Positions 1 to 64,000 of a stretch of 64,000 nt of DNA are shown one piece after another. The stretch is from a virus. The stretch lies in IMG/VR virus record IMGVR_UViG_3300046722_000226, positions 1 through 64,000 of that record. The stretch is one strand, 5' to 3'. How positions within the stretch are numbered: the stretch's first letter is position 1; the number at the start of each line of letters is the position of its first letter. The translations under genes and the position numbers were made by a program. The notes under the pieces were generated by a model. The model saw nothing but the letters and a program-made list of their open reading frames with translations, had not been told where the DNA came from and ran no database searches.

Positions 1-482
1 AAAAAGAAAGAAAGAAAAGTATCCCCCCCTTACCCCCCCAAAAACCGAAAACGGTCGACCTGTTCGCTGCTCCACCACCAGCGCTGCTGAGCAACGCCGT
101 CGTGGTCGAGGCGTGGAACGCCATGGCGAAAGAGGCGGGGCTGGCGACAGTCGCGAAAGTGGACGGCAGACGAGCGTCAGACCTCGGACGGCTGATGAAG
201 CGGCTTCCGCTGCCGCAGATTCTCGACGCCATTGCAACACTCGGAGCGCTTCCAGCATCGGCGTTCGTTCGCGGCGGCGGGCGCGACGGATGGCGAGCGA
301 CGTTCGACTGGTTCGTGCGTCCACCAGATCGAAACGGCGGCAATGGTGCCGTGCGGTTGCTTGAAGGCCAGTTCGCAGCAAGCGAGCCGATGAGCAACTT
401 TGACCGGACCAGAGCCAGCATCGATCGCGACATGGACGCTTGGCGCGACGAGCTAACGCCGACGATGGAGGCTTTGCCATGA
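1..482 (+). CDS. Phage replication initiator, C-terminal part (truncated by window edge)
   Basis: The reading frame is open to the left edge (first whole codon at base 3), so the GTG at 102 is probably not the real start. What is visible is a Lys-rich stretch, a Pro-rich linker, then a compact domain beginning VEAWNAMAKEAGL and ending with the GWRATFDWFVRP...LLEGQF pattern. That pattern is typical of the C-terminus of phage replisome-organiser proteins, whose missing N-terminus is usually a winged helix that binds the origin. Its stop overlaps the next start (ATGA), so the two genes are probably translationally coupled. Function is by family resemblance. Confidence 0.7.
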   Translation, partial: KERKKSIPPLPPQKPKTVDLFAAPPPALLSNAVVVEAWNAMAKEAGLATVAKVDGRRASDLGRLMKRLPLPQILDAIATLGALPASAFVRGGGRDGWRATFDWFVRPPDRNGGNGAVRLLEGQFAASEPMSNFDRTRASIDRDMDAWRDELTPTMEALP

Positions 483-1324
483 GCGCTCGCAACCACGACC
501 GGCTGGTGACGTCCTGGCTGCTCAAACTCGCAACGCTGGTGGCGGCGACAATCGCGCCCGAAGACCTCAAGCAGCGCGTCGTCAGCATGGGCACGCTGCT
601 CGGCGACGACTTTCCCGATGACCGGACTTGGTCGGCTGATGCGTTGCGCACGATGGTGGCGCAGTTTCGCTACTGGCCGTCCTACATCGAATTGCACGAC
701 GCGCTCGGTGCGTGGTGGGCAGTGCATCGCCCCGAGCCGGTGCGTCTGATCCCGCAGGACATCGAGCACCTTCCGCTTTCGCTCGATGACAAGCTGTGGA
801 TCAAATTCTGGCGCAAGCGGGTGCTGGAAAGCTTCAGCAACTCGTCGGGCGCAACGGTGCTCGGCATGATCCGCGAGAGGTATCCGGCAGCGTATGACTG
901 GCTGGTGGCGAACGATCCCGACGCGGAGGGGGTCGCACGAGCGCGCGGCTGGCCGATGATCGTCGAGCCGGACGCGAGCATGCGGCGCGCGCAAGCTGAC
1001 TGGCGCGACCCGGCGAAAGTGCGCGCGAGCGTCGCCCGCATCGGCCTCGATCACCCGATGCGGGGCGAGATGCTGCGCCTGCTGCGCGCGTTGGTGACGA
1101 AGCACTGCCCCGAGAACATGGCGCTGGTGCCCGATCCCGAGCCGGTCACACGAGCGCCGCGACCGCTGACGGTCGCTCAGCAGGCGCAGGCGCTGGGCGT
1201 GACGGCACCCCCGCCCCCGCCACGGGGGCAGTTGACCCCAGATCAACTTTCGGCCGCCCGCCGTGCAGCGAAGGACCGGGGCAGCCCGACAGGCTGGGTG
1301 GCTCCCTGGGAGCGCGAGGTATGA
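479..1324 (+). CDS. Replication-associated protein, possible helicase loader
   Basis: 281 residues. I use the ATG at 479 because it overlaps the upstream stop (ATGA); an in-frame ATG at 440 would need a 43-base overlap. The protein is helical, with a FRYWPSYIELHDALGAWW segment near residues 62-80 that recalls the short motif of phage proteins following a replication initiator. The C-terminus is Pro- and Ala-rich (about 220-281) with a PPPPPPRGQLTPDQL stretch and looks disordered. No Walker motif is visible, so an ATPase loader is unlikely; an adaptor that recruits the host helicase would fit the position. The role is inferred only from context. Confidence 0.55.
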   Translation: MSARNHDRLVTSWLLKLATLVAATIAPEDLKQRVVSMGTLLGDDFPDDRTWSADALRTMVAQFRYWPSYIELHDALGAWWAVHRPEPVRLIPQDIEHLPLSLDDKLWIKFWRKRVLESFSNSSGATVLGMIRERYPAAYDWLVANDPDAEGVARARGWPMIVEPDASMRRAQADWRDPAKVRASVARIGLDHPMRGEMLRLLRALVTKHCPENMALVPDPEPVTRAPRPLTVAQQAQALGVTAPPPPPRGQLTPDQLSAARRAAKDRGSPTGWVAPWEREV

Positions 1325-2373
1325 CCGTGCATGATCAGACGTCCCCGAGAGGTAAACCGGCCCACCGCGCTCCTACAGGCGCGGGGACGCTCGTGCGCTA
1401 CGAGGCGATGCGCACTCAGCTTGCCGAGTGCGCGCGCGTCGATGAGGCGAAGGACATCCGCGATAAGGCGGAAGCGCTGCGTGCCTACTCCCGGCAGCGT
1501 GAGGACAAAGAAGCCGAGCAGTGGTTCGAAGACATCAAGGTCCGCGCCATTGGTCGCATCGGTGATCTGTCAGCAGCCCTGCCACAAGCCAGCCCAGGTG
1601 GTTCGCCTCCGGGGAAGCGAGGGGGCGGGGGATCGACACTTTCAGGGGGGGAAGTGTCGAAAAAAGCGGCACTGAAGAGCGCGAACCTCACCGAGAAAGC
1701 AGCCGCCGAGGCCGAGAAAGTCGCGAAGATCGTCAAGCTGAACCCCGGCAAGCGCCTGCGTCTGCGCGACGTGCGCCAGATCATCAAAAAGGAACGTCGG
1801 TCAGAGCGTGAAAGCAGCCTCGCCGAAGCGACGCTCGCCGCCTCCCGCAAGCTCGGAAGGCAGGTGTTCGGGGTGATCTACGCCGACCCCCCGTGGCGCT
1901 GGGAGCCGTATTCGCGCGAGACGGGGATGGATCGAGCAGCCGACAACCACTACCCGACCATGACGCCCGACGAGATCGGTAACATCGTCCTGCCCGCCGC
2001 CAGGGATTGCGTGCTGTTCCTGTGGTCGACCGCCGCCATGCAGCCCGCAGCGCACTTCGTGCTGACCGCCTGGGGCTTCTCGCTTCAGACCCACTGCGTG
2101 TGGGTCAAGGACCGCATCGGAACCGGCTACTGGTTCCGCAACAAGCACGAACTCCTGCTGCTGGCGACGCGCGGGCAGGTGCCAGCACCGGCACCCGGCG
2201 AGCAGTTCCCGTCGGTGATCGAGGCCGACGTTGGCGCGCACAGTGCGAAGCCGGACGTCTTCGCGCAGATGATCGAGACGATGTTTCCGAACCTGCCGCG
2301 CCTGGAGATGTTCGGGCGCAAGCGTCGCGAGGGGTGGGTGGTGTGGGGAAACGAAGCGGAGAAGGCAGCATGA
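1321..2373 (+). CDS. MT-A70 family adenine-N6 DNA methyltransferase
   Basis: 350 residues. The C-terminal half is an MT-A70 methyltransferase: the catalytic DPPW tetrad lies near residues 188-191 in IYADPPWRWE, followed by HYPTMTPDEI, LFLWSTAAMQ, HCVWVKD, HELLLLATRG and a terminal EMFGRKRREGWVVWGNE. The N-terminal ~165 residues form a charged helical region with a Gly-rich linker (about 96-110), as in phage proteins that join a DNA-binding segment to MT-A70. It probably methylates phage adenines to avoid restriction or regulate replication. ATGA overlaps link it to both neighbours in the replication operon. Target site unknown. Confidence 0.9.
   Translation: MTVHDQTSPRGKPAHRAPTGAGTLVRYEAMRTQLAECARVDEAKDIRDKAEALRAYSRQREDKEAEQWFEDIKVRAIGRIGDLSAALPQASPGGSPPGKRGGGGSTLSGGEVSKKAALKSANLTEKAAAEAEKVAKIVKLNPGKRLRLRDVRQIIKKERRSERESSLAEATLAASRKLGRQVFGVIYADPPWRWEPYSRETGMDRAADNHYPTMTPDEIGNIVLPAARDCVLFLWSTAAMQPAAHFVLTAWGFSLQTHCVWVKDRIGTGYWFRNKHELLLLATRGQVPAPAPGEQFPSVIEADVGAHSAKPDVFAQMIETMFPNLPRLEMFGRKRREGWVVWGNEAEKAA
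1634..1659. repeat. Inverted repeat inside the methyltransferase linker
   Basis: Arms CGACACTT and AAGTGTCG (8 bp, perfect) flank a 10-base loop with seven consecutive G. It lies in the codons for the Gly-rich linker. It could form an RNA hairpin in the coding region or simply reflect composition. On the minus strand it is preceded by six T, so it is not oriented as an intrinsic terminator for either transcript. Confidence 0.4.
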
Positions 2374-2561
2374 ACGAGGCGACGACAGCACCGGAACGAA
2401 TCAACGTGCTCAGAGCGCACATGGACGACATCGGCCACCTGATCGCAGTGGTGAAAGAAGACGCGGAGTCGATGCCGCTCACCATCCGCATCGAAGTGAA
2501 CAACCTTGAGGAAGTGCTCGATCTGCTGCGGGTCAAACTCTACCAGTTGGAAAACCCATGA
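2370..2561 (+). CDS. Small hypothetical phage protein
   Basis: 63 residues, starting at the ATG that overlaps the methyltransferase stop (ATGA) and ending in an ATGA overlap with the next gene. It is acidic and probably two-helical (HMDDIGHLIAVVKEDAE, then NNLEEVLDLLRVKLYQL), with leucine spacing suited to a short coiled coil. No family recognised. Position in the replication operon is the only clue. Confidence 0.6.
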   Translation: MNEATTAPERINVLRAHMDDIGHLIAVVKEDAESMPLTIRIEVNNLEEVLDLLRVKLYQLENP

Positions 2562-3607
2562 TCACGGTCGAGCAGGCCGCGCTCGTGCTGGGCATGCTGG
2601 CGCGCGGCGACAAGCAGCACGACATCGCGGCGCACTTCGGCGAGAACTCGGGGCGCATCATCGACATCAAGGCGCGGCGCGGTAAATATGCCGACGTCGT
2701 CGCCGCCCCCCCGGAGCAGCTTCCGCCGCGCTACCGCGCGCCCGTGCACCCGCTGATCGATGCCGCGATGAGCGTTGCGGAGCAGGTGCAGGTGCTCGAC
2801 GAACTCATCCAGACGACGCCGCTCGGATCGCCATCGGTCGTGCTGGAATTCCAACCCGATCTGGCGCGCGTCGTGCTCGAAACGCGCAACCGCAACAATC
2901 GCAACGTCAGGCCTGGGAAGATTCGCCAGTTCGTCGATGCTCTGACCAACGACTGCTGGATGCTGACGGGAGACACGATCAAGTTCGGCATCAACGGCGA
3001 ACTGCTCGACGGCCAGAACCGGCTGCGCGCATGCCTCACGTCCGGCGTCTCGCTGCGCACGCATGTCGTCTTCGGCATCGATCCCGACGCCTTCACCGTG
3101 CTCGACAGCGGAGCGAAGCGCACGATGGGCGACACGTTCAAAGTGGCGAAAGTTCCGAATGCCCCGCTCGCCGCGAAGGCGGTGCGCTGGATCATCATCG
3201 CGGCCAACGCGAAGATCGACCGTGGCCTGACGATCAATAACGCCGACCTGTTCGACCACTACCAAAAGCGCGTCAACAAAGCGGTGCTGCAAGAGCAGAT
3301 GAACCGTGCGCGCAAAGTGAACCACACGATCCCGCACGGGCTGTTAGCAGGGCTGCTCTACCTGTTCGTGCGCCGCGACGCGGCCAAGGCGGCGCTGCTC
3401 GCGCACGATCTGGAGAAGGAAGTGCGCTACGGCAAGCTGCTGGTCGAGCGCATCAAGAGCCTGCGCGCACAGAACGGCGGGCGGCTGAACGAACGCAACA
3501 TCGTCAACCTGCTGGTCATGACGTGGAATGCCTACCGGACCGAGACGGCCATCGGTTCACGGACGCTGCGCTGGACCGACGCTGAACCGGATGTGGAGAT
3601 TTCATGA
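2558..3607 (+). CDS. ParB-like DGQ-motif protein with N-terminal helix-turn-helix
   Basis: 349 residues. Residues about 1-45 resemble a helix-turn-helix (LVLGMLARGDKQHDIAAHFG). The centre carries GELLDGQNRLRACLTSGV, a version of the DGQHR/ParB-like motif, followed by DPDAFTVLDSGAKRTMGDTF, a combination common in phage and mobile-element proteins of unknown biochemistry. The remainder is helical. The fold is related to ParB/sulfiredoxin nucleotide-binding proteins, so NTP- or DNA-dependent activity is possible but untested. ATGA overlaps on both sides place it in the left replication operon. Confidence 0.7.
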   Translation: MITVEQAALVLGMLARGDKQHDIAAHFGENSGRIIDIKARRGKYADVVAAPPEQLPPRYRAPVHPLIDAAMSVAEQVQVLDELIQTTPLGSPSVVLEFQPDLARVVLETRNRNNRNVRPGKIRQFVDALTNDCWMLTGDTIKFGINGELLDGQNRLRACLTSGVSLRTHVVFGIDPDAFTVLDSGAKRTMGDTFKVAKVPNAPLAAKAVRWIIIAANAKIDRGLTINNADLFDHYQKRVNKAVLQEQMNRARKVNHTIPHGLLAGLLYLFVRRDAAKAALLAHDLEKEVRYGKLLVERIKSLRAQNGGRLNERNIVNLLVMTWNAYRTETAIGSRTLRWTDAEPDVEIS

Positions 3608-3870
3608 TCGAGATGCAGATCGCGCACCACGGGCTGAAGGACGTGATCAGCACGACCTTCGACGGAGTTGAATACAGCGCGCACAGTGAGGCCGATCTGG
3701 CGCGGGCGCTCGTCGCTGCTGGCGTGCCTGATCAGCCGTTTCAGACGCGCGCAGCAAACGGAACGCTGAGCATGCGCGTTCGCTCGCTGCATCGTCACGC
3801 GACGCTGATGGCGGGCGGCGTGAGCGGCTACGTCAAATGGAATCCATTCCCGAGCGGAATGCGCCAATGA
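3604..3870 (+). CDS. Small hypothetical protein
   Basis: 88 residues with ATGA overlaps at both ends. It starts MIEMQIAHHGLKDV and includes a segment DLARALVAAGVPDQPFQ near residues 30-46. No family recognised and no membrane segment. Its membership of a tightly overlapping operon is the main evidence that it is real. Confidence 0.55.
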   Translation: MIEMQIAHHGLKDVISTTFDGVEYSAHSEADLARALVAAGVPDQPFQTRAANGTLSMRVRSLHRHATLMAGGVSGYVKWNPFPSGMRQ

Positions 3871-4058
3871 TTCCTGATCCTTCCTTCACCGAGTTCGCGA
3901 ACGACGACGGCTTCTATTGCGAGCAGTGCCGCTCGGAAAACCTGCGCTGCGAACTCGCGGAGGTCACCCGGCGCGACGACGAGCACCACATCCGCTTCAC
4001 CTGCCTCGCTTGCGGGCATCGCTTTTGGGAGCGCATCGACCTTGAGGCTGCTCCGTGA
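3867..4058 (+). CDS. Small zinc-ribbon protein
   Basis: 63 residues. I prefer the ATG at 3867 (ATGA overlap with the previous stop) over an in-frame ATG at 3837. Two knuckles, CEQC near residues 15-18 and CLAC near 47-50, are spaced as in TFIIS-like zinc ribbons, with a charged HHIRFTC strand between them. Such small phage zinc ribbons may bind nucleic acid or polymerase. No partner can be named. Confidence 0.65.
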   Translation: MIPDPSFTEFANDDGFYCEQCRSENLRCELAEVTRRDDEHHIRFTCLACGHRFWERIDLEAAP

Positions 4059-4297
4059 CGTGGGCGCTGAAGGGAGCAGATCCCGAGATGACCGGCGATG
4101 AGCGTGGGCAGATCGCTGCCGAGCACCTGAGCGCGATCATGGAAGACGTGCCCGACTTCACCGACCAATTCTGCGTCCTCGGCATCATGTTGCAGGCGTT
4201 TGCGCTCTACTCCGAAAGCGGGATGCCGCCCGCCGAACTGATCAAGAGGATGGCCATGCAAGCCATCGAGAACATCGCCATGGGACCTGTGCAATGA
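4055..4297 (+). CDS. Small hypothetical protein
   Basis: 80 residues, GTG start overlapping the zinc-ribbon stop (GTGA). Mostly helical and acidic, with DVPDFTDQFCVLGIMLQAFALY in the middle. No family recognised. Overlap with both neighbours supports translation. Confidence 0.55.
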   Translation: MTWALKGADPEMTGDERGQIAAEHLSAIMEDVPDFTDQFCVLGIMLQAFALYSESGMPPAELIKRMAMQAIENIAMGPVQ

Positions 4298-4560
4298 CCC
4301 AGTTACCGCTGATGGTGCTGCCACCTGCTGCCCTGGCGGCAGCAGAGCGCGCGCGCAGATTCAAGTGGAAGGGGCACGCGGCGCAGCCCGGCACCGGCCC
4401 CGCTGGCGAGACGTGCAAGACGTGCGAGCACGCGGTCGGCAAGCGGATGGCAAGCACCTACTACAAGTGCGAACTGCGGCGCTCGACGTGGACCGGAGGC
4501 GCGGGCACCGACATCAAACTCAAGGATCCGGCGTGCAGCAAATGGGAGAAGACCCGATGA
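4294..4560 (+). CDS. Small Cys-rich, probably zinc-binding protein
   Basis: 88 residues with an ATGA overlap at each end. After an Ala-rich N-terminal helix it has CKTCEHAVG (about residues 41-49), then YKCELRRSTW and a final CSKWEK, giving four cysteines arranged like a small metal-binding knuckle. Similar short Cys proteins are common in phage early operons, function unknown. Confidence 0.6.
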   Translation: MTQLPLMVLPPAALAAAERARRFKWKGHAAQPGTGPAGETCKTCEHAVGKRMASTYYKCELRRSTWTGGAGTDIKLKDPACSKWEKTR

Positions 4561-4898
4561 CTGACCTGTTCCCTGCCTACACCCGCGCCCGCACCGACGA
4601 TCCGGCGACGTCGCACGCAGCAGCGGCGCACATCGTCGGCACTCTGAGGGAGAAGCAGGCGCGCGTCTTCGCTCTTCTCAAAGCGCACCGCGAAGGGCTG
4701 ACCAATTGGGAGATTGAGGACTTCATGGGCGATCACGGCGCGACGTGGCGCACGCGAACGTCGGAACTCGTCCGGCTCGGGCTGGTGACCGACAGCGGTC
4801 GCACGCGCATCATCGCGAAGTCAGGGACCAATTATCAGCGCACCGTCTGGATATGCACCGAGTTTCAAATCGACGATCTGCTGTCCAAGATTGGCTGA
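4557..4898 (+). CDS. Winged-helix DNA-binding protein
   Basis: 113 residues from the ATG at 4557 (ATGA overlap). The order LREKQARVFALLKAHREGLTN, WEIEDF, then TWRTRTSELVRLGLVTDSG matches a winged helix-turn-helix in which the second motif is the recognition helix. The N-terminus YTRARTDDPATSHAAAAHIV is the conserved lead-in seen in related phage proteins. It is the last gene of the left plus-strand operon, and its 3' end overlaps the convergent minus-strand gene by 34 bases. Probably a regulator; targets unknown. Confidence 0.7.
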   Translation: MTDLFPAYTRARTDDPATSHAAAAHIVGTLREKQARVFALLKAHREGLTNWEIEDFMGDHGATWRTRTSELVRLGLVTDSGRTRIIAKSGTNYQRTVWICTEFQIDDLLSKIG

Positions 4899-5125
4899 CG
4901 CTCAAGTTCGCGCAGCAGCAGCCACATCAGAACCCCTCCGATAGGGTCGTGCTTGCCCTTCATCGACAACAGGGCAGACCGCAACGCCGCGATGTTACCC
5001 TCCCAGCTTCCGTCTGCTTTCAGCAGCACGTTGACTTCGCCGCATAGGAGCGAGAGCGGGAAGGTGGGAGCGCTGACAAAGTCGGACGGCTGCCCATCGG
5101 GAGGGATTGGGGTCGAGTTCGTCAA
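4865..5125 (-). CDS. Small hypothetical protein, end of the minus-strand early operon
   Basis: 86 residues; start overlaps the upstream gene's stop on the minus strand. It contains FPLSLLCGEVNVLLKADGSW and a helical GGVLMWLLLRELER near the end. No family recognised. The convergent 34-base overlap with the winged-helix gene is unusual but common in compact phage genomes. No terminator hairpin was seen between them. Confidence 0.55.
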   Translation of the reverse strand: MTNSTPIPPDGQPSDFVSAPTFPLSLLCGEVNVLLKADGSWEGNIAALRSALLSMKGKHDPIGGVLMWLLLRELERQPILDSRSSI

Positions 5126-6150
5126 CGCGGCGTCTCCTTCTGCTGACGCGAGACGTAAGCGGCGCGCGCGCCAACGATGTCCATCGTCCCCGCCTTGAAC
5201 GCTGCCCGCACTTCGGGATCGACGTTGACCAGGGTGTCCATGATCACCGACTTCTTGCCGGACGGATAGCTTCGAACCGTTCCCCGGCGCAGGTGCCAGC
5301 GCGGAGAGGCATGCGTGCCTCCGTCGCTGAGGCGACGGTGAGGCGACTGTTTCGCCAGCAGCGCAGTGACATAGCCCGTGGAGTCTACCCGCTGGTAGGA
5401 CGGCAGGCGCGGCTTGCCTGACCGGGCGCGAGCGCGTTGCAGCTTTTCGTCCACGCGCACTGTTTCACGTGGAACACCCCGCACCTGCAACAGCGTCAGC
5501 ACCGTCAGCAGCGGGTCGAACAGGTTGCCCGCTGCCGCTCCTTCCGGGGTCTTGTGCTGGTTCAGTTCGTCCGACAAATCGCTGCCGAGCAAGCGCCAGA
5601 TCGAGGGCAATATCTGGCACGTGTAGCGCTTGCCAGCGTCTTCTTTCGTCGCTGCCCCGAGCAGCAGGCCCCGGTCACCTATCGCGAGCAGGCGGCTGGT
5701 GGCGTAGGTCACCGGCTGGAACTCGACGACCTCGACCCGCCCGGTGGGAAAGTCGATGGGATTGACGAGATAAGCCGCGACGGACGGGCGCTCTTCGCCG
5801 CCGCCTTCCCATGTGTGCATGAACAGCCACGGGTCGCTGAAGGGCTGCAGGAGCGCGCCTGCGTCGAACAGGATGCCGCTGCGCGATCCGCACTCCATGA
5901 TCACGGCGTTCGGCAGGTGCCCGAAGTCGATGAGGCGTCCGGCGTTCGCTGCCGTCGCCACCATGTCTGCGATGAGTTCGACCTCGTCCTGCGTCGGTCG
6001 GTAGCGGGCGTGCTCTTCGTTCCTGACGAACGACAGATCCGGCGCGGCGATGCGCATCCCCAGCGCGCAGTCGCGCACGCCCTGCACCGATGCCTTCCAC
6101 TCGCCGAACTGGCTCAGGTCCAGATCATGCGTGTTCTGCCCATCGGTCAC
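5122..6150 (-). CDS. Conserved-looking phage protein of unknown function
   Basis: 342 residues from the GTG at 6150, which overlaps the upstream stop (GTGA); a longer open frame extends to 6234 but its first residues are Arg-rich and look non-coding. The body (IAAPDLSFVRNEEHARYRP, NAVIMECGSRSGILFDAG, PWLFMHTWEGGGEERP) suggests a mixed alpha/beta domain, and the C-terminal third is basic. Overlapping neighbours place it in the SNF2 operon, so a DNA-metabolism role is plausible. No family can be named. Confidence 0.6.
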   Translation of the reverse strand: MTDGQNTHDLDLSQFGEWKASVQGVRDCALGMRIAAPDLSFVRNEEHARYRPTQDEVELIADMVATAANAGRLIDFGHLPNAVIMECGSRSGILFDAGALLQPFSDPWLFMHTWEGGGEERPSVAAYLVNPIDFPTGRVEVVEFQPVTYATSRLLAIGDRGLLLGAATKEDAGKRYTCQILPSIWRLLGSDLSDELNQHKTPEGAAAGNLFDPLLTVLTLLQVRGVPRETVRVDEKLQRARARSGKPRLPSYQRVDSTGYVTALLAKQSPHRRLSDGGTHASPRWHLRRGTVRSYPSGKKSVIMDTLVNVDPEVRAAFKAGTMDIVGARAAYVSRQQKETPR

Positions 6151-6746
6151 GACGGCTTGCCGAGCGGCTGTTCTGCGATGTGCATCCCGGCAGCGCTCGC
6201 GACGGTGTCGAGCAAGTCCTTGGCGAGGGCGCACTGCTCGGGCGTAAGCCGTTTCAGCGGGAGAATATATTCAAGGGTGCTGTGGTGGGTCGCACCATCT
6301 TCGCCCTCGATTTCGTTCCGGCGCGTGCCGACGACCTTTCCGGCAACGTCTCGCTCGATGAACAGCATGGTCGACAGCAGGTGCCGCTCGTCATCTTCGC
6401 GGTAGACCATCTGCACGTTCAGCACTTCCTGCCGGTCTTCGGCTTGCGACGGCGCGATGGCTGCGCAGCGCGCGGCGTGCTCGGCCTGCGTCTCATTGTG
6501 TGCTTTGCGCACTTCGCGCACCCAGCCTTCGGACATGAACGTGATGGCGACAGCGTTCTCGGCTGCTGCCATCAGGCCCATGACGCGGAAGAAAACGACC
6601 TTGCCGGCCGCATCCGGCCAGCCGCCCTCGACGATCTTGCATCCTCTGTCGCCGAAAATGACGAACATCGGATTGCACTCGCCGTTGTGCATCAGCGCCG
6701 TGGTGGCGAACTCGACGTCCAGCGCGTGCTGCCCGTTCCAGTCCAT
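6147..6746 (-). CDS. Hypothetical early phage protein
   Basis: 199 residues from the ATG at 6746, chosen because AAGGAG sits 8 bases upstream; another ATG at 6770 lacks such a site. Features: CKIVEGGWPDAAGKVVFFRVMG near residues 37-58, a central helix, then EYILPLKRLTPEQCALAKDLLD near the end. No known motif. It lies between the SNF2 helicase and the 342-residue unknown protein with almost no spacing, so the three are probably cotranscribed. Confidence 0.6.
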   Translation of the reverse strand: MDWNGQHALDVEFATTALMHNGECNPMFVIFGDRGCKIVEGGWPDAAGKVVFFRVMGLMAAAENAVAITFMSEGWVREVRKAHNETQAEHAARCAAIAPSQAEDRQEVLNVQMVYREDDERHLLSTMLFIERDVAGKVVGTRRNEIEGEDGATHHSTLEYILPLKRLTPEQCALAKDLLDTVASAAGMHIAEQPLGKPS

Positions 6747-6772
6747 TGTCCGTGCTCCTTGGTTGTTCATGC

Positions 6773-8772
<2,000 letters not shown>

Positions 8773-8773
<1 letters not shown>

Positions 8774-8985
8774 TACGCCCGCTCCCCGGCTTTAGCCGCG
8801 TCCTTCGCGATGCGCTTCGCCATCGCCCGCTCGGCACTCTCGCGGGTCTTGCACTGAGCCATCCAGGCCCCGTTGGCGATCCGGATCACGAGCCAGGGTA
8901 GATGGCCCGCGTAGATCATCGGGTCGTTCCGGCTCTTGCGGATGAAATCGACCTTGTAGGTCGGCTGGCTGGAAGTCGTCGTCAT
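8773..8985 (-). CDS. Small basic protein heading the SNF2 operon
   Basis: 70 residues; its stop overlaps the helicase start (TAATG). It has YKVDFIRKSRNDP and a basic, Ala-rich C-terminal helix (RAMAKRIAKDAAKAGERA). It is the first gene behind the promoter-hairpin leader at 8986-9067 and has a strong AGGGG ribosome-binding site. No family recognised. Confidence 0.6.
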
Positions 8986-9067
8986 GTCGGGTGTCCCCTG
9001 ATCAAAGCGTAACCGGAGCGGCGCTCTCGGCAGACCTTCATATACGCGCCAAGCCTCTGACGCGCAA
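8986..9067 (-). promoter_or_regulatory. Early promoter with hairpin leader, copy A
   Basis: On the minus strand: -35 TTGCGC (9062-9067), a 17-base spacer, -10 TATATG (9039-9044), then CCGAGAGCGCCGCTCCGG (9013-9030) and the ribosome-binding site AGGGGACACCCGAC before the ATG at 8985. The 18-base element can fold with CCG/CGG and GAGC/GCTC pairing and one bulged A. Two other copies of the same arrangement occur at 10622-10701 and 14073-14148. Confidence 0.75.
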
Positions 9068-9235
9068 GCGGCAATCGCGGCGCAACTCCTGCTCGGCCTC
9101 GGCCAGAGCCCGAGCGCGCGAGCCTTCGCCCCGCAGCAACTCCCCGCGCCAGACGATCTTGCCGTCGACGCGCAGCACGGGTCGGTAGCCCCTGCACCAG
9201 CGCGGCGAGCCGACGAGCAGCACGCCGGGGATCAC
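9038..9235 (-). CDS. Small basic hypothetical protein
   Basis: 65 residues from the GTG at 9235, overlapping the upstream stop (GTGA). Sequence features: VLLVGSPRWCRGYRPVLRVDG, then IVWRGELL and an Arg-rich helix. The 'RPVLRVDGKIVWRGE' strand pair followed by a helix recurs in small phage proteins of unknown function. Its stop lies within the -10 element of promoter A. Confidence 0.6.
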   Translation of the reverse strand: MIPGVLLVGSPRWCRGYRPVLRVDGKIVWRGELLRGEGSRARALAEAEQELRRDCRLRVRGLARI

Positions 9236-9528
9236 GCTCCCTCCATCCGCTTCAGCAGGCGCGACTGCGCGCGGGTCAGCGTGCCGCACTCGCGCGCTTC
9301 GTAGGCCGCCCCGTAGTCGCGACGATCCCGCAGCGTCGTCCCGTCCGGCCAGACCTCGATGTGCAGCCGCCTGCCTGCGTCGTCGACGACCGGCGTTCGA
9401 AGCGACCAGCCCTCCGGCCGCTCCCTGCCGATCTGCCGGGTCAAGGCGGAACGCGCTGCCGCTTCCGTCGCGTAGCGGAAGATGTGCTCGCCGTCTGCCG
9501 CCTCGATCACGAGAAAAAACACGCTCAC
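9232..9528 (-). CDS. Small hypothetical protein
   Basis: 98 residues, GTG start overlapping the upstream stop (GTGAG). It has strands VFFLVIEAADGEHIFRYA, a helix AAARSALTRQIG and LHIEVWPDGTTLRDRRDYG. No family recognised. It belongs to a run of six short genes (9038-10621) that overlap end to end. Confidence 0.6.
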   Translation of the reverse strand: MSVFFLVIEAADGEHIFRYATEAAARSALTRQIGRERPEGWSLRTPVVDDAGRRLHIEVWPDGTTLRDRRDYGAAYEARECGTLTRAQSRLLKRMEGA

Positions 9529-9731
9529 TTGCCGTTCCAGGCATCAAGCGCGCGGCGGCCGAACTCGGCCTCAAGTATGTCGGAAATCAGAACCTCCTTC
9601 GGCTCGGCGCGGAGGTGCGCCCGGTCGAGCCGCGTGGGATAGCGGCGGATCAGGTCGTCTTTCGGAAGCTTGCGCAGAGCGAGGTAAGCAGCGCGAATAG
9701 CCGAGTTGGCAGAGAGAGCGCTCTTGGTCAC
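9525..9731 (-). CDS. Small hypothetical protein
   Basis: 68 residues, mostly helical and basic (AYLALRKLPKDDLIRRYP, then EPKEVLISDILEAEFGRRALDAW). Start and stop overlap neighbours. No recognised family; early-operon position only. Confidence 0.55.
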   Translation of the reverse strand: MTKSALSANSAIRAAYLALRKLPKDDLIRRYPTRLDRAHLRAEPKEVLISDILEAEFGRRALDAWNGK

Positions 9732-9958
9732 GAGCGCTCTCCTTTCACGAAGTCGACCATGCGCGCGCCGACTTCCGCGTCGCTCTCGCCGAGATGCAGT
9801 GCCGCGCGAGCGAGCACGAACAGGAGGGGGATGCGCGTCATTTCGATCTGCATCCCCGCGCAGTGCGCGCGGTAAATGCGCGCGATCTTCACGTCTTCGG
9901 CTTTCGCCTCGCGCCGCGCCTTCTGGGCGACGGGCGACAGTCGGGCAAGCTGGCTCAT
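9728..9958 (-). CDS. Small hypothetical protein
   Basis: 76 residues from the ATG at 9958, which follows a GAGGA ribosome-binding site; a TTG at 9970 is also in frame. Contains EDVKIARIYRAHCAGMQIEM and TRIPLLFVLARAALHLG. Helical, no membrane span certain. No family recognised. Confidence 0.55.
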   Translation of the reverse strand: MSQLARLSPVAQKARREAKAEDVKIARIYRAHCAGMQIEMTRIPLLFVLARAALHLGESDAEVGARMVDFVKGERS

Positions 9959-9966
9959 GGTGATCC

Positions 9967-10248
9967 TCAATCGTTCAGCAGGTGGACGGTGACCCCGCGC
10001 AGCTTCGGCTGGGCGAGCAGCGTCAGCGCGGTAGGGCGGAAGACGACGGCAACCAGATCGCCGTCAGCGTCGCGGAGCGCTTCGCTCTCGACGAACGTCG
10101 CTTGCAGGCACGTGCGCGTGGATACGATCGTCAGGCCGGTCTTCCCGCCCGTCAGGTGCGTGTAGTGCTCGCTCGGGATGTCGCTCATTTCGCCGATGAA
10201 GCGGCGCGTGCGGGCGTCCCACGTGAAGGCGGCTGTGGTCAGCATCAC
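9967..10248 (-). CDS. Small hypothetical protein
   Basis: 93 residues, GTG start at 10248 overlapping the upstream stop, with an ATG as the second codon at 10245. It is beta-rich (FTWDARTRRFIGEMSDIP, GLTIVSTRTCLQATFV). No known motif. Part of the overlapping small-gene run. Confidence 0.55.
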   Translation of the reverse strand: MMLTTAAFTWDARTRRFIGEMSDIPSEHYTHLTGGKTGLTIVSTRTCLQATFVESEALRDADGDLVAVVFRPTALTLLAQPKLRGVTVHLLND

Positions 10249-10442
10249 GCGGCCCCCCGCGTCAGGTAGCGCTGCCCGTCAGCTTCCAGCACGAGCACGT
10301 AGAAGCCGTTCGGATACTGCCGGATCGAGAACCTGTCGTCCCAGTGGCCCTCGCCGCGATAGTCAAAGATGGCGTCATGCGTCTCGGCGAGCGTGGGGAA
10401 GGGGAGCGCTTGGCGGCGCTCGCGCACGAGCGACAGCATCAC
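10245..10442 (-). CDS. Small hypothetical protein
   Basis: 65 residues, GTG start (10442) overlapping the upstream stop, followed at once by ATG (10439). Contains GEGHWDDRFSIRQYPNGFYV and LEADGQRYL, a beta-hairpin-like pattern. Its GTGATG start junction is the same as that of the next gene downstream. No family recognised. Confidence 0.55.
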   Translation of the reverse strand: MMLSLVRERRQALPFPTLAETHDAIFDYRGEGHWDDRFSIRQYPNGFYVLVLEADGQRYLTRGAA

Positions 10443-10621
10443 GCGGCCTCCCGCACCTGGGCGAATGTCCAGATGCGGTGGGTGCCGTTGTCGTCTACGG
10501 CATAGCCGAGGTCGACGTTGGCGAAGGGCATGTCGCCCGCGCCGGGGATGGCGACCGGGTGAAGGATCGTGATGCCCTTGCGGGCCAGAGTGCGGAGGGT
10601 GGAGGAGGAGAAGTTTTTCAT
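10439..10621 (-). CDS. Small hypothetical protein, first gene behind promoter B
   Basis: 60 residues. ATG at 10621 has AGGGG about 8 bases upstream and sits directly behind the hairpin leader of promoter B. Contains GITILHPVAIPGAGDMPFAN and HRIWTFAQVREAA. No family recognised; its place as first gene of the leftward early operon suggests very early expression. Confidence 0.6.
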   Translation of the reverse strand: MKNFSSSTLRTLARKGITILHPVAIPGAGDMPFANVDLGYAVDDNGTHRIWTFAQVREAA

Positions 10622-10701
10622 CGGGTGACCCCTGATTGTTTGCGTCCCGGAGCGGCGCTCTCGGCAGAGGCATACGTAAGCGCGTCAGAACGGCCTGTCC
10701 A
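10622..10701 (-). promoter_or_regulatory. Early promoter with hairpin leader, copy B
   Basis: On the minus strand: -35 TGGACA (10696-10701), 17-base spacer, -10 TACGTA (10673-10678), the identical 18-base hairpin element at 10647-10664, and AGGGGTCACCCG before the ATG at 10621. It drives the leftward operon from the divergent control region. Confidence 0.72.
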
Positions 10702-10880
10702 GCGGCGTTGGCCAGAATTCTGGCAATCACCCCAGCTATCTAGCCCACACATGACGGGCGGTGGACAGGCGGGGGGCGAGAAAAAGCTGGGCACAGGTAG
10801 GAGCCGTAGGAGCGGGGTAGGAAGGATTTGCCCCCCTCTCCGCTATGAGCATGCAGGCTCCCCCGTGGGCGGTCTGTAGG

Positions 10881-10913
10881 CCGGTTCTCAAAAATAATTT
10901 GACTGAGAACCGG
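10881..10913. repeat. Perfect 10-bp inverted repeat with AT-rich centre
   Basis: Arms CCGGTTCTCA (10881-10890) and TGAGAACCGG (10904-10913) are perfect complements around a 13-base A/T-rich centre, striking in such GC-rich DNA. It could be an operator for a dimeric regulator, an origin element or a stem-loop. Confidence 0.7.
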
Positions 10914-11140
10914 ATTCGCATGCGCCCAGCGCATACCGTCGGGCAAGCTTCGGGCCAACGCGGATCCGGCCTCGAAAATGGCTCTCCGGCAGACGCTCCC
11001 AGCCGTGATGTCGATTTTTGCGCCCTGCCCGTAGGCAGCGCGCTTCACGTGCGCGCGTACTACCTCTTCTTACGCGGCGAGGCCGCGCCTCGCTTTCGCT
11101 CGGGAGCGGAGACGTGTGGAGACGTGACCCACGAATCCGT

Positions 11141-11184
11141 CAAATCGGCAAATCGGACAGATCGGACAACCGGTGTCCGATTTG
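11141..11184. repeat. ATCGGACA repeat array, operator or iteron candidate
   Basis: Direct copies of (A)AATCGG begin at 11142, 11150 and 11161, and an inverted copy TGTCCGATTTG lies at 11174-11184. The outer arms CAAATCGGACA/TGTCCGATTTG match over 11 bp and the inner arms ATCGGACA/TGTCCGAT over 8 bp. The array ends 13 bases before the -35 of the rightward promoter, a typical operator position. Confidence 0.65.
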
Positions 11185-11197
11185 AACTGCCGAGCGC

Positions 11198-11226
11198 TTG
11201 CTGAGCGCCGCGCCAGTAGCTACGTG
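11198..11226 (+). promoter_or_regulatory. Candidate rightward promoter for the small regulator gene
   Basis: -35 TTGCTG (11198-11203), 17-base spacer, -10 TACGTG (11221-11226). The ATG at 11235 is only 8 bases beyond the -10 and no Shine-Dalgarno is visible, so the transcript could be leaderless. Confidence 0.45.
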
Positions 11227-11234
11227 CTGAAGCC

Positions 11235-11480
11235 ATGAGCGACGCGGCCCACATCGAGCAGCCCAGCACGGACGTCCGGCAGTTCATTCAGGACGTGCTG
11301 GCGCTCGGCTGGAACGCGGAATGGCTTGCCATCGAGTTGGGCTTGCCGACCGACCGGGCAACGCGCCGCTGGTTCAGCGGCAGCACAGTCCCGCCGGAGC
11401 CGGTCGCGGCTTGGGTCGCTCGTCTCGCCGCGTTCCGTCGCGCCAATCCCCCGCCCCCTATGCCCGAGCGCCACCGCTAA
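11235..11480 (+). CDS. Small helix-turn-helix regulator-like protein
   Basis: 81 residues. The segment LGWNAEWLAIELGLPTDRATRRWFSG (about residues 24-49) reads as an XRE-like helix-turn-helix in which TDRATRRWF would be the recognition helix, followed by PPEPVAAWVARLAAF and a Pro-rich tail. It sits next to the operator-like array and divergent promoters, so a Cro/CI-type control role is plausible. Assignment is by motif shape only. Confidence 0.6.
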   Translation: MSDAAHIEQPSTDVRQFIQDVLALGWNAEWLAIELGLPTDRATRRWFSGSTVPPEPVAAWVARLAAFRRANPPPPMPERHR

Positions 11481-11508
11481 AAAAGTTTCGGCAGCCGCAT
11501 TTTCTCTC

Positions 11509-11563
11509 TTGCATCGCCGACAGGTTGGCTCATATTGATGCCAGACGCCGGGGATAGACCCCG
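11509..11563 (+). promoter_or_regulatory. Candidate promoter and GC hairpin leader before the amidoligase
   Basis: -35 TTGCAT (11509-11514), 18-base spacer, -10 TATTGA (11533-11538), then a small hairpin CGGGG-ATAGA-CCCCG (11549-11563) and a GAGGGACAGACCCG ribosome-binding site before the ATG at 11587. The layout mirrors the three hairpin leaders although the hairpin sequence differs. Confidence 0.5.
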
Positions 11564-11586
11564 ACGCGAAACGAGGGACAGACCCG

Positions 11587-12600
11587 ATGTTGAACGCGAC
11601 TTTCGGAATTGAAATTGAGTGCTACCTGCCCGAGGGGGCGACGGCTTCACAAGCTGCGCAAGCGATCCTCGCTCGCGGCATCTACTGCCTCGCCGAAAGC
11701 TACAATCACGGCACGCGCCCGCACTGGAAGATCGTAACTGACGGGTCGCTGGGTGACGTTCGCCGGGGCATCGAAGTGGTGTCTCCGATCCTCACCGGGC
11801 AAGCGGGCCTCGACGCTGTCGTGCTCGTGATGGAAGCGCTGACCGACTTCGGGTGCACCGTCAGCAAGAAGTGCGGGCTTCACGTGCACGTCGGCGCTGC
11901 GAACGCCCCGATCGACTTTTTCAAGAACCTGCTGAAGCTTTACGCACACTTCGAGCCGGTCATCGACTGCTTCATGCCGCCGTCGCGCCGCGCGAGCGCC
12001 AACGCCTACTGCCGCTCAGTCACGTCGGCGAACGTCGCCGCGATCAATGTCGCGACCGATCTTGACTCAGTCATTCGCACGCTCCCGGCGGGCGCGATGG
12101 ACGCGCGTTATCACAAGCTGAACCTGACGTCCTACCGCCGCTATCAGACGGTTGAATTTCGTCAGCACTCGGGCACCCTTGAGGGCAGCAAAGCCGTCGC
12201 CTGGGCCAAGTTCTGCCTCCGGATGGTCGCCGCTGCTCGCGCCGGGAAGTCAATCTCGACAGTGCAAGCACAGATCAACCGGGCGCGTCACGGAACGAAG
12301 AGCCGGATCGTCGGCGATCTGGCGATGCGCCCCGAGGGCGTCAGCGGGAGCGAAGTCAAGGCGGCGACGGGCTGGGGTTCGCTGACAGTGTCGCAGTTGG
12401 AGAAGGCGACTGGCCTGCGTCTGACGGTCGTTCGTCAGGGCCGCAACGCTCGTTACTTCGCGCAGGGCGGGTCCGTCGTCGACGCGACCCCGTCGACGTT
12501 CTCCGCGCTGATGACAACCATCGAAGCCGAAGCCGCCGAAATCGCTTACTTCCGCGCTCGCACGTCGGCGCTGTCCGCGCCGGTCGCGTGGGCAGCGTGA
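11587..12600 (+). CDS. Amidoligase family (COOH-NH2 ligase) enzyme
   Basis: 337 residues. Diagnostic strands of the Amidoligase_2 family: FGIEIECYLP (about 6-15), KIVTDGSLG, GIEVVSPILTG, KKCGLHVHVG (about 95-104) and VEFRQHSGTLEG (about 188-199), giving the metal/ATP-binding acidic and His residues of this glutamine-synthetase-like fold. Members join a carboxylate to an amine, and in bacteria and phages are proposed to modify peptides or cell-wall material. A gamma-glutamylcyclotransferase lies two genes downstream, a known type of pairing. The C-terminal ~100 residues are an extra helical part. Confidence 0.85.
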   Translation: MLNATFGIEIECYLPEGATASQAAQAILARGIYCLAESYNHGTRPHWKIVTDGSLGDVRRGIEVVSPILTGQAGLDAVVLVMEALTDFGCTVSKKCGLHVHVGAANAPIDFFKNLLKLYAHFEPVIDCFMPPSRRASANAYCRSVTSANVAAINVATDLDSVIRTLPAGAMDARYHKLNLTSYRRYQTVEFRQHSGTLEGSKAVAWAKFCLRMVAAARAGKSISTVQAQINRARHGTKSRIVGDLAMRPEGVSGSEVKAATGWGSLTVSQLEKATGLRLTVVRQGRNARYFAQGGSVVDATPSTFSALMTTIEAEAAEIAYFRARTSALSAPVAWAA

Positions 12601-12626
12601 TCACTGCAACCACAGGAGACTGCATC

Positions 12627-12863
12627 ATGGCCAACAAGATCGAGACGAACAGCGCAAGCCCCCTCGCGGGGGCGACGCTGGCTGCGTGGCGCGAGCGCAT
12701 GGGCTACTCGCAGCGCGACGCATGCAAAGCGCTCGGCTGCTCGCGGGGCGCGTGGACGCGCTGGGAGAACAGCCAGCACGACGTGCCGAAGTATATCGGC
12801 CTCGCCTGTTCCGCACTCGCTCTCGGCATGACTGCCATGGGCGTCGAGTACAAGGGATCCTGA
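12627..12863 (+). CDS. XRE-family helix-turn-helix regulator
   Basis: 78 residues from the ATG at 12627 behind AGGAG; an upstream in-frame start would overlap the amidoligase. The helix-turn-helix is LAAWRERMGYSQRDACKALGCSRGAWTRWE (about 18-48). It separates the amidoligase from the cyclotransferase gene and may control the cassette. Ends one base before the next ATG. Confidence 0.8.
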   Translation: MANKIETNSASPLAGATLAAWRERMGYSQRDACKALGCSRGAWTRWENSQHDVPKYIGLACSALALGMTAMGVEYKGS

Positions 12864-12864
12864 C

Positions 12865-13407
12865 ATGCTGATGTTTGCTTACGGCTCCAACTTGAACATG
12901 GAGCAGATGGAGCGGCGTTGCCCGAACGCAGTGCCTCTGGCGCGGATGAAACTGCGCGGACGTCGTCTCGTGTTCCGGGGCGTCGCCGACTGCATCGCCG
13001 AAGCGGGCGCAGTCTGCCACGGCGGTATCTGGGCGATCACGTCCGAGTGCGAAAAGGAACTCGACCTCTACGAAGGGGTGCGCGGCGGGCTGTATCGCAA
13101 AGAGTATGTCCCCATCAACGCGTTTCCAGAGCACGGGTCAGAGATGCTGATTTACGTGATGAACTCGACCGGCATCTTCCCGCCGTCAGCCTACTACCTG
13201 AACGTGATCAAGCAGGGTTACGAAGACTTCGGCCTGTCGAAAGCGGCGCATCGCGCGCTACGCGACGCGGTCGCAGAATCTTATGACGACAAAGCGCCGT
13301 CTCATGTCGAGCGCGCGCGCTACCGACGCACGGGCCGCCCGCAGCTTGCGAAGCGCCCGAGCGATGCCGGACATGCTGGCGACCGGAATAGAAATCACGC
13401 CAGCTAA
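12865..13407 (+). CDS. Gamma-glutamylcyclotransferase-like (AIG2/GGCT fold) protein
   Basis: 180 residues. N-terminal FAYGSNLNMEQMERRCPNA carries the YGSN loop (about residues 6-9) that binds gamma-glutamyl substrate, and LDLYEGVRGGLYRKEYV contains the expected catalytic Glu (about residue 70). The final ~40 residues are basic and probably disordered. Enzymes of this fold release 5-oxoproline from gamma-glutamyl amides. With the amidoligase upstream it could cut or recycle gamma-glutamyl-type conjugates made by that enzyme; this is inference from pairing. Confidence 0.85.
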   Translation: MLMFAYGSNLNMEQMERRCPNAVPLARMKLRGRRLVFRGVADCIAEAGAVCHGGIWAITSECEKELDLYEGVRGGLYRKEYVPINAFPEHGSEMLIYVMNSTGIFPPSAYYLNVIKQGYEDFGLSKAAHRALRDAVAESYDDKAPSHVERARYRRTGRPQLAKRPSDAGHAGDRNRNHAS

Positions 13408-13422
13408 CAGGAGACTGACACC

Positions 13423-13656
13423 ATGACGATGATCGCACTGCACAAGGTCACGGGGCGCGACCCCTACACCGACAACGAAGAGGGGGAGGGGCCGCAGGAG
13501 CGCACTGCGCCCGTCACGGTCAACGTGGCCGCGATCCGCTGCTTCTATCCGCGCAAGGAGAACCGTCCGGGGACGCGCATTACGTTCACGGACGGCGGGG
13601 GCTTCGCCGTCTCCGAGTCCTACGACGACGTGCGGGGCATGATCGCTCCGAACTGA
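13423..13656 (+). CDS. Small FlbD-like hypothetical protein
   Basis: 77 residues, ATG after an AGGAG site. The pattern MIALHKVTG near the start, VNVAAIRCFYP, RITFTDGGGFAVSESYDDV resembles small FlbD-like proteins (short beta-barrel). Role in phage unknown. Followed by a 60-base gap with a strong hairpin. Confidence 0.55.
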   Translation: MTMIALHKVTGRDPYTDNEEGEGPQERTAPVTVNVAAIRCFYPRKENRPGTRITFTDGGGFAVSESYDDVRGMIAPN

Positions 13657-13667
13657 CGCAACGGCGG

Positions 13668-13692
13668 GCGCTGGGGCACTCGACCCCAGCGC
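13668..13692 (+). promoter_or_regulatory. 9-bp hairpin in the leader of the next gene
   Basis: GCGCTGGGG (13668-13676) pairs perfectly with CCCCAGCGC (13684-13692) around a 7-base loop. It lies between the stop at 13656 and the AGGGGACAGCCCG ribosome-binding site of the gene at 13717. No U-tract follows, so it may be a leader or attenuator structure rather than an intrinsic terminator. Confidence 0.55.
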
Positions 13693-13716
13693 TTCGCGCC
13701 ATCAGGGGACAGCCCG

Positions 13717-14040
13717 ATGAACGACGACCGCACCCGCCGACAGATCGAGCAGCGCGCCGCCTACGCCGCCACGCAAGCGCTCGTGCCGAAGCTGCCGCGC
13801 AAGCTGCACCCTGCCGACATCGCCGATCACGAGAAGATCCGCCGCGCGACTCGCTTCCGCGTGCACTTCCGCAAGGGGCCGGTCGAGACCTACCGCGCCG
13901 AAGCATCGACCCTCGACGAGGCTCGTGCCATTGCGGCCAGCCTCGACGCGGCCCACGGCGTGCACGGTCGCTCCGCTATGATCTATGCGGTGGACGAGCG
14001 GGGAGCCTCTATCCCCCTGCCTATCGGCTGGGAGGGGTGA
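13717..14040 (+). CDS. Hypothetical protein, paralogue of the gene at 14918
   Basis: 107 residues with an AGGGGACAGCCCG ribosome-binding site. After a basic helical N-terminus it has TRFRVHFRKGPVETYRAEAS, then TLDEARAIAASLDAAHG and RSAMIYAVDERG. The strand-helix-strand layout matches the gene at 14918-15280 (QFRIIFRTDRNRHETKT, LADASTLARAM). Function unknown. Confidence 0.6.
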   Translation: MNDDRTRRQIEQRAAYAATQALVPKLPRKLHPADIADHEKIRRATRFRVHFRKGPVETYRAEASTLDEARAIAASLDAAHGVHGRSAMIYAVDERGASIPLPIGWEG

Positions 14041-14072
14041 TGGCTTTTCTTGCGGTGCGCCGCAGTTAGCTG

Positions 14073-14148
14073 TTGCCAAACAAAGCGCTGGCTCTTATAT
14101 GAACCTTCACCGAGAGCGCCGCTCCGGTTCTAAATCAGGGGACACCCG
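14073..14148 (+). promoter_or_regulatory. Early promoter with hairpin leader, copy C
   Basis: -35 TTGCCA (14073-14078), 17-base spacer, -10 TATATG (14096-14101), the 18-base hairpin element CCGAGAGCGCCGCTCCGG (14110-14127) and AGGGGACACCCG before the ATG at 14149. The element is identical in copies A and B on the other strand, so this promoter class serves both directions. Confidence 0.78.
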
Positions 14149-14457
14149 ATGCGACTGAGTTTTTCCGACACTTCCGCGACGCTCGCCGACCCGGCCATCC
14201 GCTTGGGCGCAGTCGCGCAATTCCTCGACGACGTCTTCAACCTGGGCATCTACGCTGACCCGAAAGCCTACGCGCACGCTGCCAAGCGTCACGTGAAGGC
14301 GCTGGACGCGAAGATCATCGAGAGCGCGACGCGCATCGCTGACTTCAGCATGTCGGAAGAGCATGACACCGCCCGCCTGCTTCGCCTCGCCGCGATCCGC
14401 AGCGACGTGCTCGGGCACTTCTGGCGCGCCGAGCGCATCAAAAACGGGGGGTTTTGA
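14149..14457 (+). CDS. Hypothetical protein, first gene behind promoter C
   Basis: 102 residues, starting directly after the copy C leader. Helical, with RLGAVAQFLDDVFNLGIYAD, YAHAAKRHVKALDAKIIE and a C-terminal AIRSDVLGHFWRAERI. No family recognised. Placement behind the shared promoter class suggests early expression. Confidence 0.6.
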   Translation: MRLSFSDTSATLADPAIRLGAVAQFLDDVFNLGIYADPKAYAHAAKRHVKALDAKIIESATRIADFSMSEEHDTARLLRLAAIRSDVLGHFWRAERIKNGGF

Positions 14458-14458
14458 G

Positions 14459-14905
14459 ATGCAGTCCCTCCCCATTCGCGACGTCGCGCAAGCGCGCAGT
14501 TTCACCCTCGCGGGTAAGGCGGTGCTGACACTTCAGTCGGCGCGCACGAACCAGCACTTCACCTACCGCGTCAAGCAGGCAGTCGATCGCGCGACCGGAG
14601 AAATCCAGCCGCTGTGGTTCGTCTCGCTGCTGACGAACGGGAGCGCCGACGAGGGTCAGTTCTCCTACATCGGCGTGATCCGCAGCGACGCGTTCGCGCT
14701 CACTGCGAAGTCGAAGGCGGGCCTCGACGCTGCGAGCGTGCAGGCATTCGCGTTCTTCTGGAACCGCTGCCGCGCCGAAATCCCCGCGTCGCTGAACGTG
14801 ATGCACGCGGGCAAGTGCGGGCGCTGCGGCCGCACCCTGACCCACCCAGAGTCCCTGGAAACCGGCATCGGCCCCGAGTGCGCGCAGCGCCTCGCGGCCG
14901 CCTGA
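14459..14905 (+). CDS. DUF6011-like protein with C-terminal zinc knuckle
   Basis: 148 residues from the ATG at 14459, one base after the upstream stop. The N-terminal ~110 residues form a beta-rich domain (FTYRVKQAVDR, LWFVSLLTNG, YIGVIRSD). The C-terminus CGRCGRTLTHPESLETGIGP followed by EC is the zinc-ribbon signature of the DUF6011 type, seen in many phage and plasmid proteins of unknown role. Confidence 0.7.
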   Translation: MQSLPIRDVAQARSFTLAGKAVLTLQSARTNQHFTYRVKQAVDRATGEIQPLWFVSLLTNGSADEGQFSYIGVIRSDAFALTAKSKAGLDAASVQAFAFFWNRCRAEIPASLNVMHAGKCGRCGRTLTHPESLETGIGPECAQRLAAA

Positions 14906-14917
14906 GGGGGAGCGAAG

Positions 14918-15280
14918 ATGATGGCACAAGCGCACATCTGGACGAAGGCCGAGCTTCACGAACTGCTCGACCTCTTCGCGAGGGGGGCGGGCACGCAGCC
15001 CGCTCCCAGCAAGGAGATGCGCGCGGCGCTCGACCGCTTCAGCGAACTCGCCGCAGCCAAGCTGGAGGCGCAGCGGGAGCGCAGCAGCACGCGGCAGTTT
15101 CGCATCATCTTCCGCACCGACCGCAATCGGCACGAGACGAAGACGTGCACGGCGGCCTCGCTCGCCGATGCGAGCACGCTGGCCCGAGCGATGATCGGAT
15201 CCAAGTTCGACGGCGGCATCGTCGAGCACGCTTACGTGGCGGGCTGGGTGCGCAAGTCGCACTTGCGGGCGAGCGTGTGA
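14918..15280 (+). CDS. Hypothetical protein, paralogue of the gene at 13717
   Basis: 120 residues. N-terminal helix WTKAELHELLDLFARG, a second helix rich in Ala/Glu, then QFRIIFRTDRNRHETKTCTA and ASLADASTLARAMIGSKFDGG. The C-terminal half repeats the layout of the gene at 13717. Its stop overlaps the next ATG by one base. Confidence 0.6.
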   Translation: MMAQAHIWTKAELHELLDLFARGAGTQPAPSKEMRAALDRFSELAAAKLEAQRERSSTRQFRIIFRTDRNRHETKTCTAASLADASTLARAMIGSKFDGGIVEHAYVAGWVRKSHLRASV

Positions 15281-16404
15281 TGGACAAGCGCGAGCCGACG
15301 CTGGCCGACCGCTTCACGGCAGAGAAGTATCCGCAATCAAAGCGCATCGTCGACGAGCGCACCATCGTCCGCGTCCAGCAGCGCGTGCGCCAAGCGCATC
15401 GCTACGTCCTCGACGAGCAGGCAGCAGCGCGCATCGGCGACGTCGTGCGCCGGGTGCCTGAATTGCTGCTCCGCGAGCACCGCTTCGCCCGCGCCCCGTT
15501 CGAACTGACGTGGGTCGAGTTTCCGCACTGGCGCTTCTGGCAAGTGCTGACCGATGGACGTCCTCAAGTCATCGAGAAGCCGCAGGACGAGACGTCAGAC
15601 CACACCATCGGCTACCTGTTCGACCACGGGCGGGTGAACACCGTCAGCGGGGGAACAGTCGGTCAGCCGCACAAGCGCTACCCCTACCTGACGCCGTTTC
15701 AATATCATCTGCACACCGACTGGCCGGTCGAAGACCAGATTCGCTTCGTGCAGGCGGTCGGCTCATCGCGCGGGCAAATCGATCACTACCTGTGGGGTGC
15801 GACGTCTACCCAACTTCAGCCGGAGCATGCGCGCGTGCTGCGCGATAACCATCGGCTCGACCTGTTGCCGTTAGAAGCGGCTTTTCGAAGCCGGATCGTA
15901 AGCGAGCCGAACCTGCTCGACAAAGCGATGCGCGGAGGCTCTGGCGAACTGCGCAACATGATCGCCATCCTGCTGATGTTGAATCGCCCGACCATCGCCC
16001 GCTACCGCAACGTGCTGCCCGGTGCGCGTGGATGGCACAGGGGAAAGCTGATCCCCTACCTGTCGCACACCACGGTCACGGTCGACATCGATGCAGTGCC
16101 GACGCTGCGCATGATCGGCACCCCTGCGGGCGAGGGCGTTCCGCGCCGCCGTCACGAGGTCGAGGGGCACTATTGCCACGACGTCACCGCGCGGGACTTT
16201 CACCGCATCGCTGGCTGCATCCATGACTGGATCACGTGCGACGACGAGTGGACACCCGCTCCCAAGATACCGGACGGCGAGGCGAACCACTGGCGCTGCT
16301 CGATCTGTGATGGCAAGCGCTGGTGGCGCGCTGAGCACCTGCGCGGCGATGCGACGCGCGGCTTCGTGCGCGCCGATCACGCCGTCACCGCAAGTCGGCT
16401 TTGA
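15280..16404 (+). CDS. Large hypothetical phage protein with C-terminal zinc-binding-like motif
   Basis: 374 residues from the ATG at 15280. The same frame is open far upstream to 14614 but that part overlaps two better genes. Segments include ELTWVEFPHWRFWQVLTD, DHTIGYLFDHGRVNTVSGG, GELRNMIAILLMLNRPT and a C-terminus with HYCHDV, CIHDWITCD and HWRCSICDGKRWW, suggesting a Cys/His metal site. No family recognised. Confidence 0.6.
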   Translation: MDKREPTLADRFTAEKYPQSKRIVDERTIVRVQQRVRQAHRYVLDEQAAARIGDVVRRVPELLLREHRFARAPFELTWVEFPHWRFWQVLTDGRPQVIEKPQDETSDHTIGYLFDHGRVNTVSGGTVGQPHKRYPYLTPFQYHLHTDWPVEDQIRFVQAVGSSRGQIDHYLWGATSTQLQPEHARVLRDNHRLDLLPLEAAFRSRIVSEPNLLDKAMRGGSGELRNMIAILLMLNRPTIARYRNVLPGARGWHRGKLIPYLSHTTVTVDIDAVPTLRMIGTPAGEGVPRRRHEVEGHYCHDVTARDFHRIAGCIHDWITCDDEWTPAPKIPDGEANHWRCSICDGKRWWRAEHLRGDATRGFVRADHAVTASRL

Positions 16405-16408
16405 GCGC

Positions 16409-16436
16409 TTGCAAACCTCGCCCCACTCGGTAAAGA
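16409..16436 (+). promoter_or_regulatory. Candidate promoter for the lipoprotein gene
   Basis: -35 TTGCAA (16409-16414), 16-base spacer, -10 TAAAGA (16431-16436), in an 87-base gap before the ATG at 16492, which has an AGAGGACACCTCGCA ribosome-binding region related to the other leaders. Confidence 0.45.
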
Positions 16437-16491
16437 ACGACCCACGCCGAGGGCATTCCGCCCCGGCAACTAACGCAGAGGACACCTCGCA

Positions 16492-16788
16492 ATGAAACGA
16501 CTCATCTATGCCTTGTGCATTGCCGGAACGCTGACCGGCTGCGCGTCACAAGCGACGCGCACGCAACTCGACTACGCGCAACGTGTTTGCGCGAGCAACC
16601 CGGCTGGCAGCGCTGAAGAGTGCGCATCGATCCCCGCGCTGCAAGCTCAGGCCAGCGCCGAAGCGAGTGAAAACACGACGCTTGCGGTGGCAACCATTGC
16701 CCTGCTTCCGCTCGCAATTCTGCTCGGCGGCCTGGGCGGTGATTCCGAGCCGCACTACCACCACCACCACTACTATCATCACCGCTGA
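16492..16788 (+). CDS. Small lipoprotein with His-rich tail
   Basis: 98 residues. Signal sequence MKRLIYALCIAGTLTGC ends in a lipobox (LTGC, Cys at about 17). A short Ala/Cys-rich region is followed by a hydrophobic stretch VATIALLPLAILLGGLGG (about 65-82) and a tail with nine His in a row of His/Tyr residues. Phage lipoproteins are sometimes superinfection-exclusion factors; a metal-binding tail is possible. It has its own promoter-like signal and a hairpin after it, like an independently expressed moron gene. Confidence 0.75.
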   Translation: MKRLIYALCIAGTLTGCASQATRTQLDYAQRVCASNPAGSAEECASIPALQAQASAEASENTTLAVATIALLPLAILLGGLGGDSEPHYHHHHYYHHR

Positions 16789-16798
16789 CGCATGCGGC

Positions 16799-16818
16799 CC
16801 CCAGCCTGCGGGCTGGGG
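16799..16818 (+). terminator. Terminator-like hairpin after the lipoprotein gene
   Basis: CCCCAGCC (16799-16806), loop TGCG, GGCTGGGG (16811-16818): perfect 8-bp GC stem ending 30 bases past the stop. Only two T follow, so Rho-independent termination would be weak. Confidence 0.5.
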
Positions 16819-16887
16819 TTGGTATGCACCAGATGGCGCAGAACCGTGGGGACGACCCCCGGCAACATCGAGAGAGGACGAACTCCT

Positions 16888-18000
16888 ATGAAGACCGGCA
16901 AGAGCATCAGCCAACTGGCGGCTGAAATTGAACGCCAGAGCAACGCCAAGCGCGACATGATTGCCACGACGGACGTGATCAGCATGCAGTCGAACAACGG
17001 AGCGCTGGCGCTGCGCGTGGGCAGCGACGAGTTCGGCATCACCGAACTGGCGCACGATCAGATCGGCAATTACACGCGCATCCCCGGCCAGTATTACGAC
17101 CGCATGCGCAAGGAGATGCCGCGCCTGCTCGCCGACAACGTCAACGCGTGGATGCACAACGGCATCCCGGAAAAGCGGCTGATCAGGACCATGGACACGA
17201 TCACGCGCGCGTGGCTGTCGGACGCGTATCGCCCGCTGGAGAACATCGACCTCGCCGAAGCGGTGCTGCCGGTCTTCGCTGATCTGAAGCTGGAAGTCAT
17301 CTCGTGCGAAATCACCGAGCGGCGGCTCTACCTGAAGGCGGTCGATCAGCGCATCAATGCTGACATCCCCGGCGGCGGGCGCATGGGCGACGGCTCGCAC
17401 CACATCTTCGATACCTGCGTCCCGGCTATCGTGATCAGCAACAGCGAAGTCGGCTCGGGCGCGCTCAGCATCGAGACGGCGATCTGGACGCGCGCGTGCA
17501 CCAACATGGCGGTCTTCTCCCAGGACAGCATGAAACGCCGCCACGTGGGAGCGCGTCACGAACTCGCTGCCGGGGAGAACGTCGCCGCGCTGCTGAGCGA
17601 TGCGACGCGCGCCGCGACCGACAAAGCGCTCTGGATGCAGGTGCGCGACGTCGCCAAGGGCGCGTTCAACGAGATGCGCTTCCGCGACCGCATCGCGAAG
17701 ATCACTGAGACGACCACACAGAAGATCGCGGGCGACCCGGTGCAGTCGGTCAATTTCACGGCCAAGCGCTTCGGGCTGACGGAGGGCGAACAGAAGAGCG
17801 TCCTGCGCCATCTGATAGAGGGCGCTGATCTGTCGCGTTACGGAATGTTTAACGCGATCACGCGCACGGCGGAAGATGTTGAAAGCTACGACCGGGCGTC
17901 GGAAATAGAGCGCATGGGCGGGCTGATCATCGACTTGCCTGCGAGTGAGTGGAAGCGCATCAGCTTGGCCGAGGGCGACCCGCAGAGGATGGCGGCATGA
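16888..18000 (+). CDS. DUF932-like phage/plasmid protein
   Basis: 370 residues from the ATG at 16888. The order GSDEFGITELAHDQIGNYTRIPG, PYRPLENIDLAEAVLPVF near 110-130, RLYLKAVD, GDGSHHIFDTCVPAIVISNSEVG and WTRACTNMAV matches the DUF932/TIGR03299 type of phage and plasmid proteins. Function is unknown in the family. The length is usual. Its ATGA overlap starts a run of small genes. Confidence 0.75.
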   Translation: MKTGKSISQLAAEIERQSNAKRDMIATTDVISMQSNNGALALRVGSDEFGITELAHDQIGNYTRIPGQYYDRMRKEMPRLLADNVNAWMHNGIPEKRLIRTMDTITRAWLSDAYRPLENIDLAEAVLPVFADLKLEVISCEITERRLYLKAVDQRINADIPGGGRMGDGSHHIFDTCVPAIVISNSEVGSGALSIETAIWTRACTNMAVFSQDSMKRRHVGARHELAAGENVAALLSDATRAATDKALWMQVRDVAKGAFNEMRFRDRIAKITETTTQKIAGDPVQSVNFTAKRFGLTEGEQKSVLRHLIEGADLSRYGMFNAITRTAEDVESYDRASEIERMGGLIIDLPASEWKRISLAEGDPQRMAA

Positions 18001-18155
18001 TCCCGCCCGCACCTGCTGACCTGTGGGACCGCGTCGTGCATCGTCTCGCCTGCATGATCATGGAGCGTGAACAGAAGATCGTCGGCAACACGCCGCGCCC
18101 GATCCCGATCGTCGAACGCTCCGCTGACGAGACGCCCACGCGGGTCGCGTCATGA
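17997..18155 (+). CDS. Very small hypothetical protein
   Basis: 52 residues, ATGA overlap with the DUF932-like gene and with the next gene. It begins IPPAPADLWDRVVHRLACMI and is helical. No family recognised; support comes from overlaps on both sides. Confidence 0.5.
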   Translation: MIPPAPADLWDRVVHRLACMIMEREQKIVGNTPRPIPIVERSADETPTRVAS

Positions 18156-18421
18156 GCGAGCATCTGGAGCAGTTCGGCAGGCTGGCTTTCCGCGAAGAAG
18201 ATGGCGAGTGGCGTGCTTACCTCGCTGAAGCTGACACGATGAATGAGGCGACGCTGCTCGGCTCGATCATGCTGATGCTGGTGCAACGTGAAGACCGCAA
18301 AGCCGCGTTCATGCAGTTGATGCAGGATGTGTTCGGTGATCTGGTCGAGGCGGCCGTGGGCCAGCGCCCGGTCTGGCCAAAGCCGCCGCAGCGTGCACCG
18401 GAGCACGAGCGCAAGAACTGA
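18152..18421 (+). CDS. Small hypothetical protein
   Basis: 89 residues with a Pro/Arg-rich C-terminus. The helical middle LLGSIMLMLVQREDRKAAFM is amphipathic. ATGA overlap upstream, 101-base structured gap downstream. No family recognised. Confidence 0.55.
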   Translation: MSEHLEQFGRLAFREEDGEWRAYLAEADTMNEATLLGSIMLMLVQREDRKAAFMQLMQDVFGDLVEAAVGQRPVWPKPPQRAPEHERKN

Positions 18422-18468
18422 ACCAGCTTGTCGTGGCCGTGCGGTGAGCACGTTTGCCGCGACGCGGG

Positions 18469-18498
18469 CCGGGGTGGCGCAGGGATGCGCTGCCCCGG
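18469..18498 (+). promoter_or_regulatory. Long GC hairpin with GGGA loop in a 101-base gap
   Basis: CCGGGGTGGCGCA (18469-18481) can pair along its whole length with TGCGCTGCCCCGG (18486-18498) using two G-U pairs, closed by a GGGA tetraloop. A smaller CGTGC/GCACG hairpin lies just upstream. The asymmetric G-U pairs mean it folds better as plus-strand RNA than as the complement. It sits 24 bases before the regulator gene at 18523: leader, attenuator or terminator. Confidence 0.55.
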
Positions 18499-18522
18499 TG
18501 CGCCGGAAGGAGAAGGTGTCCG

Positions 18523-18765
18523 ATGATTGATGCTGCGATGACGGTGCGCGAACTGCGCGACATCTTAGAGCGGCTGGGATGGACGCAGGGCTATCTGGCC
18601 GAGATGGCGGGGCGAGACAACAGCCACACACGCAAGATGTGCAGGGGAAAAGAGCCGATCGATGCCGAGTTGGCGCAATGGCTGCGCAAGATGGATGCGC
18701 GCGCGCGCTCGTTCGATGAAGTCGCGAACGTGCCGCCTCCGAAGCCCCGGCGGGTGACCGCATGA
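18523..18765 (+). CDS. XRE-like helix-turn-helix protein
   Basis: 80 residues from the ATG at 18523 behind GGAAGGAG. TVRELRDILERLGWTQGYLA, EMAGRDNSHTRKM and CRGKEPIDAELAQWLRK (about 6-60) form an XRE-type helix-turn-helix similar in layout to the gene at 11235. Probably a regulator; preceded by a stable hairpin. ATGA overlap downstream. Confidence 0.7.
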   Translation: MIDAAMTVRELRDILERLGWTQGYLAEMAGRDNSHTRKMCRGKEPIDAELAQWLRKMDARARSFDEVANVPPPKPRRVTA

Positions 18766-19052
18766 AAGTAACCGCTGACGACGTGCGCGCCGTGCGCTTG
18801 CAGTGCGTGGCGTTCCTCGACGGGCAGGGATTCGCGCGCCGCCTCTATCGCTGCGTCGAATTCCCCGAACTGACGCGCGCGGTCGAGATACCGCGCGGCC
18901 GCAGCAGCACCGTTCCGAAGACCGACACTTTCCGCGTGGGCGAGACGGCAGTCCCGTTCGATCATCAGATCATCGCCGACGCCATCAACGCACTGCGCGG
19001 TCCCGAGCCGAAGCGCGTGCTGATCAACGGGAAGTGGATCGAATTGAAGTGA
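18762..19052 (+). CDS. Small hypothetical protein
   Basis: 96 residues, ATGA overlap at the start and GTGA at the end. Contains DVRAVRLQCVAFLDGQGF, an RAVEIPRGRSSTVPK segment and a basic C-terminus. No family recognised. Confidence 0.55.
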   Translation: MKVTADDVRAVRLQCVAFLDGQGFARRLYRCVEFPELTRAVEIPRGRSSTVPKTDTFRVGETAVPFDHQIIADAINALRGPEPKRVLINGKWIELK

Positions 19053-19363
19053 AAAACCTCGAACAAGCCATCACCGACCTCGCGCGCAAACTGAGCGACG
19101 AGGGCCTCCTGATCGAATCTGGCTGGGTCATTCTGCGTGACATACTGGAGCGGAACGACGGATCGCTGCCGCCGGAAGACTTACACCGGACGATTTTCTT
19201 CTGCGGAGCGCAGCACTTGTTCGGCTCGATCATGGCCGTCCTCGATCCCGGCGCGGCGGTGACCGAGAACGATATGCGGAGGCTGGATTCGATGAAGGAT
19301 GAACTGGAAGCCTTCGGCGCGGCGATGAAGCTGCGCTGGTCACTGCCGGAGGGGCACGCGTGA
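19049..19363 (+). CDS. Small acidic hypothetical protein
   Basis: 104 residues from the GTG at 19049 (GTGA overlap). The longer open frame from 18803 only shadows the previous gene. Helical: NLEQAITDLARKLSDEGLL, then RTIFFCGAQHLFGSIMAVL. No family recognised. Confidence 0.55.
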   Translation: MKNLEQAITDLARKLSDEGLLIESGWVILRDILERNDGSLPPEDLHRTIFFCGAQHLFGSIMAVLDPGAAVTENDMRRLDSMKDELEAFGAAMKLRWSLPEGHA

Positions 19364-19584
19364 CCGAGAAGCTGTCAGACGTGATCGCGCAGCGCGACGC
19401 GATGCGGCAAGCGCTGGCGGCCCTCTGGTTTACGCCAGACCAGCAGTGCAACCATGAAGCGATCATGCAGGCGATGGCCGATGCGCGGCTGGTGCAGGAT
19501 CGAAAGCTTCCTGGCCGCGATCTGGCTTACAAGCGCCTCACCGCGCTCGGGCAGGCAGCGCTCGACATGACGGAGGGCCGCTGA
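19360..19584 (+). CDS. Small hypothetical protein
   Basis: 74 residues, GTG start overlapping the previous stop. Helical, with QRDAMRQALAALWFTPDQQC and a basic helix ending MTEGR. No family recognised. Confidence 0.5.
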   Translation: MTEKLSDVIAQRDAMRQALAALWFTPDQQCNHEAIMQAMADARLVQDRKLPGRDLAYKRLTALGQAALDMTEGR

Positions 19585-19585
19585 A

Positions 19586-19783
19586 GTGCCGATCGACGAT
19601 CTAACCCCGCGCGAACTCGACCACCTGATCATGCACTTGCGCAAGCAAGGTCAGCGTCAGCACGAGCCGATGGGCGGCGGTTACCAGCGGCAATTCAAGT
19701 CCGACGCTTGCCTCGCTGCCGACTATCTGGAAGCGATGCGCGCCGAGTTGCCGCACTGGCAGCATCACGAGGAGTCGGTCTGA
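19586..19783 (+). CDS. Small hypothetical protein
   Basis: 65 residues, GTG start one base after the previous stop. The segment LTPRELDHLIMHLRKQG followed by ACLAADYLEAMR is helical. No family recognised. The downstream ATG overlaps its stop by one base. Confidence 0.5.
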   Translation: MPIDDLTPRELDHLIMHLRKQGQRQHEPMGGGYQRQFKSDACLAADYLEAMRAELPHWQHHEESV

Positions 19784-19983
19784 TGCCGATACCCCAGCCG
19801 CAGACCGATGAGAAGCAGGACGACTTCATCAGCCGGTGCATGGGCGACAAGGTCATGGTGGCCGACTATTCCGACAACAAGCAGCGCGCTGCGGTCTGCC
19901 ATCAGACGTGGCGCGACCGGCACAAGAAAGCGATCAGCACGCTCATCGCCGAACTGCGGAAGTTCCTGGCCAGCCTGCGATGA
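19783..19983 (+). CDS. Small phage protein with a conserved SRCM...AVC motif
   Basis: 66 residues. IPQPQTDEKQDDFISRCMGD, then NKQRAAVCHQTW (about 38-49) is a pattern I associate with short phage proteins and with the N-termini of some head proteins. It has a pair of conserved cysteines. No defined role. Confidence 0.6.
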   Translation: MPIPQPQTDEKQDDFISRCMGDKVMVADYSDNKQRAAVCHQTWRDRHKKAISTLIAELRKFLASLR

Positions 19984-20210
19984 AGCATGGACAACGCAAG
20001 AACGCGGCACGCTCGCAGGAAGTGCTGGAGCGCTGGAACAGGGGCGAGACGAGCAACGGCATCGCGGCAGCCATGGGCATCAGCAGGGGCATCGTCGCTG
20101 GGATCATCGACCGCGCCGGTGACCGGGCAGAGAAGCGCCCCTCCCCGCACAAGGCGACACGTCAGGCAGCACGCCCCAGCCTCATCCCTCTACTGCCCAG
20201 CGAGGGGTGA
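19980..20210 (+). CDS. GcrA-like helix-turn-helix protein
   Basis: 76 residues from the ATG at 19980 (ATGA overlap). ERWNRGETSNGIAAAMGISR (about 18-37) followed by GIVAGIIDRAG is the layout of the N-terminal DNA-binding region of GcrA-type alphaproteobacterial cell-cycle regulators and of phage copies of it. It is short: the GcrA C-terminal part is missing and replaced by a basic tail. Suggests an alphaproteobacterial host. Confidence 0.6.
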   Translation: MKHGQRKNAARSQEVLERWNRGETSNGIAAAMGISRGIVAGIIDRAGDRAEKRPSPHKATRQAARPSLIPLLPSEG

Positions 20211-20422
20211 TGCAGACGCGACGTCCACGCATCGAGCGTGAGCACCGACACTGGAAGTATGGGGTGCTGCGGGTGCTGGCACGGGCAGAGGGCTACGCCA
20301 TGGTGCGCTACAAGCGAGCGCTGCCCTTCGTGGTCAGCGAGGCTGAACTCGACGTGGCTCCAGAAGCTGCTGGCTATGACGACGTGCTGGGGCAGCAGGG
20401 CAAGCACGGGCAGAGGGGCTGA
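20207..20422 (+). CDS. Small hypothetical protein
   Basis: 71 residues; GTG at 20207 is followed directly by ATG. Contains GVLRVLARAEGYAMVRYKRA and PFVVSEAELDVAPE. The 'GYAMVRYKRALPFVV' strand pair recalls small phage proteins next to HNH genes. Its stop touches the HNH start. Confidence 0.55.
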   Translation: MMQTRRPRIEREHRHWKYGVLRVLARAEGYAMVRYKRALPFVVSEAELDVAPEAAGYDDVLGQQGKHGQRG

Positions 20423-20724
20423 TGCCATTCCGTCCGCCTATCCACCAGCCTGTGCGGGCGGACCGACCCGGCAAGACAGTGCGTCCGTCGCAAGCAGGCT
20501 CGTTCTATCGCTCCGCTGAGTGGACAGCGCTGCGTGAGGCTGTCCTCATCCGCGACGGCTATCGCTGCCAGCTTCGCTACGACGGCTGCTATCAGCGCGC
20601 AGTGACCGCGCATCACATCATCGCACGCAAGGACGGCGGTGCTGATGCCCTGTTCAATCTGCATGCCGTCTGCGGTCGATGCCACGCCCGCGCGCATCCT
20701 GAGAAGGGTGGCAGCCACGTCTGA
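20422..20724 (+). CDS. HNH endonuclease
   Basis: 100 residues. SFYRSAEWTALREAVLIRDG leads into CQLRYDGC, then VTAHHIIARKDGG (first His) and NLHAVCGRCHARAH, giving the HNH beta-beta-alpha-metal core with a CxxC zinc pair (about 50-90). In HK97-type cos phages a small HNH protein beside the terminase genes is needed for DNA cleavage during packaging; this gene is upstream of a non-coding region and the terminase cluster, which fits such a role. Confidence 0.85.
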   Translation: MPFRPPIHQPVRADRPGKTVRPSQAGSFYRSAEWTALREAVLIRDGYRCQLRYDGCYQRAVTAHHIIARKDGGADALFNLHAVCGRCHARAHPEKGGSHV

Positions 20725-21007
20725 GCGCAAGCGCAGTGCGAAGCATCGGCGCTGGGTGGCCACGCTGGGCTGCTCGGTGCCGGGCTGCTACCGCCATGGC
20801 GAGCCGCACCATCTCATGCACGCCGAGCCGTCCGCGATGTCGCTGAAGAGCGGAGACGACTGGCTCGTGCCCCTGTGCCGCCAGCACCACGACGCGCTGC
20901 ATGCACGCGGAGACGAGCGGGCATGGTGGAGCAGCACCGCCCCAGGCATCGACCCCATCGCGCTCGCACGTGCGCTCTGGAGCACCAGCGGGGTGGGCAT
21001 GCCATGA
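20708..21007 (+). CDS. DUF968/HNH-like protein
   Basis: 99 residues if the GTG at 20708 is used; the start is uncertain because no ribosome-binding site is clear. GCSVPGCYRHGEPHHLMH, PSAMSLKSGDDWLVPLCRQH and HDALHARGDERAWW form a Cys/His nuclease-like site as in DUF968 and related recombination-associated proteins. It overlaps the HNH gene by 17 bases. It could be a second nuclease acting with it. Confidence 0.7.
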   Translation: MAATSERKRSAKHRRWVATLGCSVPGCYRHGEPHHLMHAEPSAMSLKSGDDWLVPLCRQHHDALHARGDERAWWSSTAPGIDPIALARALWSTSGVGMP

Positions 21008-21032
21008 CGCACGCTGCCCCGCGCGTGCCGTG

Positions 21033-21059
21033 CAGGCCATAGCAGGCCAGAACAGGCCA
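21033..21059. repeat. CAGGCCA x3 at exact 10-base spacing
   Basis: CAGGCCA occurs at 21033, 21043 and 21053, so the three copies face the same side of the helix. Such phased short repeats can be protein-binding sites, for instance for a small terminase subunit. Confidence 0.55.
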
Positions 21060-21388
21060 CCCCTGCCGACATCTGGGCCATGCCCCCTCCACGCCCCTGC
21101 GCGCGCTGCCTCGGTGCCGCGAGCACGTGCACGCAGCCGTCCGCGCTCAGCCAGACGGATGCTTGCCGCACGCCAGCCTGTAGCCGAGCGGCTCACACGC
21201 CCCCAGAGCCGTCCCCGCATCAGCACAGCGGCCAGAGCACGCAACCGGCCCAGCGCGCAGGCAGACCCACTAGCGCGCGTCTCACGATTTGAGATGGGAA
21301 GGGGGGAGGGGACCGGCCAAGTGGACAGGTCTTCCGCCAGAAGCAGCGCCCGCGGCTGCACACCCTCACTCAAAATTGGGATATGAGA

Positions 21389-21406
21389 CCCCCAGAAAAA
21401 AGGGGG
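21389..21406 (+). promoter_or_regulatory. Hairpin that covers the ribosome-binding site
   Basis: CCCCC (21389-21393) can pair with GGGGG (21402-21406) around an A-rich 8-base loop. The GGGGG is also the Shine-Dalgarno of the ATG at 21414 (7-base spacing), so folding would hide the ribosome site. Confidence 0.5.
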
Positions 21407-21413
21407 TAGCTCA

Positions 21414-22244
21414 ATGAATGGTCTGCACACGGAACAGTGCTGGCGTTGCAAGAGGGGCTACGAGCCACGAGGAAATGGTCAGCGCTACTGCGCCCCCTGC
21501 CGCAAGGCGCTCGACCGAGAACACGAACTGCGACGCGTGCAAGCCCGACGACGAGAGAGGGGGGAGCGCACTCGCGAGAGCATGGCACGAGTGCAACCAT
21601 GCGTCAGATGCAAGGCGGCATTCATCAGCAGGTGGATGTCGCACCGGTATTGCGACACCTGCCGCCCAATCGTGAATGCCGAGAAGATCCACATCCGCGA
21701 CGCACGTCGACCTGTGAAAATGGCCAAAGTCGGAAGCACGCTTACCTGTCCGAAGTGCAGCGGATCATTCACGAAGACTACTGCGAGCCAGCTTTACTGC
21801 TCGCCGATGTGCGGGATCGAACTGACCAGACGCTGCCGTGTGTGCAGCGCGTCGTTCGAAGGGCGAGCGAACCAGCTTTACTGCTCGGCAAAGTGCCGCA
21901 AGCAGCATCGAAACAGCCAGCCGAAAGAGCGGATTTCAAGGGCGATGAGAACAGCAGTAGCGACAGCTCTGCTCCGACAGAAGAACGGTCGATCATGGGA
22001 GAAGCTGGCGGGTTACACGGCGACGGACCTGATGGCGCATCTCGCTCGGCAGTTCAAAGCGAAGATGTCGTGGGACAATTACGGGTCAGTGTGGGAAATC
22101 GATCACGTCATGCCGCTGGCGTCGTTCTCATTCACCAGCGCCGACGATCCCGAGTTCCGCGCAGCGTGGGCGCTGACGAACCTGCGGCCACTGTCGAAGC
22201 ACCAGAACCGCAGCAAGAGTTGGCGACGAACCTTGCTTGTCTGA
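21414..22244 (+). CDS. Zinc-ribbon repeat protein with C-terminal HNH endonuclease domain
   Basis: 276 residues. The N-terminal ~180 residues hold at least four Cys knuckles (CWRCKRGY...CAPC, CVRCKAAF...CDTC, CPKCSGSF...CSPMC, CRVCSASF...CSAKC) at about 30-residue spacing. The C-terminus VWEIDHVMPLASFSFTSADD then ALTNLRPLSKHQNRSKS is a phage-type HNH domain. It looks like a free-standing homing-type endonuclease with a zinc-ribbon DNA-reading array. A related zinc-ribbon array without HNH lies at 62256-62996. Confidence 0.8.
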   Translation: MNGLHTEQCWRCKRGYEPRGNGQRYCAPCRKALDREHELRRVQARRRERGERTRESMARVQPCVRCKAAFISRWMSHRYCDTCRPIVNAEKIHIRDARRPVKMAKVGSTLTCPKCSGSFTKTTASQLYCSPMCGIELTRRCRVCSASFEGRANQLYCSAKCRKQHRNSQPKERISRAMRTAVATALLRQKNGRSWEKLAGYTATDLMAHLARQFKAKMSWDNYGSVWEIDHVMPLASFSFTSADDPEFRAAWALTNLRPLSKHQNRSKSWRRTLLV

Positions 22245-22268
22245 GCGAGAGCAGCGAAGGTCGATACG

Positions 22269-23165
22269 ATGGCACGCAAAGCAGCGAAGCGTCCCCCTCG
22301 ACCCCCTGCCGGGAAGCCTGCTCCCCCTGCGTCAGCAGAGCGACAGCCCCGAGCGTGGCCTGCCGACAAGATCGAGCGTCGCCCGATTGCGTCGCTGAAG
22401 CCGTATCTGGCCAACGCGCGCCTGCACAGTCCCGAGCAGATCGAGCAGCTTGCGAACAGCATCCGCCAGTGGGGCTGGACGATGCCGGTGCTGGTAGACG
22501 AGCAGGGGGTGCTGATCGCGGGGCACGCGCGAACACGGGCAGCGGCGCTGCTGAACCTGCCGGACATACCGGTGATGGTCGCGCGCGGCTGGTCGCCCGA
22601 GCAGATCAGGGCTTACGTGATCGCCGACAACAAGCTGGCGATGAACGCCGACTGGTCGCAGGAGCTACTGATCAAGGAAGTGGGCGAACTGGCAGCGTCT
22701 TCGTTCGACGTGACGCTGCTCGGCTTCGGCGAGGCTGAACTGGTGCACCTGCTGGAGCCGGATCGCGACTTCGATCCGAATCGCGAGTGGGGCGGCATGC
22801 CCGCGTTCTCGCAGGACGATCTGATGGCGTGGCGCTCGATCGTCGTGCACTTCAAAGACCAGAGCGGCGTGGACGACTTCGCGAATCGCATGGGTCAGTC
22901 GGTAACTGACAAGACGAAATATCTCTGGCATCCTGCCGAGCCGCGTGTCGCGCAAGCTAACCAGCGATGGAAAGTCGATGACCAACCCGCACCACCCGAT
23001 CTACATCGTGAGCAAGGGCCGAGCGGACAGCCGGTTGACAGTCAAAGCGCTGGAACGGATGCAGGTGCCGTTTCGGATCATCGTCGAGCGGCAGGAATTC
23101 GACCTATACGCCGCCGTAATCGACCCGGGCAGGATACTGGTACTCGATCCGGCATATCAGCGTGA
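22269..23165 (+). CDS. ParB/sulfiredoxin-like protein (with read-through tail)
   Basis: 298 residues as the frame runs. A Pro/Lys-rich N-terminus is followed by the ParB-like fold: RPIASLKPYLANARLHSPEQ, LVDEQGVLIAGHARTRAA (about 77-94), IPVMVARGWSPEQI and ADNKLAMNADW. A second phage-specific part has GGMPAFSQDDLMAWRSIVVH and QSVTDKTKYLWHPAE, after which the recognisable protein ends (about residue 222). The last ~75 residues overlap the next gene by 188 bases and look like out-of-frame coding. It directly precedes two glycosyltransferase genes and may guide or assist them on DNA; that link is inference. Confidence 0.8.
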   Translation: MARKAAKRPPRPPAGKPAPPASAERQPRAWPADKIERRPIASLKPYLANARLHSPEQIEQLANSIRQWGWTMPVLVDEQGVLIAGHARTRAAALLNLPDIPVMVARGWSPEQIRAYVIADNKLAMNADWSQELLIKEVGELAASSFDVTLLGFGEAELVHLLEPDRDFDPNREWGGMPAFSQDDLMAWRSIVVHFKDQSGVDDFANRMGQSVTDKTKYLWHPAEPRVAQANQRWKVDDQPAPPDLHREQGPSGQPVDSQSAGTDAGAVSDHRRAAGIRPIRRRNRPGQDTGTRSGISA

Positions 23166-23841
23166 CTACGACACCTGCGACGCGCATGGAGGAAACAAGA
23201 CGCGCGGCTCTGGACCTGCTCGCAACTTCGCATGGGATCACGCCAAAGCGGCTGGAGCGAAGTGGCATTGGACAGTCGATGACAACATCAGGGCATTCTA
23301 CCGGCTCGCGCACAATCTGAAGATTCCGCTGGCAGACGGCTCGTGCTTTCGGCTCATGGAGGAGTTCGCCGAGCGCTATCAGAACGTCGGCATGGTAGGG
23401 CCCAATTACGTCTTCTTCGCCAAGCGCAGACAGCTTATTCCTCCGTTCACGATCAACACCCGCATCTACTCCTGCAACCTGATTCGAACCGATCTGCCAT
23501 TTCGCTGGCGCGCGCGCTTCAACGAGGACACCGACCTGTCGCTGCGGATGCTGAAAGCGTCATGGTGCACGGTGCTCTTCAACGCCTTCCTTCAGGCGAA
23601 ACAAACGACGCTGACGATGCGCGGCGGCAACACAGACGAGCTATACCGAGGCGGCACGGTGCCGAAGAGCCGTATGATCGTAGCGTTGCACCCGGACGTG
23701 ACGCGGATCACGCAGCGCTTCGGCAGGGTGCATCACTATGTGGATTACCGCGCGTTCGCTCACATAAAGCCGGTGCTGCGAGACGGACTGGTGATCCCTT
23801 CTAACGCGGATGAACATGGCCTGCGGCTGATAGCGGCATGA
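22978..23841 (+). CDS. TET-associated-type glycosyltransferase (TAGT-like), first copy
   Basis: 287 residues from the ATG at 22978, preceded by GGAAAG; a GTG at 22945 is also in frame. Motifs: IYIVSKGRADSRLTVKALER, DTCDAHGG, GSGPARNFAWDHA, WHWTVDDNIRAF with the Asp pair near 101-102, INTRIYSCNLIR and RFNEDTDLSLRML (acidic pair near 183-184). This set matches the TAGT family, which transfers sugars onto oxidised bases in phage and eukaryotic DNA-modification systems. No TET/JBP oxygenase was found in the window, so the acceptor is open. The next gene is a paralogue. Confidence 0.8.
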   Translation: MTNPHHPIYIVSKGRADSRLTVKALERMQVPFRIIVERQEFDLYAAVIDPGRILVLDPAYQRDYDTCDAHGGNKTRGSGPARNFAWDHAKAAGAKWHWTVDDNIRAFYRLAHNLKIPLADGSCFRLMEEFAERYQNVGMVGPNYVFFAKRRQLIPPFTINTRIYSCNLIRTDLPFRWRARFNEDTDLSLRMLKASWCTVLFNAFLQAKQTTLTMRGGNTDELYRGGTVPKSRMIVALHPDVTRITQRFGRVHHYVDYRAFAHIKPVLRDGLVIPSNADEHGLRLIAA

Positions 23842-24809
23842 ACCCCCGTTTTCCCGTCTACATTGTCAGTAAGGGAAGGTGGGAAAGCCGCCTGACGGCT
23901 CGCGCATTCGATGAACTGCGAGTGCCTTACTACATCATTGTCGAAGAGCAGGAGCGTGATGCCTACCGCAAGGTGATCAAGGGAGAGGTTCTAACCCTCG
24001 ACCCCGCCTTTCAGCTTGCGTATGACACCTGTGACGCGCGTGGCGTGGGGAAAGGGCGAGGATCAGGACCGGCACGCAATTTCGCTTGGGAGCACGCGAT
24101 CAGACAGGGCGCAGAGTGGCATTGGACAGTCGATGACAACATTCAGCGCTTCTATCGCTGGCATCGGAACGCCAAAGTTCCGGTCGCTGACGGAACGATG
24201 TTCTATGCCGTGGAGGACTTCTGCCTGCGTTATCGCAACATCGCGATGGCAGGACCGAACTATGAGTCGTTCGCTCCGCGCCGGGGAGTGCGCCCTCCGC
24301 TGACGTTCAATACCCGTATTTATTCATGCAATTTGATTCGCAATGACGTGCCGTTTCGGTGGCGTGGCCGTTACAATGAAGACACGGACTTGAGTCTGCG
24401 CATGCTCAAAGCCCGCTGGTGCACGGTGCTTTTCAATGCCTTTTTGCAAAAAAAAGTTCGCACCTTGCACATGAAGGGAGGTAACACCGACACGATTTAC
24501 GTCGGTGGCACGCTGCCGAAAAGCCAGATGCTGGTGGCGCTCCGCCCCGACGTGACGAAGCTGGTGACGCGCTATGGACGCTGGCACCATCAGGTTGACT
24601 ACCGACCGTTTCGTCACAATCGGCCAGTGCTCCGAGAAGGGGTCAGCGTCGATGACAGAATCAACGAATTCGGAATGCGACTGACCAATCTGAAGGAGAT
24701 GAGGGATGAAAGGGCGAAAGCCGAAGCCGACCGCGCTGGCGAAGCTGCACGGCAAGACCGGGCATCGGCGCATGAACGACGCCGAGCCGCAGGCTCCAGG
24801 CTCACTTGA
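23838..24809 (+). CDS. TAGT-like glycosyltransferase, second copy
   Basis: 323 residues, ATGA overlap with the first copy. Nearly every motif is shared: VYIVSKGRWESRLTARAF, DTCDARGV, GSGPARNFAWEHA, WHWTVDDNIQRF (Asp pair near 99-100), NTRIYSCNLIR and RYNEDTDLSLRML, with well over half of residues identical by eye, so the pair arose by tandem duplication. The C-terminal ~36 residues, charged and Ala/Arg-rich, run 104 bases into the terminase small-subunit gene and are absent from copy one. The two may use different sugars or sites. Confidence 0.8.
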   Translation: MNPRFPVYIVSKGRWESRLTARAFDELRVPYYIIVEEQERDAYRKVIKGEVLTLDPAFQLAYDTCDARGVGKGRGSGPARNFAWEHAIRQGAEWHWTVDDNIQRFYRWHRNAKVPVADGTMFYAVEDFCLRYRNIAMAGPNYESFAPRRGVRPPLTFNTRIYSCNLIRNDVPFRWRGRYNEDTDLSLRMLKARWCTVLFNAFLQKKVRTLHMKGGNTDTIYVGGTLPKSQMLVALRPDVTKLVTRYGRWHHQVDYRPFRHNRPVLREGVSVDDRINEFGMRLTNLKEMRDERAKAEADRAGEAARQDRASAHERRRAAGSRLT

Positions 24810-25233
24810 AGACCCTCCGCACTGGCTGACGGAAGAACAGGTCGACGGCTGGAGGCACGCGCTGGCAAGCGCACCGCCGGGGCTGCTGCGCCGCCTGGAC
24901 AGAGGCGTGCTGGCGGTCTGGGTGGTGGCTGAAGACACCCACCGCCGCGCTGCGGAACTGCTGCGCACGACGCAAACGCTGCTGATGCGCCAGCGCGGCA
25001 TGCCGATGCCGTTTCCGTCGCTCTATCTCGGCATCATGAACAAGCAGGCGATGATCATGCTGAAGGCCGCAGGGGAGTTGGGCTTCTCGCCGACAGCACG
25101 AGCACGCGCTTACGCGCAGCCGCTCGGACCCGAGGTCAAGCTGCCGCATGCCGACACGAAGCAGGGCAAGCGCAAGCACGTCCCGCTGGCCGAATACGTT
25201 GCGAACGCGCCGCCGCGCCCAGTGATGCACTGA
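24706..25233 (+). CDS. Terminase small subunit, P27 family
   Basis: 175 residues, starting MKGRKPKPTALAKLHGKTGH, the basic N-terminal signature of P27-type small terminases. WLTEEQVDGWRHALASAPPG and DRGVLAVWVVAEDTHRRAAE form the central helices, and ELGFSPTARARAYA matches the conserved C-terminal helix. It should bind the packaging site and deliver DNA to the large subunit. The ATG lies inside the 3' end of the second glycosyltransferase frame, behind a GGAGATGAGGG site. Confidence 0.85.
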   Translation: MKGRKPKPTALAKLHGKTGHRRMNDAEPQAPGSLEDPPHWLTEEQVDGWRHALASAPPGLLRRLDRGVLAVWVVAEDTHRRAAELLRTTQTLLMRQRGMPMPFPSLYLGIMNKQAMIMLKAAGELGFSPTARARAYAQPLGPEVKLPHADTKQGKRKHVPLAEYVANAPPRPVMH

Positions 25234-25415
25234 TGGAAGACCCAAGGCAGGCGGCTTACGCCGCGCAGCGTCGCGCGCGCACTGATGCAGTGGCCGAAGA
25301 GCTACGCCTGCGTGGCGAGCAGGCAGAAGCCTACCTGCGTTCGCAGGGAGTAGAGCCGTCAGACGTTGATGAGGTGAAGCGTTTCATGCACCGCAACGAC
25401 GATCAGACGCCGTGA
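25233..25415 (+). CDS. Small helical protein between terminase subunits
   Basis: 60 residues; its ATG shares one base with the small-subunit stop. Ala/Arg/Glu-rich helix (QAAYAAQRRARTDAVAEELR) ending in acidic DVDEVKRFMHRNDDQTP. Likely real from its exact fit between terS and terL. No family recognised. Confidence 0.55.
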   Translation: MEDPRQAAYAAQRRARTDAVAEELRLRGEQAEAYLRSQGVEPSDVDEVKRFMHRNDDQTP

Positions 25416-27197
25416 ATGGCGAAAGCCAGCGCGTCGTCGATGGTCGGCTGGCGTGCGCCGCGCATCGGCTCCGGCTCGACGCTGCGCGGGCAGATCACCG
25501 TGCCGGATCATCGCCCGCACCGTGGGGTAGACTCGGCGACTGCCTACGCGTGGGACGTGCTCGACGGTCGCATCACTGCCTGCCGCTACCTCATCCTCGC
25601 TGCCGAGCGGCACTTCGCCGACCTCGCCACCGGTGCCGAGCGCGGGCTTCAGTTCGACAAAAAGTGGGCGCGCTACGCGATCACCTTCTTTCCCGAATAC
25701 CTGTGCCACAGCAAGGGCGAGTGGGCCGGGGAAGAACTGAACCTCTCGCCGTGGCAGGAGTTCGCGATCGGATCCGTCTACGGCTGGTTTCGCGCTGACG
25801 GCACGCGGCGCTTTCGCACGGCCTACGAGGAAGTCGCCCGCAAGAACGGCAAGAGCACGACGGCTGCGGGGCTGGGATTGTTCGCTCTGGTCGCGGACGA
25901 TGAGCCGGGAGCGGAGATTTACGCGGCGGCGACGAAGCGCGATCAGGCGCGCATCATCTTCTCCGAAGCGCAGCAGATGACCCGGCGATCACCTGACCTT
26001 CTCAACGTGCTGTCGGTGTTCAAATACAACATTGCGATGGACAGCACCGGATCGAAGTTCGAACCGCTGTCGGCGGATGACCGCACGCTGGACGGGCTGA
26101 ATCCGCATCTCGTGCTGGTCGATGAACTGCACAAGCATCGCACGCGCGCGGTGCTCGACGTGCTCGACACGGCGCTGGGCGCGCGCCGCAACCCGCTGCT
26201 GTGGCTGATCACGACCGCTGGCGACGACAACCCGGAGTCCGTCTATGCGGCCGAGAACGCCTACGCGATTCAAGTGCTGGAAGGCACGGTCGAGGACGAT
26301 AACTACTTCGCGCTGGTCTACACGCTCGATCGCGAAGACCGCTGGGACGATCCGAAGGTCTGGATCAAGGCAAACCCCAATCTCGGGATAAGCCTGAAGC
26401 TGTCCGATCTGAAGCGGCAGGCGCAAAAAGCGGCCCGCTCACCCCCGGCGCTGGCGTCGTTCAAGCGCTTGCGGCTCAATCTGCGCACGTCATCGGCTGT
26501 TCGTGCAATCGACATGGCGGTATGGGCGAAGAACACGCTTGGCCCGTTCGACCCGGCGCTGATGCACGGGCGGCGCTTTTACGGCGGGCTGGATATCAGT
26601 TCGAAGGTCGATTTGACGGCGTGGGTCAAGCTGTTCCCGCCCGAAGGGGAAGAGACGCGCTGGCGCATCGTGCCGCGCTTCTGGATGCCCGCGTTCACTG
26701 TCGAAGAGAAGAGCGACCGGGATCGGGTGCAATACCGCCGCTGGATCGACGAGGGTCTGATCGAGGTCACGCAGGGAAACGTCGTGGATCAGAGCGAAAT
26801 CTTCGATGCGGTGGTGGAGGATTGCAGGCTGGGGGAGTGCATCACGTGCGCCTATGATCCGTGGAACGCTGCTAGCCTCGCCGTCTCGCTTGCGGATCAA
26901 GGGGTGCCGATGAGCGAGTTCATCCAGGGGATTCGCTCTTACACTGCACCGACAAAAGAGTTAGAGGCCATGCTGCTGAGCGAAAAGCTTGACCACGGCG
27001 GCAACGAAGTCCTCACATGGATGGCATCGTCGATGATGGCCGTTACCGACCGCAATGAGAATCGAATGCCTTCGAAAAAGCACTCGGTCGCGCGAATTGA
27101 TGGAATAACCAGTCTCATCATGGCGATTGGGCGTAGCATGGACGAAGACCCGAGCGCGGGGATGGAAGGCTTCATGAGCGATCCGGTGACCCTGTGA
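25416..27197 (+). CDS. Terminase large subunit (Terminase_1, HK97-like)
   Basis: 593 residues. ATPase: FRTAYEEVARKNGKSTTAAG carries the Walker A-like RKNGKS (about 143-150), HLVLVDELHKHRTRAV the Walker B with catalytic Glu (about 232-240), and WLITTAGDDNPES the coupling motif. Nuclease: GGLDISSKVDLTAW (first Asp about 392) and later acidic sites. This ATP-driven motor and nuclease packages DNA into the prohead with the portal and the P27-type small subunit. Confidence 0.95.
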   Translation: MAKASASSMVGWRAPRIGSGSTLRGQITVPDHRPHRGVDSATAYAWDVLDGRITACRYLILAAERHFADLATGAERGLQFDKKWARYAITFFPEYLCHSKGEWAGEELNLSPWQEFAIGSVYGWFRADGTRRFRTAYEEVARKNGKSTTAAGLGLFALVADDEPGAEIYAAATKRDQARIIFSEAQQMTRRSPDLLNVLSVFKYNIAMDSTGSKFEPLSADDRTLDGLNPHLVLVDELHKHRTRAVLDVLDTALGARRNPLLWLITTAGDDNPESVYAAENAYAIQVLEGTVEDDNYFALVYTLDREDRWDDPKVWIKANPNLGISLKLSDLKRQAQKAARSPPALASFKRLRLNLRTSSAVRAIDMAVWAKNTLGPFDPALMHGRRFYGGLDISSKVDLTAWVKLFPPEGEETRWRIVPRFWMPAFTVEEKSDRDRVQYRRWIDEGLIEVTQGNVVDQSEIFDAVVEDCRLGECITCAYDPWNAASLAVSLADQGVPMSEFIQGIRSYTAPTKELEAMLLSEKLDHGGNEVLTWMASSMMAVTDRNENRMPSKKHSVARIDGITSLIMAIGRSMDEDPSAGMEGFMSDPVTL

Positions 27198-28531
27198 TGT
27201 CGACGCTGATGCAACGGCTGCGGCTAAAGGCGGTCACCACGGTCGCGCGCGCGATCAACATCAGCGATCCGCGACTCGTCGGGTTCTTCAGCGGCGGGGT
27301 CAACTTCGCCGGGGAAGTCGTCAGCGCGGGCACCGCGTTGCAGTTATCCGCTGTCTGGGCTTGCGTGCGCCTGATCGCGCAGACCGTCGCCACCTTGCCG
27401 CTGCTGACCTACACGCGTGACAAGAACGACTACGGCACGCTGGCGCGGGATCATCCGCTGTTCACCATCCTGCACGACTCTCCGAACGCGGACATGACGG
27501 CGGTCGAGTTCTGGGAAGCGATGGTGGGATCACTGCTGTTGTGGGGCAACGCCTACGCGCAGATCATCTGGAGCGGCAAGCGTGTTATCTCGCTGATACC
27601 AATGCGGCCTGATCGCGTGCAGCCGCGCAAACAGACGGACGGCTCGGTCCGTTACTATTACGTCTGGATGGGGCAGACCGTCGAGCTAATGGAAGAGGAA
27701 ATCTTCCACCTGAAAGGCTTTTCTCTAGATGGGCTCTACGGTCTTTCGATCATCGAGCAGGGGCGGCAGACGATCGGCTCAGCTATTGCCGCCGAGCGCG
27801 CGTCCGGCACGTTCTTTCGCAACGGCATGCGCCCGTCGCTCGTGCTGTCAGCGCCGACATACCTCACGCCAGAGCAGCGCAAGCGCAAGGATGAGTGGGT
27901 CGCGGATTACGCGGGAGCGATCAACAGCGGAAAGGTGCCACTGTTAGAAGGGGGCTGGAAACTCGACAGCCTCTCTATCCCGCCCGAAGACGCGCAGCTT
28001 CTAACCACACGCCAGTTCGGCGTCGAGGAACTCTGCCGCTGGTATGGCGTGCCACCGCCGATGATCGGGCACACCCAGAGCGCCACGGCGTGGGGCAGCG
28101 GCCTGGAGCAAATGCTCCTGTGGTTCCTGCAATTCTGCCTGCGTCCGCAACTGCGACGCATCGAGTCGCGGATCAGCAAAAGCCTGCTGGTTCCCGGCGA
28201 GCGGCGGGACGTTTACTGCGAATTCAATGTCGAGGGGCTGTTGCGCGCTGACAGTAACACGCGCGCTCGGCTCTACGCGACGATGGTCGATCACGGGCTG
28301 AAGACGCGCAACGAGGTGCGCGCGCTGGAGAACGACCCGCCGATGAAGGGCGGTGACGATCTGACGGTGAACGCGGCGCTGCTGCCGATTGAACTGCTGG
28401 GTGAGTTCGTGCGTGGGAAGGCGGATAAGCCACTGCCTCCAGGCTACAAGCCGCCAGAAGGAACGTCTCAGTCCGGCGGCACCACGGCAGCCGAAGGGCA
28501 GACGACCACGCGAGAAGGTGTCGCTGCGTGA
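27194..28531 (+). CDS. Portal protein, HK97 family
   Basis: 445 residues; GTG at 27194 overlaps the terminase stop and is followed directly by ATG at 27197, so either may start. ALQLSAVWACVRLIAQTVATL, PNADMTAVEFWEAMVGSLLL, GNAYAQIIW, IFHLKGFSLDGLYGLSIIE and QFGVEELCRWYGVPPPMIG are typical HK97 portal segments. The C-terminal ~40 residues are Gly/Thr-rich and disordered. It forms the ring through which DNA enters the head. Confidence 0.95.
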   Translation: MMSTLMQRLRLKAVTTVARAINISDPRLVGFFSGGVNFAGEVVSAGTALQLSAVWACVRLIAQTVATLPLLTYTRDKNDYGTLARDHPLFTILHDSPNADMTAVEFWEAMVGSLLLWGNAYAQIIWSGKRVISLIPMRPDRVQPRKQTDGSVRYYYVWMGQTVELMEEEIFHLKGFSLDGLYGLSIIEQGRQTIGSAIAAERASGTFFRNGMRPSLVLSAPTYLTPEQRKRKDEWVADYAGAINSGKVPLLEGGWKLDSLSIPPEDAQLLTTRQFGVEELCRWYGVPPPMIGHTQSATAWGSGLEQMLLWFLQFCLRPQLRRIESRISKSLLVPGERRDVYCEFNVEGLLRADSNTRARLYATMVDHGLKTRNEVRALENDPPMKGGDDLTVNAALLPIELLGEFVRGKADKPLPPGYKPPEGTSQSGGTTAAEGQTTTREGVAA

Positions 28532-28579
28532 GCGAAAGATGGTAAACGGGAACAGCTGGTCGTGAAAGGTTAGTGGGCG

Positions 28580-29626
28580 ATGGCCAAAATGACGCAGGCG
28601 GATGCTAACTACCGAACCGGAAGCTCGGCGCGAAACTGCGGCAAGTGCTCGATGTTCACCGGAAGCGGCTGCACTGATGTCCAGGGCAAGATCGCGGCGT
28701 CCGACGTCTGTGATCTGTTCGATCCGAAGGCGGCAAAATCGGTCGGACGTCTCCTGGCCCCTGTCGAGTTCAAGTTCGTCGAGGGCAGCGGGGTCGAGCC
28801 GGGCACGTTCGAAGGCCACGGCAGCGTCTTCAACACGATGGACTGGCACGGTGACATCGTCCTGCCCGGCGCATTCAGTGAAAGCCTCGCTGACTTCAAA
28901 GCGAAGGGCGAGATGCCCGGCCTGTTCGTCGAGCACTCGTTCGCCATGTTCGGCGGGGATCCGCTGCCGGTCGGCGTCTGGCTCAATATGGAGGAAGACG
29001 AAAACGGCCTGAAGGGAACCGGCAAGATCAGCGCGCTCGACAGTGACCACTCCAAACGCGTCATCGGCCTGATGCGCGACGGGGCGATGAAGGGCCTCTC
29101 GATTGCGTTTCAAGTGCCGGAAGGCGGGGCCGATTATGGCAAGAAGCCGGGCGAGCCGAAGCGCTGGCTCAAGAAGCTGAACCTGTTCAGCGTCGACATC
29201 GTGCGCGAGCCGTCAAACCCACAGGCGCAGATCGCGGCAGTCAAATCGACGCTGGCGCACGGTGATCATGCTGGCGCGCTCGCGGCGGTGACGAACGCCA
29301 TCAAGCTGCACAATCAGACGCTGGCGGGCGGCGACTCTCCCACCGTCGACGAGCGGCAGCAGTTGCAGGATTGCCTGCGCACGGCATACCGTTGCCTGTC
29401 CGGCAATGAGCCGAAGTCGGTCAGCAGGCCGGAAACGATCCGCGATTTCGAGGCGGTCCTGCGGGATGCGGGATACTCGAATCGCTTGGCCCGCGAGATA
29501 GCCGCTCACGGGTTCAAAGCAGCGACGACGCCTCGGGATGAGGCTGCGGCGGTGGTGGCTGAAGCGACTGCGGACGCGATGAAGACGATTGCGGACGCGC
29601 TTCGTGGTTTCTCACTCGCAGCTTAA
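28580..29626 (+). CDS. Prohead protease (S78) with N-terminal Cys-rich module
   Basis: 348 residues. Residues 1-52 hold NCGKCSMFTGSGCTDVQGKI then VCDLF, a four-Cys module resembling small high-potential iron-sulfur-type phage proteins that are usually separate. From about 60 on is the S78 protease: FEGHGSVFNTMDWHGDIVLP, LFVEHSFAMFGG (catalytic His) and AMKGLSIAFQVPEGG (catalytic Ser), followed by VDIVREPSNPQAQI. The C-terminal ~130 residues are helical and may act as scaffold. It cuts the capsid delta domain during maturation. Confidence 0.9.
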   Translation: MAKMTQADANYRTGSSARNCGKCSMFTGSGCTDVQGKIAASDVCDLFDPKAAKSVGRLLAPVEFKFVEGSGVEPGTFEGHGSVFNTMDWHGDIVLPGAFSESLADFKAKGEMPGLFVEHSFAMFGGDPLPVGVWLNMEEDENGLKGTGKISALDSDHSKRVIGLMRDGAMKGLSIAFQVPEGGADYGKKPGEPKRWLKKLNLFSVDIVREPSNPQAQIAAVKSTLAHGDHAGALAAVTNAIKLHNQTLAGGDSPTVDERQQLQDCLRTAYRCLSGNEPKSVSRPETIRDFEAVLRDAGYSNRLAREIAAHGFKAATTPRDEAAAVVAEATADAMKTIADALRGFSLAA

Positions 29627-29644
29627 CCCCAATGGAGGCATCCG

Positions 29645-30856
29645 ATGCCACTCGACGATACCGGCACAACTGAACTCAAGCAGCTTGCCGTCGACCTGAA
29701 GAACGCGACCGACGAAGTCAAAAAGTTCGCGGAGAAGGCGCAGGCCGAGATGAAGGCCCTCGGCGACGTCACCGCCGAGACGAAAGCGAACGCCGACAAG
29801 GCGCTGTCGGCGATGAACGAGCTTGGCGCGCGCGTCGGCGAGATCGAGCAGAAGATGGCCCGTCGCCCTGGTGATGGCCCTGCGCAGAGCAAGAGCATCG
29901 GCCAGCTTGTGGTCGAGAACGAGGAAGTCAAAGCGCTCTTGCAGCGGAAGAACGGGCAGGCGCGCGTGACTATCGAACTGAAGGACATCATGAGCGGCAG
30001 CGCGACTTGGGGCACCGGCGTCTCGGCGGCGACGTCGTTGGTGATTCCGGAACGCGTGGGGATGGTGCAGGCTCCGCTCCGCCCTTTGGTCGTCCGTGAC
30101 CTCGTGATGCCGGGTTCGACCACCAGCAACGCCATCGAGTATGCAGTCGAAACGGACGATCCTCAGTCGGCGGCGTCGAACAAGGCAGCGGTGGTCTCGG
30201 AAGGGGCGCTGAAGCCGCAGTCGAACATCACCTTCGATCTGAAGAGCACGCCGGTTCGCACCATCGCGCACTTCATGAAGGCGTCACGGCAGATTCTCGA
30301 CGACGCGCCGATGCTGCAATCGACGATCGACGGACGTCTGCGCTGGGGTCTGCAATATGTCGAAGAGGGCGAAATCCTCTACGGCGACGGCACCGGCCAG
30401 CACCTGTTCGGCATCGTGCCGCAGGCGACGGCCTACTCGGCAGCGTTCACGCCGACCGCGTTGCAGAACATCGACACCCTGCGGCTGGCGGCGCTGCAAG
30501 CCACGCTCGCGCTCTACCCGGCTTCTGGTTTCGTTCTCCACCCGACCGATTGGGCGAAGATCGAGCTAACCAAGGATGCGCAGAACCGCTACATCGTCGG
30601 CGATCCCACCGGAGCCATCGGCAAGCGGCTCTGGAACCTGCCGGTCGTCGACACGCAGGCTATGACGGTCAGCCACTTCCTCGCTGGTGCGTTCCGCATG
30701 GGTGCGCAGTTGTTCGACCGCATGGCAATTGAAGTCCTCATCTCGACCGAAGATCAGGACAACTTCGTGCGCAACATGATTACGATCCGCGCGGAAGAGC
30801 GGGTGGCGCTGGCGGTCTATCGTCCGAAGGCGTTCACCTACGGCACGCTCGCCTAA
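29645..30856 (+). CDS. Major capsid protein, HK97 fold
   Basis: 403 residues. Residues about 5-75 are a charged coiled coil (KQLAVDLKNATDEVKKFAEK), the delta/scaffold domain probably removed by the S78 protease. The capsid domain follows: SGSATWGTGVSAATSLVIPE, PLRPLVVRDLVMPGST, SEGALKPQSNITFDL, YGDGTGQHLFGI and GFVLHPTDWAKIELTKD, standard HK97 landmarks. Ribosome site AATGGAGG precedes the ATG. Confidence 0.95.
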   Translation: MPLDDTGTTELKQLAVDLKNATDEVKKFAEKAQAEMKALGDVTAETKANADKALSAMNELGARVGEIEQKMARRPGDGPAQSKSIGQLVVENEEVKALLQRKNGQARVTIELKDIMSGSATWGTGVSAATSLVIPERVGMVQAPLRPLVVRDLVMPGSTTSNAIEYAVETDDPQSAASNKAAVVSEGALKPQSNITFDLKSTPVRTIAHFMKASRQILDDAPMLQSTIDGRLRWGLQYVEEGEILYGDGTGQHLFGIVPQATAYSAAFTPTALQNIDTLRLAALQATLALYPASGFVLHPTDWAKIELTKDAQNRYIVGDPTGAIGKRLWNLPVVDTQAMTVSHFLAGAFRMGAQLFDRMAIEVLISTEDQDNFVRNMITIRAEERVALAVYRPKAFTYGTLA

Positions 30857-30866
30857 GCAGACATTC

Positions 30867-30889
30867 TGGCCTGTCAAAGTGACAGGCCA
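30867..30889 (+). terminator. Terminator-like hairpin after the capsid gene
   Basis: TGGCCTGTC (30867-30875), loop AAAGT, GACAGGCCA (30881-30889): perfect 9-bp stem 11 bases past the capsid stop. The following bases are AAGTGTC rather than a U-tract, so it may reduce rather than stop transcription, or protect the capsid mRNA 3' end. Confidence 0.55.
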
Positions 30890-30901
30890 AAGTGTCGGGG
30901 G

Positions 30902-31090
30902 ATGCCGATGCAAGAAAAGTCCATCGTCTACTTTGTCGTCGCCTACTTGGCCTGCTGGGCGGTCGATCTGATCGTCATCGTCGCGCGCGGCCCGGTGCTG
31001 ATCGACCCGATCCTGAAGCTGGCAATCGTCGTCTTGTGCTTGGCGGTGGTAGTGTTCAGCCTCTCCAGAAGCGGATGGTTGCTGCCATGA
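30902..31090 (+). CDS. Small membrane protein
   Basis: 62 residues with two membrane segments, IVYFVVAYLACWAVDLIVIV (about 8-27) and LAIVVLCLAVVVFSL (about 40-54). A GGGGG ribosome site precedes the ATG. It starts the accessory island between capsid and connector genes. Holin-like topology is possible but late head genes are an unusual place for lysis. Confidence 0.6.
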   Translation: MPMQEKSIVYFVVAYLACWAVDLIVIVARGPVLIDPILKLAIVVLCLAVVVFSLSRSGWLLP

Positions 31091-31683
31091 CCGACCTGCA
31101 CACCTACGAAATCGTCGCCGACAACGATGGTGGCACTGTTGACCGCCTGCGCACCGAGGGCGGATGGCTCTATCGCACGCGCACGTGGGACATCCGCTCT
31201 AACAACTTCGCAGTCGCACTGGCATTCGCTCCCGATCCTCCCTCGGGGCAAGCCGATGCGGCTGCGGGGACCTGCTTTTGCTACGCCAACCTCGTCGAGG
31301 CGACGCTCACGATGGATGGCGATCCGCACCCTCTGGACATCGCCGGAGCAGAAGCGTTCGGCGACACATCGCTGATCACGTCCGTCACCGAAGGCTTCGC
31401 GGTGACCGGGGATTGCGTCTGCGTGATCGATCTGTGGATCGAGTTCGCCACCGCGCCGCAGTCAATTGCCGAGATGGGCATCGGCATCGACAAGGCGGGG
31501 ACGCTACTCGCGCGCGGGGTGGTGCAAGTCTTCCCGGCAATGACGATGCAGCACACCGGCTACACCGGCCTGCTGCAAGCCGGGCAGATCGTGAAGCCGT
31601 GCGCGCTCTGCGCGGTCGACGACGACCTGACGGTGCTTCCGTCCAGCTACATCACGGCCCACATCGTGCCGATCAAGCTATGA
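31087..31683 (+). CDS. Hypothetical structural-region protein
   Basis: 198 residues from the ATG at 31087 (ATGA overlap). Beta-rich with Cys-containing strands (GTCFCYANLVEATLTMD, GDCVCVIDLWIEF, KPCALCAVDDDL) and SITSVTEGF-like loops; it looks like a small jelly-roll or decoration protein. The next gene (31680) overlaps it. No family recognised. Confidence 0.6.
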   Translation: MTDLHTYEIVADNDGGTVDRLRTEGGWLYRTRTWDIRSNNFAVALAFAPDPPSGQADAAAGTCFCYANLVEATLTMDGDPHPLDIAGAEAFGDTSLITSVTEGFAVTGDCVCVIDLWIEFATAPQSIAEMGIGIDKAGTLLARGVVQVFPAMTMQHTGYTGLLQAGQIVKPCALCAVDDDLTVLPSSYITAHIVPIKL

Positions 31684-31985
31684 GCACGGACGTCTCGCTG
31701 CTCCTGATCGACACGGGCGGCGCAGACGTCTTCCAGCACGGCGCGACCGACGATGATGAAATCTCGCTGCTCAACGAAGAGCCAGTCGACAAAACCAACC
31801 TGCGGGTGCGCTACAGTCCGGAATTGAGTGTGGAGCACGTCGTCATCGAACTCAGCGCGAATCGCGTCACGAGCACGCAGACCGGCAAGGTGATCAGCGC
31901 CGAAGTGGTGATCGATCTGGAGTGGACAGGCGTCGTCATCTTGCACCAATTTCTCGGCTTCCTGCTGCAACAGAAGGAGGACTGA
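31680..31985 (+). CDS. Hypothetical acidic protein
   Basis: 101 residues from the ATG at 31680 (ATGA overlap). VSLLLIDTGGADVFQHGATD is followed by VEHVVIELSANRVTSTQTG and EVVIDLEWTGVVILHQFLGF. Beta-rich, acidic, no signal peptide. No family recognised. Confidence 0.55.
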   Translation: MSTDVSLLLIDTGGADVFQHGATDDDEISLLNEEPVDKTNLRVRYSPELSVEHVVIELSANRVTSTQTGKVISAEVVIDLEWTGVVILHQFLGFLLQQKED

Positions 31986-31988
31986 TCC

Positions 31989-32375
31989 ATGTCTTTTGTC
32001 GCTCCTGACACGCACGCGCGCCTTGGCGAAGTGGTCGGCAACGGTCACTGCATGGTGCACGTGCAGACGGTGGCTGGCGTGCCGCATTCCTCGGTGCTGC
32101 GCCGTGGCAACCCGGCAAAGGGTTCGGGCTTTCCGCGCGGCACCATCATCGCGACCTTCGACGACGACGGGCTCTATGCCAACGCCACGGACGGATCCAG
32201 CCACATCGCTATCCTGTTAGAGCAGACCGACGAGGGTCTGAAGGTCGTCGACCAGTGGGTGGGCCAGCCCGTGCATGAGCGCGTGATCCGCTTCAAGGGC
32301 GGCCAGGGTCAGGCGTGCGACGATGCGGACCAGTTCTACATCGCCGAGACGGCAACGCAGACGGAGAAGGCGTGA
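31989..32375 (+). CDS. BPSL0067-family protein (NlpC/P60-like candidate hydrolase)
   Basis: 128 residues. GNGHCMVHVQTVAGVPHSSV places a Cys near residue 21, GSSHIAILLEQTDEGLKVVD a His near 71, and DQWVGQPVHERVIRF follows, the order Cys-His-polar seen in BPSL0067 proteins related to NlpC/P60 peptidases. These are often linked to secretion effectors or phage lysis genes. With membrane proteins on both sides it could be a lytic or periplasmic enzyme. No signal peptide is visible. Confidence 0.7.
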   Translation: MSFVAPDTHARLGEVVGNGHCMVHVQTVAGVPHSSVLRRGNPAKGSGFPRGTIIATFDDDGLYANATDGSSHIAILLEQTDEGLKVVDQWVGQPVHERVIRFKGGQGQACDDADQFYIAETATQTEKA

Positions 32376-32578
32376 TCCCTCCCAAGGCCGATGTCAGCGC
32401 AAGCGGCCCGATCAACGGCATGGGCGAGCGGGATTATCACGGCTCCTACGTGCAGATCGCCGTTGTCTCGGAAGATGGCAAGCAGCAGGCATTCCGCGTC
32501 TCGTTCGGCGGTGCCGACCAATTGAGAGCGGATCTTGTGGCGATCCTGCGGCTTATGGCTGGGCGCGAGGCCGCGTGA
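32372..32578 (+). CDS. Small hypothetical protein
   Basis: 68 residues from the GTG at 32372 (GTGA overlap). HGSYVQIAVVSEDGKQQAF and RVSFGGADQLRADLVAIL suggest a small alpha/beta protein. No family recognised; may be an immunity-like or accessory partner of the BPSL0067 protein, by position only. Confidence 0.5.
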   Translation: MIPPKADVSASGPINGMGERDYHGSYVQIAVVSEDGKQQAFRVSFGGADQLRADLVAILRLMAGREAA

Positions 32579-32682
32579 CGCTGTTCTTCCTCCTGGCCGG
32601 GATGCTGATCGCGCTCGGGCTGAGCGTCCTGGCGGGCTTCATCACCGAGTGCATCGCCGACACCGTTCGGCGTGATGGCTGA
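32575..32682 (+). CDS. Single-span membrane peptide
   Basis: 35 residues from the GTG at 32575 (GTGA overlap). TLFFLLAGMLIALGLSVLAG is one membrane segment; the C-terminus is short and charged. Too short to assign; context with a candidate hydrolase and other membrane proteins is notable. Confidence 0.5.
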   Translation: MTLFFLLAGMLIALGLSVLAGFITECIADTVRRDG

Positions 32683-32878
32683 CGATTACGGCACCGGCAA
32701 ATTGGTTCGCGTCGTCTGCGACCGCTTTGTGGCCGGGCTGCTGATAGGACGCGAGAGCCGGCGGGTCGTCGTCGCAGCGCCAATCTTGCGCCACTACCTC
32801 GGCTGCTCGGAAGATAAACTGAGGCAGAGCTTGCGGAGGCTGGGCCTGAAGGCGACCGTGGTGCGGGATTATGGCTGA
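32672..32878 (+). CDS. Small hypothetical protein
   Basis: 68 residues; GTG at 32672 is followed by ATG at 32675. VRVVCDRFVAGLLIGRESRR and LRHYLGCSEDKLRQSLRRLG, the second like a helix-turn-helix half. Basic; may bind nucleic acid. Overlaps both neighbours. Confidence 0.5.
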   Translation: MMADDYGTGKLVRVVCDRFVAGLLIGRESRRVVVAAPILRHYLGCSEDKLRQSLRRLGLKATVVRDYG

Positions 32879-33197
32879 GCCGCCGCCGAACGGGCACGGC
32901 ACCGGCACGGTCGGGGCGGTCAGTCGAACCGCGTCGAAGCTGATCGACACCCTGCCAGCGCAGTTCATGGTTCTGGTGCTGTTGAACTCGATCTACGTGG
33001 TCGGCATGCTCTGGTTCCTCAACGTGCAGGCCGATCGGCGCGACCGTAACCTCGGTCCGATCATTACGTCCTGCTTGCAACAGGTGCCGATCTCGGTGGT
33101 GGAGCGACTGTTGAACCGCGAGCAGCAGGACCGGGATATACTGGACGAATACGCCAAGCCACCGGAGCCGCGCCCCCATCCGAGGCCGCCACAATGA
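32871..33197 (+). CDS. Membrane-anchored small protein
   Basis: 108 residues. A Gly-rich N-terminus, an amphipathic helix, one membrane span LPAQFMVLVLLNSIYVVGML (about 28-47), a helical cytoplasmic-type region with NREQQDRDILDEYAKPPEP and a Pro-rich end. Similar one-span proteins with Pro tails occur in phage head regions, function unknown. Confidence 0.6.
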   Translation: MAEPPPNGHGTGTVGAVSRTASKLIDTLPAQFMVLVLLNSIYVVGMLWFLNVQADRRDRNLGPIITSCLQQVPISVVERLLNREQQDRDILDEYAKPPEPRPHPRPPQ

Positions 33198-34024
33198 TCC
33201 GCATGGTTGCGCTCGTGCCCTGGATCAACTGGGACCGTGAAGGTCAGGTCTATCCGGGAATGGAGTTTTTCGCACCCGAAAACAGGGCGCGGGAACTGAA
33301 GCTGTCTGGGCTGGCTATCCCGGCGGTAGGAGACGGGACACGGATCAAGGTGATGGCTGATGCGCCCGCTGACGGGTCGCCTCCACCGCGTCCCAGACCG
33401 CGCCCAAGGGCTGGCAAGCGCGCGCTGCTGCAACTCGCTGCGGGCGCTGACTTCGTGCGCATGCTCGATCTGACGGCAGACGTGCACGCGCGCTACTGCG
33501 CCGCCTGGGGAGTCGAGTTCATCGCGCAGCGCGAGGACCGCCCGAAGAAAGTCGTGCGCCCCCTGCACTGGCGCAAAGTCGAAATGATGGGCTGGGCGCT
33601 GGATCGCGGCTTCGAACAGGTGCTCTGGCTCGACGCCGACAGCATCATCGTTGACGCGAGCGTGGACCTGTTCAGCACGTGCACGTGGGGGGTCGGCCTC
33701 TGCGAGTGCTGGGACAGCCCAACGACGCCGCGACATCTCAACACGGGGGTGGTGTGGCTGGCGTCCTCCGACGAGGTGCGCGCCTTCGTAGCCGCGTGGC
33801 AAGCGATGCCGCCGCATATGAAATGGGAGGACCAGGGAGCGCTCATCGAACTGATGAATCAGCGGCGTTGGCGCAACCTGCTGACGATCCTGCCGAACCG
33901 CTTCAATTGGGTCGAGAAGCACATGGAGTCCGACCGGCCCGTCGTGCGTTCCTTCCACGGCGAGCGCGACCGGCTGCTGCGCATGCAGGCGCTGCTGTCG
34001 CGCGGGGTCGAGCAGGCCGCTTGA
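33194..34024 (+). CDS. Glycosyltransferase (GT-A fold) with N-terminal phage small domain
   Basis: 276 residues. Residues 1-48 (RMVALVPWINWDREGQVYPG, then ENRARELKLSGLAIP) resemble the short stand-alone phage proteins with an 'A..L...GLA.P' end found near connector genes. A Pro/Arg linker (about 55-72) leads to a GT-A domain with VEFIAQREDRPKKVVRPLHW, QVLWLDADSIIVDASVDLFS (DxD near 146-148), TPRHLNTGVVWL and ALIELMNQRRW, most like GT34-type galactosyl/mannosyltransferases. The fusion could place sugar transfer on the virion. Head-region location supports this only indirectly. Confidence 0.75.
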   Translation: MIRMVALVPWINWDREGQVYPGMEFFAPENRARELKLSGLAIPAVGDGTRIKVMADAPADGSPPPRPRPRPRAGKRALLQLAAGADFVRMLDLTADVHARYCAAWGVEFIAQREDRPKKVVRPLHWRKVEMMGWALDRGFEQVLWLDADSIIVDASVDLFSTCTWGVGLCECWDSPTTPRHLNTGVVWLASSDEVRAFVAAWQAMPPHMKWEDQGALIELMNQRRWRNLLTILPNRFNWVEKHMESDRPVVRSFHGERDRLLRMQALLSRGVEQAA

Positions 34025-34896
34025 CGCCGCTCGTCCTGCGCTGTCCCTACGGGCTGGGAGACGCGATCTACATCCGCCCGGTGATCCGCGATCAGGCGCT
34101 GAAGCGTGACGTCTATTGCGAGACGCCGTGGCCTGAACTCTACGAGGACCTCCCGGTCAGGTTCATCGAGCCTCCGACGACGCTGCGGGTGCAGGCGGCG
34201 CAGATGAAGCGCCAGCTTCCCTCACGCTGGTCGCCCCGCCCTGCGGTCGCCGAGACGCGCACCCTCTACTACAGCGCGGAGGCGTTCTCCCAGGGCAACG
34301 TCTATCAAGCGATGGCGCACCAGATGGAGCCGGTCGCGCGACCGCTCTGGGACCTCCCGGACATGGGCCCCTGCCCGTTCGACACGTCTGACTCCCCGCT
34401 GGTGATCGTACGACCGTGCGTCGTGCGCAAGGACTGGCCGAACCCGTCGCGCAACCCTCGACCGGAATACGTCGCGCAGATCTCGGGCGATTTGAAAGCG
34501 CGCGGCTACGCGGTGGTGGTCGTCTGCGACTTGTCGGCGGGGGAAGAGTGGATCGAGGGCGAGATGCCCCCGCACAACTACGCGCTGACAAACGGCGAAC
34601 TCTCGACGCGCCAACTGCTTGCATCCGTGCAGAATGCAGCGCTGCTGGTGGGCGGCGTCGGATGGATTGTTCCAGCAGCCATAGCAGCGCACACTCCTGC
34701 CTTCATCGTGCTCGGCGGAAACGGCGGGGCTAACGCTCCCGACAAGATCATCGATCCGCGCATGGACGCGAGGTTAGTGGGGTTTGCATGGCCGGAGACG
34801 CTTTGCCTTTGCAGCGATCAACATCACCAGTGCCGGAAGGATATTCCCGATCTGATGCAGCAGTGGCAAGCGTGGCGTGGATCGATCAATCTCTGA
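34021..34896 (+). CDS. GT9/heptosyltransferase-like glycosyltransferase
   Basis: 291 residues from the TTG at 34021, which overlaps the previous stop; other starts would truncate the LVLRCPYGLGDAIYIRPVIR motif that marks the nucleotide-sugar transferase fold (compare ADP-heptose:LPS transferases). RPCVVRKDWPNPSRNPRPEY and STRQLLASVQNAALLVGGVG then PAFIVLGGNGGANAP are the C-terminal donor-site parts. The 3' 109 bases overlap the methyltransferase frame. It may extend or begin a glycan on virion or host surface. Confidence 0.7.
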   Translation: MTPLVLRCPYGLGDAIYIRPVIRDQALKRDVYCETPWPELYEDLPVRFIEPPTTLRVQAAQMKRQLPSRWSPRPAVAETRTLYYSAEAFSQGNVYQAMAHQMEPVARPLWDLPDMGPCPFDTSDSPLVIVRPCVVRKDWPNPSRNPRPEYVAQISGDLKARGYAVVVVCDLSAGEEWIEGEMPPHNYALTNGELSTRQLLASVQNAALLVGGVGWIVPAAIAAHTPAFIVLGGNGGANAPDKIIDPRMDARLVGFAWPETLCLCSDQHHQCRKDIPDLMQQWQAWRGSINL

Positions 34897-35525
34897 TCAG
34901 GCTGCTGCGCACTGAAGACAGCCTGCAATGGTTCGTCGAGTTCGACATTGGCTTCTATCCGGTGCCCGACATCACACTGGTATATGACGAAGCCTATTTC
35001 GCGAAATATGTCGGCTACGCAAAGACGGCGCGCGGCAGGCTCTTGAACCGTCAGCGCGTCTCGCTCGTGCGGCGGCACTGGCCGGGCGCGGTCGTCGATG
35101 TCGGCATCGGCTGCGGATCCTTCATCGAGGCTATCGGTGACGATTCGAAGGGCTTCGACATCAACCCCGCCGCAGTTCGCTGGCTGATCAAGCACAACTG
35201 CTTCCGTGATCCGTATCTGCACGGCGTAGATGCCGCCACATTTTGGGACAGCATCGAGCACATCGCCGACTTCCCGTCGCTGCTCGCGCGCGTGCGCCAG
35301 TTCGTCTTCATCAGCGTTCCGATCTTCGAAGGCTCGGCGCACGTGCTGCGTTCGAAACACTATCGCCGGGACGAGCATTACTGGTATTTCACCGAAGCCG
35401 GTCTGACGCGCCTAATGGCACGGCTCGGCTGGGCGCTGGTCGAATCGAACGATGCGGAGACAAGGGCGGGACGCGAGGGGATAGGCTCGTTCGCGTTTCA
35501 CCGGGAGGACGCGCCGTGCTGGTAA
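34788..35525 (+). CDS. Class I SAM-dependent methyltransferase
   Basis: 245 residues from the ATG at 34788; a start at the GTG at 34872 would reduce the overlap with the upstream gene from 109 to 25 bases. GAVVDVGIGCGSFIEAIGDD is motif I for SAM (GxGxG variant), followed by FDINPAAVRWLIK, TFWDSIEHIAD and ARVRQFVFISVPIF. HYWYFTEAGLTRLMARLGW is the usual C-terminal part. It may methylate a sugar, as in glycan-tailoring clusters, given the adjacent transferases. Confidence 0.75.
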   Translation: MAGDALPLQRSTSPVPEGYSRSDAAVASVAWIDQSLIRLLRTEDSLQWFVEFDIGFYPVPDITLVYDEAYFAKYVGYAKTARGRLLNRQRVSLVRRHWPGAVVDVGIGCGSFIEAIGDDSKGFDINPAAVRWLIKHNCFRDPYLHGVDAATFWDSIEHIADFPSLLARVRQFVFISVPIFEGSAHVLRSKHYRRDEHYWYFTEAGLTRLMARLGWALVESNDAETRAGREGIGSFAFHREDAPCW

Positions 35526-35677
35526 GCATTCTCATCCTCGCCCTGCTCTTGGTCGCGCTCGGGTTACTGCCGACGTCGCCACGCATGGCAGACTACGAGT
35601 GGGGCTACTATCCGAGTGGCACCAGCTTCCTGTTGATCATCATCCTGCTCGTGCTGCTGGGGACGGGATATTTGTGA
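35516..35677 (+). CDS. DUF3309-like two-span membrane peptide
   Basis: 53 residues from the GTG at 35516. VSILILALLLVALGLLPTSP, then EWGYYPSGTSFLLIIILLVL match the DUF3309 layout: a hydrophobic span, a P-T-x-P-like turn, a WGYxPSG motif and a second span. DUF3309 proteins are common in alphaproteobacterial genomes, so this looks acquired from a host. Overlaps both neighbours; function unknown. Confidence 0.75.
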   Translation: MLVSILILALLLVALGLLPTSPRMADYEWGYYPSGTSFLLIIILLVLLGTGYL

Positions 35678-36366
35678 TGTTGGTCACGAAGACAGCGCGC
35701 GCGCGCACTGTAGGCGAAGAGCCGGTCACGCTCGACGAAGCGCGCCAGCACCTTCGTCTCGACGTCGGCGGAAGTCCTCCTTCGCATCCAGACGACGGGC
35801 TGATCGTCGAGTGGATCACTGCCGCGCGCCAGTTCGTCGAGCAGGAAACCGGCCTGACGCTCGTCACCGCTTCAGTGACGGATGTGCGCGACAGCTTCGA
35901 AGGCACTGCGCAGCGCCACTCCATGGGCGCGCAATACAGCTACGGATACGCCTGGGGTTACGGCTACTATCCCGGCGAGGGGTCGTTCCTGTGGGATCGC
36001 GGCCACGGCGGGGGACGCCCGTCGTTCGTGCTGCTGCGCGCGCCGGTCATCTCGATTGACTCGTTGCGCTACGTCGACACCAGCGGCATCGAGCAGACGA
36101 TGACGGAGGACGAGTATCGCGCCACCGACGACGGCGTGCTGACGCGCCTGGAGCCTGCGCTCGGGCTGTCATGGCCGGTTCCCTACTACGGTGCGCACGG
36201 CGTGGTGACGGTCGACTATACGTGCGGTTACGACCCCGATCCGGTGCCCTCCGCGTTGGTGACCGCCGTGAAGATGATGCTGGCCATCTACTATGAGAAC
36301 CGCAGCCCGATTGCGATCAAGCCGCTCGGCTTCGATGCGCTCGTCGACAAGTATCGGGTGCTCTGA
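35677..36366 (+). CDS. Head-tail connector protein (gp6-like)
   Basis: 229 residues from the ATG at 35677. VTLDEARQHLRLDVGGSPPS, HPDDGLIVEWITAARQFVEQ and ETGLTLVTASVTDVRDSF form the N-terminal half; FVLLRAPVISIDSLRYVDTS and SALVTAVKMMLAIYYENRSP complete the gp6/phiE125-gp8-type connector. A Tyr/Gly-rich insert (YSYGYAWGYGYYPGEGSFLW, about 87-106) is unusual in length. Confidence 0.85.
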   Translation: MLVTKTARARTVGEEPVTLDEARQHLRLDVGGSPPSHPDDGLIVEWITAARQFVEQETGLTLVTASVTDVRDSFEGTAQRHSMGAQYSYGYAWGYGYYPGEGSFLWDRGHGGGRPSFVLLRAPVISIDSLRYVDTSGIEQTMTEDEYRATDDGVLTRLEPALGLSWPVPYYGAHGVVTVDYTCGYDPDPVPSALVTAVKMMLAIYYENRSPIAIKPLGFDALVDKYRVL

Positions 36367-36998
36367 TGCAGACGCAATTCCCGAAGCCCATTCCAGGCTT
36401 CGACATCCCGCCTCTGGTTCCGCAGTCGATACCGCCGCGCTCGGTTCCGCCATGGTGGGAGCGCAAGCACTTCCTGTCGTTCCTGATCGAGCACTTCGAC
36501 TGGAAGATGGGGGCCGAGATCGGCGTCGCAGAAGGTCGCACATCGTCCTACCTGCTGGGCAAACATCCAGAACTGCACATGATCGGGGTCGATGCACGGA
36601 GGGTGTTCTTCGACCACGCCGGGCCGGACGATTTTATGTGCTGGGACCATGACGCGCTGCGCATACTTGCGGAGGCTAATCTCGCTCCGTTCAAAGACCG
36701 CTGGGCGATGTTCGAAACGCTAAGCGTCGAGGCCGCCGAGAAGGTGCCTGACGGAAGCCTGGACTTCGTGTTCATCGACGCTGACCACAGCGAGGGCGCG
36801 TGCCGCGCCGACATCATCGCGTGGCTGCCGAAGGTGCGTGCGAACGGCTGGCTGCTCGGGCACGACATCAACTGGAGCGGCGTGCGCGCGGCGGTCGACG
36901 ACCTCTATCCTGGCTATCACATCGGCCCCGACGTCGTGTGGTTCCGCCCGGTGCATCCGGTCGTGAACTGGTGGTGGTGGCTGTATGTCGGAAACTAA
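36366..36998 (+). CDS. Class I SAM-dependent methyltransferase (Methyltransf_24-like)
   Basis: 210 residues; its ATG shares one base with the connector stop. WKMGAEIGVAEGRTSSYLLG is SAM motif I (about 47-66), ELHMIGVDARRVF motif II, and LDFVFIDADHSEGACRADII motif IV, typical of Methyltransf_24. It is inserted between two connector genes, not with a target obvious from order. With the glycosyltransferases nearby it may methylate sugars or a virion protein. Confidence 0.8.
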   Translation: MQTQFPKPIPGFDIPPLVPQSIPPRSVPPWWERKHFLSFLIEHFDWKMGAEIGVAEGRTSSYLLGKHPELHMIGVDARRVFFDHAGPDDFMCWDHDALRILAEANLAPFKDRWAMFETLSVEAAEKVPDGSLDFVFIDADHSEGACRADIIAWLPKVRANGWLLGHDINWSGVRAAVDDLYPGYHIGPDVVWFRPVHPVVNWWWWLYVGN

Positions 36999-37380
36999 AA
37001 AGCAACAGCCAGCAGCCGGTGCTCGCGTCGTCTATCGCTCAGAATGCGGAGACGACTACTTCGGCGCAATCGCTGCTATCTCGCCCGCCGGGGTCGCCAC
37101 GCTGGCGCTCGACAATGGAATGCGCGTCTCAGGCGTCGAGCAAAGCGATGCGCCAGACAACACGCTTTTTCTCAACAGTTGGAACGTGATCGAGCAGAGT
37201 CCTTCGCAGACGGAGCGCAGCGACGAGCCGGGCATCTGGCTCGATGCGCTTTGCGCGGGGCTGGTGGCGGCGCTCGTCGATGCAGCAGACGGGCACTTTC
37301 CGCTGAACGCGAGCGGGCTTCCAGCAGCGCTTGACTCCTTCCGCAGGGGCGTCGGGCTGGTGCTCGACATCAAAGACTGA
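36985..37380 (+). CDS. Hypothetical protein
   Basis: 131 residues, ATG 14 bases inside the previous gene. VYRSECGDDYFGAIAAISPA, ATLALDNGMRVSGVEQSDAP and LFLNSWNVIEQ suggest a small SH3-like beta domain, then a helical region LDALCAGLVAALVDAADGHF. No family recognised. Confidence 0.55.
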   Translation: MSETKKQQPAAGARVVYRSECGDDYFGAIAAISPAGVATLALDNGMRVSGVEQSDAPDNTLFLNSWNVIEQSPSQTERSDEPGIWLDALCAGLVAALVDAADGHFPLNASGLPAALDSFRRGVGLVLDIKD

Positions 37381-37757
37381 TGGCGCTCAACGTCCCCACG
37401 ATCGGAAAGCTGCGCGAGCGAATCCGCATCGACAAGCAGGTGATCGTGCCTGACAGCATGGGCGGGCAGCCAGTGACGTGGCAGCCATACGTCACGATTT
37501 GGGCACAAGTGGTGCCTATCCCTGGCGGCCCTGGCGAGCAGGTCGAGGGCGGCGGGCTGGCGGCAGTCGCTACCTACCAGTTCGTGGTGCGCCGCCGCGC
37601 CGACCTGAGTGAAGTGCAGCGCATCGTCTGGCCCGTCGATCCGATGACCGGCGCGGACATCCCGGCCTCGCTTCAGTTCAACGTCCGTTCGGTTGATCTG
37701 CCGCCCAGCCTGGAAATGTATATGGCCATCGAAGCCGAAGCCGGGGTGGCGATATGA
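37380..37757 (+). CDS. Head-tail adaptor (head closure) protein
   Basis: 125 residues. IGKLRERIRIDKQVIVPDSM and GGQPVTWQPYVTIWAQVVPI, then YQFVVRRRADLSEVQRI are the classic head-tail adaptor (Phage_H_T_join) landmarks. It should seat between connector and tail. One-base overlap upstream, ATGA downstream. Confidence 0.85.
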   Translation: MALNVPTIGKLRERIRIDKQVIVPDSMGGQPVTWQPYVTIWAQVVPIPGGPGEQVEGGGLAAVATYQFVVRRRADLSEVQRIVWPVDPMTGADIPASLQFNVRSVDLPPSLEMYMAIEAEAGVAI

Positions 37758-38233
37758 GCCTGATAGAAGGTCACTCGCGCGCGACGTTGGACAAGCGTTT
37801 CAACGCGCTTCTAAACCGCCTGCCTGAGGTCGTCACCCAGCAGTTGAAGAACACCATCAACCAGTCCGGCAATGAACTCTACAACGCGATGATGGCGCGC
37901 GTTCCCAGGCGCACTGGGAGGCTGGCGAAAGCTATCGGGTTCAAACTCGACAAGAACGGACTGGTGGCTCAAGTGGGCTTCTCCAGCCAAGTGTTCCCAC
38001 GGCAGTGGAAAGCTGGAGGGCGCTTCGCCCATCTGATCGAGTTCGGCACGAAGGGAACCTCCGGTGGTGGGCGGATCAGCAAGAAGACCGGCAAACCCCT
38101 GCGCGCGCACGCAGCGACCCCAGCGCAGCCGTTCATCTTCCCGGCGCTGATCGAGAAGGGGCCTGAGATCATCGAACTGCACAAGGACGCGGTCGAGGGC
38201 GCGCTGGAACTGGCATCGCGAGGACTCGGGTGA
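37754..38233 (+). CDS. Tail completion protein, HK97 gp10-like
   Basis: 159 residues. ELYNAMMARVPRRTGRLAKA (about 36-55), GRFAHLIEFGTKGTSGGGRI and HAATPAQPFIFPALIEKGPE form the RTGxL, EFGT and PxPFxxPA signatures of the HK97 gp10 family. Expected to complete the tail end that joins the head. Confidence 0.9.
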   Translation: MSLIEGHSRATLDKRFNALLNRLPEVVTQQLKNTINQSGNELYNAMMARVPRRTGRLAKAIGFKLDKNGLVAQVGFSSQVFPRQWKAGGRFAHLIEFGTKGTSGGGRISKKTGKPLRAHAATPAQPFIFPALIEKGPEIIELHKDAVEGALELASRGLG

Positions 38234-38637
38234 GCGCGACGCTGGATGCTGGAGCAGCGGTGCAGACGGCGGTCTGGCAGGCGCTGACTGCCGTTCCGCC
38301 CATCGGCGCTGGCGTCTATGACAGGGTGCCTGAGAACGCAGCCTACCCCCAGATTGAAATCACGGGAGGAACGCAGCGCGACTGGTCGCATGCAGTCGTG
38401 CGTGGCGAGCAGATCACGGTCGAGATTCACGTCTGGAGCCGCTACAATGGCTACGCGGAAGCGCGAGCGCTGATGGCGGAAGTGCGCAGGCGGTTAGACC
38501 TTCAACCGCTGGTGCTGCCGGTCGACGGTATGAATCTCGTCGACATGATGTATACCACCACCGATCTGATGCTGGATGTTGACATGATGACACGGCATGG
38601 GATTGTTCGCTTCAACGCAACTGTGACGGTGCCGTAG
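38230..38637 (+). CDS. Tail terminator/completion protein (DUF3168)
   Basis: 135 residues, GTGA overlap. AAVQTAVWQALTAVPPIGAG, VYDRVPENAAYPQIEITGGT and ITVEIHVWSRYNGYAEARAL are typical of DUF3168 tail-terminator proteins. It should end tail-tube polymerisation. Confidence 0.85.
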   Translation: MSATLDAGAAVQTAVWQALTAVPPIGAGVYDRVPENAAYPQIEITGGTQRDWSHAVVRGEQITVEIHVWSRYNGYAEARALMAEVRRRLDLQPLVLPVDGMNLVDMMYTTTDLMLDVDMMTRHGIVRFNATVTVP

Positions 38638-38638
38638 C

Positions 38639-39493
38639 ATGTGGGTCGAGGCGACTGCGCTCTGTTCGTGGATCATGCCCAACCGCCGCGCGTTCTATTA
38701 CGTCAAGGGAAGCTTCGTCGATTTGCCCATCGATTGGGCTGCGAAGTTCATATCCGAGGGAACGGCGATTGTAGCGAAAGACCCGGAAGAGCCTGTGTTC
38801 GCCGAGCCGTTTGTCCCTCCCTCGCTCGGCAATGACATGCTGACGGTGGCATGCGTCTACAAAAGCGGCGGCAAGTATGACCACGCCGACTACGTGGGCA
38901 AGCTGGCGCGAGCAGTGAAGCGCCACCTGACGGTGCCGCATCGCTTCGTCTGCCTGACGGATGCAAAGCGCAAGGTCACTGCCGACATCGACGTCATTTT
39001 TCTGGAGAAGAACTGGCCGGGCTACTGGTCGAAGATCGAGATTCATCGGCCCGGCCTGTTCAAGGGGCCGCTGCTCTATCTCGACCTCGACACGGTGATC
39101 AGCGGCAACATCGACGGGTTGGCGAACATCGACGCGCCGCTAGCGATCGCCTGGGACATGATGCGCAACTGGGTCAACTCGTCGCTCCTGTTCACGCGCG
39201 TCGATCTGTCCTGTGTCTGGGAAGCGATGGTCGGGGACTCTGCCGACATCATCGCGCGATATGACAGCGGCAACGGCCCCTACCACGGGGACCAAGGTCT
39301 GCTTCAGGACGTGCTGACGGCGAAGCGGATCCAGTGGCGCTGGATGCAATCGATTCGCCCGCACGAAGTGATCTGGATGCCACCGGGCCTGCGGGGCAAC
39401 AAACCCCCTGCGGAAACAAAAATCGAGATGTGGTATGGGGACCCGAAGCAGCCGGATGTCGGCGGCGCGTGGCTTAACGAGCACTGGACGTAA
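38639..39493 (+). CDS. Glycosyltransferase with N-terminal phage small domain (second fusion)
   Basis: 284 residues. Residues about 1-55 (IMPNRRAFYYVKGSFVDLPI, then AAKFISEGTAIV) again resemble the short phage domain seen in the 33194 protein. From about 66 a GT-A domain: LTVACVYKSGGKYDHADYVG, VPHRFVCLTDAKRKV, GPLLYLDLDTVISGNIDGLA (DLD near 148-150), NSSLLFTRVDLSCVWEAMVG and HGDQGLLQDVL. It sits between tail terminator and major tail protein. Two independent proteins with the same fused layout argue for one shared function on virion parts. Confidence 0.75.
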   Translation: MWVEATALCSWIMPNRRAFYYVKGSFVDLPIDWAAKFISEGTAIVAKDPEEPVFAEPFVPPSLGNDMLTVACVYKSGGKYDHADYVGKLARAVKRHLTVPHRFVCLTDAKRKVTADIDVIFLEKNWPGYWSKIEIHRPGLFKGPLLYLDLDTVISGNIDGLANIDAPLAIAWDMMRNWVNSSLLFTRVDLSCVWEAMVGDSADIIARYDSGNGPYHGDQGLLQDVLTAKRIQWRWMQSIRPHEVIWMPPGLRGNKPPAETKIEMWYGDPKQPDVGGAWLNEHWT

Positions 39494-39541
39494 CCGCGAG
39501 CGTGCGGCGTCGCGCTCTTCTCTTAGTTGGGGACAAAAACA

Positions 39542-39982
39542 ATGGCTGCTCCGACGACTCCCGCCACCTTCACCACCGCCTACCGGGGGCGCGATGCGCT
39601 TTTGAAAGTTTCGGCTGACGGCGGCTCGACCTACACGCTGGTCGGGGGCTGCCGCACCACGAACGTCACCTACAATAACAACCCGGTGGATGTCAGCAAC
39701 GCGCTGTCGCAGGGCTACACCGAATTCATGCCGGACGCCGGGAACAAGGAACTGCAAGTCGCGCTGGACGGCATCATCACCAACGACGCGATGCAGATCA
39801 TCTTGGAGACGTCAGCGCGGGATCGCACACTGCTCGCTTATCGCATCAACTACAGCGGCGCGGGCATCTTCACCGGCTTCTTTGCCATCTCAACTTTCAC
39901 TATCAACGGCATCTACAATCAGGCCCAGACCTTCACCGCCGCGCTGGTGTCGTCAGGGCAGATTGTCTACACGCCGGGCTAA
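39542..39982 (+). CDS. Major tail (tube) protein, TP901-1-like
   Basis: 146 residues from the ATG at 39542; the earlier in-frame start at 39527 lacks a ribosome site. FTTAYRGRDALLKVSADGGS, NNPVDVSNALSQGYTEFMPD and ILETSARDRTLLAYRINYSG are typical of TP901-1 family tube proteins. Located in the correct place directly before the chaperone frames. Confidence 0.9.
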   Translation: MAAPTTPATFTTAYRGRDALLKVSADGGSTYTLVGGCRTTNVTYNNNPVDVSNALSQGYTEFMPDAGNKELQVALDGIITNDAMQIILETSARDRTLLAYRINYSGAGIFTGFFAISTFTINGIYNQAQTFTAALVSSGQIVYTPG

Positions 39983-39991
39983 GGGTGATCG

Positions 39992-40351
39992 ATGGCAACG
40001 CCTAACAAATTCCGCAAGGAAACTGAGCTTAAGCTCAACGGGCACACCTATGCCTGCCGCCCGTCACTCGACAAGATGGGGAGGATCGAGAGCCGGTTCG
40101 GTCCCGCCCTGCCGCTGCTGCGCCGCGTTGGGGCCGGAGAAGCGACCCAACTTGAACTGGCGCAGATCGTCGCCGTCATGCTGCGCGGTGTGCCGCACGC
40201 GCCGCGCGAGGCCGATATCCCGGAACTGATCTTCGAAGAGGGATCGGCTGGCATCGGCGGAAGCATCGTCAACTTCCTCGTCAACGGCGTGACGGTGGAC
40301 ACCCCGGAGAAGCCCGAAGAAGAGAATGCCGAGGGCGACGCGGGAAACTGA
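39992..40351 (+). CDS. Tail assembly chaperone, upstream frame (G; GTA-gp10-like)
   Basis: 119 residues. RKETELKLNGHTYACRPSLD and GRIESRFGPALPLLRRVGAG match the GTA-gp10-type chaperone, with a Glu-rich C-terminus. It ends ...GGA AAC TGA, and the heptamer GGGAAAC immediately before the stop is a -1 slippery sequence, so some ribosomes should continue into the next frame to give a ~202-residue G-T fusion that guides tape-measure folding. Confidence 0.9.
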   Translation: MATPNKFRKETELKLNGHTYACRPSLDKMGRIESRFGPALPLLRRVGAGEATQLELAQIVAVMLRGVPHAPREADIPELIFEEGSAGIGGSIVNFLVNGVTVDTPEKPEEENAEGDAGN

Positions 40352-40382
40352 CTGAGCCGAAGCCGCTGCCCTACCTTCGGCT
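40342..40382 (+). promoter_or_regulatory. Programmed -1 ribosomal frameshift signal
   Basis: Slippery heptamer GGGAAAC (40342-40348) is in the correct phase (G GGA AAC) and is followed at once by the TGA. Six bases after it begins a hairpin: AGCCGAAG (40355-40362) pairs perfectly with CTTCGGCT (40375-40382), loop 12 bases. After slippage the frame reads CTG ACT GAG onward to the stop at 40597-40599. The three elements match known chaperone frameshift sites. Confidence 0.88.
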
Positions 40383-40599
40383 GCTACAGCAAGGGCTCGG
40401 GTGGCTTCGGTGGAGCCCGGATCAGTTCTGGAGCGCCACGCTCGATGAGTTTACCCAGGCGGTCATCGGCTACGGCGAGACGCGCGGTGTGAAACCGCAG
40501 GGGCAGCTACCGCTTCCCGAGGAGGAATACGACCGCCTGCTCGCCATGGTCGAGCGCGAGATCGAGGCAGAGGAAGAGGCGGAAAGGGCAGCGGCATGA
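40348..40599 (+). CDS. Tail assembly chaperone, frameshifted downstream part (T)
   Basis: 84 codons with no ATG near their beginning. The product continues LTEPKPLPYLRLLQQGLGWL and RWSPDQFWSATLDEFTQAVI, the short conserved phage/GTA protein pattern after gp10, then PLPEEEYDRLLAMVEREIEA. It is expressed by -1 frameshifting at 40342-40348 as the tail of the chaperone fusion. Its stop overlaps the tape-measure start. Confidence 0.85.
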   Translation: MTEPKPLPYLRLLQQGLGWLRWSPDQFWSATLDEFTQAVIGYGETRGVKPQGQLPLPEEEYDRLLAMVEREIEAEEEAERAAA

Positions 40600-43500
40600 G
40601 CGGGAACGTCGAAGCTGGCAAGCTGCTCATTCAGGTCGAGGCGACGACCGAGAACCTGAAGCGGCAACTCGACGCGGCCCTGGCGGCGGTCAACTCCGCG
40701 ACCTCCGGCATGGCCGACTCTGTCAAGAAGGTCGACACCGCGTTCGGTGGCATGGGTGACGCCATCGAGAAAGCGCTCGGATTTTTAGGGAAGCTGACGG
40801 GCGGATTTTCGCCGGTCGCTTCCAGCATGATCGGCGTCGTCGCGGCAGGAACCGGCGTCGAGCGGATGTTCGAAAAGATCGGCGAGGCAGCGATTGAAAC
40901 CGCGAAGTCTGTCGCCGAAGCTGGTGACGAGCACATAAGGCTCGTTGCGCAGTTGACCGCAGTCACCGGATCGGCGGAAGCCGCCGTCGAAGCGTTTGAT
41001 AAATTAGAAGCGCTAACGCTGCAAACCGGCGTCGCCGTCGGACAGTCGGCGGACATGTTCAAGCGTCTGACCGTTGCCGGGAAGGAAGTCGGCCTCACCA
41101 CCGACGAAGTCCAGTCGTTGGTTGCTATTCTGGAAAAGGCCGGCGTTGCGGCTGGCGCATCCGGTTCTGAGATCGCGAGCGTCACTAACAGCCTGACCGT
41201 GGGCTTCCTGTCGGGGACGGTGAACGCGCGGCAGTTCCGCAGCATCATTACCGAGATGCCGACGCTGGCGGCAGCGATAGGCGATTCGCTCGGCATGTCT
41301 GTCGAGCAACTGATGGCGATGGCGAAGCAGGGCAAGCTGACGGCTGACGTGCTCCAGAGCGGCATCCTCGGCGCTGGACAAAGCATCGACACGACATTCG
41401 CCAAGGTCCCGGAGACGATGGATCGCGCGTGGGGAGAGTTGAAAGGGGGCATGGATCAATTCGGTGCCGCGCTCGACAACGCGCTGGGCATCTCGCAGCG
41501 GATCGCACTGACATGGCACGACATCGCGCAGACGGCGGCCGGGTGGGCGAAGATCATCAACGGACCAGACGCGCTGGAGAAAGCTGCTAACGATCTGGAA
41601 AAAGCCAAGACCGCGATGGTGGATGTCGATGCTGAACTCGAAAGACGCGCAAAGGCTCGCAGTCTTAAGCAGGACACAATCCCTGCGCCAGAGAGCTTCA
41701 CCAAGACGGTGGATCCGTTGGCGCGTGACCAGACTTACAACTTCTATGCCGGAAAGACGGACGCGCAACTGGCGGAAGACAAAGCAAAGCTGCTGAAGGG
41801 TGTAACCGACGCGCAAGCGGCGCAATATGAACTGCTGCGCCACGGCGCGTTGGCCGAGCAGGCAGCAGATCAGGCAGCGCACGCTACCGCCGAAAAGAAC
41901 CTTGACGAGCACAACGCCGCCATCCTCACCAAGCTGCAAGCGGGCTACGACAAGCGCGCGTCCATCCGCCAGAAGTATGACGAGCAGTCGGCGCAGCTTG
42001 ACAAGATGCAGTCGCAGCTTGTGCCGGGGATGGACAACACGAAGGCGATTTCCGACATCGAGAAGGCGCGCGCGGGTATTCTAAAAGAGGAAACGGACGC
42101 GCTCGACGCGGTGACTAAATCGGAAGAGGCGCACAACAAGAAACTCGATGAGGCGATCAAGAAGGCCGATGACGTAGTCGCTTCGACGCAACTCCAGGCG
42201 GATAAAGCGAGGGAACTCTACGAAGTCCACAACCTCGGCGCGGACGCGATTGAGAAGGCCAACATCCAGGCGAAGATCAATCAGGAACTGACGAGGGCGG
42301 GCATACCGCTGATCGCTGGAGCGACGGACGCCTGGGCGCAGCAGCGGGCCGAAATCACCAAGAACGTCAACACGACGGTGACCTACGACGACAAGCTGAA
42401 GAACCTCACCGACTCGCAGAACCAAGCGAAGCAGGCGGCGGAGGAATACGCGCGGCAGTTGGCGCAGGAATCGAAAGCTGTTGCCGACCAAATCTCCACC
42501 GGCTTCTATGACATGCTCACTAACGACAAGAAGGGACAGTCGTTCCTCGACTACTTCAAGGGGCTGTTCAAGAAGCTGGCGGTGCAGGCGCTGAGTGCGA
42601 ACATCGTCCTGCCGATCATCGCGCCCATCGTCAGTGCAGGAGCGAGCTTCCTCGGCGTCGGCACGGCGGGTGGCAGTTCGCAAGTCTTCAATGCAGCCGG
42701 ACAAGTTATCGGAACGCTCGGCGGTGGGGCTGGTGCTGCTGGCGTCCCTGCTGGCGTAGCTGGTGCGAGCACAGGCAGTGGGCTGTTCGGCGGCGGGTCT
42801 GTGCTCGGCAGCCTGTTTCCCGCTGCATCGGCAGCAAACAGCATCAGTGGTGGTTCGATCTTCAGCAGTATAGGCAATAGCCTCGGGCTGACTGGCTCCG
42901 GCGGCGTGTTCAGCAGTGGTGGCTTCCTCGGCAGCGGAGGGACAGTCAGCGGACTTCTCAATACGCAACTCTGGTCGGGCGCTACGACGATGATGCCGGG
43001 GCCGACCTTGTCTGGTGCAGCCGGATTCATGGGCGCTCCCGGCGTCACACTCGGTTCGGTTCTTGGCGGTGCTGGCGCGGGCTTCGGTGCGGGGATGCTG
43101 GTCAATAGCCTGCTGGGCGGAAAGCAGACCGGCGGCACCATCGGATCGGCTGGCGGGGCTCTCGCTGGCGCAATCGCTGGCTCTTTCATTCCGGGCATCG
43201 GCACCCTGATCGGCGGGCTGATCGGCGGCGCGGCTGGCGGCGGCCTGGGCGGGCTGATCGGGCCGGGGCCGAAGCATCAAGCGTTTGGTATCACGGTGCA
43301 GCCGAACGCCCAGGGGCAGCTTGCCGTGACCAACGCGGGTGGGACGGACACCGCCTCGCTCAAGGCCGCGCTGGACGACGCCAACGCCCAGATCGCGCAG
43401 ATCAACCAGATCATGGGGGCCTACGGTATTCGCGCGACCGGCGCTGGCGTGATCGGGCAGGGAAACAATGCCACGCAACTCGCCACCTTTGGGGCGATGC

Positions 43501-46046
43501 TCGCCAGCGGACAGTCTCTCGCCTTCCGTGGCCCGGCTGGATCTGACCTCGACACCGCGCTGAATACCGCGAGTGCGAAGGGGGCGATCGGCAGCCCGCA
43601 GGCGCTGTCAGACCTTGTGTCGTTCGTGACCGGCACATACGCGGCCCTGTCGAAAACATCGGAGAAGACCAATCAATACGACGACGCCATCACGGCGCTC
43701 AATGCGACCTATGCCGACGCCATCTCAAAGGCGCAGAGCTACGGGCTGGCGACAGATGGATTGACGACGCAGTTAGCCGATGGCGTGACCAAGATCAACG
43801 CGGCCCACCAGCAGGCGATCAACGCCCTGCAAGGCGGGGCTGACGTTGCGCTGTTGAACGCGCAGGGGCGCACATACGAAGCGAATGTCTATGGCATGGG
43901 ATCGGGCAAGCAAAAGCAGCTTGACGACCTCCGCGACCAACTTGAAAGCCTCGGCTTGTCGGCGGCGGATGCGGCACCGTGGGTCGACAAGCTTAGTCAA
44001 GCGATCGACCTGCAAATCGTGGCGGTGCAAAACGCCAACCAGCTTGCGATCAAAAGCACTCTGATTCAATCTCAGATCGATGCTTTGAACGCGCGCGGTC
44101 AGACTTATGAAGCCGGGGTGCTGAAGGCGACACAGGACAATGCCGCTGCGGTCAAGAGCCTGACCGACACCCTGACCGCGCTCGGGGTCACGGCTGATGA
44201 CGCCAAGCCCTACATCGACGATCTGACCGCCGCGCTCGCGGAGCAGGCCAAGGCGGCAGCCGCAGACAACGCAGAGTCGATCCGGCAGAAGACCGCCAGC
44301 CTGCAACTGGAAGTCATGAACGCGGAGGCGGCGCTCGATCCCGCGAAGAAGGCGGCGGCTGACATGGCCTCGCTGATCGAGAAGCAATACGAAGATCAAC
44401 TCGCTCTTCAGGCTTTCATGAAGTCACACGGCGCGACCATCGATGAGATGGTGAAAGCCTACACCCTGCTGGGAGACGCGCAGCAGAAGGAGCGCGACGC
44501 GCTGGCGGCGACCACAGATGCGGTCAACAATTCGACCAGTGCGCTGAACAACGCCGGTCAGTCTATTCAGGCTTACATCGACAAGCTGAATTCCACCAAC
44601 GCAGCCGGGGCCTCGCCCATCGACCAGTATGCCGCCGCCTCAACGATCTATGGCCAGCAGTTGGCGCTCGCCAAATCGGGGGACCAGACGGCGCTCGGGA
44701 ACATCACTTCCAATGCCGACAATCTCCTGCAGGCGGCCAAGGCGATGTTCGGCAGCGGTGCCGGATATCAGAACGTGGTCAGTATGATCAAAGAGACGCT
44801 GACGGGCCTTCCGGCAACCGTGGACTACAACGCCGAAATCCTGAAGGCGCTCCAGGCGCTCGGCGGCTCCATCGACGTCAATGTGGAACTGGATGTCGTG
44901 CGCCGGATCAGCGAGACGCTGATGGCGCTCTCGGACACCGACAAGGCCAAGCTGCAAGTCTCGGAGACGGTGCTGCACACGGTCGAGGAGCAGATGGGGA
45001 GGCAGCTAACCAACACCGAATTCGACCGCATCATGGCGCTGGCTGGATTGAGCCCGGAGGTCATTCAGACCATCGACCAGTCGATGCAGGGGATGACGCC
45101 GGACCAGTATGTGCAGGCGTTCAAGCTGGCGGACCTCGATCCAGCCGTGCTGCAACAGGTCACGCAGACGCTGAAGACCCTCGGCACCGCGTTCCCGACC
45201 GATGATGTTACCAAGACGATAACGCAGAACCTGACGGACACCGGGGCGTCGGAGATTACGCCAGACGATCTGCTGAAGAAGATCACGCAGCTGGTCACCA
45301 ATGCCGGTGCCGACACGATTTCGGGCGATCCGATCCTGAAGGACATCCAGCAGTCGATTTCCAATATCGGCGTCTCCCTGGTGACGGAAGACACGATCTG
45401 GAAACAAATCTACCAGTCGCTTGCCAATATCGGCGATGAGATCATCACCAGCGACTCGCTCTACAAGAGCATCGTGCAGGACGTGACCACGACCGAGGCG
45501 CTGACCGTCCACATCAGCGACACGCTCGACGGCATCTTCGGCGAAATCAAACTCGTTCTTGACGCCATCAATTATCAAACCAGCCTGACCGCTTACAACA
45601 CCGGGGTGATCGCCACCAACTCCTACGGCGGTGGCGAGAACGCGGGCAGAGAGGCGAACCTTGCGGGCGGCGGTTCCAATCCTGCTGATCTTAGCCAAGC
45701 CGGTCCTGGCGATGCCGGTGGGGCAGGCTATGCGCTCGGGGGCGTGTTCTCCCACGGCAGGGTGATCCCGTTCGCCAGCGGCGGCATCTTCAATCAGCGG
45801 ACTTATGCGCCCATCGCGCTGTTCGGCGAGGCGGGTCCGGAGGCGATCATGCCGCTTACCCGAGACAGCAGCGGCAAGCTTGGCGTGAGCGTGATGGGTG
45901 GAAGCGGGCCATCCAGCCATGAGTCCGGCTCGGATGTGACTTCCGCCTTCGCCCAGGTGGGCGGGGTGATACGCGATGAAATCCGGCTGATGCGGACGGA
46001 CATCCAAGACCTCCGCTCGACGCTGCGGAGGGCGGTGGCGAAGTGA
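40596..46046 (+). CDS. Tape measure protein, lambda-like
   Basis: 1816 residues, the longest gene. N-terminal coiled coil, then the tape-measure domain with VAGKEVGLTTDEVQSLVAIL and NARQFRSIITEMPTLAAAIG. The middle (about 665-895) is Gly/Ala-rich and hydrophobic, the expected membrane/DNA-channel part. Two repeats of an 'LNAxGxTYEA...' unit lie near 1085 and 1165. Near 1534-1640 are about five 21-residue repeats with a 'DDLxKxI...' core. The C-terminus ALFGEAGPEAIMPLTRDSSG is the classic lambda H-type end. Sets tail length; the 1816 residues predict a long tail. Confidence 0.95.
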   Translation: MSGNVEAGKLLIQVEATTENLKRQLDAALAAVNSATSGMADSVKKVDTAFGGMGDAIEKALGFLGKLTGGFSPVASSMIGVVAAGTGVERMFEKIGEAAIETAKSVAEAGDEHIRLVAQLTAVTGSAEAAVEAFDKLEALTLQTGVAVGQSADMFKRLTVAGKEVGLTTDEVQSLVAILEKAGVAAGASGSEIASVTNSLTVGFLSGTVNARQFRSIITEMPTLAAAIGDSLGMSVEQLMAMAKQGKLTADVLQSGILGAGQSIDTTFAKVPETMDRAWGELKGGMDQFGAALDNALGISQRIALTWHDIAQTAAGWAKIINGPDALEKAANDLEKAKTAMVDVDAELERRAKARSLKQDTIPAPESFTKTVDPLARDQTYNFYAGKTDAQLAEDKAKLLKGVTDAQAAQYELLRHGALAEQAADQAAHATAEKNLDEHNAAILTKLQAGYDKRASIRQKYDEQSAQLDKMQSQLVPGMDNTKAISDIEKARAGILKEETDALDAVTKSEEAHNKKLDEAIKKADDVVASTQLQADKARELYEVHNLGADAIEKANIQAKINQELTRAGIPLIAGATDAWAQQRAEITKNVNTTVTYDDKLKNLTDSQNQAKQAAEEYARQLAQESKAVADQISTGFYDMLTNDKKGQSFLDYFKGLFKKLAVQALSANIVLPIIAPIVSAGASFLGVGTAGGSSQVFNAAGQVIGTLGGGAGAAGVPAGVAGASTGSGLFGGGSVLGSLFPAASAANSISGGSIFSSIGNSLGLTGSGGVFSSGGFLGSGGTVSGLLNTQLWSGATTMMPGPTLSGAAGFMGAPGVTLGSVLGGAGAGFGAGMLVNSLLGGKQTGGTIGSAGGALAGAIAGSFIPGIGTLIGGLIGGAAGGGLGGLIGPGPKHQAFGITVQPNAQGQLAVTNAGGTDTASLKAALDDANAQIAQINQIMGAYGIRATGAGVIGQGNNATQLATFGAMLASGQSLAFRGPAGSDLDTALNTASAKGAIGSPQALSDLVSFVTGTYAALSKTSEKTNQYDDAITALNATYADAISKAQSYGLATDGLTTQLADGVTKINAAHQQAINALQGGADVALLNAQGRTYEANVYGMGSGKQKQLDDLRDQLESLGLSAADAAPWVDKLSQAIDLQIVAVQNANQLAIKSTLIQSQIDALNARGQTYEAGVLKATQDNAAAVKSLTDTLTALGVTADDAKPYIDDLTAALAEQAKAAAADNAESIRQKTASLQLEVMNAEAALDPAKKAAADMASLIEKQYEDQLALQAFMKSHGATIDEMVKAYTLLGDAQQKERDALAATTDAVNNSTSALNNAGQSIQAYIDKLNSTNAAGASPIDQYAAASTIYGQQLALAKSGDQTALGNITSNADNLLQAAKAMFGSGAGYQNVVSMIKETLTGLPATVDYNAEILKALQALGGSIDVNVELDVVRRISETLMALSDTDKAKLQVSETVLHTVEEQMGRQLTNTEFDRIMALAGLSPEVIQTIDQSMQGMTPDQYVQAFKLADLDPAVLQQVTQTLKTLGTAFPTDDVTKTITQNLTDTGASEITPDDLLKKITQLVTNAGADTISGDPILKDIQQSISNIGVSLVTEDTIWKQIYQSLANIGDEIITSDSLYKSIVQDVTTTEALTVHISDTLDGIFGEIKLVLDAINYQTSLTAYNTGVIATNSYGGGENAGREANLAGGGSNPADLSQAGPGDAGGAGYALGGVFSHGRVIPFASGGIFNQRTYAPIALFGEAGPEAIMPLTRDSSGKLGVSVMGGSGPSSHESGSDVTSAFAQVGGVIRDEIRLMRTDIQDLRSTLRRAVAK

Positions 46047-46312
46047 GCATCGAGGCGGTGCTGGCCGGGATCATCGCCGACGCCAACGCGGCGGGCCACA
46101 ACAGCGACCGCGAGGAGTGCGCGCACCGGCTGGCGCTGCACCTGCTCACTGAACACCCCGGCCTCTCGCAGGGCACGTTGATGGTGCTTGTGGCCGACGC
46201 GCTCGGAGTGATGCTGCGCTCAGCAGGCAAGAACGGGGTGGATGTGGAGAAGGGGTGGCGCGCCCTGGCCACCGTGACGCTGCTCCGCGCCCTGGCCCTG
46301 CCCCGTGGCTGA
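46043..46312 (+). CDS. Small hypothetical tail-region protein
   Basis: 89 residues, GTG start overlapping the tape-measure stop. Helical, with REECAHRLALHLLTEHPGLS and GTLMVLVADALGVMLR. No family recognised; position suggests a tail assembly or tip role. Confidence 0.55.
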   Translation: MSIEAVLAGIIADANAAGHNSDREECAHRLALHLLTEHPGLSQGTLMVLVADALGVMLRSAGKNGVDVEKGWRALATVTLLRALALPRG

Positions 46313-47945
46313 TCAAATCTACCTCGCCGAGATTACCGCCTACGACCCAGGCATCACCGGCACGCGGGTGCTGCGCTACTGTTCCGGCGTCGGCTATGTC
46401 ACCAAGCCCAGCGAGACGCCTGCCAACACGCTGTTCGAACCGCGCATCGTGCAGCCGTGCAACTTCACCCGCACCGCCTTCTCGGACGCCCGCATCATGG
46501 GAGGCACGACCGAGGGCTACGGCGAGATGGTTCTCAACAATGCCGATCAGGCACTGTGCCCGCTGATGAACTACGGGCTTGACGGGCGCTCGTGCATCGT
46601 CCGGGTGGGGCCGCAGGACGGGGCTTACCCCTCGGCCTTCACCACCTTCATCAATGGCACCATCGAGCAGGCCGAGGTGGGGGCGACCAAGGTCACGTTG
46701 CGGTTGCGCGACAACCTCATGTTGCTGTCGATCCCGTTGCAGCAGACGCTCTACCTGGGCAACAACAATCCCGGCTCCCCGCCCTCCACGCCGATGACCG
46801 GAGCCGAGGGAACGGTCGATGACATCATCGGCCAGCCGAAGCCGCTCACCTACGGCCAGTGCTATCACGTGCCTGCGGTGTGCGTGAACACCGGGCTCCT
46901 GATTTACCAAGTGCATGACGGGGCGGTGCAGGGCATCGATGCAGTGTTCGATGTGGGGGTGCCGCTGATCTTTGCCGGGGACGTAGCCAACCTCGCCGCC
47001 CTGCAATCAGCGGTGTTCCTGGCGGGCCGCTACATGACGTGCAACGCGCTCGGGCTCTTCCGGCTGAACGCGATCCCGGTGCGCACCACAGCCCATGTCA
47101 GGGGCGACAACGCGGGCGGCTACGTCAGCACGGTGGCGGGTATCGTCAAGCGGATACTGACGCAGCGCGCGGGGATCGCCGCCGCAGCCTGCGATGCGAG
47201 CTTCGCCGCCCTCGACATCTCGTTCCCGGCGCAGTGCGGGGTCTGCGTCGGACCGGGGCAGACGGGCTCCACATCAGCGGCCCCGCAATCGACGCTCCTG
47301 CGTCCGGTGCTGGCTTCGACGGTGGGGATCGGCAACACGGTGCAGGCGGCAATCGATGCGGTGCTGCTGTCCGGGGGCTGCTGGCTGGCTCCGACGCGCA
47401 TCAACACGTGGAGCATCGCCCAGCTTGTCGCGCCTGTAGGCGCGCCTGTGGCGAGCTTCACGGATGTGGACCTGATCGCGGTTGACAGCGAAGCCACATC
47501 CGACCCGACCGCAGGCGTTCCGGTGTTCTCGGTCTTCCTCCGCTACAAGCGGTATGCGGGGGCGCTCGCCAGCAAAGAAGTCGCTGGCTCGTTGTCAGCA
47601 GCGGTGGCGGCCGACATCAGCAGCGAGTTCCGCACCGCGAACCAGTTCGACAATTCGGTGCTGACGCTGCATCTCCTGGCGGCAAGGCTCTACCGCGACA
47701 CCTGCATGACCGTCGTGGCGGACGTCAATGCGGAATGCGCCCGCGTGCTGGCACTGCACAAAGTGCGCCGGGATTTCGTCAAGGCAACGGTGCGGCTTGA
47801 CCAGACCAAAGCCGCGATTGACCTCGGCTCGGTTGTTCAACTGATGACGAACCGGCTGGGATATTCGGCGGGGAAGTCATTCATCGTCGTCGGCATCGCC
47901 AGCGACGGGCGGAAGAACGAACTCACACTCGACCTGTGGGGCTGA
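46305..47945 (+). CDS. Tail tip / baseplate-hub-like protein
   Basis: 546 residues from the GTG at 46305. IYLAEITAYDPGITGTRVLR, MVLNNADQALCPLMNYGLDG and EVGATKVTLRLRDNLMLLSI form a beta-rich N-terminal domain, and the C-terminal part (DQTKAAIDLGSVVQLMTNRL, GYSAGKSFIVVGIASDGRKN) is typical of phage tail proteins next to a tape measure. Hub assignment is from position and fold style, not a named family. Confidence 0.65.
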   Translation: MADQIYLAEITAYDPGITGTRVLRYCSGVGYVTKPSETPANTLFEPRIVQPCNFTRTAFSDARIMGGTTEGYGEMVLNNADQALCPLMNYGLDGRSCIVRVGPQDGAYPSAFTTFINGTIEQAEVGATKVTLRLRDNLMLLSIPLQQTLYLGNNNPGSPPSTPMTGAEGTVDDIIGQPKPLTYGQCYHVPAVCVNTGLLIYQVHDGAVQGIDAVFDVGVPLIFAGDVANLAALQSAVFLAGRYMTCNALGLFRLNAIPVRTTAHVRGDNAGGYVSTVAGIVKRILTQRAGIAAAACDASFAALDISFPAQCGVCVGPGQTGSTSAAPQSTLLRPVLASTVGIGNTVQAAIDAVLLSGGCWLAPTRINTWSIAQLVAPVGAPVASFTDVDLIAVDSEATSDPTAGVPVFSVFLRYKRYAGALASKEVAGSLSAAVAADISSEFRTANQFDNSVLTLHLLAARLYRDTCMTVVADVNAECARVLALHKVRRDFVKATVRLDQTKAAIDLGSVVQLMTNRLGYSAGKSFIVVGIASDGRKNELTLDLWG

Positions 47946-47957
47946 TAGTCTGCCGCC

Positions 47958-48812
47958 ATGAAATCCATCGGCATCTCGTTCCAGAACCTGTCCGATGCCG
48001 CAACGCTGTCGGCGGGCTCCTGGGTTTCGACGTTGCCGCTGACGAACTTGCAGGACCCGCTGATGTCGAGGGTCGCGCGCTCTACCAACGCGCTCGCCGC
48101 CTCGACCCTGATCCGCCTCGATCTCCTGGCCACCAACGTCAACATCCGCATGCTCGGCCTGATCCGGCACAATTTTTCTTCTGCGGCGACCTACACCGTT
48201 TACGCCGGCACGACGCCCGGTGGGTCTGACGTCTACAGCAGCGGGGCGCAGCCGGTGTGGCCGCCGGTCTTCCTTCCGGGTGACCTTGAGTTCGAATATG
48301 ACTCGTGGTGGCTGGGCTACGCTGTCGATTCGAACATCGCCAACTACCCGTCCTCGCTCTGGCACGATGCGGGAGCGAACTATCAGGCGCGCTACTGGTC
48401 GATCCAGATCACCGACACCGCGAACGCGGCGGGCTATGTGCAGATTTCGCGCCTCTGGATGGGGCAGCTATGGCAGCCTCCGCACAGTTTCGAGTTCAAT
48501 TCAACAACGATCTGGGAAGCGCGGGACGTGGAGGAACAGTCGCTCGGCGGGGTGCTCTTCTTCGATCCGCGCCCGAGTGCACGGGTCTTTTCCTTCTCGT
48601 TCGGTGCGCTGACGCATCAAGAATCGTTCGGCGTGATCTTTGAAATCCAGCGCGTCGCCAAGAACAGCGGTCAGGTGGTGGTCATTCCGGACATGGACGA
48701 TCAATACTTCTTCAAGCGCAATCTGCTTGGGAGGCTGCGGAAGATGGATCCGATCAAGCAGCTAACGTGGAAGATTCATTCGGCGGCTTTCGAAGTGGAG
48801 GAAATCCTATGA
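47958..48812 (+). CDS. Tail structural protein
   Basis: 284 residues. ISFQNLSDAATLSAGSWVST, FSFGALTHQESFGVIFEIQR and WKIHSAAFEVEEIL are beta-rich; NANIADLYP-like Trp/Tyr-rich loops (SWWLGYAVDSNIANYPSSLW) are present. It follows the hub-like gene and is probably part of the tip or fibre network. No family name can be given. Confidence 0.6.
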   Translation: MKSIGISFQNLSDAATLSAGSWVSTLPLTNLQDPLMSRVARSTNALAASTLIRLDLLATNVNIRMLGLIRHNFSSAATYTVYAGTTPGGSDVYSSGAQPVWPPVFLPGDLEFEYDSWWLGYAVDSNIANYPSSLWHDAGANYQARYWSIQITDTANAAGYVQISRLWMGQLWQPPHSFEFNSTTIWEARDVEEQSLGGVLFFDPRPSARVFSFSFGALTHQESFGVIFEIQRVAKNSGQVVVIPDMDDQYFFKRNLLGRLRKMDPIKQLTWKIHSAAFEVEEIL

Positions 48813-49381
48813 GTGCGGATGCACGGGCGCGGCTGGCGCTGCGCGTCTACAACGACTATGCCAACGGCGGGCACCGGACGGTGTTCGTGCCGGACCTGAA
48901 TGACGTTTCAAATGTTGTTGGCGAAGCGGTTGCCGCCGACACCGATGCTATCCACCAAGCGCAGCTTGCGGCGGCCTCGCTGGCTTCGATGGTGGCGCTC
49001 GGTCCAGGCGGCACCCAGGGCATCGGCGTGCCGGACCCGGACCGGGTGCCGCTCGCGGCCTTCCTGGGGAGTGCTGCCTTCCTCGACGCTGACACGGTCC
49101 TCGGCATTCAGGTCACGCTGCTGAGCGCGGCTTATCAAATGGTCAGCCAGGACCGGGGCAGCCTGCTCGTGGCAACCACCGGCACCCTGACGTGGACGCT
49201 TCCGCTCTCGACCGACGTGCCGTGGAACTGGTTCGTTCGCTACAAGAACCGGAGCGGTGCCAACCTCACGCTCGCGCGCACCGGTGCGGACACCATCGAT
49301 GGGGTGGCGGCGAACCTGACGGTGGCGACGGCGAGCAGCGGCTACATCGTGCGCAGCGGCGCTGGCTTTGAGCACGCCTGA
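48809..49381 (+). CDS. Tail fibre-associated protein
   Basis: 190 residues from the ATG at 48809 (ATGA overlap). LRVYNDYANGGHRTVFVPDL, an Ala-rich helix and TLTWTLPLSTDVPWNWFVRY, RTGADTIDGVAANLTVATAS. The C-terminal beta pattern is like short fibre/tip proteins that link a long fibre. The next start is 3 bases away. Confidence 0.6.
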   Translation: MSADARARLALRVYNDYANGGHRTVFVPDLNDVSNVVGEAVAADTDAIHQAQLAAASLASMVALGPGGTQGIGVPDPDRVPLAAFLGSAAFLDADTVLGIQVTLLSAAYQMVSQDRGSLLVATTGTLTWTLPLSTDVPWNWFVRYKNRSGANLTLARTGADTIDGVAANLTVATASSGYIVRSGAGFEHA

Positions 49382-49383
49382 CC

Positions 49384-52300
49384 GTGACCACCAACTACCC
49401 CACCACCATGGGCGGCAGCGAGGTCGTATTCCTCGCCGCCGGCCCGCCGACCGCCACCGACGATGTCAGCACGTGTGGCGCGCGCGAGGGCAACCGCTGG
49501 CACGATCAGACTGCCGACGCTTGGTATATCTGTTCTAACGCGACGACCGGAGCGGCGGTGTGGCAGCATCTCGCGAGCGGCAGCGGCGGGATCAGCGACG
49601 CACCCAGCGATGGCAAGACCTACGGCAGATTGAACGCCGCGTGGTCGCAAGTGCTGCCGATCACGGGCGGCATTCTCACCGGGCCGGTGACGGTGACGAG
49701 CAGCGTGGTCATGACGGGACCTCTGGTCGTCGGTGATGCCACCATATCCCCTGGCGCGCCAACAGTAGCAGCCAACGGGATCACTATTGACCGGGTGGCA
49801 GCGGGCGCTAATGCCCCGCTCTGGTTCAACCGCGCCGCAGGGCATTCCGCTGTTATTCGCTCGCTCACTAGCGGGTCGATCCGCTGGGACCTGAAATTCG
49901 GCGACACTACGGCTGAAACAGGCGCGAATGTTGGTTCAAACTTTGGCTTGGACGCATACAACGACGCCGGGTCGTTCCTGTTCAATGTAGTCACATTCAC
50001 CCGCGCAACCGGAGCGACGGCGCTCGGAGGGCCGCTGACGGTGGCGGGGACGACCGCGCTGAACGGCGCGAGCTTCGGCAGCGTGATCGGGGCAGGCTCG
50101 ACCGATCTTTCCAAGCACATCGCGCTTTACAGCACGATCTACGGTTTCAGCGTCACCACCAGCCGTCTCAACTACGTCGCTGGCAGCGCCGCTTCGCATG
50201 TGTTCGTCCTCGGCACGGTTGATACTGCCACCATCAGCACCACTGGGCTGGCGATGGCGGCGACGAAGACGCTCACGCTGGCGCAAGACCCGACCGCAGC
50301 GCTGCACGCCGCGACCAAGCAATATGTCGATGTAGCCCCTCTAACATACTCGCGGATCAATACCGACGTTCACTTCGACCTCAACAGCATTCCGACCGCC
50401 AGCCCGACCTTTTACACGACAACAAATCAAACGGCGGGGGTGAACTGGCCGAGCGACATCTTCTCGCAGACCGGCTTTATCCTTACCGGGTCGAACACGA
50501 ACGCGAACTGGTCGAACCAACTGCTGTTCGGCCCGCCGTCCAACACTACAAGCGATGCGGCGATCTGGTATCGCAACTCTAACAACGCGGTCTGGTCCCC
50601 CTGGTGGCGGATCATGACGGCGGCAGGTGGGACGTTTACCGGCAATGTCACCTTCAGCGGGACGGCAACCCTGAGCGGTGTCGCGACGGCGGTCACGCAA
50701 AGTCCAGGCGATAGCTCGACGAAGCTGGCGACCACCGCTTTCGTTGGCAGCGCGGTCGGCACCGCCGTTGCGGCTTCGGTGGTTTCGTTCAACACCCGCG
50801 TCGGTGCAGTGACCCTGGCCGCTGCGGACGTGACCGGTGTCGGTGGCGCGTTGCTTGCCAGCCCCGCCTTCAGCGGCACCCCGACAGCGCCGACGCCCGG
50901 CACCGCTGACAACTCGACCAACATCGCCACCACCGCGTTCGTCAGATCGCTCGGCTACGGCGTCGGCAGCATCACCGGGGTCACTGCGGGCGCTGGCCTG
51001 ACCGGAGGCGGGGTATCGGGAACGGTGACCCTCTCCGTAGCGACCGGAGGCGTGACGAACGCCATGCAGGCCAACATGGCCGCGAGCACGATCAAAGGGA
51101 ACAACACCGCAGGCGCTGCTGCCCCCATCGACCTCACGGTAGCGCAGGCGCAGGCGCTGCTCTCGGTGCCTGCTGTTTCAGTGACGACGCCGATCATGGA
51201 CAGCGTGGCTGCGATTGGAACGCTGACCACCTACGCGCGCGCCGATCATGTGCATCCTTCGGACACCAGCCGTCTGGCGGCGAGCGGCGGGACGCTGACC
51301 GGCGGGACAATCTCGGGCGGGACGTTCAGCGGGAGCATCGCCAACAGCGCCACCGTCACGGGCGGCACGCAGGCTGGGACGCTGACCCTGACCGGGACGA
51401 TCAGCGGGGGGACACTGAGCAGCCCCGCCCTGATCGGCCTGCCTACCGCGCCCACAGCCGCGCCAGGGACGTCCTCAACCCAGGTGGCCACCACGGCGTT
51501 CGTCGCTGCGGCTGCGGCTGCAGGGGTCGTCTCGTTCAACACCCGAACGGGAGCAGTGTCGCTGAGCAACGGCGACGTGGTGGCGGTGTTGCCGGGAGCG
51601 ACGCTGACGCCGATCATGGACAGTGTGGCTGCGGCGGGAACAGACCCGACCTGGGCGCACGCCGATCATGTGCATCCAAGCGACACCAGCCGGGTCATCA
51701 AGGCGGGCGACACGATCAGCGGGCCGATGCTGATCAGCACCAACACGCTGGGGCCGGGCCTGACGATCAACACGCGCAGTGGCGCGGGAGGGGGATGGAG
51801 TTCATCTAACCAAGGCAGGCAGCTTCTTATCACGACGACTCCCGCTGGCAATAATCCTGCCATCGCGATGACCGACAATACCGGCACCCTCTACGCGGGC
51901 ATTCTTTGCGCGGCAAACGGAACGAATACCCCGACGCTGCGCTTCGCCGGGATGCCAGCCTATAACGACGGCACGACAGCGATCAGCCCGCGCCTCGATA
52001 TTGCTTATAATCTGGCGACGTTCAGCATTGGCGCTTCGTTCGGCACCGTGGCGGCGTCAAGCACGACCGACCTCTCGCGGCATCTGCAATTATTCAGCAC
52101 CACCTACGGCCTGAACGTCACGTCAACTGGTCAGCGGCTCAACTACGTTTCAGCGAGCCAGCATGTTTTCGTGCAGGGCACGACCGACATCGTCAGCATC
52201 AATTCGTTGGGCCTGACGATGAACGCGGGCACGGCGACGCTCGGTGCAGCAACGGCCACCACCCCAGCGGCCAACAGCAACTCGACCGCCGTCGCTACCA

Positions 52301-53199
52301 CCGCCTTTGTGCAGAGCAACGAGCCGCCGACGCTCGGGCGGAACCTGCTCCACAATCCGCTCTTCAACATCCAGCAGCGCGGGGTGGGACCGTGGACGGC
52401 GAACTTGAATTACACCGCCGACCGCTGGGCGCTTAGCCTCGTCGTCGATGCGGCCAGCATCTCGCTGGTGGCGATGGCCGATGCCGACCGCACCGGGGTG
52501 GGCGACGAGGCCGGAACGTGGATGCTGCAAGACGTCTTTACCGGCGATGCCGCCGTGACCTCGTTCCATTCCATCGTGCAGAAGATCGAGGGTGTGCGCA
52601 GGCTCGCGGGCAAGGTGGTCAACGTCTCCTTCTGGGCCAAGGCATCGGTCGGCACGCCAAAGCTCGGCGTCTCGCTCGACCAGAACTGGGGCACCGGCGG
52701 CTCGCCGTCCGCAACCATAGTGGGGACCGGCAAAGCGTCGGCGGCACTCAGCACGACCTGGACCTTCGTTAGCCTATCTTTCAACATTGCCAGCGCAGCC
52801 GGCAAGACGCTCGGAACCAACAACAACGACCACACGGTTTGCAACATCTGGTTTTCCGGCGGGACAAACTTGAATACCCGCGACGGCTCCATCGGCGTGC
52901 AGACCGGCACGGTGCAAATTTGGGGCGTGCAGGTCGAGTTCGGTGCAGCAACGCCGCTGGAAAAGCCGGACCCGCGCTACGATCTCTCGAACTGCCAGCG
53001 GTTCTATACGGCGTTCGCGGCCTACGTGCCCGCGTTAGCCTCTCCTGACAACCTTGTGCTACCCACGACGATGCGCACAACCCCCACGGTCGCGGGAGGC
53101 GGCGCGGGCTTTGCCATCACGAACGGATCGGCGGCGCTGATAACCGTTGCGCAGACCGCCGCTGCCAATCAGACGCTCACGCTCACCGCCGACCTCTGA
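49384..53199 (+). CDS. Long tail fibre protein
   Basis: 1271 residues, GTG start. Repeated units include DHVHPSDTSR (twice), FNTRxGAVxL (twice), 'STxVATTAFV' (four or more) and two copies of a ~60-residue block (DLSKHIALYSTIYGFSVTTS and DLSRHLQLFSTTYGLNVTST). The middle is Thr/Gly/Ser-rich beta structure. From about residue 980 (GRNLLHNPLFNIQQRGVGPW) a jelly-roll-like domain follows, ending near QVEFGAATPLEKPDPRYDLS, expected to bind host sugar. Receptor specificity cannot be read from sequence. Confidence 0.85.
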   Translation: MTTNYPTTMGGSEVVFLAAGPPTATDDVSTCGAREGNRWHDQTADAWYICSNATTGAAVWQHLASGSGGISDAPSDGKTYGRLNAAWSQVLPITGGILTGPVTVTSSVVMTGPLVVGDATISPGAPTVAANGITIDRVAAGANAPLWFNRAAGHSAVIRSLTSGSIRWDLKFGDTTAETGANVGSNFGLDAYNDAGSFLFNVVTFTRATGATALGGPLTVAGTTALNGASFGSVIGAGSTDLSKHIALYSTIYGFSVTTSRLNYVAGSAASHVFVLGTVDTATISTTGLAMAATKTLTLAQDPTAALHAATKQYVDVAPLTYSRINTDVHFDLNSIPTASPTFYTTTNQTAGVNWPSDIFSQTGFILTGSNTNANWSNQLLFGPPSNTTSDAAIWYRNSNNAVWSPWWRIMTAAGGTFTGNVTFSGTATLSGVATAVTQSPGDSSTKLATTAFVGSAVGTAVAASVVSFNTRVGAVTLAAADVTGVGGALLASPAFSGTPTAPTPGTADNSTNIATTAFVRSLGYGVGSITGVTAGAGLTGGGVSGTVTLSVATGGVTNAMQANMAASTIKGNNTAGAAAPIDLTVAQAQALLSVPAVSVTTPIMDSVAAIGTLTTYARADHVHPSDTSRLAASGGTLTGGTISGGTFSGSIANSATVTGGTQAGTLTLTGTISGGTLSSPALIGLPTAPTAAPGTSSTQVATTAFVAAAAAAGVVSFNTRTGAVSLSNGDVVAVLPGATLTPIMDSVAAAGTDPTWAHADHVHPSDTSRVIKAGDTISGPMLISTNTLGPGLTINTRSGAGGGWSSSNQGRQLLITTTPAGNNPAIAMTDNTGTLYAGILCAANGTNTPTLRFAGMPAYNDGTTAISPRLDIAYNLATFSIGASFGTVAASSTTDLSRHLQLFSTTYGLNVTSTGQRLNYVSASQHVFVQGTTDIVSINSLGLTMNAGTATLGAATATTPAANSNSTAVATTAFVQSNEPPTLGRNLLHNPLFNIQQRGVGPWTANLNYTADRWALSLVVDAASISLVAMADADRTGVGDEAGTWMLQDVFTGDAAVTSFHSIVQKIEGVRRLAGKVVNVSFWAKASVGTPKLGVSLDQNWGTGGSPSATIVGTGKASAALSTTWTFVSLSFNIASAAGKTLGTNNNDHTVCNIWFSGGTNLNTRDGSIGVQTGTVQIWGVQVEFGAATPLEKPDPRYDLSNCQRFYTAFAAYVPALASPDNLVLPTTMRTTPTVAGGGAGFAITNGSAALITVAQTAAANQTLTLTADL

Positions 53200-53210
53200 A
53201 GGAGCCGAAC

Positions 53211-53462
53211 ATGGCCGAAGACCCCACACTGACCGCGACGCTGCTCAACATGATCGTCACCGGCTGTCAGATGCACGGCAACATCTTCACGTTGATGGGC
53301 AAAGGCGAGCCGCAATATCAAACCGATCCAGACAAGGTCATCATCGTTCTAAACGATGGCACCTATACCATCACGGTCGCTTATCAGGGGCCGCCGATCA
53401 AACTCGGCAAAGCAGCGGAAGAGGAACAGCCGACCGAGGAAGGGTCGCCGACAGTAGAATGA
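53211..53462 (+). CDS. Small hypothetical fibre-region protein
   Basis: 83 residues, ATG 11 bases after the fibre stop with a GGAGCC site. ATLLNMIVTGCQMHGNIFTL, then YTITVAYQGPPIKLGKAAEE and an acidic end. No family recognised; possible fibre chaperone. Confidence 0.55.
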   Translation: MAEDPTLTATLLNMIVTGCQMHGNIFTLMGKGEPQYQTDPDKVIIVLNDGTYTITVAYQGPPIKLGKAAEEEQPTEEGSPTVE

Positions 53463-53566
53463 TGGACCGGACCTTCTGGACGTGCTGGGGGCTGGCGGTC
53501 GCCTGCCTGCTGTTCGCGCTCTACGCGTGGGGGCGGCTGCACGGCTGGTCTCTGGTCACGCCCTGA
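53459..53566 (+). CDS. Very small single-span membrane protein
   Basis: 35 residues from the ATG at 53459 (overlaps the previous stop). FWTCWGLAVACLLFALYAWG is one membrane segment with a short basic C-terminus. It could be a holin or spanin-type accessory because no other lysis cluster was found, but this is a guess. Confidence 0.5.
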   Translation: MMDRTFWTCWGLAVACLLFALYAWGRLHGWSLVTP

Positions 53567-54828
53567 TGCTGCGCCCATCCTTCGCCTTCGACTTCACCAA
53601 CGGCTACTACGATCCGCGCCTTACTTTTGCGCGCGCTTCGATCGGTTCCCATTCCAACCGCGTTGGGGCACTCAGCTACCGGCCTGCTGGCGCTCCCCGC
53701 TTCTGGCACAACTCCGATACCGCCGAAGCGTCAGGGCTGCTGACGGAAAGCGGTTCGACCAACTCGCTCCTATGGTCCGAGGGGTTCGACAATGCCGCGT
53801 GGGTCAAGACTGCCAGCACGGTCACCGTAAACGCCGGGGTGGCTCCGGACGGAAACACCACAGCCGATGCGATCACGGCAACCGACATCACCGCGAACGT
53901 GGCGCAGGCGGTGGCGATCACCGCCGGGCAGTGCGTGGCGTTTTCGGTGTTCGCGAAAGTCAACTCGTCCTCGCCCTACGTCTCGCTGGCGCTGACTTCC
54001 GGCGCGCTGACAGTGCCGGTCTGGTTCAACATCGCGACCGGCACCATCGGCCTGAGCGGAGCCGGATCGGGCAACCTGATTTTGCAATCGGCAGCGATCC
54101 GCAAATGGGGCAACGGCTGGTATCGCTGCTCGGTGCTGGTGAACACCACGACCATCACCAGCCTGACCGCTGCGTTCGCACCGTGCATGCAGAGCGGTGG
54201 AGCGGCGGTAAGCGGAAGCTCGGCGCTCTTCTGGGGCGCGATGCTGTCGCAGGAAGGAAACTCGGCTGCGAGCAACCGAGTCACCAGCTACATCGCGACC
54301 ACATCCGCTGCGGTGACGCGCTCGCCCGAGACTTGCAGCCTGCCTTACGCGGCGCTCGATCCGGCGCTGTTCTACCAGAACGAGGGAACCTATTTTCTCG
54401 ATTTCATGCTGCCGCCTGGGGTGAACGCCAGCAACCAACCGATCGCCGGGGCGAGCAATTCTGCCACGTATGCAACGACGCTCAGCATCACCACGGCTGG
54501 GACCAACCTCTCGCTGTTCGGCAGCGTGATCTACCTGGGGTCCGCGCAGACGGTGATTTCCGACACGGTGGCCTACGCCCCGGAGCAGCCGGTCAAAGTG
54601 GCGTTTCGGGCAGGCTCTAACGCGCTCGCAGGGCTTTGCGTCAACGGCAGGTCGCTTGTTCGCGCAGCGATCCCTTCGACATCCTGGCCGTGGAGCGGGA
54701 GCCTGCCGACATCGTTCCAATGGAATTCAACAGCCCAAGGTCAGGCGGCGATCCCGACGATGACACGCCGGTTCGCCTACTACTCGCGGATGCTGGCGGA
54801 CACCGAGATGCAAAAGCTGACGGCGTGA
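53566..54828 (+). CDS. Spike/fibre protein, tandem paralogue 1
   Basis: 420 residues from the ATG at 53566. LRPSFAFDFTNGYYDPRLTF, NSLLWSEGFDNAAWVKTAST, WGNGWYRCSVLV and the 'NEGTYFLDFMLPPG' strand recur in the next two genes, so the three are paralogues. The pattern resembles the lectin-like 'phage head spike fibre' domain. Ends TRRFAYYSRMLADTEMQKLT, also shared. It probably binds surface sugars. Confidence 0.8.
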   Translation: MLRPSFAFDFTNGYYDPRLTFARASIGSHSNRVGALSYRPAGAPRFWHNSDTAEASGLLTESGSTNSLLWSEGFDNAAWVKTASTVTVNAGVAPDGNTTADAITATDITANVAQAVAITAGQCVAFSVFAKVNSSSPYVSLALTSGALTVPVWFNIATGTIGLSGAGSGNLILQSAAIRKWGNGWYRCSVLVNTTTITSLTAAFAPCMQSGGAAVSGSSALFWGAMLSQEGNSAASNRVTSYIATTSAAVTRSPETCSLPYAALDPALFYQNEGTYFLDFMLPPGVNASNQPIAGASNSATYATTLSITTAGTNLSLFGSVIYLGSAQTVISDTVAYAPEQPVKVAFRAGSNALAGLCVNGRSLVRAAIPSTSWPWSGSLPTSFQWNSTAQGQAAIPTMTRRFAYYSRMLADTEMQKLTA

Positions 54829-54832
54829 CGCG

Positions 54833-56125
54833 ATGGCTCTGATCCGCCCCTCCCTGTTTCTCAACTTCGCCGATAGCCAGACGCTCGATCCGCGAGTGAC
54901 ATTCAGCCGTGCCTCGGCCGGATGCTACGCCGATAAGCTTGGAGTGCTGCGCTACCGCCCGGCGAGCACGCCCAGATTCTGGAACAACCCGACCGATGGC
55001 TCGCCGCTGGGGCTGATGCTGGAGGCCGCCGCCACCAACCTCCTGCTCTGGTCGGAAGCGTTCGACAATGCGGCATGGACGAAGACCGGCAGCACGGTTA
55101 CGGCCAACACTTCAACCGCGCCGGACGGGAATGCGACTGCCGATCTGGTGACCGCCATCGATGCCACATCGGCGGTGTCGCAGGCAGTCTCTGTGCCCGC
55201 GAACAACGGGGTGGCTTACTCGGTGTTCGCGCGCGCCGGGGCCAGCAACTTCGTCTCGCTTTCACTGAACGATGGCACCAACCTCGTCTCGGCGTGGTTC
55301 AACCTCGCCACCGGTGTGACCGGATCAAACCTGCCCGGCGCGGGAACGCTGGTCTTCCAGGCATCATCCATCGAAGCATGGGGCGGCGGCTGGTATCGCT
55401 GCGGCGTGCAGGCGATGGGATCGACCATCACCACGGTGACAGCCTCGCTATCGCCATGTGCGGCAGACGGTGCGGCCCCTGCGGCTGGCAATGCCGTCAA
55501 TGCCTGGGGGGCGATGCTGTCTGCGGAGGGGACCAATCCCAACATCTCGCGGCAGAGCAGCTACGTCGGCACGACCTCGGCTGCGGTGACGCGGGCCGCC
55601 GACAATGCCGTTCTGCCCTACTCCAAGATCGACGCCAGCGCCTTCAACCCGAACGAGGGAACCTATTTCGTCGACTTCATCGTGCCGCCTGGATCATGGA
55701 CCTCTTGGTATGGTCCGGGTTTCGGCTTTGTTAGCAGCAATACTGGCAGCGATTATTGCCTGACCGGCCTGACCATTGGATACCCCGCCCTTGGGGCGAT
55801 GGCGCTCGCGGTGCAGACGCAGCTTTGGGCGGGAGGTGCCAGTCAGGGGGTTGCGTCGGCGTTTCCATCGTTCGCCTTCGGCACGCCGGTCAAGGTCGCG
55901 GCCAGCTACAGCCGCACGGATCTCCTCAGGCAGTCGGTGAACGGAGGTGCGGTCACGAGCGCTGCGTCGATCCCGGCCGCGATGCCGCCGCTGCCATTAA
56001 ATTTCACGTTCGAATTGTTTGCCGCATGGACGGTGGCAAGCGCAGTTTCCTCGCTGTTGACCCGCCGCTTCTCCTACTTCCCGCGCTACCTCTCGGCGGA
56101 TCAAATGCAACAACTGACGGCGTGA
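54833..56125 (+). CDS. Spike/fibre protein, tandem paralogue 2
   Basis: 430 residues, four bases after paralogue 1. IRPSLFLNFADSQTLDPRVT, NLLLWSEAFDNAAWTKTGST, WGGGWYRCGVQAM, PNEGTYFVDFIVPPGSWTSW and TRRFSYFPRYLSADQMQQLT match paralogue 1 along the whole length, while loops near residues 290-350 differ most. Same beta-sandwich build expected. Divergent loops suggest different binding specificities. Confidence 0.8.
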   Translation: MALIRPSLFLNFADSQTLDPRVTFSRASAGCYADKLGVLRYRPASTPRFWNNPTDGSPLGLMLEAAATNLLLWSEAFDNAAWTKTGSTVTANTSTAPDGNATADLVTAIDATSAVSQAVSVPANNGVAYSVFARAGASNFVSLSLNDGTNLVSAWFNLATGVTGSNLPGAGTLVFQASSIEAWGGGWYRCGVQAMGSTITTVTASLSPCAADGAAPAAGNAVNAWGAMLSAEGTNPNISRQSSYVGTTSAAVTRAADNAVLPYSKIDASAFNPNEGTYFVDFIVPPGSWTSWYGPGFGFVSSNTGSDYCLTGLTIGYPALGAMALAVQTQLWAGGASQGVASAFPSFAFGTPVKVAASYSRTDLLRQSVNGGAVTSAASIPAAMPPLPLNFTFELFAAWTVASAVSSLLTRRFSYFPRYLSADQMQQLTA

Positions 56126-56129
56126 TCCC

Positions 56130-57380
56130 ATGCTGCTGCGCCCCTCGATCTATTTCGACTACAGCGCCGGCTCGCTCGATCCGAGGCAATCGTTCACGCG
56201 CGCAAGCGCGGCAACGTATTGCGACCGCAATGGCATCATCCGCACGCGCTCGGCGGGTAACCCGCGCTTCGGTTATCAGCCGTCGAACGGCCAGCCTCTG
56301 GGCTGGCAGATCGGGTCGCAATCGACCAACTACCTGCTGTGGTCGGAAGACTTCACGAACGCGGTCTGGACCAAGACCAGCGCCAGCGTGACCGCAGCCA
56401 TGGCGACCGCGCCAGATGGCAACAATACCGGCAGCCAGATCATGGCGACCGGAGCTGGCGGCAGCGTCTCCCAGGCGTTCACCATCACCGCCAATGACCT
56501 GATCCAATACTCCCTCTTCGCACGGAAGAGCGCCAGCCAGTTCGTCAGTCTAACACTTAGCAACGGCGTCAATCCCTGCGCCGTGTGGTTCGACTTGAAC
56601 CAGGGCGTGGTCGGCGGGAACACCCCTGGCGGTGGCTCCTGCGTCTTCTCCGGCGCGGCAATAGAGGCGTGGCCGGGCGGATGGTTCCGCTGCACCATGA
56701 GCGTCAGCACCAACGCCAGCACGAACTTCACGGCGGCATTCCAGCCGGCTTCGGCGAACAACGCCAGCACCGCCACCAACGATGCCGTGATGGCCTGGGG
56801 CGCAAGCCTTTCCCATGGGGTGACCGGAGCCTTTTACGGTCGGACGCCAGCCTACATTCAGACGGCTGCGGCGCAGGGATCGCGCGCCAATGAGATTTCG
56901 CAATTCATCCTTCCGGATGCGAACTTCGATCCGAACCAAGGCACGTTCTTCGTGCACTACACGGTGCCGGTTGCCAGCGGACAGGCGGGCTGGACCGGAG
57001 GGTCGGGCAACACGATCAACGATTACATCTCGCTACGGCACTCCGTCAGGCTCGATGGGGGAGCTTCGAATATCTTCGGCACCATCGTCGCGGGGGGCGT
57101 GCAGGTCGCCCTCGCGCAAGACACCACCAGCGGCATCGGCTTTGAGACGCCGATCCGCGCGGCTTTCGCCTACAAACAGGGGGATGTGGCGGCGTTCTGC
57201 GTAAACGGCAGACCGGTCGTTCAATCTTCGATCCCTGCTGCATGGCCAGCCGCGCCAGCGCGCATCGTGGTCGGCGGGCAGCCGTTCAATCAAAACGTCT
57301 TGGCCGAGATCGCGATTCGCCGCTTCGCCTACTTTCCGCGCAAGCTGACGAATGCTCAACTGATCAAGCTGACGACCTGA
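56130..57380 (+). CDS. Spike/fibre protein, tandem paralogue 3
   Basis: 416 residues, four bases after paralogue 2. LRPSIYFDYSAGSLDPRQSF, NYLLWSEDFTNAVWTKTSAS, WPGGWFRCTMSVS, PNQGTFFVHYTVPVASGQAG and RRFAYFPRKLTNAQLIKLTT align with paralogues 1 and 2. The set probably arose by two duplications. All three keep the N- and C-termini that would be needed to attach to the same tail part. Confidence 0.8.
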   Translation: MLLRPSIYFDYSAGSLDPRQSFTRASAATYCDRNGIIRTRSAGNPRFGYQPSNGQPLGWQIGSQSTNYLLWSEDFTNAVWTKTSASVTAAMATAPDGNNTGSQIMATGAGGSVSQAFTITANDLIQYSLFARKSASQFVSLTLSNGVNPCAVWFDLNQGVVGGNTPGGGSCVFSGAAIEAWPGGWFRCTMSVSTNASTNFTAAFQPASANNASTATNDAVMAWGASLSHGVTGAFYGRTPAYIQTAAAQGSRANEISQFILPDANFDPNQGTFFVHYTVPVASGQAGWTGGSGNTINDYISLRHSVRLDGGASNIFGTIVAGGVQVALAQDTTSGIGFETPIRAAFAYKQGDVAAFCVNGRPVVQSSIPAAWPAAPARIVVGGQPFNQNVLAEIAIRRFAYFPRKLTNAQLIKLTT

Positions 57381-57391
57381 GGACGCGCGCC

Positions 57392-57637
57392 ATGTGGAAA
57401 TACAGCTACCACCGCTTCGCCGATGAGGCCGCGTTCCACGCCGCTTGCGAGAGCGAGGGGTGGATACAGCACGGAGTGCTAGCGACGCCGCCCACCGTGA
57501 GCCTGGACCCGCTGGGACCCATCGCGGGCGAGCCGGACGGCTACTTCGTCATGGCAGCCTTCATGGGCGAGCAGCCCGCAAGCTTCAGCGCGAGCGCTGT
57601 GGTGCTCGCCAACCCCCCGCGCGTGTGGGCTGCGTGA
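57392..57637 (+). CDS. Small hypothetical protein after the spike genes
   Basis: 81 residues from the ATG at 57392. MWKYSYHRFADEAAFHAACE starts it, then WIQHGVLATPPTVSLDPLG and EPDGYFVMAAFMGEQPASFS. The F..E..F..AC..EGW pattern is seen in short phage proteins after fibres. No function known. Confidence 0.55.
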   Translation: MWKYSYHRFADEAAFHAACESEGWIQHGVLATPPTVSLDPLGPIAGEPDGYFVMAAFMGEQPASFSASAVVLANPPRVWAA

Positions 57638-57735
57638 TTTTACGTCTTGTTTTTTGGATGTGCTGAACCGTCTCGACGTTCGTTCGCCTCGCGCGATACT
57701 CTACAGCCGGAATAGTCCGGCAAAAGGGGAACACG

Positions 57736-58404
57736 ATGCGCAAGCTTCTCATCGCCAGTGCGCTGCTCGGGGCCACCGCCCTGACCGCGCCTGCCCACGC
57801 GATCCAGATCATCGGCTTCGGGGAAACCGGCGCGAGCACCGGCCTGACCGCGACCGAGACTTCGCCGGGGACGAGCACGCACTTTCAGGTCAGCAACGAC
57901 CCCATCATCATCACGCAGATTCAGATGGGCCTCGTCACGCCGACCGGCGCGTTCATCCAACTGTCGGCGAACAGCATCGACACCGCCGTTCCGGTCGGCG
58001 TCTCCGGTATCCTTCAGCACTACAATGGTTCGTTCGAAATCACTTCGGCTGCTGGCGGAGCCGGGACGAACTATCTGTCCGGAACCTTCTCCGACGCTGC
58101 GTTCGGAACCTCCGGTGGTGATCAGCTATCGGTCAACATCGCCAGCCCGCCGGACACGCTGGTATTGACCTCCGACATCGGGCTGGCGACGCTACCGCCG
58201 TCGTCCTTCACGCTCGCGCTGTCCAGCCTGACGCCGCCGTTGTCGATCGACACGACAGGCGGGCCGGGCACGATCGCGCCGTTCAACGCTTTTTTCACCG
58301 GCGATGCCGATGCTTCTGCGGTTCCCGCTCCCGAGCCAGCATCACTCGCTCTTCTCGGTGTGGCACTAATCGGCCTCGGCTGGGTGCGCGCGCGCCGCGC
58401 GTAA
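57736..58404 (+). CDS. Secreted PEP-CTERM sorting-signal protein
   Basis: 222 residues. Sec signal peptide KLLIASALLGATALTAPAHA, a beta-rich body (TAGQ-poor, T/S/G-rich: TFSDAAFGTSGGDQLSVNIA), and a C-terminal VPAPEPASLALLGVALIGLG followed by WVRARRA: PEP box, membrane span and Arg cluster of a PEP-CTERM tag, cut by exosortase in the host. No partner exosortase was seen. ATG follows a GGGGAACACG region. In a phage genome this is unusual; it may be a moron-type gene that alters the host surface or polymer matrix. Codon use looks like the neighbours. Confidence 0.88.
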   Translation: MRKLLIASALLGATALTAPAHAIQIIGFGETGASTGLTATETSPGTSTHFQVSNDPIIITQIQMGLVTPTGAFIQLSANSIDTAVPVGVSGILQHYNGSFEITSAAGGAGTNYLSGTFSDAAFGTSGGDQLSVNIASPPDTLVLTSDIGLATLPPSSFTLALSSLTPPLSIDTTGGPGTIAPFNAFFTGDADASAVPAPEPASLALLGVALIGLGWVRARRA

Positions 58405-58438
58405 AGGTCACTTGACGCGCGAGCGCTTCGGGTGAACA

Positions 58439-58472
58439 GCAGGCGGGGGGGTGGAGAATATTCCCCGCCTGC
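58439..58472 (+). terminator. 10-bp GC hairpin after the PEP-CTERM gene
   Basis: GCAGGCGGGG (58439-58448) pairs perfectly with CCCCGCCTGC (58463-58472), 14-base loop. It begins 35 bases past the stop. It is followed by ATTCAATTC, with few T, so termination would be partial. Confidence 0.55.
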
Positions 58473-58499
58473 ATTCAATTCAACAGAGAGAGAACTATC

Positions 58500-58904
58500 A
58501 TGGCGGCACCTTTCCTGGCCTCGATCACTGTCCTGTCCGGCGCTGGCGCGCAGCCAAAGGGCGGCGGCGGTGCGACAACGCTGGCGATGATCTTCCCGCT
58601 GAGCGGCGATCACGCTGATCACGGCCCGGTTGACCCCGGCTGGGGCGGCGGTCTTCCCGCAGGACCCGATTCCGGCTGGGGTGGTGGCATCCCGGCAGGC
58701 GGCATCCCGCACCCAGGCGGCGGTCCGATCAATCCGGATCACCCGGAGAACAGTCTGCCGCCGGGCGGAACGCCGGTGCCTCCCGAAATCAGCAACGGCC
58801 TGCCGCCGCCTGCGGGCGATCTCGGAAATCAAGTGGTCGTCGCGATCTACGTGCCGGGCAAGGGGTGGACCGGCAAATCATTCCCGGCACCGCAGCCGAA
58901 GTGA
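58500..58904 (+). CDS. Gly/Pro-rich low-complexity protein
   Basis: 134 residues, AGAGAG ribosome site upstream. Residues about 40-110 are Pro/Gly/Asp/His-rich (GGGIPHPGGGPINPDHPENS), flanked by PFLASITVLSGAGAQPK at the N-terminus and QVVVAIYVPGKGWTGKSF near the end. Similar disordered phage proteins occur, function unknown. Confidence 0.6.
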   Translation: MAAPFLASITVLSGAGAQPKGGGGATTLAMIFPLSGDHADHGPVDPGWGGGLPAGPDSGWGGGIPAGGIPHPGGGPINPDHPENSLPPGGTPVPPEISNGLPPPAGDLGNQVVVAIYVPGKGWTGKSFPAPQPK

Positions 58905-59003
58905 CGCCTGCGCTGGGGCACGCAGGAGCGCGATAGGCAGGGGCCGAGCAGCAGCCGCGCTGATGATCCAGGCGGCTGCTGCAATCGGCGTAGGCCCCTT
59001 TGC

Positions 59004-59291
59004 CTACGCTTCCCCCGCATCGAGCACGGCGACAGCGCGCTTCAGATCGCCGATGGTGAACTCCGCGCTTCGCGTCTGCCTGTCCATCAGGCCCCACTCT
59101 TCGCCGCACAACAGCTTCAGATCATCGTGGGCGGCGTTCGTGCCCAACCACTTGCGCCCCTCAAGAGCGAACGGGCGCAGTGCGTCACGCAAGCGGGTTA
59201 TCTCGGCGTTGCGACGCTGCTCGATGCGGTCGAGCGCTGCGCAAGCGAGGCATTCCTCGTCGAGCGGCTTGCCGTGCGCGCATTTCATCAT
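59004..59291 (-). CDS. Small CxxC-containing hypothetical protein
   Basis: 95 residues. CAHGKPLDEECLACAALDRI has the paired Cys knuckles near residues 4-17, then a helical EQRRNAEITRLRDALRPFA and FTIGDLKRAVAVLD. Last gene of the right-hand minus-strand operon within the window; overlaps the Pro-rich peptide gene. Confidence 0.6.
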   Translation of the reverse strand: MMKCAHGKPLDEECLACAALDRIEQRRNAEITRLRDALRPFALEGRKWLGTNAAHDDLKLLCGEEWGLMDRQTRSAEFTIGDLKRAVAVLDAGEA

Positions 59292-59389
59292 CGCATCTTC
59301 CCCGGCTTCGGTGGCGGCAGCGGAATAATCGGCGGCGGCGGCGGGCGCGGCAACGGGATCACAGGAGGCAGCGGGGGACGAGCGCTCAC
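59288..59389 (-). CDS. Tiny Pro-rich peptide
   Basis: 33 residues from the GTG at 59389, which overlaps the upstream stop (GTGAG); its stop TGA overlaps the ATGATG of the next gene. About half of the residues are Pro (RPPPPPIIPLPPPKPGK). The neat overlap on both sides suggests it is translated. Confidence 0.45.
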   Translation of the reverse strand: MSARPPLPPVIPLPRPPPPPIIPLPPPKPGKMR

Positions 59390-59616
59390 GTCAGCCGTTG
59401 CTGGATGCGCTTTCCGTGCGACTCCGCTTCGCTATACAGCAGCGCGAACAGCGTGCGGTCGGCAACGAGAGCGCGCAGCGTCGACTGAGCGCCCGCATAG
59501 AATGTCGTCTCCAATATCGTCCACTCGATGTCGGAGAAGGGACGCGGCAACTGCGCCAGCACCATTTCGCGATACGCTGTCCACATCGCCAGCAGCGTCT
59601 TGCGCTCGTCTTTCAT
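59386..59616 (-). CDS. Small hypothetical protein
   Basis: 76 residues; start overlaps the upstream stop (ATGA). WTAYREMVLAQLPRPFSDIE and FYAGAQSTLRALVADRTLF form helices. Similar short phage proteins exist with the FYAGA motif, function unknown. Confidence 0.55.
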   Translation of the reverse strand: MKDERKTLLAMWTAYREMVLAQLPRPFSDIEWTILETTFYAGAQSTLRALVADRTLFALLYSEAESHGKRIQQRLT

Positions 59617-59810
59617 GGTCTTCCCCTACGCTCACGCACTTCAGGTGTCGTAGCCATGCGCGCGACTTCCTCGATTGAAAGCGGCTTGCGCCACTGACGG
59701 GTGGTCAACATCTGCGCAGCTTCCTCGCCTTCCGGTGCGACCAGGGGCTCGTTCGTGCCGCACATGCCCATGATGCGGTCCCTGACCGATTCGATTTTGC
59801 GCATCGTCAT
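59613..59810 (-). CDS. Small hypothetical protein
   Basis: 65 residues from the ATG at 59810, five bases after GGAG; longer frames upstream lack this. KIESVRDRIMGMCGTNEPLV, then EEAAQMLTTRQWRKPLSIEE. No family recognised. An approximately 90-base gap separates it from the gene at 59901. Confidence 0.5.
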   Translation of the reverse strand: MTMRKIESVRDRIMGMCGTNEPLVAPEGEEAAQMLTTRQWRKPLSIEEVARMATTPEVRERRGRP

Positions 59811-59900
59811 CCGGCTCCAACGGAGCACAGGCACCGGCCTCCCCCGCTCTTGGTGGCACAACGAGACGTGCCAGAGAGGGCGTCCGCCAGCGTAGACGGC

Positions 59901-60035
59901 TCATTCCATTCCGATGTTGACAGTGAGGCAGGCCGATATCCGTTCCGGTTCGGCCCACCAATAATGCCCGCGCACGATCTGCTTCATCGGGTCGAACACC
60001 GGATGCGCCAGCGCGAACTCGATCTGGCTTCTCAT
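59901..60035 (-). CDS. Very small hypothetical protein
   Basis: 44 residues from the ATG at 60035, overlapping the MarR-like stop (ATGA). RSQIEFALAHPVFDPMKQIV then RGHYWWAEPERISACLTV. Too short to assign but the overlap and acidic-basic pattern support translation. Confidence 0.45.
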   Translation of the reverse strand: MRSQIEFALAHPVFDPMKQIVRGHYWWAEPERISACLTVNIGME

Positions 60036-60388
60036 GGCCGCGCGCTCCTGCCGATGTTGCCCAGATCGCGGCCAGGGCGAGCGCTGTCCTTCAGCGCCGT
60101 TGCGATGCGCCGCAGCGTCTCGACGCCTGACTTGGTGATGATCAGCATCTTGCGGCGGCTGTCCTCGTGGTGCTCGCGTCGCTTCAGGTAGCCAGCGTCC
60201 ACCAGCCCATCGGCGCAGCGCGTCAGACCTCCGGGTGATATCGGCAGCGCTTCAATCAGGTCGGTGATGTTGGCGCGCCCGCGATAGTGCGCAGCGACAG
60301 CCGCGAGCAGCCGCAACTGGAAGATGGTCATCTTCCCGGCTGATGTCTGCGCGATCAGCGCGGCGGGCGCAGTGTGCTCGCGCTTCAT
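60032..60388 (-). CDS. MarR-family winged-helix regulator
   Basis: 118 residues; ATGA overlaps with the RecT gene upstream. KMTIFQLRLLAAVAAHYRGR, ANITDLIEALPISPGGLTRC, VDAGYLKRREHHEDSRRKML and ITKSGVETLRRIATAL give the MarR helix-turn-helix and wing. Directly downstream of recT in the same operon; may repress that operon. Confidence 0.75.
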   Translation of the reverse strand: MKREHTAPAALIAQTSAGKMTIFQLRLLAAVAAHYRGRANITDLIEALPISPGGLTRCADGLVDAGYLKRREHHEDSRRKMLIITKSGVETLRRIATALKDSARPGRDLGNIGRSARP

Positions 60389-62259
60389 TCCACGTCCCCC
60401 GATGCGGGTGGCGACTTAGCAGCGCGCTTGCGCAGTTCTGCTTGCCCCGCATCGAACGCTCGGTAGGCCCGGTCATAGAGGGGCGTGTTCGTCTCGCGCA
60501 GCCGCTTCATCGCCGCCTGCACTGCACCACTCTTCGCGTAGGATTCGAATTCCACGAGCGGCGCATCACCCGGCTCCATGTTCAGATACGCCTGCACGTT
60601 CTTTTCGAAGCCTTCCACCTGCTTCTCATCGGCGCTGATCGGCGGCGCGTCATTCCCCTGCACGTCGCTCGGCGGCGCAGTCTTCGCTTTCGGCTTGACC
60701 AGATCGGACATCCACGCGGGGACGGCGCTGAGCCCGGCTTTCGCGAGATGCTGACTGATCGCATTGATCGCCAGCAGCCGCTGCGCCGGGGGTGCCGAGA
60801 CGAGTGTCGCCTGCTGCGCTTCAGCCCACCTGACTGCCGCTTCGATGCCGGGCGGGATCGTCGCCAGTGCAGCTTTGACGTCAGCCACGTAGGACGCCCA
60901 GGAACGACCGCTGGAGCCGCCAGCGGGCACGGCTGCTGGTGCATAGCGCTCGTCTGGCTGACCGCTGCCCACCGGCTCCCCTGCCGCGCCCTGCGGCTCG
61001 TCCTGCACGTCATCAGGACGTATCTCAGCGATGATCGGACGGGTGCGCGGAAACATCTTGTCCAGCGCGTCGAGCGCGTCGGCGTTGAAATCGAGCAGCG
61101 CTTCCGTGCGGCTCTTGTCGGGCATCCGCCGCCAGTGCGCGAGCAGCGCGCGGGCGAACTGCTCGGGATCTGTGATCACGTCAGACGCTATCTCGCCGAA
61201 CTCGTCGACGATGCCCGCTTCGAACGTCAGCACTTCGACGTCTTGGACTTTCGGCGGCGGCTGGCGCGGCTCGCGCGGCTGACGCTCACGCTGCGACGGG
61301 CGCTGGGTCTGCAAGCTGCCCGCAACGGTGGGGTCGCCCGCGTCCTCCCGATCAGGCTCGCCCTCGGGGATGTCCCCGTCGAGCGGTGACGCGCTGCCGT
61401 CGATCACCGGCCCCCAGTCGAGCGCGCCGCTGTCCTGTGCGTCTTCCAGCGCTGCCGCCGCACGCAGTTCGGGGCACTTCGGAAGCCACTTCATGCCCCG
61501 GCGCAGAGCGCTTTTCTTGCCCATCTCTTCGAAGTCACGAATCCATGGGGCGTCGGTGTAGGTGGACGGGATGCGCTTGTTCTCGGCTTTCGCCTCGTCG
61601 TGCGCGAGCATCGCCGTGCGGTAGGACTGGCTGCGGCTGCGGATCGTCAGCACTTCGTTCCACGTCATGACTTCGAACTGATCGGCGTGCTCCAGCTTGA
61701 ACCACGCGTAAGCGTAGAGCGGGTCGTGCTCGGGCTTGAAACCGGGCGGCTTGCCGCGATGCCGCAAGTGCTGGTTAGTGCCGTATTCGTAATCGAATTC
61801 CTCCGCGCGCGCGTCATAGACGACGTCAGCGTGCAGCGCTTTGACGACACCGGATCGGTGCGCCAGTTCGATGTAGCCCGGGTATCCGATGATCACTTGA
61901 ATCTCGACACTCTCCTTGTCCCGCTTGCGCGTGAGTGGGTTCCAACTCTTCTTCTTGAACGGAATGATGTGCGCCAGATTCAAGTGCGTGTTCGGCTGCA
62001 ATCCGAGGAACGCGAGTGACTGAAACGCGCCGAGCGCTTGCCGGAAGTCGGCTTTGTAGATCAGCGGTTGACGCGCTGCCGCTTGAATCCATGTGCGCAG
62101 CATCGCAGCGGGGTCGATGAATTTCGGCGCTGCTGCTGCGATCAGCGACTTCAGTTCTTCGGTCTGGAAAGCTTCAGCGAGGCTCTTGCAATCCTTCAGG
62201 CGGGCGACGCTGGTGCGGGTCGGCGGCGGCGGCTTCACGTCGTTGACGGTGTCGTTCAT
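60385..62259 (-). CDS. recT: RecT-family single-strand annealing protein with long C-terminal extension
   Basis: 624 residues from the ATG at 62259 behind AGGAG. RecT core (about 10-270): LRTWIQAAARQPLIYKADFR, ALGAFQSLAFLGLQPNTHLN, LAHIIPFKK, VEIQVIIGYPGYIELAHRSG, YGTNQHLRHRGKPPGFKPEH, DPLYAYAWFKLEHADQFEVM and MGKKSALRRGMKWLPKCPEL. The remaining ~340 residues are Pro/Arg/Glu-rich linkers with helical segments, far longer than usual for RecT. It anneals single strands in phage recombination; a matching exonuclease was not identified here. Confidence 0.92.
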   Translation of the reverse strand: MNDTVNDVKPPPPTRTSVARLKDCKSLAEAFQTEELKSLIAAAAPKFIDPAAMLRTWIQAAARQPLIYKADFRQALGAFQSLAFLGLQPNTHLNLAHIIPFKKKSWNPLTRKRDKESVEIQVIIGYPGYIELAHRSGVVKALHADVVYDARAEEFDYEYGTNQHLRHRGKPPGFKPEHDPLYAYAWFKLEHADQFEVMTWNEVLTIRSRSQSYRTAMLAHDEAKAENKRIPSTYTDAPWIRDFEEMGKKSALRRGMKWLPKCPELRAAAALEDAQDSGALDWGPVIDGSASPLDGDIPEGEPDREDAGDPTVAGSLQTQRPSQRERQPREPRQPPPKVQDVEVLTFEAGIVDEFGEIASDVITDPEQFARALLAHWRRMPDKSRTEALLDFNADALDALDKMFPRTRPIIAEIRPDDVQDEPQGAAGEPVGSGQPDERYAPAAVPAGGSSGRSWASYVADVKAALATIPPGIEAAVRWAEAQQATLVSAPPAQRLLAINAISQHLAKAGLSAVPAWMSDLVKPKAKTAPPSDVQGNDAPPISADEKQVEGFEKNVQAYLNMEPGDAPLVEFESYAKSGAVQAAMKRLRETNTPLYDRAYRAFDAGQAELRKRAAKSPPASGDVE

Positions 62260-62996
62260 GGTGTGCTCCTGTTTGGAAGTAAGCCTTGCTCGCGCACGTA
62301 GCGGAGGGCGGCGGCACATATATTACTAGTTAAAGCACCGCGTTTGATTGCCCCAATCTCGCGGAGAAACTTCGCTGCTGCTGCCTTCACCGCATACAAC
62401 TCATTCTGATGCTCGTTGTATTCTTCTCGCTCGGAGACAGTCCAAGCGGCTCTGATGAGACGGTCGCGCTGCCGCTGGGTATCGCGCTCACGTGCCATCT
62501 TCTCAGGGTTCGCGGCTCGCCAGCGGCGTTTGTATTCAATGGACTTGTCGCGACGTTCTTCGGGCGTGACTGCGCGGGCCGCGTCCCACCTACAGGGAAT
62601 AGAACAGTATTTTGCGGTATCGGCGCGATTGTTCTTGACCTGAAAGGGTGTTCTGCATTGCACGCACATCAACGTTCGCCGAGTTCGCCGACCTCTGTGC
62701 GCGCACTCATAAGAGCAGAACTTGCTTCGCACCTTCGACGCTTTGCGCGCAAACGCCGCCCCGCATTGAGCGCAGGCGAATTGGAGCCGTTCTTTCCGAG
62801 GTTCAATCCCGCACGCCCGCGAGCAAAAGCGTTGCTTCGCAGGAGCTTTGAAAGCGACTCCGCACTGTTCGCAGGCGCGCTGCGTTTGTTCGGTTGCAGT
62901 CGAATAACATGCCCGCGAGCAAAAATTCCGGTCGTTGACCTCGGATGGTGAGCGATTGAAAGCCTTTCCGCACTGCGCGCAAGTCAACTGAATCAC
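62256..62996 (-). CDS. Zinc-ribbon array protein
   Basis: 246 residues, GTG start overlapping the upstream stop. Four Cys knuckle units in a row (CAQCGKAFNRSP...CSRAC, CEQCGVAFKAP...CSRAC, CAQCGAAFARKA...CSYEC, CVQCRTPFQVKN...CSIPC) in residues 5-140, then a basic helical part. The array is the same type as the N-terminus of the 21414 protein but has no HNH. It may be a DNA-reading protein that lost or never had a nuclease. Confidence 0.75.
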   Translation of the reverse strand: MIQLTCAQCGKAFNRSPSEVNDRNFCSRACYSTATEQTQRACEQCGVAFKAPAKQRFCSRACGIEPRKERLQFACAQCGAAFARKASKVRSKFCSYECAHRGRRTRRTLMCVQCRTPFQVKNNRADTAKYCSIPCRWDAARAVTPEERRDKSIEYKRRWRAANPEKMARERDTQRQRDRLIRAAWTVSEREEYNEHQNELYAVKAAAAKFLREIGAIKRGALTSNICAAALRYVREQGLLPNRSTP

Positions 62997-63499
62997 GGCA
63001 GGCTCACTTTGTGCTGGCGGGCGAGGGCTTGCAGCGTCACTTCGGTGAAGTGATTGCGCACCCGCTCGCGCGGCGTCAGCCGTTCGGCCAGGACGCCCAA
63101 AAAGCCGCCGTAGCTGTCAGCATGTTGGCGGCACTGAGCGCCGGTTAAATCCCCTAACGCTCGCCCGTTCATCATCTGGTATTCAAGCAACCTGACGCTG
63201 ACAATAGCCTCGATGCGATCATCGTCTATTGCTCTGAACTTCTCGACTATAGCCCTGGTGCGGGCAGCGGATTCAGCGCGTTTCTTAACGGCGGCGTCGC
63301 GCTGCGCAGGCGTCGGTTTCGGCCTCGGGTGGGGCAGCAACTCGCGCAACGGCGCGATCACCAGCCGCGCGTATCCATCCGGGTCGTCATCGCGCGCGGG
63401 CAGCGTGCGAAGGTATCTGTCGATCCCCAAGCGCGCGAGCGCGTCGCGCCAGTGCTCTGGTTCACGACGACGAGGCTGCGGTTGAACGTGTGCACTCAC
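62993..63499 (-). CDS. Hypothetical protein
   Basis: 168 residues from the GTG at 63499 (GTGA overlap with the HNH stop). WRDALARLGIDRYLRTLPAR, ARTRAIVEKFRAIDDDRIEA and DLTGAQCRQHADSYGGFLGV. Helical and basic; no recognised family. Belongs to the RecT operon by overlap. Confidence 0.55.
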   Translation of the reverse strand: MSAHVQPQPRRREPEHWRDALARLGIDRYLRTLPARDDDPDGYARLVIAPLRELLPHPRPKPTPAQRDAAVKKRAESAARTRAIVEKFRAIDDDRIEAIVSVRLLEYQMMNGRALGDLTGAQCRQHADSYGGFLGVLAERLTPRERVRNHFTEVTLQALARQHKVSLP

Positions 63500-64000
63500 T
63501 GGACAGTTTCCTTTCTTGCATTGCGAGCGTGATAATTGACGCGCGCTCGCTCGCGTCGGCACTCTTGGCAAAATGGTCGCTGCGTGCGGGGATCAGTGCC
63601 GGTGACGAGATGTCCGTTCGGACAACGGTCCGGGCGCTTGCGCTTGTTAGTCAACCCCTCAATCGTTGCGACTGAAACGCCGAAGCGCGCGGCGAGTGCT
63701 TTGCAGACGCCGTATTTGGAAGGGGCCGAACTGTGAAGGCGGCGGATGTCAGCAACCTCACTGTCGCTCAGTATGGCGCGTTGATGTCGGTCACCCCGCC
63801 TGCGCGTGCCGTGCCGCAGTTCGTCCTGCTTATTCCGGACGCGGGTCGCCCAATAGACATTCGATGCGCGGCAGTCGGGCCGCACACCGTTGTCATGCCG
63901 AACCTCATGTTGCGGTGTCGGAGGCGGCCCACGGAACGTCAGGCAGATCACGCGGTGCACAAGCTGGCAGAGCCACCGCCCAGTGTCGTCGCGCATCGAC
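63496..64000 (-). CDS. HNH homing-type endonuclease (truncated at right edge)
   Basis: At least 166 residues; the frame stays open past the ATG at 63996 to the window edge, so the true start is probably outside. VHRVICLTFRGPPPTPQHEV, RHDNGVRPDCRASNVYWATR and VRNKQDELRHGTRRRGDRHQ are the phage HNH pattern. A helix-turn-helix-like LSDSEVADIRRLHSSAPSKY and a CPNGHL...CQEC knuckle follow. Reads like a free-standing homing endonuclease. Confidence 0.75.
   Translation of the reverse strand, partial: SMRDDTGRWLCQLVHRVICLTFRGPPPTPQHEVRHDNGVRPDCRASNVYWATRVRNKQDELRHGTRRRGDRHQRAILSDSEVADIRRLHSSAPSKYGVCKALAARFGVSVATIEGLTNKRKRPDRCPNGHLVTGTDPRTQRPFCQECRRERARVNYHARNARKETVQ

Follow-up and report, generated by a model that had tools for sequence, protein, structure and literature searches.

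A 52-residue companion domain accompanies tandem TAGT glycosyltransferases before the terminase genes of a virus and may recruit them to DNA

A characterised member of the TAGT (TET-associated type) glycosyltransferase family works on DNA, namely in the gentiobiosyl-hmC of phages T2 and T6 (PMC13216743, PMC2993671). Of 753 phage genomes that carry a GT, 288 were counted as having solitary TAGTs, which occur without an alpha- or beta-GT and were called potential novel transferases (PMC13216743); such TAGTs are already known as a puzzle. A survey of T4-type phages gives no gene 42 for Aeh1 or 65 (PMC2993671), and the Aeh1 enzyme is entered in a catalogue as presumably modifying DNA, at a base listed there as unknown (PMC8056088, citing Iyer et al. 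2013). Here, we describe a locus in which two TAGTs lie in tandem before the terminase genes, and we show that enzymes of this clade are strictly linked to a short domain that we refer to as DOM. This domain is previously unnamed, and its strict link with TAGT is a new element; a full-text literature search, the scope of which did not extend to Iyer et al. 2013, returned no published account that connects TAGT with ParB or with DOM.

The sequence analysed, hereafter the window, comprises 64 kb of the 67,618-bp IMG/VR record IMGVR_UViG_3300046722_000226. As the first-pass annotation had stated, three open reading frames precede the terminase genes, all on the plus strand. The ParB-like protein is encoded at 22269-23165 and contains a ParB_N module (PF02195, E 2.8e-6, residues 52-106, about 22422-22586). 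It is followed by TAGT1 at 22945-23841 (PF20691, E 1.3e-39; DDN motif at 23278-23286), whose start is most likely the ATG at 22978, and by TAGT2 at 23838-24809 (PF20691, E 2.3e-41; DDN motif at 24132-24140), which has a NED(T)D motif at residues 180-184. The gene for the terminase small subunit (24706-25233, plus strand; PF05119, E 1.1e-7; phrog_83, E 2.7e-23) starts inside the TAGT2 reading frame and overlaps its end, and that for the large subunit follows at 25416-27197 (plus strand; PF20441, E 8.6e-46; PF03354, E 1.7e-39). The stop codon usually present at this junction in relatives is missing from the ParB frame at 22938-23165 (plus strand), which runs about 188 nt into TAGT1. Apart from these genes, the only one in the genome that was recognised as likely to modify DNA bases encodes an MT-A70 family methyltransferase (1321-2373, plus strand; PF05063, E 3.3e-22).

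Several other features of the window, all on the plus strand, deserve mention in their own right. A putative amidoligase (11587-13407; PF12224, E 8.5e-39) is followed by a gamma-glutamyl cyclotransferase-like gene. Three tandem, paralogue-like genes at 53482-57380, encoding proteins of 416-448 aa that share the start RPS..FDF..DPR.TF.RAS, probably specify tail or fibre proteins. The product of a gene at 57736-58404 has a PEP-CTERM motif (PF07589, E 1.6e-5) and an N-terminus resembling a signal sequence; in two relatives, homologues lie immediately before ParB-TAGT (L041:8583-9344 and L009:133-609).

Profile searches bear out the assignment of both glycosyltransferases to the TAGT family, with bit scores of 136.7 and 142.4 for the two copies and a curated cut-off of 27.5 bits for PF20691, and both also match PHROG 842, beta-glucosyl-HMC-alpha-glucosyltransferase. 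The residues D99 and D100 of the acidic DDN motif are invariant across 85 sequences, both copies included, and out of 74 conserved columns TAGT1 departs from three, none of them within the DDN motif, and TAGT2 from two. The lack of a GT-A fold had been named beforehand as an observation that would speak against this assignment; the AlphaFold model of TAGT2 is confident (mean pLDDT 95.3, pTM 0.89), and a Foldseek search of the PDB with this model matched GT-A enzymes, at modest TM-scores. Among the nearest folds in the PDB are those of protein glycosyltransferases, COLGALT1 and ppGalNAcT for example, and the model strongly matches viral TAGTs, including the T-even-type beta-glucosyl-HMC-alpha-glucosyltransferase of phage PKO111. 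The T6 enzyme is very distant: it matches PF20691 with an E value of 3.7e-9 and gives no significant match to the profile of the window's own clade. Close similarity to it was found neither by BLASTP nor by profile, and the link consists of PF20691 and the fold.

The two copies are similar to each other, as had been noted, with 63% identity and 76% similarity across 282 aa. A second IMG/VR contig, of 28 kb, carries the same tandem with a TAGT2 that is 100% identical, which makes it improbable that the arrangement arose through faulty assembly. Among 50 relatives found with TAGT2 and scanned for TAGT, only this near-identical contig has the tandem; tandem or paired TAGTs are present elsewhere in Vibrio phage Kuja, at locus L143 and at locus L114, the last having two DOM-TAGT pairs. 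A recent duplication is not supported, as TAGT1 is equally close to the enzyme of locus L010 (64% identity) and the branches that would pair the two copies have low support (55-70 SH-aLRT).

The first-pass annotation had placed the TAGT pair behind a ParB-like protein. This holds for the position of the genes, but the conserved neighbour is the C-terminal part of that protein, and ParB is optional. ParB was rejected as the conserved partner because ParB_N is missing from many loci, where the short genes upstream of TAGT match DOM only. BLAST searches related the window's ParB protein to these very short genes, and an iterative HMM aligned their products, which lack ParB_N, to its C-terminus. 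The domain so delimited has 52 residues and corresponds to residues 172-223 of the ParB-like protein (22782-22937, plus strand; iterative HMM, E 4.6e-23). Its motif is EWxGMPxFxQ...VHF...D.FA...GQ..T.KTK.LWxP, with a conserved core formed by the W, MP(E)F, the FA.LIGQ helix and WxP. DOM has no match in Pfam and nothing above the usual thresholds in PHROG, where the stand-alone forms yielded no more than a single weak match (E 0.0015), to a family whose function is unknown. In the AlphaFold model of the ParB protein it forms one helix with zero assigned strands, and its best match among solved structures (E 0.8) is not meaningful; the fold therefore gives no function.

The link between DOM and TAGT is strict. 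In the best 80 loci found with TAGT2 as query, DOM is fused to TAGT or located just upstream of it, with at most one intervening gene, in all 78 testable loci; in the other two, TAGT is at the contig end. Among these loci, DOM forms the C-terminal tail of a longer upstream protein in 39 cases and has a gene of its own in 31; four loci have it fused to TAGT, and four have it upstream across a gap, usually of one gene. The reverse search, for which an alignment of stand-alone DOM proteins served as query, likewise gave TAGT downstream in all 78 testable loci among the best 80, the other two stopping at the contig edge. The two sets, which together hold about 160 relatives with TAGT almost always right behind DOM, are not fully independent, as a few contigs are common to both. 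Fusions of DOM and TAGT also occur in isolates (Aeromonas phage Aeh1 and Vibrio phages 1.124.O and 1.076.O), both TAGTs of Kuja carry a fused DOM, and in phage henriette DOM is a separate upstream reading frame. The distances of DOM and TAGT correlate across 100 non-redundant loci (Spearman 0.32, permutation p about 0.002); within the 38 ParB-type loci this mirror-tree correlation was not significant.

The ParB part is poorly conserved, with a mean identity of 31% and distances that correlate weakly with those of TAGT. The AlphaFold model of the ParB protein (mean pLDDT 88) matches ParB, Noc and sulfiredoxin folds in the PDB with E values down to 1.8e-6. The best BLAST matches among the ParB modules of TAGT loci show 48-54% identity, and the closest match found to the window's module (residues 29-162), with 61% identity, is the N-terminus of a ParB-N6_N4_Mtase protein of phage ctOK67; a similar module of phage P8625 is 42% identical. 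In ctOK67, the ParB-N6_N4_Mtase gene is followed by a putative DNA-binding gene, the terminase and the portal gene. The N6_N4 methylase domain is absent from the window's ParB protein, in which Pfam detects ParB_N only, and DOM is present instead. Because the ParB module is common to the N6/N4 methylases and occupies the same slot before the terminase, it seems that a DNA methylase has been replaced by DOM and TAGT on the same ParB carrier. We infer from this swap, the principal reason to favour a DNA target, that the enzymes may act on DNA. As a separate observation, a gene of Streptococcus phage Javan254 named "DNA modification methylase" (L096:3001-4098) encodes ParB_N and DUF4417 according to Pfam, with no methylase domain found.

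A DNA target raises the question of the acceptor. The first-pass annotation had reported no TET/JBP oxygenase in the window, and this extends to the whole 67,618-bp record: PF12851 was not found there, nor in 74 (50 + 24) other metagenomic records and six isolates, in a search in which no control genome was matched and which is therefore a weaker result. The search for thymidylate-synthase-type enzymes (PF00303) was sensitive, as nine control genomes were matched and T6 gene 42 was detected at E 1.5e-15; it found none in the window's record. Enzymes of this gene-42 type, which precedes TAGT in T6, were found in none of 57 metagenomic DOM-TAGT records, including ones of 334, 151 and 107 kb, and thymidylate-synthase-family genes are present in Aeh1, Kuja and henriette. 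A C5 DNA methylase (PF00145) is also missing from the window's record, and present in six of 63 records. These absences from the record, and that of TET/JBP and thymidylate-synthase-type genes from all 57 metagenomic DOM-TAGT records, weaken the earlier suggestion of a modification made by another part of the genome. The inference that the acceptor is not TET-made, or is made in another way, is supported. Because no donor of a base hydroxyl was found, a DNA acceptor at this locus would be one without known chemistry.

Accessory genes are found in the cassettes of several relatives. Locus L010 has a radical-SAM/SPASM gene between ParB-DOM and TAGT (L010:8898-9983), the product of which could functionalise the acceptor. 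FkbM (sugar-type) methyltransferases are located between DOM and TAGT at L056 and fused to TAGT at L031, and class I methyltransferases lie between DOM and TAGT at L121 and L164 and downstream at L110. Together with the second TAGTs, these genes fit a cassette for building a sugar and decorating it, whatever its target. The window itself contains a Methyltransf_24 gene at 36366-36998 (plus strand), within the head-to-tail block, as a possible accessory to sugar modification.

The best-supported model, to which we give about an even chance, is that of a DNA glycosyltransferase recruited by DOM. In this model, the GT-A enzyme TAGT, present here in two tandem copies, would be recruited or activated through physical contact with DOM, a domain that the phage described here bears on a DNA-binding protein of the ParB type. 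ParB would bring TAGT to the phage DNA before packaging, following the same logic as the ParB-N6/N4 methylase fusions, and TAGT would use a host nucleotide-sugar to glycosylate a DNA base. With two copies, two sugars would most likely be added, or the same sugar in two contexts, and the acceptor, as far as visible, would come from neither TET/JBP nor a T4-type hydroxymethylase. A more specific version seems distinctly improbable: the sugar would be put directly on a nitrogen of a canonical base, for instance adenine N6 or cytosine N4, the atoms modified by the methylase that occupies the same ParB slot, without prior hydroxymethylation, and the tandem TAGTs or accessory methyltransferases would then elaborate it. 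The result would be an N-linked glycosyl modification of DNA.

The DNA model is weakened by the missing donor of a base hydroxyl, by the protein-glycosyltransferase folds near TAGT2 and by the large distance of the T6 enzyme. The first two of these observations would suit a module in which TAGT1 and TAGT2 add sugar to a virion or host protein and DOM recognises the acceptor. Many relatives adjoin packaging and head genes, the position of the enzyme of Vibrio phage 1.076.O, between portal and head-morphogenesis genes, suits a virion-protein target, and phages suspected of capsid glycosylation encode glycosyltransferases (PMC11256854). We nevertheless regard protein glycosylation as a minority possibility, since DNA methylases that occupy this slot have the ParB module too, several relatives are placed among genes for replication, recombination or repair, and a characterised TAGT works on DNA.

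Ordinary glycosylation of hmC or hmU, with a hydroxymethylating enzyme encoded in a missing part of the genome, supplied by the host or unrecognised, would resemble T6, in which TAGT overlaps the hydroxymethylase gene 42. The thymidylate-synthase-family genes of Aeh1, Kuja and henriette favour it, and the window's record is classed as linear and may be incomplete. The failure to find PF00303 in the 57 metagenomic records, with a profile that does detect T6 gene 42, and the published table that gives no gene 42 for Aeh1 and 65 make it improbable in our view. It is also very unlikely that the second TAGT is a redundant duplicate, that ParB is unrelated to TAGT function and that their association is one of gene order only. 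The rarity of the tandem and the low identity and weakly correlated distances of the ParB part would fit such an account, but both copies keep nearly all conserved positions, and DOM, which several phages have as a fusion with TAGT, is linked to TAGT in all testable loci.

The DOM link gives the large orphan clade of solitary TAGTs a second component, and with it a reason why TAGT alone might look inactive. The 52-residue domain can also serve as a marker for finding such cassettes. If a base is indeed glycosylated without prior hydroxymethylation, phages would have a DNA modification, and with it a counter-restriction chemistry, of a new class. The cultured phages Aeh1, Vibrio 1.124.O and henriette make DOM-TAGT experimentally accessible now.

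Compared with known systems, the window shares with the beta-glucosyl-HMC-alpha-glucosyltransferase of T2 and T6 the PF20691 family, the GT-A fold and an overlap with the preceding gene. On the other hand, the T6 TAGT is without DOM, overlaps gene 42 and extends an existing glucose on hmC, whereas neither a hydroxymethylase nor an alpha- or beta-GT was seen in the window. In Microbacterium Quhwahvirus, ParB directly precedes a glycosyltransferase with the TAGT-like motifs VRNY, DDD and GGN, but this enzyme resembles neither TAGT nor DOM significantly in profile tests and adjoins a UDP-glucose dehydrogenase; as the motif resemblance was seen by eye only, we rejected it as a family member. The order ParB, glycosyltransferase and UDP-glucose dehydrogenase is found in Microbacterium phage Scumberland (L093:2962-5137), and glycosyltransferases of the Scumberland type in 56 Microbacterium phage records. 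The ParB-N6/N4 methylase fusions of ctOK67 and P8625 share the ParB module and the slot just upstream of the terminase, and have a C-terminal methylase where the window has DOM and a separate glycosyltransferase. Finally, the putative glucosyltransferase of Aeh1 (Aeh1p093, listed as Aeh1ORF087c) is 48% identical, belongs to the same clade and has an N-terminal DOM fusion; it is a single fused copy in a 233-kb T4-like genome, whereas the window has DOM on ParB and two separate TAGTs.
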